Assembly: GCA_018623515.1 (NCBI GenBank)
Contig: JAAZVL010000012.1
Span: 1-37,836 of the forward strand
Reading direction: 5' to 3'
DNA length: 37,836 nt
Origin: Marinobacter sp.
Lineage (GTDB): Bacteria > Pseudomonadota > Gammaproteobacteria > Pseudomonadales > Oleiphilaceae
The notes under the pieces were generated by a model, which was not told the origin of the DNA, made no database searches, and saw only the letters and a program-made list of their open reading frames with translations. Below, piece by piece: positions 1-37,836 of the stretch. Position 1 is the stretch's first letter; the number at the start of each line of letters is the position of its first letter. A program made the translations under genes and the position numbers.

Positions 1-404
1 ACCACTACGTCCACGGCCTGAAAAAACACCTGGGCAACTGCCAGCGCATCGCCCACGGCCACCGCTCCCCGATCCGCATCGACCGCAACGGCCACCGGGA
101 CTACGATCTGGAACACCGCTGGGCCACACTTTGGCGCGACATCTACGTGGGTTCGGAAGAGGATGTGGTGCGTCGTTACGTGGGCCAGGACGGCGTGCGC
201 TATGTCACCTTCGAGTACGAAGCCAACCAGGGCGAATTCGCCCTCACCCTGCCCGAGGAACGGGTTTATATGCTGGATACCGACACCACTGTTGAGCTGA
301 TTGCGGCGCATATGGCGGACAAGCTGAAGGTGGAGTTCCCTGCGGACTCCATTCGGGTGAAGGCGTATGAGGGTGTCGGGAAAGGGGCGATTGCCGAGCG
401 TTGA
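1..404 (+). CDS. 6-pyruvoyl-tetrahydropterin synthase / 6-carboxytetrahydropterin synthase family protein, 3' part
   Basis: The reading frame is open from base 3 to the TGA at 402-404, so only the last 133 residues are in the window. The segment contains HYVHGLKKHLGNCQRIAHGHR, in which the closely spaced His residues resemble the metal-binding and catalytic part of PTPS/QueD folds, and it ends in VKAFEGVGKGA-like residues (VKAYEGVGKGAIAER). This matches what I recall of the long, about 280-residue, two-module QueD relatives in Pseudomonas and Marinobacter rather than the short E. coli QueD. Family members act on 7,8-dihydroneopterin triphosphate in queuosine or pterin synthesis. The exact substrate here is not known. 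A GTG at 147 could look like a start, but the frame and the similarity clearly continue upstream of it. Confidence 0.7.
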   Translation, partial: HYVHGLKKHLGNCQRIAHGHRSPIRIDRNGHRDYDLEHRWATLWRDIYVGSEEDVVRRYVGQDGVRYVTFEYEANQGEFALTLPEERVYMLDTDTTVELIAAHMADKLKVEFPADSIRVKAYEGVGKGAIAER

Positions 405-413
405 ACTGGTAAC

Positions 414-436
414 GCTTTCTTCTGACCCCATCTTCA
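414..436. repeat. Half copy of a dispersed REP-like palindrome
   Basis: Bases 421-436 (tctgaccccatcttca) are the exact reverse complement of 17461-17476. Bases 414-430 match 17482-17497 in all but one or two positions. The second site is a full palindrome, so this one appears to be a degenerate half element placed just after a stop codon. Confidence 0.5.
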
Positions 437-451
437 CTATCTGACAGACAC

Positions 452-479
452 AAAAAAACCGCCCGAAGGCGGTTTTTTT
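452..479. terminator. Bidirectional rho-independent terminator
   Basis: An 8-bp perfect stem (456-463 with 468-475) closes a CGAA loop and is flanked by an A tract on the left and a T tract on the right. Both strands therefore read as stem plus U run. It can end the rightward QueD-like gene and also the leftward tRNA-Ala/tRNA-Glu transcript. Confidence 0.88.
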
Positions 480-515
480 GCTGGCTTCCCGGTGGACTAA
501 ACCGTGAAACCAAAT

Positions 516-591
516 TGGCGTCCCCTAGGGGGTTCGAACCCCTGTTGCCGCCGTGAAAGGGCGGAGTCCTAGGCCACTAGACGAAGGGGAC
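516..591 (-). tRNA. tRNA-Glu (anticodon TTC)
   Basis: The reverse strand begins GTCCCC and ends GGGGAC-G-CCA, giving a 76-nt tRNA with an encoded CCA. The anticodon arm is CCGCC-CTTTCAC-GGCGG, so the anticodon is TTC, and the T arm carries GGTTCGAACC. It lies 7 bases after tRNA-Ala and downstream of gltX, which charges it. The two tRNAs almost certainly come from one precursor. Confidence 0.96.
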
Positions 592-598
592 TAGAAAT

Positions 599-674
599 TG
601 GTGGAGCCAGGCGGGATCGAACCGCCGACCTCAACACTGCCAGTGTTGCGCTCTCCCAGCTGAGCTATGGCCCC
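599..674 (-). tRNA. tRNA-Ala (anticodon GGC)
   Basis: The reverse strand runs from GGGGCCA to TGGCTCC-A-CCA, 76 nt with encoded CCA. The anticodon loop CTGGCAG gives GGC, and the T arm contains GTTCGATCC. It is the first gene of the tRNA-Ala/tRNA-Glu pair and is followed by tRNA-Glu and a strong terminator. Confidence 0.96.
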
Positions 675-687
675 TCAACGGCTGCGT

Positions 688-716
688 ATATTAAGGATCC
701 ACCCGGGGGGCGTCAA
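688..716 (-). promoter_or_regulatory. Sigma70-like promoter of the tRNA-Ala/tRNA-Glu operon
   Basis: On the reverse strand TTGACG (711-716) is followed by a 17-base spacer and TAATAT (688-693). The spacing and the distance of about 7 bases from the expected start to the tRNA-Ala 5' end suit a stable-RNA promoter. The sequence between the -10 and the tRNA is GC-rich, as in stringently controlled promoters; that control is an inference. Confidence 0.7.
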
Positions 717-790
717 CACTTAAAAACACTTTTTTTTCAGTTTTCTGAACCTCCCTGTCCAGATCGATTACTTCTTCGCCAAACCGGTTA

Positions 791-2272
<1,482 letters not shown>

Positions 2273-2313
2273 AAACCTTCCTGAAATGTCGGTGGCCGTT
2301 TGATAAAGCCGGC

Positions 2314-2319
2314 ATTATA
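2314..2319 (-). promoter_or_regulatory. Candidate -10 element for gltX
   Basis: The reverse strand reads an exact TATAAT about 40 bases upstream of the gltX ATG. A -35 at 17-base spacing (ATGCGA) is weak. The box sits between two GCCGG half repeats, giving a short palindrome that may be accidental. Confidence 0.5.
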
Positions 2320-2370
2320 CCGGCCCTCCGACGATTTCGCATGGCCATCCCACTTGGCGACGGGCGCAGG

Positions 2371-2391
2371 TTTGTTATATTATAACATTTC
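2371..2391. promoter_or_regulatory. Zur box upstream of znuA
   Basis: Bases 2373-2387 (tgttatattataaca) are a perfect 15-bp palindrome, and the right half continues as ATTTC. This matches the known enterobacterial Zur operator, whose core is GTTATANTATAAC. It lies 28 bases before the znuA ATG, where a bound repressor would block transcription. Zinc-dependent repression of znuA is inferred from this match. Confidence 0.85.
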
Positions 2392-2418
2392 ACCCAACAC
2401 AGCTTCAGGAAACCCAAA

Positions 2419-3357
2419 ATGTCGATCTTGTCCCGCGTGGGTCGATCCCTTGCTCCCGTCCTTCTCGGCGCCGCCATAGTCACAGCCGCGCCCGCTAACG
2501 CCGAAGTTAACGTGGTCACCTCTATCAAGCCACTGGAACTGCTGGTGCGAGCGGTAGCACCCGAGGATGTCCAGGTCACAACCCTGGTGCCGCCGGGTTC
2601 CAGCCCCCACAACTACACCCTGCGCCCGTCCCAGCGGGGTGCCCTGGAGAATGCGGATCTGGTGTTCTGGGTCGGTCCGGATATGGAAACCTTCCTCATT
2701 CGCCTGCTGTCAGCCGAAGAGTTCCAGGGGCGCACCATCGCCCTGTCCGGTGAGGAAATAGCCGAGGGCGAACACCAGGAAGAACACGGTCACGGTCACG
2801 ATCACGGCCATGGCCACGACCATGGCGAAAGCGAGGACCCGCATCTGTGGGTAGACCCGATGCTGGCGCTTGAGATGGCCCACGATATTGCAGAGGCGCT
2901 GGCCGAACAGGAAGACGCAGACCAGAATGCGATCAGGCAGAACCTGGCCGCCTTCGAGGCCTCGCTGACCGCGAGGGAAGCGTCAATTCGCGAGCAGTTG
3001 GCACCGGCGCGGGAAATCGACATTTTTGCCTACCACAGCGCCCTCGTTCGCTTCACCGAGCACTACGAGCTTGAACTGGCAGGCGTGCTTACGCTCAATC
3101 CCGAGCTTTCTCCCGGGGCGCGGCACGTGGCCGAGGTACAGGACAAACTACGTGCAGCGGCGCACCCATGCCTGCTGACCGAACCCCAGTTCAACCGCCA
3201 GTGGTGGCGTTCCATCACCGAGGGGCTCAACGTGACCTTCAGCACCTGGGATCCGCTGGCCATGGACATCCCGGCCACCGAAACCGGTTACCTGGACTTC
3301 CAGCAATCCATCGCCGACGCCATCCTCCAGTGCCTACCAGAGGATACTCAGCATTAA
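2419..3357 (+). CDS. znuA: Zinc ABC transporter, periplasmic substrate-binding protein ZnuA
   Basis: This 312-residue protein captures periplasmic zinc for high-affinity import. A Sec signal peptide ends at about APANA-EV (residue 28). Likely metal ligands are His64 in SSPHNY and His142 in DPHLWVDP. Between them residues 119-136 form the His/Asp/Glu-rich loop typical of ZnuA rather than of manganese-binding relatives. The ATG at 2419 follows a Zur box. No znuB, znuC or zur gene is adjacent, so the permease and ATPase must be encoded elsewhere. The 3' end overlaps the convergent permease gene by 24 bases. Confidence 0.93.
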   Translation: MSILSRVGRSLAPVLLGAAIVTAAPANAEVNVVTSIKPLELLVRAVAPEDVQVTTLVPPGSSPHNYTLRPSQRGALENADLVFWVGPDMETFLIRLLSAEEFQGRTIALSGEEIAEGEHQEEHGHGHDHGHGHDHGESEDPHLWVDPMLALEMAHDIAEALAEQEDADQNAIRQNLAAFEASLTAREASIREQLAPAREIDIFAYHSALVRFTEHYELELAGVLTLNPELSPGARHVAEVQDKLRAAAHPCLLTEPQFNRQWWRSITEGLNVTFSTWDPLAMDIPATETGYLDFQQSIADAILQCLPEDTQH

Positions 3358-4248
3358 CGGAATGGAGGCCATGGCCAGCAGGGTCTGACCACTGATGATG
3401 CCCGCCATCAGGGGGGCATCCCCACCCAGCTGTCGGGCCAGGATGTAAGCAGAGGTGGCGGTGGGCAAGGTTGCCAGCAACACCGCCACCTGCACCATCA
3501 GACCTTCCAGACCCAGCATCCACGCCAGGCCCGCCGCCATCAGCGGGAACGCCAGCAACTTCAGCACCGACGACACCAGAAACGGCATGGAGGCTCCGCG
3601 CAACGCGGTCAGCTGCAACCCCGCACCGACGGTCATCAGGCCCATGGGCAACGCCAGGTTGCTCAGAGGCTGAAGGATCCCCGCCAGCAGCGGATGAAAG
3701 CCGATCTGGAAATAACTCCACACCACCCCGATCACCGACCCGACGATCAGCGGATTGGTGACGATCGCCTTCAGCACCTGACCGAACCGCACCTTGTCCT
3801 GATCCGCCACCAGCGTGAACATCAGAATGCACAGCAAGTTCAACGACGGCACCATCACCGCCACGGCGATCGCCGTCAGGGACAGCCCGTCGTCGCCCAG
3901 CAACATGCCGCCGGCCGCCAGCCCCACATAGGAGTTGAACCGGATCGCGCCCTGGTACACGGAGGAGAACACCGGCCCACTCCACCGCCAGATAAGCTGC
4001 ACCAGGACCAGCACGAGCGTCATGGCCAGCAGCATGGAGCAAATCAGCAGGGCAATATCGCCATAGGCCGACGGTGGCAACCGGGCCTGACCCAACTTGA
4101 ACACCAGCATCGCCGGGAACAGCACGTAATAGGTGAAACGCTCCGCCTGGGGCCAGAAGTCGCCACCGGGAAAGTCCCAACGCCGGAACAGATGCCCGAG
4201 CATGATCAGCACGAACACCGGCACCAGGGCCTGCACCATCACTGGCAT
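3334..4248 (-). CDS. AEC family (auxin efflux carrier-type) permease
   Basis: The 304-residue product is almost entirely hydrophobic, with about ten predicted membrane segments in two halves. It begins MPVMVQALVPVFVLIMLGHLFRR, the usual AEC/PF03547 N-terminus, and has the helix-breaking stretch NLALPMGLMTVGAGL in the second half. Bacterial members export or exchange organic anions such as malate or malonate, but the substrate cannot be told from sequence. It follows selD by 30 bases with a GGAG ribosome site, so the two are probably cotranscribed, without an obvious functional link. Confidence 0.85.
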   Translation of the reverse strand: MPVMVQALVPVFVLIMLGHLFRRWDFPGGDFWPQAERFTYYVLFPAMLVFKLGQARLPPSAYGDIALLICSMLLAMTLVLVLVQLIWRWSGPVFSSVYQGAIRFNSYVGLAAGGMLLGDDGLSLTAIAVAVMVPSLNLLCILMFTLVADQDKVRFGQVLKAIVTNPLIVGSVIGVVWSYFQIGFHPLLAGILQPLSNLALPMGLMTVGAGLQLTALRGASMPFLVSSVLKLLAFPLMAAGLAWMLGLEGLMVQVAVLLATLPTATSAYILARQLGGDAPLMAGIISGQTLLAMASIPLMLSILW

Positions 4249-4278
4249 ATCAACAACTCCAATCCATGTGTTCGGTCA

Positions 4279-5316
4279 TCAGTCCTCGACCACAATCAGG
4301 CTCTCCGCCGAACCAGCTGTCTCCAACCGGCCCAGGGGCGACAGCTCAAGCCCCTGCTCCCGGGCCACCGCCTCGAACGCCGAGCAGTTCTCCCGGGCCA
4401 CACAGACCATCAGGCCACCGCTGGTTTGCGGATCACAGAACAACAGCTTGTCGGCGTCCGTCATGCCGTCGATAGCGTTGCCGAAAGCCGCGGCGTTGCG
4501 GTGAGTGCCACCGGGGATGCAGTCGGCATCGATATAGGGCTGCAGGTTCGGCAACACCGGAATGGCGCTGCGCTTCACCGTCGCCCGCAGCCCACTGCCC
4601 CGGCAGATCTCCAGCAGATGCCCGGCCAGACCGAAACCGGTTACATCGGTCATGGCATGGACACCGTCCACTTGCGCAAACGCTTCACCGGCCTTGTTCA
4701 GCGTTGCCATGTTTTTCACCGCAACCGCCAGATCCTCCGGGCTGACCTTGCCCTTCTTGGACGCGCTGGTGAGAATTCCCACCCCCAGGGGCTTGGTGAG
4801 GTACAGCAAATCCCCGGCTTTGGCCGTGTCATTACGAATGATCCGATCCACCGCCACCTGGCCGGTCACCGCCAACCCGAAGATCGGCTCGGGCGAATCG
4901 ATGCTGTGCCCTCCGGCCAGGGCAATACCTGCCTCCGCGCACACGGCCCGGCCGCCTTCGATCACCTGGGCGGCAATCTCCGGCTCCAGCTCATTCACCG
5001 GCCAGCCCAGAATGGCAATGGCCATGACCGGCTTTCCGCCCATCGCGTAAACATCACTGATGGCATTGGCGGCGGCAATCCGCCCGAAATCGAACGGATC
5101 ATCCACCACCGGCATGAAGAAATCGGTGGTACTGATGACCCCGAGGCCATTACCCACATCGGCCACGGCGGCGTCATCCCGGCTGCTGTTACCCACCAGC
5201 AGGCGCGGGTCCCTGAACTCGGGAGTGTCGGTATGAAGGATGCGATCCAGTACATCGGGAGCAATCTTGCAGCCACAGCCTGCGCCGTGGCTGAATTCGG
5301 TCAGTCGGATAGCCAA
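4279..5316 (-). CDS. selD: Selenide, water dikinase (selenophosphate synthetase)
   Basis: SelD makes selenophosphate from selenide and ATP, the selenium donor for selenocysteine and for 2-selenouridine in tRNA. The N-terminus [15 protein letters not shown] contains the essential Cys (residue 14) and Lys (17) corresponding to E. coli Cys17 and Lys20; it is a Cys form, not a Sec form. The core motifs [24 protein letters not shown] and CDPQTSGGL are all present. I favour the TTG at 5316 because AGGAAA precedes it by about 7 bases and the protein then starts like other SelD proteins. The ATG at 5340 would add a basic MRKNRKRN extension with no clear ribosome site. No selU/mnmH, selA or selB is visible in the window. 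Confidence 0.94.
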
Positions 5317-5390
5317 ATTACGTTTCCTGTTTTTTCGCATGTAAATGAACGTTTTCGGAAAATACGCGCAAGTCTACCCGCCGGCCCGGT

Positions 5391-5591
5391 TTGCATCCAT
5401 TAGCCACCAGTCTCGGTGAAGTGGAGGGCCTCGTCAGCCAACCCTGCGCCACCAGCCACCATGGCTTGACCCTGGAGGAACGACTCAAGCGGGACATTAC
5501 CGACGGTATGCGGCGGCTGCCCATCGGGCTGGAAAACAGCAAGGACCTGATCGCAGACCTCAACCAGGCCCTGACCAAGGCCTTCGGCTAA
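5391..5591 (+). pseudogene. C-terminal remnant of a Cys/Met-metabolism PLP-dependent enzyme
   Basis: About 63 codons read ATSLGEVEGLVSQPCATSHHGL, then ERLKRDITDGMRRLPIGLEN and DLIADLNQAL. This aligns by eye with the C-terminal end of cystathionine gamma-synthase, gamma-lyase and O-acylhomoserine sulfhydrylase, whose pattern is SLGGVESL...THAG...ISDGLLRLSVGLED.DLIADL. The PLP-binding lysine and more than 300 upstream residues are absent, and no similarity continues upstream of about 5394. The usual R-[LI]-S-x-G substrate-binding stretch has become RRLPIG. No start codon with a ribosome site precedes it. It is best read as the tail of a deleted gene, ending 2 bases before the convergent SDR stop. 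Confidence 0.65.
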
Positions 5592-5593
5592 AG

Positions 5594-6247
5594 TCAGCGG
5601 CTGACCAGATAATCCGCCAGCCGGCGGGTCAGGAATCCGGGCAGCAGCTTGTTGGTGAACCACAGGCTGCGGGCCCGCTTGCCGGGAATGATCAGGAACC
5701 GGCGCTGATCGATGCCCCGGCGAATCTGCTCGACGGCATACTCCACCGGCAACGTACCGGCCATCAGCTTCAGGGACTCGGTCTGTTTCGGCCGACTCTT
5801 GCGCTCCTCCACCACCAAGGGCGTCTCCACCTCCGGCGGACAGACCACAGACACATCGATACCCTTGGGCGCCAGCTCGATGCGCAACACTTCCGCCAGG
5901 CCAACCACACCGTATTTCGAGGCACTGTACGCCGAATACCCATAACAGCCGACCAGCCCGGCCATGGAGGCCACGAACACCAATTGGGCACCCGCCTTCA
6001 GATGCGGCAGCACCCCGGTCGCCACGTGCCGGGAGCCAAGCAGGTTGATGTTGATCAGCCGGGTACAGGCTTCATCGTCGATCTCGTCAAAAGGTGCAGC
6101 AATGCAGATACCGGCGCAGTGTATGACCACATCCGGTCCCTGCACCGCCGCAGCCTCGGAGAACACCGCCCGGACCGCGGCGGGGTCACTGACGTCCAGG
6201 GCAAAGGCGCGAACTGGTCGAACAGCCAATCGCTGCTCAAAGTCCAA
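5594..6247 (-). pseudogene. 5'-truncated short-chain dehydrogenase/reductase
   Basis: The 217 residues match the later part of a classical SDR. They include the D of strand 4 (FALDVSD), the NAG-type motif as VIHCAGI, the catalytic serine in VASMAGLVG, the YxxxK pair in YSAYSASKYG, and the PPEVETP segment. The roughly 50 N-terminal residues with the TGxxxGIG NAD(P)-binding loop are missing. The only available start is a TTG at 6247 inside the last codons of the upstream methyltransferase-HNH gene. A Rossmann enzyme without its first strand and glycine loop should be inactive, so I call it a pseudogene cut at the edge of the accessory operon. The C-terminus resembles SDRs of lipid or steroid type but the substrate is unknown. 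Confidence 0.72.
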
Positions 6248-7919
6248 GCCATTCTGCCAGCTGAAGGTTTGTCTTCAATCTTAAACGCTGCTGCAGCATG
6301 CCCTCGAATACACCGTCCGGAGTATGATTCTCACCGAGCAACGGCAGTGCCGCTTCCGCCTCCGAGTAGAACTGCTGCTCACGTTCCGTTCCGATGATGG
6401 CATGCTCCCACCACTCGATCACCCGCGGCCGGGCCTGTTTCAACAGCGAATCTGCCGGGAGCCTTTCGGACTTCGCGGCATTGGCGGTGTGGGAAGCAGG
6501 CAGCAGATTCCAAAGATCGTTATTGTTCCACCGGGACCAGGGAAAACAGTGGTCGATATCGTAGCGAACCCGTGACAAGTTTCTGGCTGTCCACACACAC
6601 TCCACTGAACCGGTAGACAGCTGTTGCTCCACCAGCTTGCGCACCACCGAGGTATCACGCCGCCCTTCTACCCACTGAAGCGCCTTGTGGTAAACCTCCG
6701 ACGAATAGCGAGCCTCCCAGCTGCCCATCAGGTTGATCCACTCATTCACAATGGCTGGCTCCACCCAGCAGGCGTAACGGCTGAAGGTATCCCAGAGCAT
6801 GGCAGGCACCCGGAAGCGCCCGAACCGCGCCAGGGTTTCCCTATCCAGCCGCACCGGCTCGTTACGAATGGTCAGTCGGTTTGCGCCACCCTCGAAAATC
6901 TGGCGATTCGTGCCCGGCCAGGTGGTGAAATGCGCCGGGTTCTTGAGAATGTTTGACGCCGCCAACCTGATAGCCCGCATGACCACCGGCGCAACCTCCG
7001 CCGACAGCGAAAGCCCTACACGGAAATCCAGCGGCGACAGCTTGCCCAGCTCGTAGAAGTCGTCCCCCGCAAAACCAAGCCCACGGGTACCCGGAGCCTG
7101 CCGTAAATGGTGTTTCAGCACCAATGGGTGATACAGCATGATCCAGAACAGACCGACTGCTCCCAGCGGGAGTTCCACCCAGTCATCCGACCGGTTCAGC
7201 ACCAGCCCCGGCGCGCTGTCGGCCATACGCACCAACGTTCGCAGCAGCCCAAGCTTGTAGGTGGAGGATTTGTTGTCATTGATGATGATATGCCGCAACG
7301 TGGGCAGCGCCCCGGTGCCATCGTCCGGCAAACGGTACGCGGCGGTTTCCCACCGCACATCCGCCCGTTTGAGTTCATCGGCACGGTGTGTATCCGGTAA
7401 CGGCACCGGCATAACCGCACGATGGCGGGCAAAACCGTCCAGCTCAGCTTTGGTGACCTCGTAGAACTTCCGCTCTCCATCCCCCGGCCCGTGGCGCAGA
7501 GTGATCACCAACATACCGGAGGGCGCCAAGAGCTCCGTCAGAATCCGGAACGCCCGCTCGCGGGAAGTGGGCGGAAGGTGCATCCAGACCGCAGACACCA
7601 ACACCAGATCAAACCGGTAACTGAGCTTGCGGATCTCGCTCAGGTCCGGCAGGGAATCATCCACCCACTGGATACTCCGGTGCGCTGTCGCCGCCTCCCC
7701 CAGGCGGCGCAGTTCCGTAGCCGGCTCCACCGCCACCACATCCCATCCACGCTCCGCCAGAGCCAGGGCATCGCGGCCACTACCGGCACCGACGTCCAGG
7801 GCAAGACCGGATTTCTTGTCCAGCAGGGGAAACCAGTCACCGTGGACCTGTTCGAAGGTCAGAGACTGGTATTGGGTGAAGAATTTCTGGGCGTTTTTGT
7901 TGTAAGGGGCGTAAGTCAT
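6237..7919 (-). CDS. SAM-dependent methyltransferase fused to an HNH endonuclease (putative defence protein)
   Basis: The protein has 560 residues from the ATG at 7919. Residues 1-170 form a class I methyltransferase: motif I is LDVGAGSGRD (41-50), followed by VVAVEPA and the motif IV/V region DLVLVSAVWMHL. Residues about 205-430 are a conserved-looking middle part that I cannot assign, starting near HIIINDNKSSTYKLGLLR. Residues 454-487 are an HNH nuclease: YDIDHCFPWSRWNNNDLWNL, then N and KSERLP. The start overlaps the TGA of the helicase gene as ATGA, so translation is coupled. Joining a modification and a cleavage domain in one chain, beside a PLD-helicase, suggests nucleic-acid restriction or quality control. 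Target and modified base are unknown. The upstream GTG or other starts (to 7949) would lie deep in the helicase gene and are less likely. Confidence 0.8.
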   Translation of the reverse strand: MTYAPYNKNAQKFFTQYQSLTFEQVHGDWFPLLDKKSGLALDVGAGSGRDALALAERGWDVVAVEPATELRRLGEAATAHRSIQWVDDSLPDLSEIRKLSYRFDLVLVSAVWMHLPPTSRERAFRILTELLAPSGMLVITLRHGPGDGERKFYEVTKAELDGFARHRAVMPVPLPDTHRADELKRADVRWETAAYRLPDDGTGALPTLRHIIINDNKSSTYKLGLLRTLVRMADSAPGLVLNRSDDWVELPLGAVGLFWIMLYHPLVLKHHLRQAPGTRGLGFAGDDFYELGKLSPLDFRVGLSLSAEVAPVVMRAIRLAASNILKNPAHFTTWPGTNRQIFEGGANRLTIRNEPVRLDRETLARFGRFRVPAMLWDTFSRYACWVEPAIVNEWINLMGSWEARYSSEVYHKALQWVEGRRDTSVVRKLVEQQLSTGSVECVWTARNLSRVRYDIDHCFPWSRWNNNDLWNLLPASHTANAAKSERLPADSLLKQARPRVIEWWEHAIIGTEREQQFYSEAEAALPLLGENHTPDGVFEGMLQQRLRLKTNLQLAEWLGL

Positions 7920-10900
7920 GCTACCGCTAACTTTGCAGCCTGTTGCCACATGAAGTGTGGCATAGGCGTACGGAGTTTCCAGGTAATACTCATTGGCTGG
8001 GAACCAGTGTGGGACACGTAGTCGACCTCGCCGTAATTCACAAAGCCCATCGTGCGGCCGTATTCGTCCTTCGCTCGCTCCCTGACAAACAGAAACAACC
8101 GTTTGTTGATCGAGCCGTGCTCAATGTAGCCCTTCCCTCGTCCGCGGTCGGGCCGGGCGCTATTTTGCGACTGCCAATGAAACAAATGCTCGTTTATGGC
8201 GTAATCCTGATACATGGTGGTCGGGGAAAATTGCTTTTCGTTTTTGTCTAACGTGACAAACAAGAGCTCGATATTCTGATCTTGAATTACAAAAACACCT
8301 TCTCTTGACGGAGGCTGGTGATCGAATGTCATTGCACCAAACCCAACCAGAATTTGCTCTCGAGAATAACGCGCATGCAAGCGCAAAGGGACTTGCTGCA
8401 AATCCGGCATGACTGGCTGCTCGTGCTTGGTCTGCAACAATTTCCAATCGAGCACATCAGACAGTTCTTGCCCGAGCCTTAATCTGTTGAGATCGGCCAA
8501 GCTCTGGGAAAGTGACTCAAACCCCAACTCAGGTCCAGCTTTTTGCCAGAAATCGTAATGACACATCAGCGCCCGACGACTTTCTACCTGGTCCCAAACA
8601 AATCCCGCCTGGCACAGCTTTTTAAGGAAAAGTAGATATTGGTGATCGTCACATATCAAAATCCGATTGTAGATCGCCTTCTTCGCCAGTTTGAATGCTG
8701 ACTCATCAACAACGTTCTCATCCCTGGCTTTACTGACCAGCTCTGACCAGCTGCCTCGCTTATACAGCTCATTGAGATCAATGTGTGGATGCTGAGTTAG
8801 AAAATTCTTAAGCGTCAGCGGCTGTGTTGAATGCTGGGGAAACTGGCGAACCAGAGATACCAGACGCTTTATAGTCAGAGTGGCCTGTCGAATGTTATTG
8901 AGCACCATCTCCTGGGTTTTCTTGGTCAGCTCAATCCGGCAACCCAACGGCGCATGAGGGAAACCTTGTTTCAGTTCGTCGCCAATCGAACGTTCTGACT
9001 TACCCACCAGCGCCCTGAATTTATTCGCAAAATCATACTCTGGCCGGGAATTGCCGACGAAATCCAGTACCGTGCAACAATCTTTGCCGTCGGCCAACCG
9101 CAGGCCACGGCCAAGCTGCTGCAAGAAAATGGTCAAACTCTCCGTTGGACGGAGAAACAGCAGAGTATCAACTTCCGGAATGTCGACGCCTTCGTTGAAA
9201 ATATCGACCACACACAACACGTTGATCTGCCCGGACCGAAGGCCTTGCTGCTTTTGCTGGCGTTCATGGCTGTTGTCACTGGTTAACACATCAGCCTTGA
9301 TGCCATGAAGCAGGAGCTGCTGAACCATAAAATTCGCGTGATCGCGGCTCACGCAGAATGCCAATGCCTTCATGGCGCTTATATCGGTGACGATTTCCCG
9401 CAAACTGCGCAGAATCTTTTTTACTCGGTCATGGTTGTGCGTGTACAAGTTGGTTAGCTGAACGGGATCGTAACGACCACGATTCCACGGAATGGTGCGA
9501 AGATCTGTGTCGTCATCAACTCCGAAGTATTGGAATGGGCATAGATGGCGACGGTTGATCGCTTCTGGCAAGCGAAGCTCTGCCGCAATGACGCCTCCAA
9601 AGTCGTCGAGAATATCGCCACCATCATGCCGCTCCGGTGTTGCCGTCAGCCCCACCAGTATCGAAGGCGAAAAATGCGCAAGGACGGCTCGATAACTTGA
9701 TGCGGCGATATGGTGCACCTCATCAATCACGATGTAATCGTAGTAATCCGGTGTCAGTTTCAGCTGATCCAGTTGGTTGTTTAAAGTCTGGATTGATACG
9801 AACAACTGGCGGTAATGATCAGGCAGTTGTCCTCCTACCCATAGCTCGCCAAAAGCGCTATCTCTCAACACTCCCCGGTAGGCTTCACGAGCCTGTCGTA
9901 GAATTTCCTCCCGATGTGCAACAAAGAGAAAATTAGCGTTGGGTTTCGCTTTCAAAAATCGGTGGAAATCAAAGGCCGAAATCAGCGTCTTGCCGGTACC
10001 TGTGGCAGCGACGATGAGGTTTCGATAACGCTGGTGCACTTCCCGTTCCACAGAAAGCTGCTCCAGAATGTCCTTCTGGTGAGGAAACGGCGTAATATCA
10101 AAAAAATGCACTGCGCCAGGATCATCCCATCCTTTCTGCTGTTTCAGTGCACGCTTGAGTTTCTCTGCACTTTCCGCCTGCCCATCAAAACGCTCAAATT
10201 CGTCTGAAGCCCAATAGGTTTCAAAGGTGCTGAAGGACTTATTGATAATGTGCGGAATTTCCTGAGACGTAATCTTCAGGTTCCATTCAAGCCCGTTGGT
10301 CAAAGCCGAGCGGGAGAGGTTTGATGATCCGATGTAGCCGGTGTGATAACCCGAATTTCTGAGGAACAGATAGCTTTTGGCGTGCAGCCTCTCGCGCTCA
10401 GTGTTGTAGCTCAGCCTCACTTCGGTATTCGGCAAGCTGGCCAAATACTCAACTGCCCTCGGATCTGTTGCGCCCATATAGGATGTGGTGATGATTTTCA
10501 GCTCGCGACCACTGGCGGTAAAGGCTTCCAGTTCTTTCCTGAATATACGAATCCCGGCCCATTTGATAAATGAAACCAGCCAGTAAATCTTGTCCGCTGA
10601 CAGAATCTCGCGCTTCAATTCGGACTCGAGTGACAGGCCCGCATTACTTCCCGAGAACAGCTCACTTTGGGTGAGCCCCGTGAGAGGGAAAATGTCTTCT
10701 ACATATCGTTTTAGGTCAGCTGCAACAGGGTTCTCCAGCTCGTACAGAGCGGTCAGAATTTTTCCCTGGCTATCAAGAAGGTTCTCTTCCAGAAACCCGT
10801 CGTCCTGAATCTGACCCTTGAGCCACATCAGCAGTTGATTTGAAAGCTCAATTTGCTCTTGCAGTCGGTTTTCGCCCATGGGCACTGACTCAATGGCAAA

Positions 10901-11047
10901 CTCAAGAATATTAGACAGGAATCGAGACAACCACACCGACGCTTCCGCGCTGCTGAGCTGACGCTCGCCAACGTAGAACTTTTCCCGATCAAGGCGGCTC
11001 TCGATCAGCTTCGTAATTAGCTGCTCGTAAATTCCGGTTTGCTGCAT
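7916..11047 (-). CDS. PLD-family nuclease / SF2 DEAD-box-like helicase with DUF3427 C-terminus (putative defence protein)
   Basis: This is a 1043-residue multidomain protein. After an N-terminal helical region, residues 130-290 form a phospholipase D-type nuclease with one HxK motif (LHAKSYLF, 221-228) and GSSN (240-243). Residues 315-660 form a superfamily 2 helicase: Walker A AATGTGKT (347-354), DEVHH (442-446), LTATPER (467-473), and motif VI QQLGRGLR (643-650). Residues from about 690 to the end match DUF3427, including LFVTLDK, FSPTTMYQDYAI and LFHWQSQNS. Only one HKD half is present, so a dimer would be needed for PLD catalysis. The ATG at 11047 overlaps the preceding stop (TGATG). The DNA is visibly more AT-rich than its flanks, which points to horizontal acquisition. 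A role in cutting foreign DNA is inferred. Confidence 0.85.
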   Translation of the reverse strand: MQQTGIYEQLITKLIESRLDREKFYVGERQLSSAEASVWLSRFLSNILEFAIESVPMGENRLQEQIELSNQLLMWLKGQIQDDGFLEENLLDSQGKILTALYELENPVAADLKRYVEDIFPLTGLTQSELFSGSNAGLSLESELKREILSADKIYWLVSFIKWAGIRIFRKELEAFTASGRELKIITTSYMGATDPRAVEYLASLPNTEVRLSYNTERERLHAKSYLFLRNSGYHTGYIGSSNLSRSALTNGLEWNLKITSQEIPHIINKSFSTFETYWASDEFERFDGQAESAEKLKRALKQQKGWDDPGAVHFFDITPFPHQKDILEQLSVEREVHQRYRNLIVAATGTGKTLISAFDFHRFLKAKPNANFLFVAHREEILRQAREAYRGVLRDSAFGELWVGGQLPDHYRQLFVSIQTLNNQLDQLKLTPDYYDYIVIDEVHHIAASSYRAVLAHFSPSILVGLTATPERHDGGDILDDFGGVIAAELRLPEAINRRHLCPFQYFGVDDDTDLRTIPWNRGRYDPVQLTNLYTHNHDRVKKILRSLREIVTDISAMKALAFCVSRDHANFMVQQLLLHGIKADVLTSDNSHERQQKQQGLRSGQINVLCVVDIFNEGVDIPEVDTLLFLRPTESLTIFLQQLGRGLRLADGKDCCTVLDFVGNSRPEYDFANKFRALVGKSERSIGDELKQGFPHAPLGCRIELTKKTQEMVLNNIRQATLTIKRLVSLVRQFPQHSTQPLTLKNFLTQHPHIDLNELYKRGSWSELVSKARDENVVDESAFKLAKKAIYNRILICDDHQYLLFLKKLCQAGFVWDQVESRRALMCHYDFWQKAGPELGFESLSQSLADLNRLRLGQELSDVLDWKLLQTKHEQPVMPDLQQVPLRLHARYSREQILVGFGAMTFDHQPPSREGVFVIQDQNIELLFVTLDKNEKQFSPTTMYQDYAINEHLFHWQSQNSARPDRGRGKGYIEHGSINKRLFLFVRERAKDEYGRTMGFVNYGEVDYVSHTGSQPMSITWKLRTPMPHFMWQQAAKLAVA

Positions 11048-11160
11048 CACATAGGTCCTTTTTGATGCAGCTCACCACAGATCTCATCCATGGCAACCTC
11101 AAAGGTGGACTCCACAAACGCTTCGGCGTTGTTGTCGTAATAGCCTAGCGTATCGGACAT
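11047..11160 (-). CDS. 37-residue methyltransferase-like stub heading the accessory operon
   Basis: This ORF, too short for most gene callers, reads MSDTLGYYDNNAEAFVES, then TFEVAMDEICGELHQKGPM and TGA. It has a good ribosome site (AAGGAAA about 8 bases before the ATG), and its stop overlaps the start of the helicase gene as TGATG. The first 30 residues resemble the N-terminus of class I SAM methyltransferases of the YYDxNAxxFVxxTxxVDM type; all SAM-binding motifs are absent. It is therefore either a deletion remnant of a methyltransferase gene or a retained leader peptide that delivers ribosomes to the helicase. No function as a protein is claimed. Confidence 0.5.
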   Translation of the reverse strand: MSDTLGYYDNNAEAFVESTFEVAMDEICGELHQKGPM

Positions 11161-11220
11161 GGGACAGTTTCCTTACTACTAATTCGTGCCGCATTGTTCC
11201 TGACCAGGTTATCAGCAGGT

Positions 11221-11250
11221 CCCGAGATCGCCAAGTTGCATGATCTCGGG
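11221..11250. repeat. Perfect 9-bp inverted repeat in the divergent intergenic region
   Basis: CCCGAGATC (11221-11229) and GATCTCGGG (11242-11250) are exact inverted copies around a 12-base loop. There is no T tract, so a rho-independent terminator is unlikely. The element lies 61 bases before the start of the accessory operon and 43 bases before the thioesterase start. A weak leftward promoter (TTGGCG, 17 bases, TAACCT) would use its loop and right arm. It may be an operator for the operon, but that is inference. Confidence 0.45.
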
Positions 11251-11293
11251 AATCAGTTAGCCTTGAAACCTCATTCGACCGCATCAGTGAACC

Positions 11294-11758
11294 ATGACCG
11301 AAAACAACAGCTCCCCTTTCAAATTCCGCTTCCGGGTCCGCTACGGAGAGTGCGATGCCCAGGGCGTCGTCTTCAACGCCCGCTATGCGGATTTTGTGGA
11401 CATTTCCGTCAACGAATACATCCGGGCCGTGTTCGGTGACTACCAGCGCCTGCTGGATCAGGATCTGGACGTTCAGGTGGTGAGCCTCACGGTGAACTGG
11501 AAAGCGCCCGCCCGGTTTGATGATGTGCTGGAAGCGAGGATTCGTACCGGGCGCATCGGCAACACGTCGTTCACCCTGCATCTGGAGTTTTATCGCTACG
11601 GGGATGGCCAGTTCATCGCCGATGCGGACATCACCGATGTGATGATACGGTCATCGAGCATGTCCAAGGTGTCCATTCCGGATCATATCCGGGAGCAGCT
11701 CACCGAGGGTGCACCGGGGGTACTGATCAGTCACGCGGGTGAGCAAGCGCCCTACTGA
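11294..11758 (+). CDS. Acyl-CoA thioesterase, 4HBT hotdog family
   Basis: This is a 154-residue single hotdog domain protein of the 4-hydroxybenzoyl-CoA thioesterase/YbgC type. The signature RVRYGECDAQGVVFNARYADF carries the catalytic Asp region, followed by the long helix DFVDISVNEYIRAV. Strand segments VSLTVNWKAPARFDDVLEARI and TSFTLHLEFYR complete the fold. Such enzymes hydrolyse acyl-CoA or aryl-CoA esters; the substrate is unknown. It is the first gene rightward of the accessory operon, and the nitronate monooxygenase follows 19 bases later, suggesting one transcript. Confidence 0.85.
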   Translation: MTENNSSPFKFRFRVRYGECDAQGVVFNARYADFVDISVNEYIRAVFGDYQRLLDQDLDVQVVSLTVNWKAPARFDDVLEARIRTGRIGNTSFTLHLEFYRYGDGQFIADADITDVMIRSSSMSKVSIPDHIREQLTEGAPGVLISHAGEQAPY

Positions 11759-11777
11759 AAAATCACAAGGATTGGAT

Positions 11778-12803
11778 ATGAAAGACTTTCTTGACACAGA
11801 ATTCCCCATCATCCAGGCGCCCATGGCCGGCGTTCAGGATCACAGACTGGCTGCCGCCGTCTCGAATGCCGGAGGCCTGGGTTCCCTGCCCTGCGCCATG
11901 CTCGGGCCCGAGGCGCTGCGATCTGAACTTGAAGCGTTGCGCGCTGCCACAGACCGGCCTTTCAATCTCAACTTCTTTGCCCACACGCCGCCGGCGCCGG
12001 ATGCAGACTACGAACAGCGGTGGCGTCAGGCACTGGCTCCCTATTATCAGGAATTCGGTATCGACCCTGATTCTATTGGTTCCGGGCCGGGCCGCATGCC
12101 CTTCAATGAAGAAGCGGCCGCTGTTGTGGACGAGTTCCGCCCGGCGGTGGTGAGTTTTCATTTCGGATTGCCGGAGCCTGCCCTGATTGAACGGGTGCGA
12201 AACGCCGGGGCAAAAATCCTGTCGACCGCGACCACGGTGGAGGAAGCACTCTGGCTGGAGCAGCATGGGGCCGATGCCATCATTGCCCAGGGCCTGGAGG
12301 CCGGTGGCCATCGCGGTATTTTCCTGACCAGGGATATGACCACCCAGATGGGCACCTTTGCGCTGTTGCCCCAGGTCGTCGCCGCGGTGAAAGTGCCGGT
12401 GATCGCTGCAGGTGGCATTGCCGATGCCCAGGGCGTGAAAGCTGCCCTCGATCTCGGCGCAAGCGCAGCCCAGGTCGGCACGGCTTTTCTGCTCTGCCCG
12501 GAGGCCACCACCAAGCCGGTACACCGGCAAGCCCTGCAAAGCTCTCAGGCCCGGCATACCGCCATCACCAACCTGTTCTCCGGCGGGCCGGCCCGGGGCA
12601 TTGTGAACCGGGTAATGCAGGAGCTGGGCCCAGTGTCCCCGGAGGCACCGGCCTTTCCTCTCGCAACCAGTGCCATCGCGCCCCTTCGCGCGGCAGCGGA
12701 GAAGACCGGCTCCGGAGAGTTTTCGCCCTTGTGGTGCGGGCAGAACGCCTCGGGTTGCCGGGAAGTGTCGGCGGCCGAGCTTCTGGCAGGACTGGTTCCC
12801 TGA
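11778..12803 (+). CDS. Nitronate monooxygenase family FMN protein
   Basis: The 341-residue protein has the TIM-barrel fold of the 2-nitropropane dioxygenase/NMO family. FPIIQAPMAG is the N-terminal FMN-binding strand, FHFGLP carries the candidate catalytic His, and GADAIIAQGLEAGGHRG and PVIAAGGIADAQGVKAALDLGASAAQVGTAF are the phosphate-binding segments, read here in parts. Family enzymes oxidise propionate-3-nitronate and alkyl nitronates using FMN and oxygen. I chose ATG 11778, which follows AAGGAT closely and begins MKDFLDTEF; the upstream GTG at 11739 would overlap the thioesterase gene. Confidence 0.87.
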   Translation: MKDFLDTEFPIIQAPMAGVQDHRLAAAVSNAGGLGSLPCAMLGPEALRSELEALRAATDRPFNLNFFAHTPPAPDADYEQRWRQALAPYYQEFGIDPDSIGSGPGRMPFNEEAAAVVDEFRPAVVSFHFGLPEPALIERVRNAGAKILSTATTVEEALWLEQHGADAIIAQGLEAGGHRGIFLTRDMTTQMGTFALLPQVVAAVKVPVIAAGGIADAQGVKAALDLGASAAQVGTAFLLCPEATTKPVHRQALQSSQARHTAITNLFSGGPARGIVNRVMQELGPVSPEAPAFPLATSAIAPLRAAAEKTGSGEFSPLWCGQNASGCREVSAAELLAGLVP

Positions 12804-12949
12804 AGATCTCCGAATACGGGTAACCGGGGTTGGTCATGCGGCGCTGAGACTTCGCCAAAGCCTTACGGCAAACACCCCGCCAACCCTGTTAAACTACGGC
12901 GCTCAGATTATCGTACTGACAACTGTTGTTCCGTAGAAAGGTTACCGAA

Positions 12950-13984
12950 ATGCCCGCAACTCCCACATTGGATGCCGTTCGCCAAAATCCCGGCCCGTCC
13001 CGCCGTTTCTGCGTGGCACCGATGATGGACTGGACCACTCCGCACTTCCGCTACCTGGCCAGGATCCTGAGCAAGCGTGCGCTGCTGTATACAGAGATGG
13101 TAACCACCGGTGCCCTGATCCACGGCGACACCGAGCGTTTCCTGCGCCATGATCCCTCCGAGTATCCATTGGCGCTGCAGCTTGGCGGCAGCGATCCCGG
13201 GGAACTTGCGCATTGTGCAAAGCTGGCCGAGCAGTTCGGTTTTGACGAAGTGAACCTGAATGTGGGCTGCCCCAGTGACCGGGTGCAGAACAACATGATC
13301 GGCGCCTGCCTGATGGGCCATCCGGACAAGGTGGCCGAGGGTGTGGCGGCGATGATGGAGGCCACCGGGCTGCCGGTCACCGTCAAGCACCGGATCGGCA
13401 TCAATGGCCGGGAGTCCTGGGACGAGCTGTGCGAGTTCATCGACAAGGTCTCTGCTGCTGGCTGCCGGACCTTTATCGTGCATGCCCGCATCGCCATTCT
13501 TGAGGGCCTGAGCCCCAAGGAGAACCGGGATATTCCGCCGCTGAAGTACGACTGGGTCTACCGGCTGAAGGAGCGTTACCCGCACCTGGAGATCATCATC
13601 AACGGTGGCATCAAGACCTTCGAGGAATGCCATGAGCATTTGCGCCACACCGATGGTGTGATGCTGGGCCGGGAGGCCTATCACAACCCCTGGCTGCTGG
13701 CGGGTGTGGATTCCGAGTTCTTTGGTGAGCCGGCAGCTGTGGCAAGCCGCCACGATGCGCTGCGGGCCATGTTCCCCTTCATCCAGGAGGAACTGGACCG
13801 GGGCGTCTATCTCACCCACATCTCCCGCCACATCATGGGGCTGTTCCACGGCATGCCCGGTGGCCGCCAGTTCCGGCGCCATATCAGTGAGAATGCCCAC
13901 AAGCCCGGTAGCGGTCTGGAGGTCATCCAGGCGGCGCTGGCCAAGGTTCGGGAGCCGGAACCCGCGGTTCTGGCCGAAAGCTGA
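12950..13984 (+). CDS. dusA: tRNA-dihydrouridine(20/20a) synthase DusA
   Basis: DusA reduces U20 and U20a in the tRNA D loop using FMN and NADPH. The 344 residues begin FCVAPMMDWTTPHFRYLARIL after a short leader. They contain LQLGGSDP, the catalytic Cys107 in NLNVGCPSDRV, and a terminal RHIMGLFHGMPGGR helix typical of the DusA branch. The ATG at 12950 is preceded by GAAAGG about 8 bases upstream; the longer frame from 12926 has no such site. Transaldolase follows after 117 bases, a neighbour pair I also recall from Pseudomonas. Confidence 0.94.
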   Translation: MPATPTLDAVRQNPGPSRRFCVAPMMDWTTPHFRYLARILSKRALLYTEMVTTGALIHGDTERFLRHDPSEYPLALQLGGSDPGELAHCAKLAEQFGFDEVNLNVGCPSDRVQNNMIGACLMGHPDKVAEGVAAMMEATGLPVTVKHRIGINGRESWDELCEFIDKVSAAGCRTFIVHARIAILEGLSPKENRDIPPLKYDWVYRLKERYPHLEIIINGGIKTFEECHEHLRHTDGVMLGREAYHNPWLLAGVDSEFFGEPAAVASRHDALRAMFPFIQEELDRGVYLTHISRHIMGLFHGMPGGRQFRRHISENAHKPGSGLEVIQAALAKVREPEPAVLAES

Positions 13985-14101
13985 CACAACCCTAACCTTT
14001 TGTTGTCTTGTTCCTGTCAGAACAGCCCGTTATTGTAGGGAAAACACCGGCATCCCGGAGATGGATGCCTGAAACAACGTACAACCGGGACGACAGGACG
14101 A

Positions 14102-15067
14102 ATGACCAGCAAGCTTGACCAACTCAAAACCATGACCACCGTGGTAGCCGACACCGGCGATATCGATGCTATCGCCAAGTGGCGCCCGGAAGATGCCACC
14201 ACCAACCCGTCGCTGCTTCTGAAAGCAGCCGCCTCCGACGCCTATCGCCCGATGCTGGACAAGGCCGTGGCGGAAGCCCGGCGTCACGGTGGTTCCGACG
14301 CGGAGCAGCTGACGGTGGCCACCGACATGCTCGCGGTGCTGGCCGGCCGGGAAATCCTGAACCTGATCCCGGGGCTGGTATCCACGGAAGTGGATGCCCG
14401 GTTGTCTTTCGATACCGCCGGCACTCTGGAGCGGGCCCGTCGTCTGGTGGAGTTCTATGATCGTCAGGGCGTGGATACCAGCCGGGTGCTGATCAAGATC
14501 GCCTCCACCTGGGAAGGCATCCGTGCCGCCGAGCAGCTGGAGAAGGAAGGCATCCGCTGTAACCTGACCCTGCTGTTCTCCTTCATCCAGGCGGCCGCCT
14601 GTGCCCAGGCCGGGGCCCACCTGATTTCACCGTTTGTCGGCCGCATCCTGGACTGGCACCTGGCCAACAGTGGCCGTGACAGCTTCCCGGCGCACGAAGA
14701 TCCGGGCGTTCTCTCCGTCAGCAGGATCTACAATTACTACAAGGCCAACGGCTTCGATACCGTGGTGATGGGCGCCAGTTTCCGCAACACCGGCGAGATC
14801 GAGATGCTGGCCGGTTGTGACAAACTGACCATCAGTCCTGCCCTGCTGCAGGAGCTGCAGGACGATGCCGGTGCCCTCGAGCGTCAGCTGCATCCGGACA
14901 ACGCCAACACCAGCGACCGGTTCGGCTCCATCGATGAAAAGCTGTTCCGGTGGGAATCCAACGAGGACGCCATGGCCACCGAGAAGCTGGCTGACGGCAT
15001 CCGCCGCTTTACGGCCGACCAGATCGAGCTGGAGAGCCGGGTGCGCCAGCTGGCCCGCGCGGCCTGA
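14102..15067 (+). CDS. tal: Transaldolase (TalB type)
   Basis: This enzyme of the non-oxidative pentose phosphate pathway transfers dihydroxyacetone from sedoheptulose 7-phosphate to glyceraldehyde 3-phosphate. The 321 residues align with E. coli TalB (317). They show the N-terminal [21 protein letters not shown], and the Schiff-base lysine at position 132 in [11 protein letters not shown], the same number as in E. coli. A weak candidate promoter (TTGTTC, 17 bases, TATTGT at 14008-14036) lies in the gap after dusA. Next comes a TerB-like gene at 27 bases. Confidence 0.95.
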
Positions 15068-15094
15068 GTGATTCAACAACCGAAGTAACTGACC

Positions 15095-15541
15095 ATGATC
15101 GAGCGCCTGAAGAAACTGTTTGCCGTTCCCGAATCCGAGCCGGTCAAACCGGACGCCCATCAGCTCGCGGTTGCCGCCACGGCGCTGATGGTGCAGCTGT
15201 CCCGGGTGGACAACCACGAGGATGAGCGGGAGCTGAAAACCATCGTGGACTGTGCCGTGAAAGCGCACCAGGTGACCCGTGAGGAAGCCGAGGAAATCCT
15301 GCAGGATGCCCTCGCCGATGCCGAGGATGCCACTTCCCTGTATGAGTTTACCGGCCAGATCAACGATCATCTGGACCAGGAGCAGAAACAGATTCTGTTG
15401 GAGAGTATCTGGCACGTGGCGCTGGCCGATGGGCGCATCGACAAATACGAAGAACACCTTATTCGCCGCATGGCAGACCTGCTGCATCTTAATCATCGGG
15501 AATACATGCAGGCGCGGCACCGGGCCGAGGGGGCCGGTTAA
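15095..15541 (+). CDS. TerB-like (COG4103/tellurite-resistance TerB fold) protein
   Basis: This 148-residue acidic, all-helical protein has two copies of the metal-binding acidic helix pattern: residues near MVQLSRVDNHEDERE and VALADGRIDKYEEHLIRR. These are typical of TerB-fold proteins, which are small cytoplasmic or membrane-associated metal-sensing proteins of uncertain function. No other ter genes are nearby, so tellurite resistance should not be inferred. It is tightly packed between transaldolase and the DAHP synthase gene, 14 bases from the latter. Confidence 0.78.
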   Translation: MIERLKKLFAVPESEPVKPDAHQLAVAATALMVQLSRVDNHEDERELKTIVDCAVKAHQVTREEAEEILQDALADAEDATSLYEFTGQINDHLDQEQKQILLESIWHVALADGRIDKYEEHLIRRMADLLHLNHREYMQARHRAEGAG

Positions 15542-15555
15542 TACAAGGAGATACC

Positions 15556-16683
15556 ATGCTAGCCATTCTTCATCCCAATACCACGCTGGACAGCGAAGCC
15601 TACCGGCAGACCATGCACTACCTGGAAAACCTGCCCAATGTGTCCCTGCGTGTGCACGAGGTACAGGGTGCCAGCCAGCGGCTGACCGAGATCTACCTGC
15701 TGGGGGACACCAAATCACTGGACAAGGAAGAAATCGAAGCCCTGCCGGCGGTGGAACGGGCAATCCGAATTTCCGAGGACTACCGGATTCTGGGCCGGCA
15801 CCGGGATGATCAGCGCCAGAGCGGTTTCACCTACAACGGTGTGGACTTCAACCAGCAGAACCTGAACGTATTTGCCGGCCTGTGCGCGGTGGATGTGCCT
15901 GAACATGTCGAGTTGATGATGCAGGCACTGGAGGAACATGGCGAAGTCTGTACCCGCATGGGCGCCTACAAGCCCCGGACCAACCCCTACTCGTTCCAGG
16001 GCCACGGCAAGGGCTGCCTGCCCTGGGTGTTTGAGAAGGCGGGCAAGCATGGTATCAAGGTGATCGCCATGGAGATCACCCACGAGAGCCACATTGAGGA
16101 AATCGACACCTGCCTGGAGAAGCTCGGCCGCCCTACTGGGGTGATGCTTCAGGTGGGTACCCGCAACACCCAGAATTTCGAGCTGCTCAAGGCCATCGGT
16201 CGCCAGAGTACCTACCCCGTTCTGCTCAAGCGGGGGTTCGGCATCACCCTGAATGAATCCCTGAACGCCGCGGAATACCTGGCCAGCGAAGGCAACTCCA
16301 ATGTGATTTTCTGCCTGCGCGGCATGAAAACCGAGGCCGGCAATCCGCACCGTAACATGGTGGACTTTGCCCATGTGCCGGCCGTCAAGCGCCTGACCCG
16401 CATGCCGGTGTGCGTGGATCCTTCCCATTCGGTGGGCAGTCGGGATGCCTCACCGGACGGTATCCTGGATGTGGAACATGCCACCGCCCAGGGCGTGATC
16501 GCCGGAGCCAACATGGTGCTGGTGGATTTCCACCCGAAACCGGAAAAAGCCCTGGTGGATGGCCCCCAGGCCTTGCTCATGCACGAACTGCCGGCCTATC
16601 TTGAAGATATCCGCCTGTGCCATGAAACCTGGAAGAAGCGCCAGGCCATTTACCAACGACTGAAGGATTCAGCAGCAGAATGA
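15556..16683 (+). CDS. 3-deoxy-7-phosphoheptulonate synthase, type I-beta-like
   Basis: DAHP synthase condenses phosphoenolpyruvate and erythrose 4-phosphate, the first shikimate-pathway step. Residues about 1-85 look like an ACT/ferredoxin-like regulatory module. The catalytic barrel follows with RMGAYKPRTNPYSFQGHG, MLQVGTRNTQNFELL, VLLKRGFG, VCVDPSHSVGSRD and VDFHPKPEKALVDG. This matches the Thermotoga-type I-beta DAHP synthases more than E. coli AroG/F/H; the related KDO8P synthase lacks the N-terminal module. Erythrose 4-phosphate is a product of the transaldolase encoded two genes upstream. The ATG at 15556 has AAGGAG about 7 bases before it. The stop overlaps the next start (ATGA). Confidence 0.86.
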   Translation: MLAILHPNTTLDSEAYRQTMHYLENLPNVSLRVHEVQGASQRLTEIYLLGDTKSLDKEEIEALPAVERAIRISEDYRILGRHRDDQRQSGFTYNGVDFNQQNLNVFAGLCAVDVPEHVELMMQALEEHGEVCTRMGAYKPRTNPYSFQGHGKGCLPWVFEKAGKHGIKVIAMEITHESHIEEIDTCLEKLGRPTGVMLQVGTRNTQNFELLKAIGRQSTYPVLLKRGFGITLNESLNAAEYLASEGNSNVIFCLRGMKTEAGNPHRNMVDFAHVPAVKRLTRMPVCVDPSHSVGSRDASPDGILDVEHATAQGVIAGANMVLVDFHPKPEKALVDGPQALLMHELPAYLEDIRLCHETWKKRQAIYQRLKDSAAE

Positions 16684-17516
16684 TCGTCTACGGGCACCGG
16701 GGCGCCAAGGGAGAAGCCCCGGAGAATACCCTCCCCGGATTCATTCACGCCTATCGCCATGGCATCCGGCATTTCGAGCTGGATGTCGTGCTATCCAAAG
16801 ACGGCATCCCGGTGCTCGTCCATGATCTGACCGTGGACCGCACCACCGGCGCAAAGGGGGGCGTATGCAACTACACCGCTGCTGAACTGGCGGAGATGGA
16901 TGCACGCCGGAATACCACCTCCTGGCCCCGGAAAGTGGGCATTCCGACTCTGGAGCAGCTGCTGGATCAGTTTGATGACCTGGAGCACCTGCAGCTTGAG
17001 GTCAAAAAGGATGCCCGCCAGCGTCTGAACATTCTGTGCAACCGACTGACTGAAATCATCCAGCGCCGGGACCTTTACCAGCGGGCCGCCGTTACCTCCA
17101 GCGACCCCTGGTTCCTGCGGGAAATCCGTCGCCGCGACAAGAACATCCGCACCGGGCTGGTGGCGGAGCGGAAGTTCCCCCGGCCGCTGAACATTGCCAC
17201 CCGGCTGGGTTGTGAGTACTTCTGCGCCAACTGGAAAATCCTGAGCAAGGACATGGTCGAACTGGCGCACCGCCGGGGGATGCATGTGTCCACCTGGACG
17301 GTGAACCGTATCCACGACATGCTGCAGCTTGAGGAGTTGGGGGTGGATAGCATTATTACCGACTACCCGACGAGTACCAGGATGTTTTTCGATAACCGGG
17401 CCCGGGCGTTGCTGCAGTTGCCGGTCAGAGAAGAGGCAAGTCCGGAGGCCGGGAGTGACGTGAAGATGGGGTCAGATGAAGGCTTTCATCTGACCCCGGG
17501 AAGCGGCCGGGCCTGA
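16680..17516 (+). CDS. Glycerophosphodiester phosphodiesterase family protein
   Basis: The 278-residue GDPD-family protein hydrolyses glycerophosphodiesters to glycerol 3-phosphate and an alcohol. The catalytic signature is intact: GHRGAKGEAPENT at residues 5-17 (His6, Arg7, Glu14), ELDVVLSKDG, and the second His in VLVHDLTVDRTT. The end of the barrel is seen as VSTWTVNR and SIITDYPT. There is no signal peptide, so it is probably cytoplasmic. The start overlaps the DAHP synthase stop by ATGA. The last residues (KMGSDEGFHLTPGSGRA) are encoded by a REP-like palindrome, so the C-terminal tail is probably an accidental extension. Confidence 0.9.
   Translation: MIVYGHRGAKGEAPENTLPGFIHAYRHGIRHFELDVVLSKDGIPVLVHDLTVDRTTGAKGGVCNYTAAELAEMDARRNTTSWPRKVGIPTLEQLLDQFDDLEHLQLEVKKDARQRLNILCNRLTEIIQRRDLYQRAAVTSSDPWFLREIRRRDKNIRTGLVAERKFPRPLNIATRLGCEYFCANWKILSKDMVELAHRRGMHVSTWTVNRIHDMLQLEELGVDSIITDYPTSTRMFFDNRARALLQLPVREEASPEAGSDVKMGSDEGFHLTPGSGRA
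17461..17500. repeat. REP-like palindrome at the 3' end of the GDPD gene
   Basis: GGGGTCAGATGAA (17468-17480) and its exact inverse (17485-17497) surround a 4-base loop, a perfect 13-bp stem. The sequence is shared with 414-436, where a half copy is found. It lies between two convergent genes and could fold in RNA from either strand, possibly aiding termination or mRNA protection. No REP-associated transposase is present in the window. Confidence 0.72.
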
Positions 17517-17525
17517 GGAACTTCC

Positions 17526-18917
17526 TCAGAAAATCCGGTTAAGACCATTCAACGCCGCCACCCGATAGGCCTCGGCCATGGTCGGGTAGTTGAAGGTGGT
17601 GTTGATGAAGTAGTTCAGGGAGTTGGCCTCCCCTTCCTGGTTCATGATGGCCTGACCGATGTGGACGATCTCGGCAGCCTGGTCACCGAAGCAGTGGATG
17701 CCGAGGATCTCGCGGCTTTCCCGGTGGAACAGGATCTTCAGCATACCCACCGCTTCGCCGGTGATCTGGGCGCGGGCGAGGTCCTTGAAGAAGGCCTGAC
17801 CCACTTCGTAGGGTACCTTGGCTTCGGTCAGTTCGCGCTCGGTCTTGCCCACGGAACTGATCTCCGGAATGGTGTAGATGCCGGTCGGCACATCCGACAC
17901 GAACCGGAAGTATTCATCCTTGACGATGTCCGAGGACGCGGAACGGCCCTGATCGTAGGCGGCACTGGCCAGGCTGGGCCAGCCGATCACGTCACCCACG
18001 GCATAGATGTTTTCCGCCTCGGTCCGGTAATGCTCGTCCACCGCGAGCTGGCCGCGGCCGTTGGGAACCAGATCGATGTTCTCGAGGCTCAGGCTGTCGG
18101 TGTTGCCGGTACGGCCGTTACACCACAGGAAGGCATCGGCACGGATTTTCTTGCCGGACTGCAGCGACAGCACCACACCGTGGTCATCCCCCACCACAGA
18201 CTCGTATTGCTCGTTGTGGCGCACCAGCACGCCGTTGTTACGCAGGTGATAACTCAGCGCGTCGGAGATCTCGTCATCCAGGAACGACAGCAGACGGCTG
18301 CCCGGGTTGATCAGGTCCACCTTGACACCCAGACCGGCAAAAATCGACGCATACTCGGAGCCGATGACACCCGCGCCATAGATAATCAGTGTCCTCGGGG
18401 TATGGGACAGGTTCAGAATGGTGTCGGAGTTGTAGATCCGATGATGGCGGAAATCCACATCCGGCGGCAGGTACGGACGGGAGCCGGTGGCAATGATAGC
18501 CTGCTTGAAGTGCAGGGTTTCGACCGACTTGTTACCACGCACCTCGAGCCGGTTCCGGTCCAGAAATGCGGCACGGCCGTTGATCAGATCTACCCGGTTG
18601 CGGGAATAGAACTGGGTACGCAGCTTGACCTGCTTGCCAATCACTTTCTGGGCATTCTGCAGAACCCTCGGGAAAGAGAACCAGCGCGGTTCGCCGATAT
18701 CACGGAACATCTGATTGGTGTTGAACGTGATGATCTGCTTGACCGAGTGACGCAGCGCCTTGGACGGGATGGTGCCCCAGTGGGTGCAGTTACCACCAAC
18801 CGTTGGCTTGTCTTCGATGATCGCGACACGTTTGCCGTGTTTGGTCGCATTCATCGCCGCGCCTTCGCCGGACGGACCAGCGCCGATAACGACGACGTCG
18901 TAATGATGTTCTGCCAT
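17526..18917 (-). CDS. sthA: Soluble pyridine nucleotide transhydrogenase
   Basis: SthA is a cytoplasmic FAD flavoprotein that moves reducing equivalents between NADPH and NAD+. The 463 residues have the FAD-binding [16 protein letters not shown], then [19 protein letters not shown]. That segment holds a single Cys (44) where disulfide reductases have CxxxxC, a diagnostic trait of SthA. NAD(P) binding is at [20 protein letters not shown], and the C-terminal dimer interface ends in [26 protein letters not shown] lies about 11 bases before the ATG. It follows nqrM by 78 bases on the same strand and may share its transcript. Confidence 0.95.
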
Positions 18918-18995
18918 GCGCGCAGTGACTCCTTATCTACGTCGTAGGAATTTGATTCTGATTATTGATTTTGTGGTCGGATCAGCCGTCTTTCG

Positions 18996-19244
18996 TCAGT
19001 GGCGGTCCCCGCTGGAGGCATCGTAGGCCAGGTCCTCAGCACCCTTGCCTTCGTTCTCCAACCGTTCATTCTCTTCCTTGCACTTCTGGGTATTACCGCC
19101 GCAGATGTCACAGGACGAACTGATACCCAGGGCACCGATGCCTCCACAGGTGCCGCTGATTGGTTTGCGCCCGAACATGACGCCGATGGACATCGCCGCC
19201 ACCAGCAGAATCACAATGAACAAAACAAGAAGAAAGGTACCCAT
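18996..19244 (-). CDS. nqrM: Na+-NQR maturation protein NqrM
   Basis: This 82-residue protein (formerly DUF539) has one N-terminal membrane helix (residues 4-24) and a Cys cluster: GTCGGI (Cys33), CDICGG (Cys45, Cys48) and Cys55. NqrM is known to be required for assembly of functional Na+-NQR, apparently for the iron centre between NqrD and NqrE. Its place after apbE at the end of the nqr operon fits that role. Cysteine number and spacing look complete. Confidence 0.9.
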   Translation of the reverse strand: MGTFLLVLFIVILLVAAMSIGVMFGRKPISGTCGGIGALGISSSCDICGGNTQKCKEENERLENEGKGAEDLAYDASSGDRH

Positions 19245-19256
19245 GTTGCCCTCCCT

Positions 19257-20306
19257 TTACTGGATCACATAGGAGGAAAAGGCCGGCGTCTGATGTGTTT
19301 CAAAGCCGTTTTCCATCCTGATAATAAAATAGGCGGGGATGTTCTCCCGCGTTGCCAGCTCCCGAGCCCGCTCAAAGCCCATCACGTTGAAGCCGGTGGC
19401 CAGTGCGTCCGCGGTCATGCAGTCTTCCGCCAATACCGTTACTGAGGCCAGGTTGTGGGTGATGGGTTTTCCAGTCTCAGGGTCAATTGTATGGGAGTAG
19501 CGCTGCCCTTCCGATTCGTAATAGTTACGATAATCCCCGGACGTCGCCATTGCCTCACGCTCAAGAGCAACCACACGGTTGACTTCACGGCCTTCCGATA
19601 TGGGCTGTTCAATGGCCAGGCGCCAGGCATCACCACCCGGCTTGCGCCCCTGCACACGGACTTCACCGCCGATCTCTACAAGGTAAGCGTTCACACCTTC
19701 ACTGTCGAGGTAGCGAGCGACCACATCGACCCCGTAACCTTTGGCAATCGCTGACAGATCAATGTATTGCGGCTTCTCCGCCCGAACTGCAGGCGGTTCC
19801 GCCCGAAGCTCGAGCTTTTCATAGCCGGTTTCGGACAGAACCCTGGCCAGCTTCTGTTCATCCGGAGCCTGTTCCGGCCTGGCCTGGGGACCGAACCCCC
19901 AGAGGTTGACCACCGGGCCCACGGTCACATCAAACGCACCGTCGGTGAGTTCCGACACTTCCAGCGCCTTTGCCAGCACTTCGTGCAGCGGCTCGGAGAT
20001 ACCGACCCATTCACTCTGGTCCGACATCCGGTTCAGTCGCGACAGCTCGGAATCCTCGCGCCAGGTCGACATGGCGGCATCCACCTTTTCCAGCTCTGCC
20101 TCGATGCCTTTGGCCAGATTCTCCAGACGTTGCTGGTCATCGGTCAATACGACATTGATGTGGTACGTGGTACCGAACACGCCACCGGAGATTTCCCAGA
20201 CTTTTTCCTCGGGTTCAAACGAACAACCCGCCAGAGCGGCCAGGGCCAGCACCATGAAGGTGCTGACCAGGGCCACCCTGACGGGTCGTAACATGCAGGA
20301 TGTCAT
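19257..20306 (-). CDS. apbE: FAD:protein FMN transferase (flavinylation enzyme) ApbE
   Basis: ApbE uses FAD to attach FMN covalently to threonines of NqrB and NqrC. The 349 residues start with a lipoprotein signal ending LAALAGC (Cys28), placing the enzyme on the periplasmic side of the inner membrane. Family motifs include GTTYHI, DGAFDVTVGPVVNLWGFG, DLSAIAKGYGVD, VEIGGEVRVQG and SHTIDPETGKP. The gene sits 9 bases after nqrF and before nqrM, so it belongs to the nqr transcript. A second ATG at 20294 is possible, but both starts leave the lipobox intact. Confidence 0.94.
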   Translation of the reverse strand: MTSCMLRPVRVALVSTFMVLALAALAGCSFEPEEKVWEISGGVFGTTYHINVVLTDDQQRLENLAKGIEAELEKVDAAMSTWREDSELSRLNRMSDQSEWVGISEPLHEVLAKALEVSELTDGAFDVTVGPVVNLWGFGPQARPEQAPDEQKLARVLSETGYEKLELRAEPPAVRAEKPQYIDLSAIAKGYGVDVVARYLDSEGVNAYLVEIGGEVRVQGRKPGGDAWRLAIEQPISEGREVNRVVALEREAMATSGDYRNYYESEGQRYSHTIDPETGKPITHNLASVTVLAEDCMTADALATGFNVMGFERARELATRENIPAYFIIRMENGFETHQTPAFSSYVIQ

Positions 20307-20315
20307 CTGAGTAGA

Positions 20316-21542
20316 TTAACCCCCGAAGTCATCCAGCATGATGTTTTCGTCCTCGACACCAAGATCCTTGAGCATCTTGATGACCGAGGCGTTCATGATG
20401 GGAGGCCCACACATGTAGTACTCGCAATCCTCGGGCGCCGGGTGGTCCTTCAGATAGTTTTCATACAACACGTTGTGGATAAAGCCGGTTGGTCCCTTCC
20501 AGTCGTCGGTCGGCAGCGGATCGGAAAGCGCCACGTGCCACTCGAAGTTGTCGTTCTCTTCCTGCAGCTTGTCGAAATCTTCCACGTAGAACATTTCGCG
20601 AACGCTCCGGGCACCGTACCAGAAGCTGATCTTGCGCTTGGATTTCAGGCGCTTGAGCTGGTCAAAGATGTGGGAACGCATCGGGGCCATGCCGGCACCC
20701 CCGCCGATGAACACCATTTCGGCGTCGGTTTTCTTGGCGAAGAACTCACCGAACGGTCCCATAACAGTGACCTTGTCACCCGGCTTCAGGTTGAACACGT
20801 AGCTGGACATGATGCCCGGTGGGTGATCGGTACCCGGAGGCGGCGTCGCGATACGGATGTTGAACTTGAGAACCCCCTTCTCTTCCGGGTAGTTCGCCAT
20901 GGAATAGGCCCGGATGGTCTTTTCCTTGTTGATCGCCTTGTAACGCCAGATGTCGTGCTTGTCCCAGTCCTCGTGGAATTCTTCCTCGATATCGAAATCC
21001 TTGAAGTCGATTTCGTAGGGAGGACACTCCAGCTGCACGTAACCGCCGGCGCGGAAGTCCACTTCCTCGCCTTCCGGCAGCTTCAGGACCAGTTCCTTGA
21101 TGAAGGTGGCAACGTTGTGGTTGGAGATAACCTCGCACTCCCACTTCTTGACGCCGAAGAACTCTTCCGGAACCTCGATCTTCATGTCCTGCTTAACCGG
21201 AACCTGGCACGAAAGGCGCCAGCCTTCCTTCTCTTCGCGGTTGGTGAAGTGAGTCTTTTCCGTAGGCAGCATGGCACCGCCACCCTCCAGAACCTTGCAT
21301 TTACACTGGGCACAGGTACCGCCGCCACCGCAGGCTGAGGACAGGTAGATACCGCTGTTCGCCAATGTGCCAAGCAGCTTGCCGCCGGCACTGGTCTTGA
21401 GCGTATGCTCAGGATCGTCGTTGATCTCAATGGTCACGTCACCGGTGCTTACCAGCTTGGAGCGGGCCGCGAGGATAATCGCGACCAGCGCCAGAACGAT
21501 AACGGTGAACATGACCACGCCGAGAATAATTTCTGTATTCAT
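20316..21542 (-). CDS. nqrF: Na+-translocating NADH:quinone reductase subunit F
   Basis: NqrF is the NADH-oxidising entry subunit. An N-terminal membrane helix (residues 4-27) is followed by a plant-type 2Fe-2S domain with Cys71, Cys77, Cys80 and Cys112 ([10 protein letters not shown] and SCQV). Next comes an FAD domain with [11 protein letters not shown], and a C-terminal NADH domain with [17 protein letters not shown] and MCGPPIMN. Length 408 residues equals that of the Vibrio protein. It ends the six-subunit set and precedes apbE. Confidence 0.97.
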
Positions 21543-21579
21543 GGTCTCGCCTTTTCGTTAAACCGAATCACCGGGTGAA

Positions 21580-22188
21580 TTACAGGGAGATACCGGAGAA
21601 GGACATGAAGCCCAGGGACATCAGACCAACGGTAATGAAGGTGATGCCCAGGCCACGCAGGCCTTCCGGAACGTCGCTGTACTTGAGTTTCTCACGGATA
21701 CCCGCCAGTGCGATAATGGCCAGGGCCCAGCCGAGGCCGGCACCGAAGCCATACACCACACTCTCGCCAAAGGTGTAGTCACGCTCAACCATGAACAGTG
21801 ACGCACCCAGGATGGCGCAGTTAACCGTGATCAACGGCAGGAACACACCCAGTGCGGCATAAAGCGCCGGGATGTACTTGTCCAGTACCATCTCCATGAT
21901 CTGTACGATCGCCGCGATAACACCAATGTATGTCAGCAGGCCCAGGAAGCTCAGATCCACGTTGGGCAGACCGGCCCAGTCCAGGGCGCCTTCACGCAGG
22001 ATGGTGTTATAAAGCAGGTTGTTCACCGGCACGGTGACGGTCAGTACCACCACAACGGCGATCCCCAGGCCAGTCGCTGCCTCGATCTTCTTGGAGATTG
22101 CCAGGAAGGTACACATCCCCAGGAAGAAAGCCAGCGCCATGTTCTCAACGAAGACGGCCTTAACCAGAAGGCTGATATAGTGTTCCAT
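21580..22188 (-). CDS. nqrE: Na+-translocating NADH:quinone reductase subunit E
   Basis: NqrE is a six-helix membrane subunit paired with NqrD; both belong to the Rnf/Nqr D/E family. The 202 residues begin [21 protein letters not shown] in the family style. They include [15 protein letters not shown] and the cysteine-bearing [21 protein letters not shown], where the conserved Cys contributes to the iron centre between D and E. The start overlaps the nqrD stop by one base. Confidence 0.97.
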
Positions 22189-22853
22189 CAGAAGGCCTCC
22201 TTGGCTTTGTGACGAGACATTTTGTAGTCAGGCTCTTCAACCTGCTCCGGCTTCCAGACCCGCAGGCCCCAGATCGCCAGACCGATGATGAAGAACGCGC
22301 TCGGCGGCAGCAGCAGCAGGCCGTTCGGCACGTACCAGCCGCCTTCGTTCACGACCGGCAGCAGGCTGACGCCAAACAGCGAGCCGGCACCCAGCAGTTC
22401 CCGGAAGAAGGCCACGAACAGCAGGATCACGGAGTAACCCAGGCCGTTACCGATACCGTCCAGGAAGCTCAGGAGCGGCGGATTGTTCATGGCAAAACCT
22501 TCCGCTCGGCCCATAACGATACAGTTGGTGATGATCAGACCAACGAATACCGACAGCTGCTTGGAGATCTCATAGGCATAGGCCTTGAGGATCTGGTCGA
22601 CCACGATTACCAGGGAGGCGATGATGGTCATCTGCACGATGATCCGGATGCTGCCCGGAATCTGGGCACGGACCAGGGAAACCGCCAGGTTGGAGAATGC
22701 GGTAACCGCGATAACCGCCAGACACATGACGATACTGACGCTCATGCTGGTGGTTACCGCCAGCGCCGAACAGATACCCAGGATCTGAAGGGCGATGGGG
22801 TTGTTACTGAAGATTGGTTCGAAGAGAACCTGTTTGGCTGTTGAACCGGCCAT
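22188..22853 (-). CDS. nqrD: Na+-translocating NADH:quinone reductase subunit D
   Basis: This is the 221-residue membrane subunit that partners NqrE in sodium translocation and electron transfer. Diagnostic segments are [40 protein letters not shown] and the Cys motif [14 protein letters not shown]. It starts 2 bases after the nqrC stop, giving close coupling within the operon. Confidence 0.97.
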
Positions 22854-22855
22854 GA

Positions 22856-23659
22856 TCAGACCTCCCCTTCACGAAGTTTTTGCAGGAACGGGGCGAACCC
22901 GCGCTCACCCATCCAGTAATTGACCAGCTGCTCGACACCTCGACTGGTGAGTGTCGCGCCGGAAAGAGCATCAATCTTGTGCTCTTTGTCGCGCGCGTCA
23001 GCGCTGACACCGCCCTTTACCAGTTTGATCTGTGGCTCGGTCCTGTCCTCACCATAGACCACCTTACCTTCCCATTGGGATTTCCAGCGCGGGTTATCAA
23101 CCTCACCACCAAGGCCCGGTGTCTCGGCGTGGGAGTAGAAACCCAGACCTTCGACTGTGTTCAGATCACCCTTGAGCGAGATGAAACCGTACAGGGTAGA
23201 CCACAGACCGTAGCCATGGATTGGCAATACCACACGCACCAGCTCACCGTTTTCGCTCAGGGTGTAGACCTTGGCGACATTGGGACGACGCTTGATGCCG
23301 GCCTTGTCTTCCGAGGCAGGAATGTTGGTAGACATCTGCGGATCAGAGGCCGCCTTGTACATGTCGTACTTCATGGGGTCTTCAACGCCAACGGCGGAAG
23401 GCTCCACGAACTCGCCGCTATCCAGGTCAACCAGTCGCACGTCGAAACGCTCGAATGTTTCCTCGATCTCCTGGGCACTTGCGCCCGGCTCAAGCATGCC
23501 GGCAGCGGACAGGATGTTGGTCTTGATATCCAGGTTCTGATTCTGGATCTGCGCCGGACGGAGCATCACGGCTGCGGTCGAAACCACAACCGAGAACACA
23601 ATACTCAGCACCAGCGCAACCATCAGGGTTCTGGAGACAGTATCTTTAGCTTTAGCCAC
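22856..23659 (-). CDS. nqrC: Na+-translocating NADH:quinone reductase subunit C
   Basis: NqrC carries a covalent FMN on the periplasmic side. The 267 residues have one N-terminal membrane helix ([21 protein letters not shown]) and an FMN-binding domain with [24 protein letters not shown] and the flavinylation motif DALSGAT, whose threonine at about 236 is the expected ApbE target. I chose the GTG at 23659: GGAGG lies about 8 bases upstream, and the protein then starts [12 protein letters not shown] like other NqrC proteins. The start overlaps the end of nqrB by 8 bases. The longer frame to 23695 would run further into nqrB. Confidence 0.95.
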
Positions 23660-24860
23660 GAGCAAGCCTCCGTTTGATGTTGGCCTGAACCACATAGTGG
23701 TCCATCAGCGGTGCGAACAGGTTGGCAAACAGGATCGCCAGCATGATGCCTTCCGGGAACGCAGGATTGACCACGCGGATCAGCACCGTCATCACGCCCA
23801 CCAGGATACCGAAGCACCAGCGACCGGTGTTGGTCATGGCGGCGGATACCGGATCGGTGGCCATGAACATCATACCGAAGGCAAAACCACCCATGACCAG
23901 GTGCCAGTGTGCCGGCACGGCAAACATCGGGTTGGTCTCGGAGCCCACCAGGTTCAGCAGCAGGGACATACCGATCATGCCGATCAGCACACCACCGACG
24001 ATTCGGTAGGAGGCGATCTTCATCACCAGCAGAATGATACCGCCGATCAGAATGGCCAGAGTGGAGGTCTCACCCATGGAACCCTGGATGGTGCCCATGA
24101 ACGCGTTCATCCAGCCGATCTGTTCCTTGAGTGCATCCAGGCCGCCAGAGGCTGCCCAGCTCAGGGCTGTGGCACCACTGAAGCCGTCAACCGCGGTCCA
24201 GACCGTGTCACCGGAGATCTGCGCCGGATAGGCGAAGTACAGGAACGCACGACCGGTCAGGGCCGGGTTCAGGAAGTTCTTGCCGGTACCGCCGAACACT
24301 TCCTTGCCGATCACCACACCAAAGGTGATACCCAGGGCCACCTGCCACAGCGGGATGGTGGGCGGGCAGATCAGGGCGAAGAGCACGGAGGTCACGAAGA
24401 AGCCTTCGTTCACCTCGTGGCGACGCACGGTGGCGAACAGCACTTCCCAGAAACCACCCACCACGAAGGTGACGAAGTAGATGGGCACGAAGTACGCCAG
24501 ACCGTACACGAAGTTATCCCACATGCCGGCGCCGGCCCCGGTCACCGCCAGAGCCTGGATGAAGGCCGTGCGCAGACCGCCGTCAGCCACCATGGCATCC
24601 GGGTTGGCGGCCAGGAAACTGTTGGCCTGGTAGCCAATATTCCACATGCCGAAGAACATCGCCGGGAAAGTACACAACCACACCGTGATCATGATGCGCT
24701 TGAGGTCAACGCCGTCACGCACATGGGAGGTGGTGGAGGTTACACTCGAAGGCGAGTAGAAAATGGTATCGACGGCTTCATACAGCGCATACCAGCGCTC
24801 ATACTTGCCGCCCTTTTCAAAGTGATGCTCGATTCCATCGAGAAACTGTCGGATTGCCAT
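23652..24860 (-). CDS. nqrB: Na+-translocating NADH:quinone reductase subunit B
   Basis: NqrB is the large membrane subunit, 402 residues with about ten helices, holding riboflavin and a covalent FMN. The flavinylation site is DGFSGAT with Thr231. Other hallmarks are [30 protein letters not shown], given here only as the segment near residues 167-195, and [17 protein letters not shown]. The start lies 4 bases after the nqrA stop. Confidence 0.97.
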
Positions 24861-24864
24861 CGTA

Positions 24865-26211
24865 TTAGCCCTCGATCTCGATTCGGGTCAGGTTCTCGCG
24901 GAGAATCGGACCGTATTCATATTTGCCGGGGCACACGAAGGTGCACAGCGCCAGATCTTCTTCGTCCAGCTCCAGGGCACCCAGTTTCTGTGCCATTTCG
25001 GTATCACCGACAATCAGCGAACGCAGCAGCTGGGTCGGCAGGATATCCAGGGGCATGACCTGCTCATACGCACCCACCGGCACCATGGCCCGCTCACTGC
25101 CGTTGGTGGTGGTGGTGAAGTTGAACAATTTGCCCGGGTTGAGCTTGGACAGATAGATGTTCAGCACAGAGAACTTGTTCGGACCCGGAGACAACCAGCC
25201 CATGAACTCGCGCTTGGTCTGTTCTTCCAACACGGAAACCTGGTTGGCGAAGCGGCCCAGGTACGCGCAGGGGCCATCGCCACGACGACCACCGAACACC
25301 GAACCGGAGATGGCACGGACTTCACAGTCTGTGGCAATTTCACCGTCCAGAAGTTCCTGAAGACTGGCTCCCAGACGAGTACGAACCAGGCGCGGTTTCA
25401 GAGCCTTCGGACCACCGATGGCAACGATGCGCTCAACCGGCACTTCACCGGTTTCAAACAACTTCGCGATATCGATCACGTCCTGGTAGTTGATCGACCA
25501 GACGGTCTTGCTGGCAGACACGGGATCCAGGTAATGAATGTGGGTACCCACATTGCCCGCCGGATGCACGCCGTCGAACTGCTGGATCTCGATATTATCC
25601 GCCTTGGGCACGGCCACGTCGGAACCGGGCTTACCGGTGACAAACACCTTGCCGCTGGTGAGCCTGGAGATGATGCTCAGCCCCTTCTCGAACGCCTTGG
25701 CGTTCTCGGCAATGATCACCGTCGGATCAGCCGCCAGGGGGTTGGTATCCATCACGGAGACGAAAATGGAGTGCGGAGCGGAATCGATTTCCGGCACCTT
25801 GCTGTAAGGACGCGTCTTGAACGCGGTCCACAGACCGGACTCAACCAGGTTATCAACAACCTGCTGACGCTCCAGACCGCCAAGGTCGGCATCGTTGTAG
25901 CGGGCGAAGGTCTCAGCCTCATCGCCATCGATCTCGATAACGATTGACTGGAACACGCGACGCTCACCGCGATTGACTTCTTTCACCACGCCGGCAGCGG
26001 GTGAGGTATAACGAACGCCTTCGGTCTTCTTGTCCGTGAACAGCAGCGACCCGCGCTTGACACGGTCTCCTTCTTTCACAGCCATTGTCGGCTTCATGCC
26101 GGTGTAGTCAAAACCGATCAATGCCACGTGGCGAATCGGATTGCCGTTTGTAATGGTCTGTTCGGGAGCGCCGCTGATGGGAAGATCCAGGCCTTTTTTG
26201 ATCTTGATCAT
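24865..26211 (-). CDS. nqrA: Na+-translocating NADH:quinone reductase subunit A
   Basis: NqrA is the peripheral cytoplasmic subunit that contributes to the quinone-reacting end of the complex. The 448-residue product begins [16 protein letters not shown], the typical family start, and contains [26 protein letters not shown] and the C-terminal [20 protein letters not shown] precedes the ATG. It is the first gene of the eight-gene leftward operon and has a leader of about 180 bases. Confidence 0.97.
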
Positions 26212-26401
26212 TAGCCTCGTCCAATCATCAGAAACTATCTAAGGATTTCCAACGCCCGGCCCCTGCGGCCCAGATTTCCTGGCGGGATTGCGCCAGAAGG
26301 CTGCACCATTTGACTCAAATACCGCAGCAAAGTCTGCTGCCGGGCATTTGACGCAGGAAAAGATGAGAAACGGGGTGCCAGACATACCCAAAATCGCGCC
26401 A
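26212..26401 (-). promoter_or_regulatory. Structured 5' leader of the nqr operon
   Basis: Between the proposed promoter and nqrA there is no gene. Three short perfect inverted repeats are seen: CTGGCG/CGCCAG (26279-26296), ATTTGA/TCAAAT (26308-26320), and GCAGCA/TGCTGC (about 26324-26340). No known riboswitch was recognised. They may be transcript structure or protein sites; function is unknown. Confidence 0.35.
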
Positions 26402-26430
26402 ATTATAGAGATTAAGGAATTCTATTTCCA
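26402..26430 (-). promoter_or_regulatory. Candidate sigma70 promoter of the nqr operon
   Basis: The reverse strand shows an exact TATAAT (26402-26407) with TGGAAA 17 bases upstream (26425-26430), matching the -35 consensus at four of six positions. Transcription would start near 26395. Confidence 0.55.
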
Positions 26431-26464
26431 CCAGTAACCCAAATGGTTTTGTACCCCTAAAGCA

Positions 26465-26497
26465 GTAAAAAACCCCGGCAGCCAAGGCTACCGGGGT
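26465..26497 (-). terminator. Rho-independent terminator of gap
   Basis: On the reverse strand AACCCCGG and CCGGGGTT form the outer stem, continued by AGCC/GGCT after one mismatch, and the stem is followed by a run of six T. It lies about 40 bases after the gap stop codon. Confidence 0.85.
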
Positions 26498-26534
26498 TCT
26501 TCAGAACACAGCGCGTCAGATCGACGCTACGACC

Positions 26535-28004
26535 TTAGTCGCGTGCGCGCTTCGGGAAGATCGGATAAGTCACACCCGCCATCTGGTTCACGCAACGAAC
26601 CACCTGGGCGCTGTAACCGAACTCGTTGTCGTACCACACGTACAGGATCAGACGCTTGCCGCCGGCAATGGTGGCCTGGGCATCCACGATGCCCGCGTGG
26701 CGGGAGCCGACAAAGTCGGTTGAAACCACTTCCGGAGAGTTCACGAAGTCGATCTGCTTCTGCAGCTCGGAGTGCAGCGCCATGTCGCGCAGGTACTCGT
26801 TCACGCCTTCAACGGTTACATCCTTGTCCAGGTTCAGGTTCAGGATGGCCATGGACACGTTCGGGGTCGGTACCCGGATGGCGTTACCGGTCAGCTTGCC
26901 CTTCAGCTCCGGCAGAGCCTTGGCGACGGCCTTGGCAGCACCGGTCTCGGTGATAACCATGTTCAGGGGCGCACTGCGGCCACGACGACTACCCTTGTGG
27001 TAGTTATCGATCAGATTCTGGTCGTTGGTGTAGGAGTGTACCGTCTCCACGTGACCATCCTGGATGCCGTACTCGTCGTGAATCGCCTTCAGCACCGGCG
27101 TAATGGCGTTGGTGGTGCAGGAGGCCGCGGACAGGATCTTATCCTCGTCGGTGATCCAGTCGTTGTTGATGCCGTAGACGATGTTCTTGATGTCGCCCTT
27201 GCCCGGAGCAGTCAGGATAACCCGGCTGACGCCCTTGGACTTCAGGTGCAGGCCCAGGCCTTCCTCGTCACGCCACTTACCGGTGTTGTCGATAACAATG
27301 GCGTTGTGGATGTCGTACTGGGTGTAATCCACCTTGTCCGGACCGTCGGAGTAGATCACCTTGATGTAGTTGCCGTTGGCGATCAGGGCAGATTCTTTCT
27401 CGTCCACAGTGATGGTGCCGTCGAACGGGCCGTGGACAGAATCACGACGCAGCAGGCTGGCACGCTTCTCGAGGTCGTTCTCGGCGCCGCCCTGACGAAC
27501 CACGATGGCACGCAGGCGCAGGTTGTTACCGCCACCGGCCTTCTCGATCAGGATCCGGGCCAGCAGACGACCGATACGGCCGAAACCGTAAAGCACAACG
27601 TCTTTGGTGTCGTTGTGGGCGTCTTCCTCGGACTGGGCCTGGTACTGACCAACCACCGGGCCGATTTCGCGCTTGAGGAATTCGGTCAGATCGCCACCTT
27701 CGGCCTTGAACTTCACAGCCAGCTTGCCAATGTCGACGTGGGCGCGGCCAAGATCCAGCTTGTCCATCGCTTCGAGGATCGGCAGGGTGTCGTGAACGGA
27801 CAGCTCGCTGTCTTCCACCTGACGCACAAACCGGTGAGCGCGAATGATATCAATCACCGACTGGTTGATGATGGCGCGACCATAAACGGACGTAACCACG
27901 TTGTTCTTGCGGTAGAGACGACCGATCAGCGGAATCATGGCTTCCGCGGTGGATTCTCTTTCCGTCCAGTTAGACAGGTGCTGGTTGATCTGTTCGTGAC
28001 TCAC
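26535..28004 (-). CDS. gap: Glyceraldehyde-3-phosphate dehydrogenase, long Pseudomonas type
   Basis: This glycolytic/gluconeogenic enzyme oxidises glyceraldehyde 3-phosphate to 1,3-bisphosphoglycerate with NAD(P)+. From the GTG at 28004 it has 489 residues, far longer than the usual 330. About 130 N-terminal residues (with AEAMIPLIGRLYRKNNVVTS) precede the Rossmann domain VVLYGFGRIGRLLARI. The catalytic Cys296 is in SAASCTTNAITP, and SRRGRSAPLNM and WYDNEFGYSAQVVR follow. The same long form beside mfd is what I recall for P. aeruginosa PA3001. AGAGG lies about 8 bases before the GTG; the frame could extend to 28025. Confidence 0.93.
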   Translation of the reverse strand: MSHEQINQHLSNWTERESTAEAMIPLIGRLYRKNNVVTSVYGRAIINQSVIDIIRAHRFVRQVEDSELSVHDTLPILEAMDKLDLGRAHVDIGKLAVKFKAEGGDLTEFLKREIGPVVGQYQAQSEEDAHNDTKDVVLYGFGRIGRLLARILIEKAGGGNNLRLRAIVVRQGGAENDLEKRASLLRRDSVHGPFDGTITVDEKESALIANGNYIKVIYSDGPDKVDYTQYDIHNAIVIDNTGKWRDEEGLGLHLKSKGVSRVILTAPGKGDIKNIVYGINNDWITDEDKILSAASCTTNAITPVLKAIHDEYGIQDGHVETVHSYTNDQNLIDNYHKGSRRGRSAPLNMVITETGAAKAVAKALPELKGKLTGNAIRVPTPNVSMAILNLNLDKDVTVEGVNEYLRDMALHSELQKQIDFVNSPEVVSTDFVGSRHAGIVDAQATIAGGKRLILYVWYDNEFGYSAQVVRCVNQMAGVTYPIFPKRARD

Positions 28005-28048
28005 GGTTGGGACCTCTGTTAGCACTGGTAATAATTTCAGGGGCGCAC

Positions 28049-28077
28049 ATTATCCAACTTAAGGAAGCTCACGGCAA
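28049..28077 (-). promoter_or_regulatory. Sigma70-like promoter of gap
   Basis: The reverse strand reads TTGCCG (28072-28077), a 17-base spacer, and GATAAT (28049-28054), matching consensus at four and five of six positions. The start would be near 28042, about 38 bases before the GTG. Confidence 0.65.
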
Positions 28078-28139
28078 ATACGATCGGCTCATCAATTCGT
28101 AAGGTTCGGGTTAAACTCGCGTGCACTCACCACCCTGCC

Positions 28140-28168
28140 ATGACAGTGTCATTCCCGGGCGGTAGAAT
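28140..28168 (+). promoter_or_regulatory. Sigma70-like promoter of mfd
   Basis: ATGACA (28140-28145), a 17-base spacer, and TAGAAT (28163-28168) each match consensus at five of six positions. The -35 lies in a perfect palindrome, ATGACAGTGTCAT. The mfd ATG is 51 bases further, with AGGAG before it. Confidence 0.65.
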
Positions 28169-28218
28169 ACGCCGCTCGCCATGCCCCGGATACCGATTGC
28201 AGGAGAATCCAACCGACC

Positions 28219-31200
28219 ATGAGCCAAGGCCCCTCCAGAGCAGATGACAGGCTGATTGCACCGGAGTTTCCAACTCGCCCGGCGGACCACCGAACCTGGG
28301 GCGAGCTGCACGGCAGCAGCAATGCCCTGGCGATCTGCGAGAGCGCCCGCAAGCATCCGGGCCTGACGCTGGTTATCACCCGCAGCACCAGCGAAGCCAT
28401 CCAGCTCGAGCAGGCCATGCGGTTTTTCCTGGGGCTCCCTGCCGATGAAGATGGCCATAACATCACGGCCGAAGGCATGGAACTGCTGTCTCTGCCAGAC
28501 TGGGAAACCCTGCCCTACGACCTGTTCTCGCCGCACCAGGACATCACCTCCCGCCGGATCCGGACCCTGCACCGACTGCCCTCGACCCGGCACGGGCTGC
28601 TGGTGGTGCCGGCCCGCACACTAATGCACCGGCTGCCACCGGTCAGTTACCTGCAGGGCAACACCCTGATCCTGGAGGTTGGCCAGTCCCTGGATATCGA
28701 CAAGTGGCGCCTGCAGCTGGAAGCCGCCGGTTACCGCTACTCCGAGAACGTCTACGAACATGGCGAGTACGCTGTGCGGGGCGCGATCCTGGACATCTTC
28801 CCCATGGGTGCCACCCAGCCCTACCGCATCGACCTGTTCGATGACGAGATCGAGACCCTGCGCACGTTCAATCCCGAGACCCAGCGATCGGTGGACCGGA
28901 TCGACCGCATCGAGCTGTTGCCAGCCTACGAATTCCCCTGGCACAAGGAAGCCCGCTCCGGATTCCGCAACCGCTGGTTCGAGCAGTTCCCGGACGCAGA
29001 CCGGGATGCGCCCATCTACCAGGATGTGAGCCACGGCATCACGCCGCCGGGCATCGAGTACTATCTGCCGCTGTTTTTTGACGAAACTGCCACCCTGTTT
29101 GACTACCTGCCCGGCGAAACCCTCGTGTTCACCGCCCAGGGCCTGAACGAAGCGGTTAACCAGTTTGACGCGGAAACCCGCAACCGTTATGAGGATCGCC
29201 GCCATGACCGGTTGCGGCCGATCATGCCGCCGGCCACCCTGTTCCTGCAGCAGGACGAGCTGTTTGGCCATCTGAAGACATTCCCCCGCATCACCACTAC
29301 CCCGGACACCGTCGAAGGCAGCGGCGCCGTCAATTGCCCGAGCCAGGCCCTGCCCGATGTGGCAATGGACGGCCGGGCAGCGGATCCGGCAGCGCGGCTC
29401 AAGCGTTTTATCAGCGAATTCGGTGGCCGGGTGCTGATCGGTGCGGAATCTTCCGGCCGTCGCGAGGCACTGATCGAGAACCTGTCCGGTCATGACCTGA
29501 AACCCCGCAACCTGGACGACTGGCAGTCGTTCATTTCCGAAGCGGACTGCCAACTGGCCATCACCATTGCCCCCATGGAGCAGGGGCTGGTCCTGCCCGA
29601 GCAGCACCTGGCCCTGGTGACCGAGACCGCCCTGTTCGGGGAAAGGGTCCTGCAGCGGCGCCGCCGTGAAAAGCCGACCGAACTGGACGATGGCGGCTAC
29701 CGGGACCTCTCGGAGTTGCGGATCGGGGCGCCGGTCGTCCACATCGATCATGGTGTCGGCCGCTACCTCGGATTGGAGACCATTACCGTCGGCGACGAGT
29801 CAAACGAGTTCCTGATGCTCGAATACGCCGGCGGCTCGAAACTGTATGTCCCTGTCTCCAGCCTGCATCTGATTTCCCGGTATGCCGGCACCGATGCCGA
29901 GCACGCACCGCTGCACAAGCTGGGTACCGAGCGCTGGAGCCACGCCAAGCAGAAAGCGCTCGAGAAGATCCGCGATACCGCGGCGGAACTGCTGGATGTG
30001 TACGCCCGCCGGGAGGCCCGCAAGGGCTTCCAGTTCGAGGACCCGAAAGAGGCTTACCGCGCCTTTGCCTCCGAGTTTCCGTTCGAGGAAACCCCGGACC
30101 AGGAGGTGGCCATCCAGGCCGTGTTCGAGGACATGACCGGCGAGCGCCCCATGGACCGGCTGGTCTGTGGAGACGTCGGCTTCGGCAAGACGGAAGTGGC
30201 CATGCGTGCCGCTTTCCTGGCGACCTGGTCCGGCAAGCAGGTGGCAGTACTGGTACCCACCACCCTGCTGGCACAGCAGCATTACGAGTCCTTCCGGGAC
30301 CGCTTTTCCGGCACCCCGGTCCAGGTGGAGCTGCTGAGCCGGTTCCGCAGTGGCAGCCAGACCACCAAGGCCCTGGACGCCATCGAGAATGGCAAGGCCG
30401 ACATCGTCATCGGCACCCATAAGCTGTTGCAGAGTGATATCCGGTTCAAGAATCTGGGCCTGGTCATTATCGATGAAGAACACCGGTTCGGGGTCCAGCA
30501 AAAGGAAAAACTCAAGGCCCTGCGGGCCGAAGTGGACATGCTGACACTGACGGCCACACCGATTCCCCGGACGCTGAATATGGCCATGGGCCACCTGAGG
30601 GACCTGTCCATCATTGCCACCCCGCCCGCCCGACGGTTGTCGGTAAAAACCTTTGTCCGGCAGCGGGATGACGCCATGACCAAGGAGGCGATCCTGCGGG
30701 AAATCCTGCGGGGCGGTCAGGTGTATTACCTGCACAATGACGTGGCGACCATCGAAAAGACCGCCGAAGACCTGCGCCGGATGATTCCCGAGGCGCGGGT
30801 GGGCGTGGCCCACGGCCAGATGCGCGAGCGGGAACTCGAGCAGATCATGTCCGATTTCTACCACAAGCGCTTCAACGTGCTGGTGTGCACCACCATCATC
30901 GAGACCGGCATCGACATCCCCAGCGCCAACACCATCATCATCGAACGCGCGGACAAGTTCGGTCTGGCCCAGCTGCACCAGCTCCGGGGCCGGGTCGGCC
31001 GCTCACACCACCAGGCCTACGCCTACCTGCTGACTCCGCCGCCACGGGCCATGACCTCAGACGCCAAAAAACGCCTGGATGCCATCTCCGAATCCCAGGA
31101 TCTGGGCGCGGGCTTCATGCTGGCCACCCACGACCTGGAAATCCGGGGCGCCGGCGAGTTGCTCGGCGAGGAGCAGAGCGGGCAGATCGAGACCATCGGC

Positions 31201-31743
31201 TTCACCCTGTACATGCAGCTGCTGGACGAAGCCGTGAAGGCCATCAAGGAAGGCCGTACACCGAACGCGGACCTGCCGCTGAGCCACGGCACCGAGATGA
31301 ACCTGCGGATTCCGGCGCTGATTCCCGAGGACTACCTGCCCGATGTCCATAACCGGCTGATGCTGTACAAACGCATTGCCAGCGTGGATAACGCCGAAGC
31401 ATTAAAAGAACTTCAGGTTGAGATGATCGACCGGTTCGGATTGTTACCGGAACCGGCAAAGAACCTGATTCGTCAGACCGAACTGAGGCTCAAGGCCGAG
31501 GCACTGGGCATCGTGAAAATCGACGCCGGCAAGGAATGGACCCGCCTGGAGTTCGGTGGCTCGACGCCGGTGGATCCGCTGGTTCTGGTTAAAAAAGTGC
31601 AATCCGGGCCGGACCAGTACCGGCTTGAGGGGGCCAACAGCTTCCGTTTCAGGCTGAAGGACACCTCCACCGGTGGTAAACTCGATGGCATTTCGCAAAT
31701 GCTGGATGAGCTGACACCGGCTGACGGCAAATCCAGGCACTGA
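28219..31743 (+). CDS. mfd: Transcription-repair coupling factor Mfd
   Basis: Mfd removes RNA polymerase stalled at DNA lesions and recruits UvrA. The 1174-residue protein has the full architecture. It starts with the UvrB-like region (residues about 20-370), then the RNA-polymerase-interacting domain near residues 490-580 (GAPVVHIDHGVGRYLGLE). The RecG-like SF2 translocase has Walker A GDVGFGKTEVAM, the DEEH box in IIDEEHRFGVQQKEKL, TATPIPRTLNMA, and QLRGRVGRS. The C-terminal autoinhibitory TRCF domain ends it. The ATG at 28219 follows AGGAG. Divergent gap and the downstream csiV gene are the same neighbours as in Pseudomonas. Confidence 0.98.
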   Translation: MSQGPSRADDRLIAPEFPTRPADHRTWGELHGSSNALAICESARKHPGLTLVITRSTSEAIQLEQAMRFFLGLPADEDGHNITAEGMELLSLPDWETLPYDLFSPHQDITSRRIRTLHRLPSTRHGLLVVPARTLMHRLPPVSYLQGNTLILEVGQSLDIDKWRLQLEAAGYRYSENVYEHGEYAVRGAILDIFPMGATQPYRIDLFDDEIETLRTFNPETQRSVDRIDRIELLPAYEFPWHKEARSGFRNRWFEQFPDADRDAPIYQDVSHGITPPGIEYYLPLFFDETATLFDYLPGETLVFTAQGLNEAVNQFDAETRNRYEDRRHDRLRPIMPPATLFLQQDELFGHLKTFPRITTTPDTVEGSGAVNCPSQALPDVAMDGRAADPAARLKRFISEFGGRVLIGAESSGRREALIENLSGHDLKPRNLDDWQSFISEADCQLAITIAPMEQGLVLPEQHLALVTETALFGERVLQRRRREKPTELDDGGYRDLSELRIGAPVVHIDHGVGRYLGLETITVGDESNEFLMLEYAGGSKLYVPVSSLHLISRYAGTDAEHAPLHKLGTERWSHAKQKALEKIRDTAAELLDVYARREARKGFQFEDPKEAYRAFASEFPFEETPDQEVAIQAVFEDMTGERPMDRLVCGDVGFGKTEVAMRAAFLATWSGKQVAVLVPTTLLAQQHYESFRDRFSGTPVQVELLSRFRSGSQTTKALDAIENGKADIVIGTHKLLQSDIRFKNLGLVIIDEEHRFGVQQKEKLKALRAEVDMLTLTATPIPRTLNMAMGHLRDLSIIATPPARRLSVKTFVRQRDDAMTKEAILREILRGGQVYYLHNDVATIEKTAEDLRRMIPEARVGVAHGQMRERELEQIMSDFYHKRFNVLVCTTIIETGIDIPSANTIIIERADKFGLAQLHQLRGRVGRSHHQAYAYLLTPPPRAMTSDAKKRLDAISESQDLGAGFMLATHDLEIRGAGELLGEEQSGQIETIGFTLYMQLLDEAVKAIKEGRTPNADLPLSHGTEMNLRIPALIPEDYLPDVHNRLMLYKRIASVDNAEALKELQVEMIDRFGLLPEPAKNLIRQTELRLKAEALGIVKIDAGKEWTRLEFGGSTPVDPLVLVKKVQSGPDQYRLEGANSFRFRLKDTSTGGKLDGISQMLDELTPADGKSRH

Positions 31744-31750
31744 CGCTCGC

Positions 31751-34501
<2,751 letters not shown>

Positions 34502-34524
34502 CGGCTCCCTCGGATGAAAGATGG

Positions 34525-35025
34525 TTAAAGGATGACGACCCGCAGTCCGGCGTGCGCCCGTTCGAACAGCGCCATCACATCCTGATTGCGCATGCGGATG
34601 CAGCCGTGAGACCTGGGCACGCCCATGGGCTCGGTATCCGGTGTGCCGTGAATGTATATGAAGCGGCGGAAAGTATCGACCCCGGGACCCCGGTTTTTAC
34701 CCGGCTCCCGGCCGCATAACCAGAGAATACGACTGAGGATCCAGTCCCGGCCGGGATGCTCCTGCGCCAGTTCCGGGCTGTAGATTTCGCCGGTGGGGCG
34801 GCGGGCCCGAAACACGGTATTCGCCGGCAAACCCTTACCAACCATGGCGCGGATGTAGTGTTCACCCCGGGGAGTACAGCCACTGCCGTCCTGCTCCCCT
34901 GGCCCGTTCAGGGCTGTGGATACCGGATAACAGGCAAGGATATCGCCCTGGTCGCTCACCAGTGAGAGGGTCTGGGCAGCGATGGAGACTGCCAGATGAT
35001 CAACGTGCTGAAGGGATAGGCTCAA
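34525..35025 (-). CDS. L,D-transpeptidase (YkuD domain)
   Basis: This 166-residue single YkuD domain protein carries the catalytic motif IYIHGTPDTEPMG followed by SHGCIRM, with the active-site Cys in SHGC. YkuD enzymes make 3-3 cross-links in peptidoglycan or attach proteins to it. No signal peptide is evident at MSLSLQHVDHLAVSIAAQ, so export is uncertain; many short relatives in gammaproteobacteria share this. It lies between psrA and mscS, a place where Pseudomonas carries nagZ, another wall-related gene. Confidence 0.87.
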   Translation of the reverse strand: MSLSLQHVDHLAVSIAAQTLSLVSDQGDILACYPVSTALNGPGEQDGSGCTPRGEHYIRAMVGKGLPANTVFRARRPTGEIYSPELAQEHPGRDWILSRILWLCGREPGKNRGPGVDTFRRFIYIHGTPDTEPMGVPRSHGCIRMRNQDVMALFERAHAGLRVVIL

Positions 35026-35086
35026 AACCGGTCGGGCTCCGTATCCGGACTATTCCAGACCGGAAGCCTAACCGAGGGAGCCGAAC

Positions 35087-35764
35087 TCAGGCAACCGAGA
35101 CCTTGCTGCCTTTGGGCGGAACCAGCATGGTGTCCCCGGCCTGCATGCCGGCCGCGAGGAAGGGTACCAGGCGCATGGCGATCTCCTGAACCGAGGTTTC
35201 CACGCCGGTCTTGTTCTGCAGGATATCGCGCAGGGCATCCGAACTGGACATGGTAAAGGCGGTGGCGCCAAGCATGAACTGGATGCGCCAGTAGCGATCC
35301 ACGGCCGACAGTTGCGGGGTTGCGGCCTTGAGCAGGCGCATGAACCGGCTGAACGGATCACCGTACTCTTGCTCGAGGAACTTGCGCAGGTGCCCCTGGG
35401 ACTGGGTATAGGCCAGCCCGAGCAGGCGCATGAAGATGGAGATGCCCTTCTCGTTCCTCTGGGGCATCCGCACGGCACTCTCGGTCAGGGCCCAGAGGGT
35501 CTGGTTCAGGGTGGGCGGCTGATCGCCGCAGCTTTCCTCGAGTTCATCGAACGCTTTTTCCAGGGTTGCGGAAAACGGCGTGAGGAAACGGGCAAAGACC
35601 GCATGGATAAGCGCGTTCTTCGAGCCAAAGTGGTAATTGACAGCGGCGAGGTTTACTTTAGCCTTACTGGTGATCATCCGGAGGGAAGTTTCGGAAAACC
35701 CGCGCTCGGCAAACAGCTCCTCGGCTGCATCAAGAATCCGGTCTACGGTATCAGATTGCGCCAT
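35087..35764 (-). CDS. psrA: TetR-family regulator PsrA (long-chain fatty acid sensor)
   Basis: The 225-residue protein starts MAQSDTVDRILDAAEELFAERGFSETSL, nearly the same as P. aeruginosa PsrA, with the TetR helix-turn-helix ITSKAKVNLAAVNYHFGSK. The ligand domain includes SIFMRLLGLAYTQSQGHLRKFLE. Known PsrA represses itself and fatty acid beta-oxidation genes, activates rpoS in Pseudomonas, and is released by long-chain fatty acids. I chose ATG 35764; the longer frame to 35818 would start upstream of the proposed promoter and across the operator. lexA, its partner in Pseudomonas, is not here. Confidence 0.9.
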   Translation of the reverse strand: MAQSDTVDRILDAAEELFAERGFSETSLRMITSKAKVNLAAVNYHFGSKNALIHAVFARFLTPFSATLEKAFDELEESCGDQPPTLNQTLWALTESAVRMPQRNEKGISIFMRLLGLAYTQSQGHLRKFLEQEYGDPFSRFMRLLKAATPQLSAVDRYWRIQFMLGATAFTMSSSDALRDILQNKTGVETSVQEIAMRLVPFLAAGMQAGDTMLVPPKGSKVSVA

Positions 35765-35798
35765 CTTGTTATCGGTGCCTCTAGCGTACGTCTGTTTT

Positions 35799-35811
35799 AA
35801 ACATACGTTTG
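35799..35811. promoter_or_regulatory. PsrA operator
   Basis: AAAC-ATAC-GTTTG matches the described PsrA site (C/G)AAAC-N2-4-GTTT(G/C) in all but the first base. A wider imperfect palindrome, ACGTCTGTTT-T-AAACATACGT, overlaps it at about 35787-35810. It covers the psrA -10, which suggests autorepression. Confidence 0.72.
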
Positions 35812-35828
35812 AAGCCAATTTATGTCAA
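35800..35828 (-). promoter_or_regulatory. Sigma70-like promoter of psrA
   Basis: On the reverse strand a perfect TTGACA (35823-35828) is followed by a 17-base spacer and TATGTT (35800-35805). The start would be near 35793. The -10 lies inside the PsrA operator. Confidence 0.7.
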
Positions 35829-35887
35829 GTTTGTTATCCTTCCCCTTCCCGCCGCACGGCACAGGTCTCAAAGCCACGAGGTAGTCT

Positions 35888-36499
35888 ATGTTCACAGGTA
35901 TTGTCCAGGGTATTGCCACCATCGACGAGGTCACTGCGCGTCCGGGACTGAGCACCCTGGCCGTCCGCTTTCCTGAAGACAAGGTCGAGGGCGTCACTAT
36001 CGGGGCTTCGGTCGCTATCAACGGCACCTGCCTGACTGTGACCCGCCAGGACGGCGCAACCCTGTACTTCGACGCCATGCAGGAAACCCTGCGACTGACC
36101 ACACTGGGCGGCCTCGAGGCAGGTGACGAAGTCAACTTCGAACGGGCAGCGCGCATCGGTGACGAGATCGGTGGCCACCTGCTCTCGGGGCATGTACACA
36201 CCACCGCCAGCATCGTGGAAATCGAGCGCCCCGAAAACAATGTCACCCTCTGGTTTGAAGTGCCACAGGAATGGACCCGTTACATCTTTTCCAAGGGCTA
36301 CATTGCCATCAACGGAGCCAGCCTGACCATTGGCGAGGTCCGGGATAACCGCTTCAACGTGCACCTGATTCCGGAAACCCTCAGGGCCACCACGTTTGGC
36401 AAGGCGGAGATTGGCGACCAGGTCAATATCGAAATCGACAGCCAGACCCAGACCATCGTCGACACCCTGGCACGCCTGGGTTACGACCGGCCGGCCTGA
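35888..36499 (+). CDS. ribE: Riboflavin synthase (alpha subunit)
   Basis: Riboflavin synthase converts two 6,7-dimethyl-8-ribityllumazine molecules into riboflavin and a pyrimidine. The 203-residue protein has the two tandem lumazine-binding barrels. The first starts MFTGIVQGIA and has ASVAINGTCLTV and DEIGGHLLSGHVH. The second has YIFSKGYIAINGASLTIGEV and HLIPETLRATTF. This matches E. coli RibC throughout. Elsewhere the gene is often near ribD/ribB/ribH, but none of these is in the window. A weak candidate promoter (TTGAAG, 17 bases, TGTTAT at 35809-35837) would overlap the PsrA operator. The end overlaps rlmG by 19 bases, tail to tail. Confidence 0.95.
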   Translation: MFTGIVQGIATIDEVTARPGLSTLAVRFPEDKVEGVTIGASVAINGTCLTVTRQDGATLYFDAMQETLRLTTLGGLEAGDEVNFERAARIGDEIGGHLLSGHVHTTASIVEIERPENNVTLWFEVPQEWTRYIFSKGYIAINGASLTIGEVRDNRFNVHLIPETLRATTFGKAEIGDQVNIEIDSQTQTIVDTLARLGYDRPA

Positions 36500-37620
36500 A
36501 ACACCACAAACTTCGGATCGGCATCCAGCTGACAGACCTTTGAGAAATCGCGCCTGAGGGTCCGGTGGTACCCCAGGTGCCGGTTGCCCACCATCAGCAA
36601 ACGACCACCAGGGGCCAGATGTCGGGAAGCCTGCCGGAACAACCGAAGGGCAATATGGTCTCCGACCACGCCACCCTCGTGGAACGGAGGATTGAGCAGG
36701 ATCAGGTCAAACGGTCCGGACTCTTCGGGGATACCGTCAGCGTGATAAAAGGTGGGCCTACTGTCCGGAAATGCCCGGCTGACGTTATGCCGGGCGCTTA
36801 GCACTGCCTGGCTGGACACATCGGCAAAGGTCAGGCTCAGTTCCGGCCTCACCGACAGGGCCTGCAGCCCGAGCACGCCGTTGCCGCAGGCAAGATCCAG
36901 CACCCGGGCACCGGCACCGAGCGCCGTCACGGCTTCGGTGACATGAGACAACAGCAGCCGGGTGCCGATGTCCAGCTTCTCCCGGGCAAACACCGCCGGC
37001 AGCGCGTCCACCCGGACGCCATTGGCCAGGACATAACCTTTCCATAAAGCCGGCCAGTCACTCAGGCTTGCCGCGCCCCGGCTGCACACCACCACCCGCG
37101 CTTTCTTGCGGGCGGGCAGCACCTCTTCGGTCACCACTGCCTCGGCAAAGACATCGACGCTTCGATCCGGCAGGTGCTTGATCATGCCACCGGCCAGGAT
37201 TCTGCCCTGCCCTGCCAGTACTCCGTTGAGCCAGCGCAGCAGCCACGCCAGATAGTCCGCCTGGCGCGGGATCCGCAACACCACGAGATCAAAGGGGCCG
37301 GCAGGTGGATCCTGCCAATTGGCAGGCTGCGGCAAACCGTTTGCGGACGCGTTGGCGCTGGCGTTCAGTGCCAGTGCTTCAGAAAGTCCGGCATTATCCG
37401 CCACCAGTTCAGGGGAGCATCGGGCAAGACCCAGGGACAGGGCGCCGAACTGGTCGTCGACAATGAGAACCCTGGCATCTGGCAGATCCTGGAGGATCGT
37501 ACCGGCGGTTTCGAGCAACAGCTCGTCGGCCGCATCCCAGGCCCTGAGCGACTTGTCGCCGCCGCCGGGGCGGGCAAGGAACAATGGACCATCGGGCGTC
37601 TTGAGCTTTGCGCTTGTCAT
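36481..37620 (-). CDS. rlmG: 23S rRNA (guanine(1835)-N2)-methyltransferase RlmG
   Basis: The 379-residue protein has the duplicated Rossmann architecture of the RsmC/RlmG family. A degenerate N-terminal copy (residues about 20-200) comes before the active C-terminal domain, with FAREKLDIGTRLLL at the linker, SAM motif I VLDLACGNGVLG and the catalytic NPPFH, typical of guanine-N2 methyltransferases. Size equals E. coli RlmG (378) and exceeds RsmC (343), so RlmG is preferred. It would methylate G1835 of 23S rRNA. Confidence 0.87.
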   Translation of the reverse strand: MTSAKLKTPDGPLFLARPGGGDKSLRAWDAADELLLETAGTILQDLPDARVLIVDDQFGALSLGLARCSPELVADNAGLSEALALNASANASANGLPQPANWQDPPAGPFDLVVLRIPRQADYLAWLLRWLNGVLAGQGRILAGGMIKHLPDRSVDVFAEAVVTEEVLPARKKARVVVCSRGAASLSDWPALWKGYVLANGVRVDALPAVFAREKLDIGTRLLLSHVTEAVTALGAGARVLDLACGNGVLGLQALSVRPELSLTFADVSSQAVLSARHNVSRAFPDSRPTFYHADGIPEESGPFDLILLNPPFHEGGVVGDHIALRLFRQASRHLAPGGRLLMVGNRHLGYHRTLRRDFSKVCQLDADPKFVVFQAGRS

Positions 37621-37723
37621 TTCGGGCTATCCGGAGCGGCGTTTCATGGGGGTGCCTATTCTAGGCTGTTTATTCTAGAAATTAACCGTAGAGTTCGAAG
37701 CGTTCATGCCATTTGCCTTTTGC

Positions 37724-37748
37724 CCCTCACCCCAGGGGCTTTTTTTAT
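37724..37748 (+). terminator. Rho-independent terminator, rightward
   Basis: GCCCCT and AGGGGC form the stem (about 37730-37742, with a C-rich loop) followed by seven T. On the other strand the stem is not followed by a U run. No rightward gene ends here, because rlmG is leftward and ribE ends over 1.2 kb away. Confidence 0.6.
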
Positions 37749-37751
37749 TTT

Positions 37752-37836
37752 TCAGCGGCGAAAAGCGCGATAGACCGTAAACCGGCGGGTTTGCTCCAGT
37801 CGCTCCACGGTGCCGACATGGCGCTGGATCAGTTCC
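37752..37836 (-). CDS. Unknown protein, C-terminal end only
   Basis: The last 27 codons of a leftward gene enter the window and end with TGA at 37752-37754. They read ELIQRHVGTVERLEQ, then TRRFTVYRAFRR. This basic tail is too short for assignment. The endings of some methyltransferases look similar, but I make no call. Confidence 0.4.
   Translation of the reverse strand, partial: ELIQRHVGTVERLEQTRRFTVYRAFRR

Follow-up and report, generated by a model that had tools for sequence, protein, structure and literature searches.

A SauUSI-type nuclease gene overlapping a methyltransferase-HNH gene in marine Marinobacter: a candidate restriction cassette at a chromosomal exchange site

DISARM has a core of DrmAB with a DNA methylase, BREX has one of PglZ with BrxC, and McrBC is a GTP-dependent AAA+ enzyme. 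Closer to the locus described here is SauUSI, a single polypeptide in which, according to excerpts of PMC7913695 and PMC3874153, a PLD nuclease is followed by an SF2 ATPase, a coupler and a C-terminal DUF3427/SRA domain; in the same excerpts, the target domain has an SRA fold (PMC7913695) and the enzyme works without a partner (PMC3874153). We analyzed a window of 37,836 nt of Marinobacter sp. (GCA_018623515.1, contig JAAZVL010000012.1, positions 1-37,836, forward strand), where an initial annotation had placed three minus-strand ORFs at 6237-11160. The three ORFs are present as described (Table 1). We have named the two large ones HEL and MTHNH, and we think that they probably form a two-gene restriction (anti-phage or anti-plasmid) cassette, in which the gene of a SauUSI-type nuclease overlaps that of an uncharacterised methyltransferase-nuclease; in this marine Marinobacter, the cassette has replaced a related system at its site. 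As a whole, this is mostly a variant of what is known: SauUSI-type enzymes such as HEL have been described.

Table 1. Features of the HEL-MTHNH locus, in positions of the window
Feature	Position	Strand	Description
HEL	7916..11047	-	1043 aa; ATG 11047, stop 7916; SauUSI-type
PLD nuclease domain of HEL	10229..10612	-	residues 146-273; HxK (HAK, residues 222-224) + GSSN
DUF3427 domain of HEL	7940..8536	-	residues 838-1036; Pfam E 1.2e-28; predicted modified-DNA recognition
MTHNH	6237..7919	-	560 aa; methyltransferase-HNH fusion; ATG within ATGA
SAM-binding class I methyltransferase core of MTHNH	7503..7799	-	residues 41-139; Methyltransf_11/25
HNH_4 domain of MTHNH	6456..6581	-	residues 447-488; E 2.6e-9; DIDHCFPW...NNDLWNLLPA...N..K
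Stub	11047..11160	-	37 aa; remnant of an MT10-type methyltransferase-PLD-helicase gene; outside the functional unit
SDR gene, left flank	5594..6217	-	without its first 62 codons; ~280 bp deletion
4HBT thioesterase, right flank of exchange site	11294..11758	+	domain match

Both overlaps reported for these ORFs were found: the TGA of the stub and the ATG of HEL share one base (TGATG, 11049-11045), and the ATG of MTHNH at 7919 overlaps the HEL stop (ATGA, 7919-7916). The ORF list starts MTHNH at GTG 7946, while the conserved start is ATG 7919, which gives the 560-aa protein. The same HEL-MTHNH junction occurs in ten further loci, with both genes open and free of internal stops. A promoter and terminator scan of the locus gave no signal exceeding the shuffled background. 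The AT-rich composition claimed for all three ORFs applies to HEL only (GC 0.503), but not to MTHNH, whose GC of 0.604 is similar to that of the nearby flanks (about 0.60-0.63). The immediate neighbours of the cassette are housekeeping genes, with no defence island, which is a point against a restriction cassette. The gene on the left is indeed cut short, but we ascribe this to a deletion of ~280 bp behind the MTHNH stop, because relatives (G115, G122 and G002) have a whole SDR gene behind the same cassette; cassette insertion as the cause was rejected for the same reason.

HEL exceeds the Pfam cut-offs for PLDc_2, ResIII (residues 318-473), Helicase_C (548-651) and DUF3427, and so carries the N-terminal PLD, SF2 ATPase and C-terminal DUF3427 of SauUSI-like enzymes, in the order given above. 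Its SF2 DExH ATPase motifs are intact (ATGTGKT, DEVHH, TATPER and QQLGRGLR), and 19/19 aligned PLD-helicases, that of the window included, retain these motifs together with HxK and GS(S/A)N. PDB 7clg, which we take to be SauUSI, the Type IV restriction enzyme of Staphylococcus aureus, matches HEL at E 1.4e-80, and HxK and GSSN coincide in the alignment; HEL is likewise a single polypeptide with both motifs. It differs from SauUSI by a ~100-aa N-terminal extension and by its overlap with a methyltransferase-HNH gene. The acidic residue of the SauUSI motif HxK(X)4E is Leu in HEL, at a position that varies across the family, and the similarity of the C-terminal domain to that of SauUSI is weak in sequence (9.3 bits); by homology, DUF3427 is a predicted SRA-type target recognition domain. 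The initial annotation recognised no named system here, a view that does not agree with the match of HEL to SauUSI or with that of residues 119-1040 to the PADLOC Type IV model mREase_IV (E 3.5e-227). HEL thus appears to be a modification-dependent Type IV restriction enzyme of SauUSI architecture, and the main gene of the locus to be of a known kind. SauUSI-like enzymes are defined by ATP-dependent cutting that is restricted to modified (5mC/5hmC) DNA and involves two sites. Its dN/dS is 0.094-0.096 against loci L014 and L045, and values of 0.07-0.10 for both HEL and MTHNH against the two nearest relatives indicate purifying selection.

MTHNH matches Methyltransf_11/25 and HNH_4 above the Pfam cut-offs, and it joins a methyltransferase of TehB/NNMT/TPMT-like fold (AF2 model of the protein, pLDDT 89) to a middle domain and a Cas9-type HNH with weak similarity to Cas9-HNH. 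Hence, the two different nuclease domains announced for the locus, PLD and HNH, are both there. In 47/47 MTHNH sequences, the HNH residues D456, H457, N471, N480 and K483 and the SAM-site residues G44, G48, R49, D50 and D88 are invariant (E65 nearly so); beyond the SAM site, R122 and R125 are invariant, with W112 and M113 conserved in at least 90% of the 47. The methyltransferase had been taken for an intact modification domain protecting self DNA. DNA N-methylases carry a (D/N/S)PP(Y/F/W) motif; at this position MTHNH has VSAVWMH, and a DNA-methylase profile search gave no match. With the whole model, the 50 Foldseek matches listed were all methyltransferases, the best of them acting on small molecules, peptides or tRNA. 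Because the domain has neither the motif nor the profile of the DNA type, self-protection by DNA methylation is unsupported, and on profile, motif and fold we rejected a self-protecting DNA methylase.

We also compared the locus with other described systems. HEL has mREase_IV as its best PADLOC match, with weak matches to DrmC/BrxH, and the ten flanking genes gave no matches to DISARM or BREX core genes. No PADLOC model spans more than one domain of MTHNH. The methyltransferase domain resembles MADS mad2 (PDLC04134, E 9.4e-13), but the match is limited to residues 32-184 (569-aa numbering), and the window genes scanned include no other MADS genes. On these PADLOC matches and the flanking genes, membership in MADS, DISARM and BREX was rejected. 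Neither is this classical restriction-modification (Types I-III), as we found a TehB/NNMT-like domain and no cognate DNA methyltransferase match. SRA-HNH Type IV enzymes such as TagI (PMC6212794) also have an HNH next to a presumed DNA-reading domain; MTHNH differs in giving no SRA match, and with its C-terminal half, middle domain included, Foldseek matched no solved fold below E 0.16. In PHROGs, both proteins matched only generic methyltransferase or helicase families, or families without known function. Searches of an open-licence library gave, in the listed titles and opening lines of abstracts, no description of the HEL-MTHNH pair or of the MTHNH fusion. DUF3427 itself does appear there, in two papers.

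The site occupied by the cassette has different contents in different genomes: it is empty in G074, holds MT10 in G087 and an McrBC-like pair with MTHNH in G140, and carries HEL and MTHNH in the window, G115 and G122. In G140, MrcB_N/AAA_5 and DUF2357/PDDEXK_7 genes take the position of HEL before MTHNH, with a nuclease different from that of HEL. MT10, a label of this analysis for which we found no published name, is a 1280-aa methyltransferase-PLD-helicase-S24-DUF3427 fusion, also matched by mREase_IV. It shares with HEL-MTHNH the exchange site and the combination of PLD-helicase-DUF3427 with a TehB-like methyltransferase (38-39% identity to HEL over the PLD-helicase part, 28% to the MTHNH methyltransferase), and differs by its N-terminally fused methyltransferase, an extra Peptidase_S24-like domain and the lack of HNH. 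The stub aligns with MT10 (70% over 30 aa, E 1e-11), its upstream DNA (91%) leads into full MT10 in G087, and HEL at other sites has no stub. From these alignments, the stub reads as what is left of a displaced MT10, namely its first ~30 codons, and the three-gene operon initially proposed was rejected. Between MTHNH and SDR, nothing in L014, L045 or L015 convincingly derives from the C-terminus of MT10. A ~20-bp leader recurs before the HEL ATG in most loci compared, with 14-18/24 bases identical to L003 in most (window 12/24, L039 24/24; 8-9 bases, which is chance-like, in L009, L016 and L025). The final few codons of the stub therefore probably lie in this leader and belong to HEL. Codon comparison of the stub gave dN of 0.06-0.23, over a length too short to decide on selection. 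As a small exchangeable unit that took the place of a related system at this site, HEL-MTHNH is a good candidate for phage defence; the earlier view of an accessory unit, probably against phages or plasmids, is supported, and the unit is horizontally exchanged.

From sequence, we infer that the two proteins may cooperate in defence as follows. In HEL, the DUF3427 would recognise incoming DNA by a modified base, the SF2 motor would move on DNA with ATP and the paired PLD domains would cut. Starting within the ATGA overlap, MTHNH would add a second nuclease, the HNH, controlled by its SAM-dependent, small-molecule-type methyltransferase domain, which may have a modified nucleotide or a DNA group as its substrate or may use SAM as a signal. 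Systems of overlapping function (MT10, McrBC-like with MTHNH, HEL with MTHNH, or nothing) swap at the exchange site. If true, a Type IV enzyme, usually regarded as a lone modification reader, can have as its partner a second nuclease that is fused to a methyltransferase of the small-molecule type, and such pairs swap with one another at a chromosomal site.

It is also possible, although we find it rather unlikely, that HEL and MTHNH are two self-sufficient defence genes travelling together, whose ATGA overlap formed a single time in Marinobacter and was then passed on through recombination. HEL is present in 24/124 Marinobacter genomes, and in 16 of these an intact MTHNH lies directly 3' of it (in one, G088, HEL itself is broken); the other eight have a broken MTHNH (1), its methyltransferase part only (3), a 49-aa remnant (1), none (2: G005 and G111, the latter 82% complete) or the position off the contig (1). 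Co-occurrence, the check proposed for the cassette, is therefore seen inside the genus, whereas in other bacteria the genes are mostly apart. In the class sample, BLAST with either methyltransferase domain matched none of the listed neighbours of 7/7 HEL-like genes (G401 with a short flank), although G216 and G431 carry MTHNH or a split form elsewhere on the contig. No annotated methyltransferase neighbours 3/3 plasmid-borne HEL loci or a Paracoccus DUF3427 gene that is less closely related. MTHNH-family loci span several phyla by sequence-record labels, and MTHNH is solitary in most, with no HEL in the available DNA of 63/77 loci, several of them on short contigs; the family is a concrete candidate for a single-gene or accessory defence protein. 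Around MTHNH in loci without HEL, C5 DNA methylase, AIPR and PDC-S36/NOV_C genes occur 3 times each in 108 scanned of 153 near neighbours listed, as raw tallies with no enrichment claimed. Both genes are thus usually solitary elsewhere, and SauUSI, in the excerpt of PMC3874153, needs no partner. Moreover, L027, L029 and L031 are mosaics with a crossover ~100 bp into MTHNH: HEL and the MTHNH segment before this point share one origin, and the rest resembles solitary MTHNH genes, so that HEL has been joined to a different allele. Against independence, intact MTHNH follows HEL in those 16 genomes despite this free exchange of pieces. In a Saccharibacteria-labelled MAG (L047), distant HEL (37%) and MTHNH (44%) genes adjoin divergently. 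Such a methyltransferase (45-48% to the MTHNH domain) is also linked to other PLD-helicases, overlapping them in G289, G491 and, in convergent orientation, G233, and MTHNH excludes MT10, with which it shares only the methyltransferase type.

This exclusion was quantified in the 124 Marinobacter genomes. MT10 is present in 26, and none of them is among the 47 with any MTHNH match, fragments included (expected 9.9, hypergeometric 5.9e-7; 0/1500 tree-aware simulations), the 32 with a near-complete MTHNH (expected 6.7, 1.4e-4; 0/1500) or the 24 with HEL (expected 5.0, 0.0018; tree-aware 0.0013). The tree used is that of one gene (Mfd) in 110/124 genomes. The first-look searches scored only 5 or 6 candidates per genome, so we searched again with the MT10 sequence itself, and the list of 26 was unchanged: 55 genomes matched, comprising 24 HEL matches, the 26 MT10 and 5 not counted, namely G140 (81-codon remnant), G138 (C-terminal remnant) and G022, G098 and G061 (methyltransferase part only, ~50%; G061 also with a broken MTHNH). 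The absence of MTHNH from all 26 MT10 genomes is a hint, open to test, that the methyltransferase has a function common to both. Quite tentatively, TehB-like methyltransferases could be a shared control unit licensing interchangeable nucleases in an unnamed anti-phage class, whose units would not coexist, being redundant or toxic to each other. Examples would be PLD-helicase-DUF3427 with the methyltransferase fused (MT10) or separate beside it (G491, G233), the methyltransferase beside a PLD-helicase-S24 ORF in G289, and HNH, fused in MTHNH and separate in G431; the window would combine both kinds of nuclease. If true, this class stands apart from classical restriction-modification and from plain Type IV alike.

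More doubtful is that the methyltransferase sets an unconventional self/non-self mark on host DNA or nucleotides that blocks its own nucleases, with HNH or PLD cutting unmarked DNA. Solitary methylases remain behind from restriction-modification systems, and decayed MTHNH tends to retain the methyltransferase part (197-240 aa ORFs in G018, G114, G124, G083 and G021, with shorter pieces in other genomes) against the HNH end alone in one genome, G134; incompatible marks would also fit the MT10 exclusion. The absent DNA-methylase profile and motif, the fold neighbours named above and the presence of HEL without MTHNH in G005 and G111 speak against it, as does the L093/L096 pair, whose dN/dS of 0.33 suggests relaxed selection. 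Slightly less credible again is a sensor, in which MTHNH and MT10 monitor SAM and its loss frees the nuclease, for instance through one of the SAM-degrading enzymes that phages can carry. The SAM site is nearly invariant and the same domain type is found on unrelated nucleases, but the conserved R122, R125, W112 and M113 beyond this site may serve catalysis.

We consider it very unlikely that MTHNH has no part in defence and is instead a selfish mobile nuclease of the homing type. HNH is frequent among homing enzymes, and cassette ends are sharp near the MTHNH start and stop codons at several unrelated Marinobacter sites; yet no common target was obvious by eye in the flanks, which are mostly unrelated beyond the cassette ends, and the methyltransferase domain is conserved under purifying selection. 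MTHNH is also nearly absent from viral records: by peptide patterns, viral contigs gave one partial match, to the HNH part, and no confirmed HEL, and only 1/50,697 phage records matched MTHNH, in the methyltransferase alone. A phage-borne origin was rejected on these counts. Finally, a housekeeping DNA repair operon with a RadD-type helicase is highly improbable: the helicase part of HEL matches RadD at 7.1e-29, far below the model cut-off (100.5 of 720 bits), while HEL is patchy (24/124 genomes; 20 Fitch changes on 110 tips), has PLD and DUF3427 domains, and a separate RadD-sized helicase (open frame of 609 aa) is found at G000:C145.

The three minus-strand ORFs described in the initial annotation are present as claimed: HEL, a PLD-ATPase-DUF3427 gene, MTHNH, a methyltransferase-HNH fusion gene, and a short ORF upstream of HEL, the stub. 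The ORF list also gives a longer MTHNH start, GTG 7946, upstream of the conserved one. As to the proposed AT-rich composition of this group, it holds for HEL (GC 0.503) and fails for MTHNH; since the GC content of MTHNH is 0.604 and that of the nearby flanks about 0.60-0.63, HEL alone is compositionally foreign. The source assembly consists of 303 contigs and is 88.76% complete; among loci that carry a name, those nearest to the window belong to Marinobacter.

Coordinates of the features discussed, in the window unless a locus is named
Feature	Position	Strand	Remarks
SDR oxidoreductase, first 62 codons missing	5594-6247	minus	left flank
MTHNH	6237-7919 (start ATG 7919)	minus	560 aa; start within the ATGA shared with the HEL stop
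HEL	ATG 11047 to stop 7916	minus	1043 aa
Stub	11160-11047	minus	37 aa; TGA overlaps the HEL ATG
Putative addiction-module antitoxin and ParE-like gene, L147 (G087)	1787-2325		between MT10 and SDR
MT10, L147 (G087)	2372-6211		single polypeptide
Split MTHNH and PD-(D/E)XK gene, L165 (G431)	2847-6149		order PD-(D/E)XK, methyltransferase, HNH_4
Orf3, L131 (Escherichia phage phi458)	2336-3519		methyltransferase-only relative of the MTHNH domain, 37.6%

Using Pfam, we found PLDc_2, ResIII, Helicase_C and DUF3427 domains in HEL, while in PADLOC its residues 119-1040 matched mREase_IV (E 3.5e-227). The closest solved sequence was 7clg (E 1.4e-80), a 953-aa protein deposited as a putative helicase, which we identify as SauUSI from its length and from the HxK(X)4E motif and residue numbers given in PMC7913695. 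According to the literature, SauUSI cuts m5C and hm5C DNA in an ATP-dependent manner and requires two sites (review PMC3874153), it is a dimer whose recognition domain has an SRA fold (PMC7913695), and DUF3427 is predicted to bind modified DNA (PMC7159879). When aligned to 7clg, HEL shares the HxK, GSSN and helicase motifs but differs in having Leu at the acidic position of HxK(X)4E, which is variable among the 19 aligned sequences. Together, these matches and reports place HEL, by architecture, among the SauUSI-type Type IV enzymes, and the earlier reading, in which no named system was recognised, is not supported. HEL is a further member of a type whose core enzyme is already known, and its overlapping pair with MTHNH is a variant on this theme; we found no description of the pair or of the MTHNH fusion in the open-licence literature searched. 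New to our knowledge, and open to testing, are MTHNH as the fused partner, the site at which systems replace one another and the pattern of exclusion.

Residues 1-199 of MTHNH correspond to a class I methyltransferase (Pfam Methyltransf_11/25) that is similar, by sequence or by fold, to TehB, NNMT and TPMT. This domain had been taken for a modification domain protecting self DNA, a role that is not borne out: it matched none of the DNA-methylase profiles and has VSAVWMH as motif IV. HNH_4 (Pfam), with a weak likeness to the Cas9 HNH, lies towards the C-terminus, and the middle ~250 residues gave no solved-fold match (best E 0.16, with the C-terminal half as query). AlphaFold2 returned a pLDDT of 89 and a pTM of 0.85 for the whole protein, and 90 and 0.90 for its C-terminal half. 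We compared the window's MTHNH with 46 homologues of 39-94% identity. In all 47 sequences, G44, G48, R49, D50 and D88 are invariant, as are the HNH residues D456, H457, N471, N480 and K483. A contig search, with 80 of 84 relatives kept, yielded 77 distinct MTHNH loci, many from MAGs, whose titles name Proteobacteria, Acidobacteria, Nitrospirae, Cyanobacteria, Rhodothermales and others. The class sample comprised 369 genomes: five matched the MTHNH model over its whole length and a sixth, where the contig ends, over most of it, with the window's genome counted among them. In G431 the two parts of MTHNH are separate genes, first a methyltransferase of 224 aa and then an HNH_4 protein of 369 aa; the adjoining PD-(D/E)XK gene (PADLOC PDC-S26) is a defence candidate.

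HEL lies directly upstream of MTHNH in 13 of the 77 loci, all of them Marinobacter, with HEL broken in L021 and MTHNH broken in L039. One MAG locus (L047) has a divergent 37% HEL beside MTHNH, and no HEL was found in the DNA around MTHNH in 63 loci. Among 124 Marinobacter genomes, 47 have an MTHNH match, near-complete in 32 (555 or more of the 560 residues; one of these contains a stop) and fragmentary in the other 15. In 24 of the 124 we found HEL with at least 83% identity; the gene is broken in G088, and in G002, G005 and G116 it is split or interrupted by a contig end. Behind these 24 genes we found an intact MTHNH in 16, a broken one in G032, the methyltransferase part alone in three (G018, G114 and G124), a 49-aa remnant in G139, which has a full MTHNH elsewhere, and no MTHNH in two (G005 and G111); in G116 the position is off the contig. 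Within Marinobacter, then, the two genes do co-occur as had been proposed. In the class sample we compared 14 other DUF3427 genomes. Searching the listed neighbours by BLAST with both methyltransferase domains gave no match for seven HEL-like proteins and four of SauUSI length; it did so for three of the MT10 type treated below, whose methyltransferase is convergent (G233), upstream and overlapping (G491) or fused (G465). In G289 a methyltransferase overlaps a PLD-helicase-S24 ORF with no DUF3427 match.

Seven loci (L091, L092, L093, L094, L095, L096 and L098) carry MTHNH genes without the HNH part; six keep a methyltransferase ORF, which in one of them, L096, is disturbed at its start. In L098, 49 residues of MTHNH are left, and because the last 12-15 codons are retained, L095 and L098 are internal deletions. 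A divergent 283-aa NOV_C gene (PADLOC PDC-S36, E 1.9e-110 in L019) adjoins MTHNH upstream in L017, L019 and L023, occupying in L017 the position held by HEL in L018.

MT10 is our label for a 1280-aa fusion of Marinobacter with, in L147, the Pfam domains Methyltransf_25, PLDc_2, ResIII, Helicase_C, Peptidase_S24 and DUF3427. By tblastn, it matched the stub region with 70% identity over 30 residues, and DNA of G087 that is 91% identical to window 11064-11293 runs into a complete MT10, located between the same flanking genes as in the window, 4HBT (right) and SDR (left). At this site, G115 and G122 carry stub-HEL-MTHNH, while in G140 81 codons of MT10 remain, followed by one MrcB_N/AAA_5 and one DUF2357/PDDEXK_7 gene and then MTHNH; in G074 the 4HBT and SDR matches are 200 bp apart. 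The stub is thus a relic of a displaced system, which argues against the three-gene operon initially proposed. The left flanking gene is indeed cut short, as had been noted: SDR is whole beside MTHNH in G115, G122, G002 and G140, and in the window it lacks 62 codons through a deletion of ~280 bp; a single draft assembly shows this, so an assembly error is possible. The window SDR is probably inactive. The ParE-like gene of G087 falls just below the Pfam cut-off.

Searching with its own sequence, we detected MT10 in 26 of the 124 genomes: the gene is whole in 24, broken in another and spread over two contigs in the last. None of them has any MTHNH match (9.9 expected of 47; hypergeometric P 5.9e-7), a near-complete MTHNH (6.7 of 32; P 1.4e-4) or HEL (5.0 of 24; P 0.0018). 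In 1500 simulations that used rates of gain and loss estimated on an Mfd tree of 110 genomes, mean overlaps with MT10 were 10.98, 7.60 and 5.63, respectively, and zero overlap arose in no simulation for either MTHNH set and in about 0.13% for HEL. Either redundancy or incompatibility would explain this exclusion; competition for one site is insufficient as its sole cause, because the four MT10 loci read (L099, L100, L101 and L147) represent different sites and MTHNH, too, occupies several. In these four loci MT10 is a single polypeptide; its Peptidase_S24-like (LexA-type) domain was read by Pfam in L147.

A ~20-bp leader before the HEL ATG recurs in most loci, and beyond it the upstream DNA differs between most insertion sites. 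MTHNH genes without HEL have sharp ends at several unrelated sites. The MTHNH genes of L027, L029 and L031 change along their length: similarity is to the HEL-linked lineage over the first ~100 bp (first 50-bp steps of L029: 92 and 82% to L016, 66 and 66% to L030), and to the solitary gene over the 500 bp that follow (82-96% between L029 and L030) and over the rest (90-93%). It follows from this switch that HEL recombined onto a resident MTHNH.

Orf3 of phage phi458 overlaps Orf2, which is unclassified and looks membrane-anchored by eye, with an integrase not far; Orf2-Orf3 are a possible prophage-borne defence pair.
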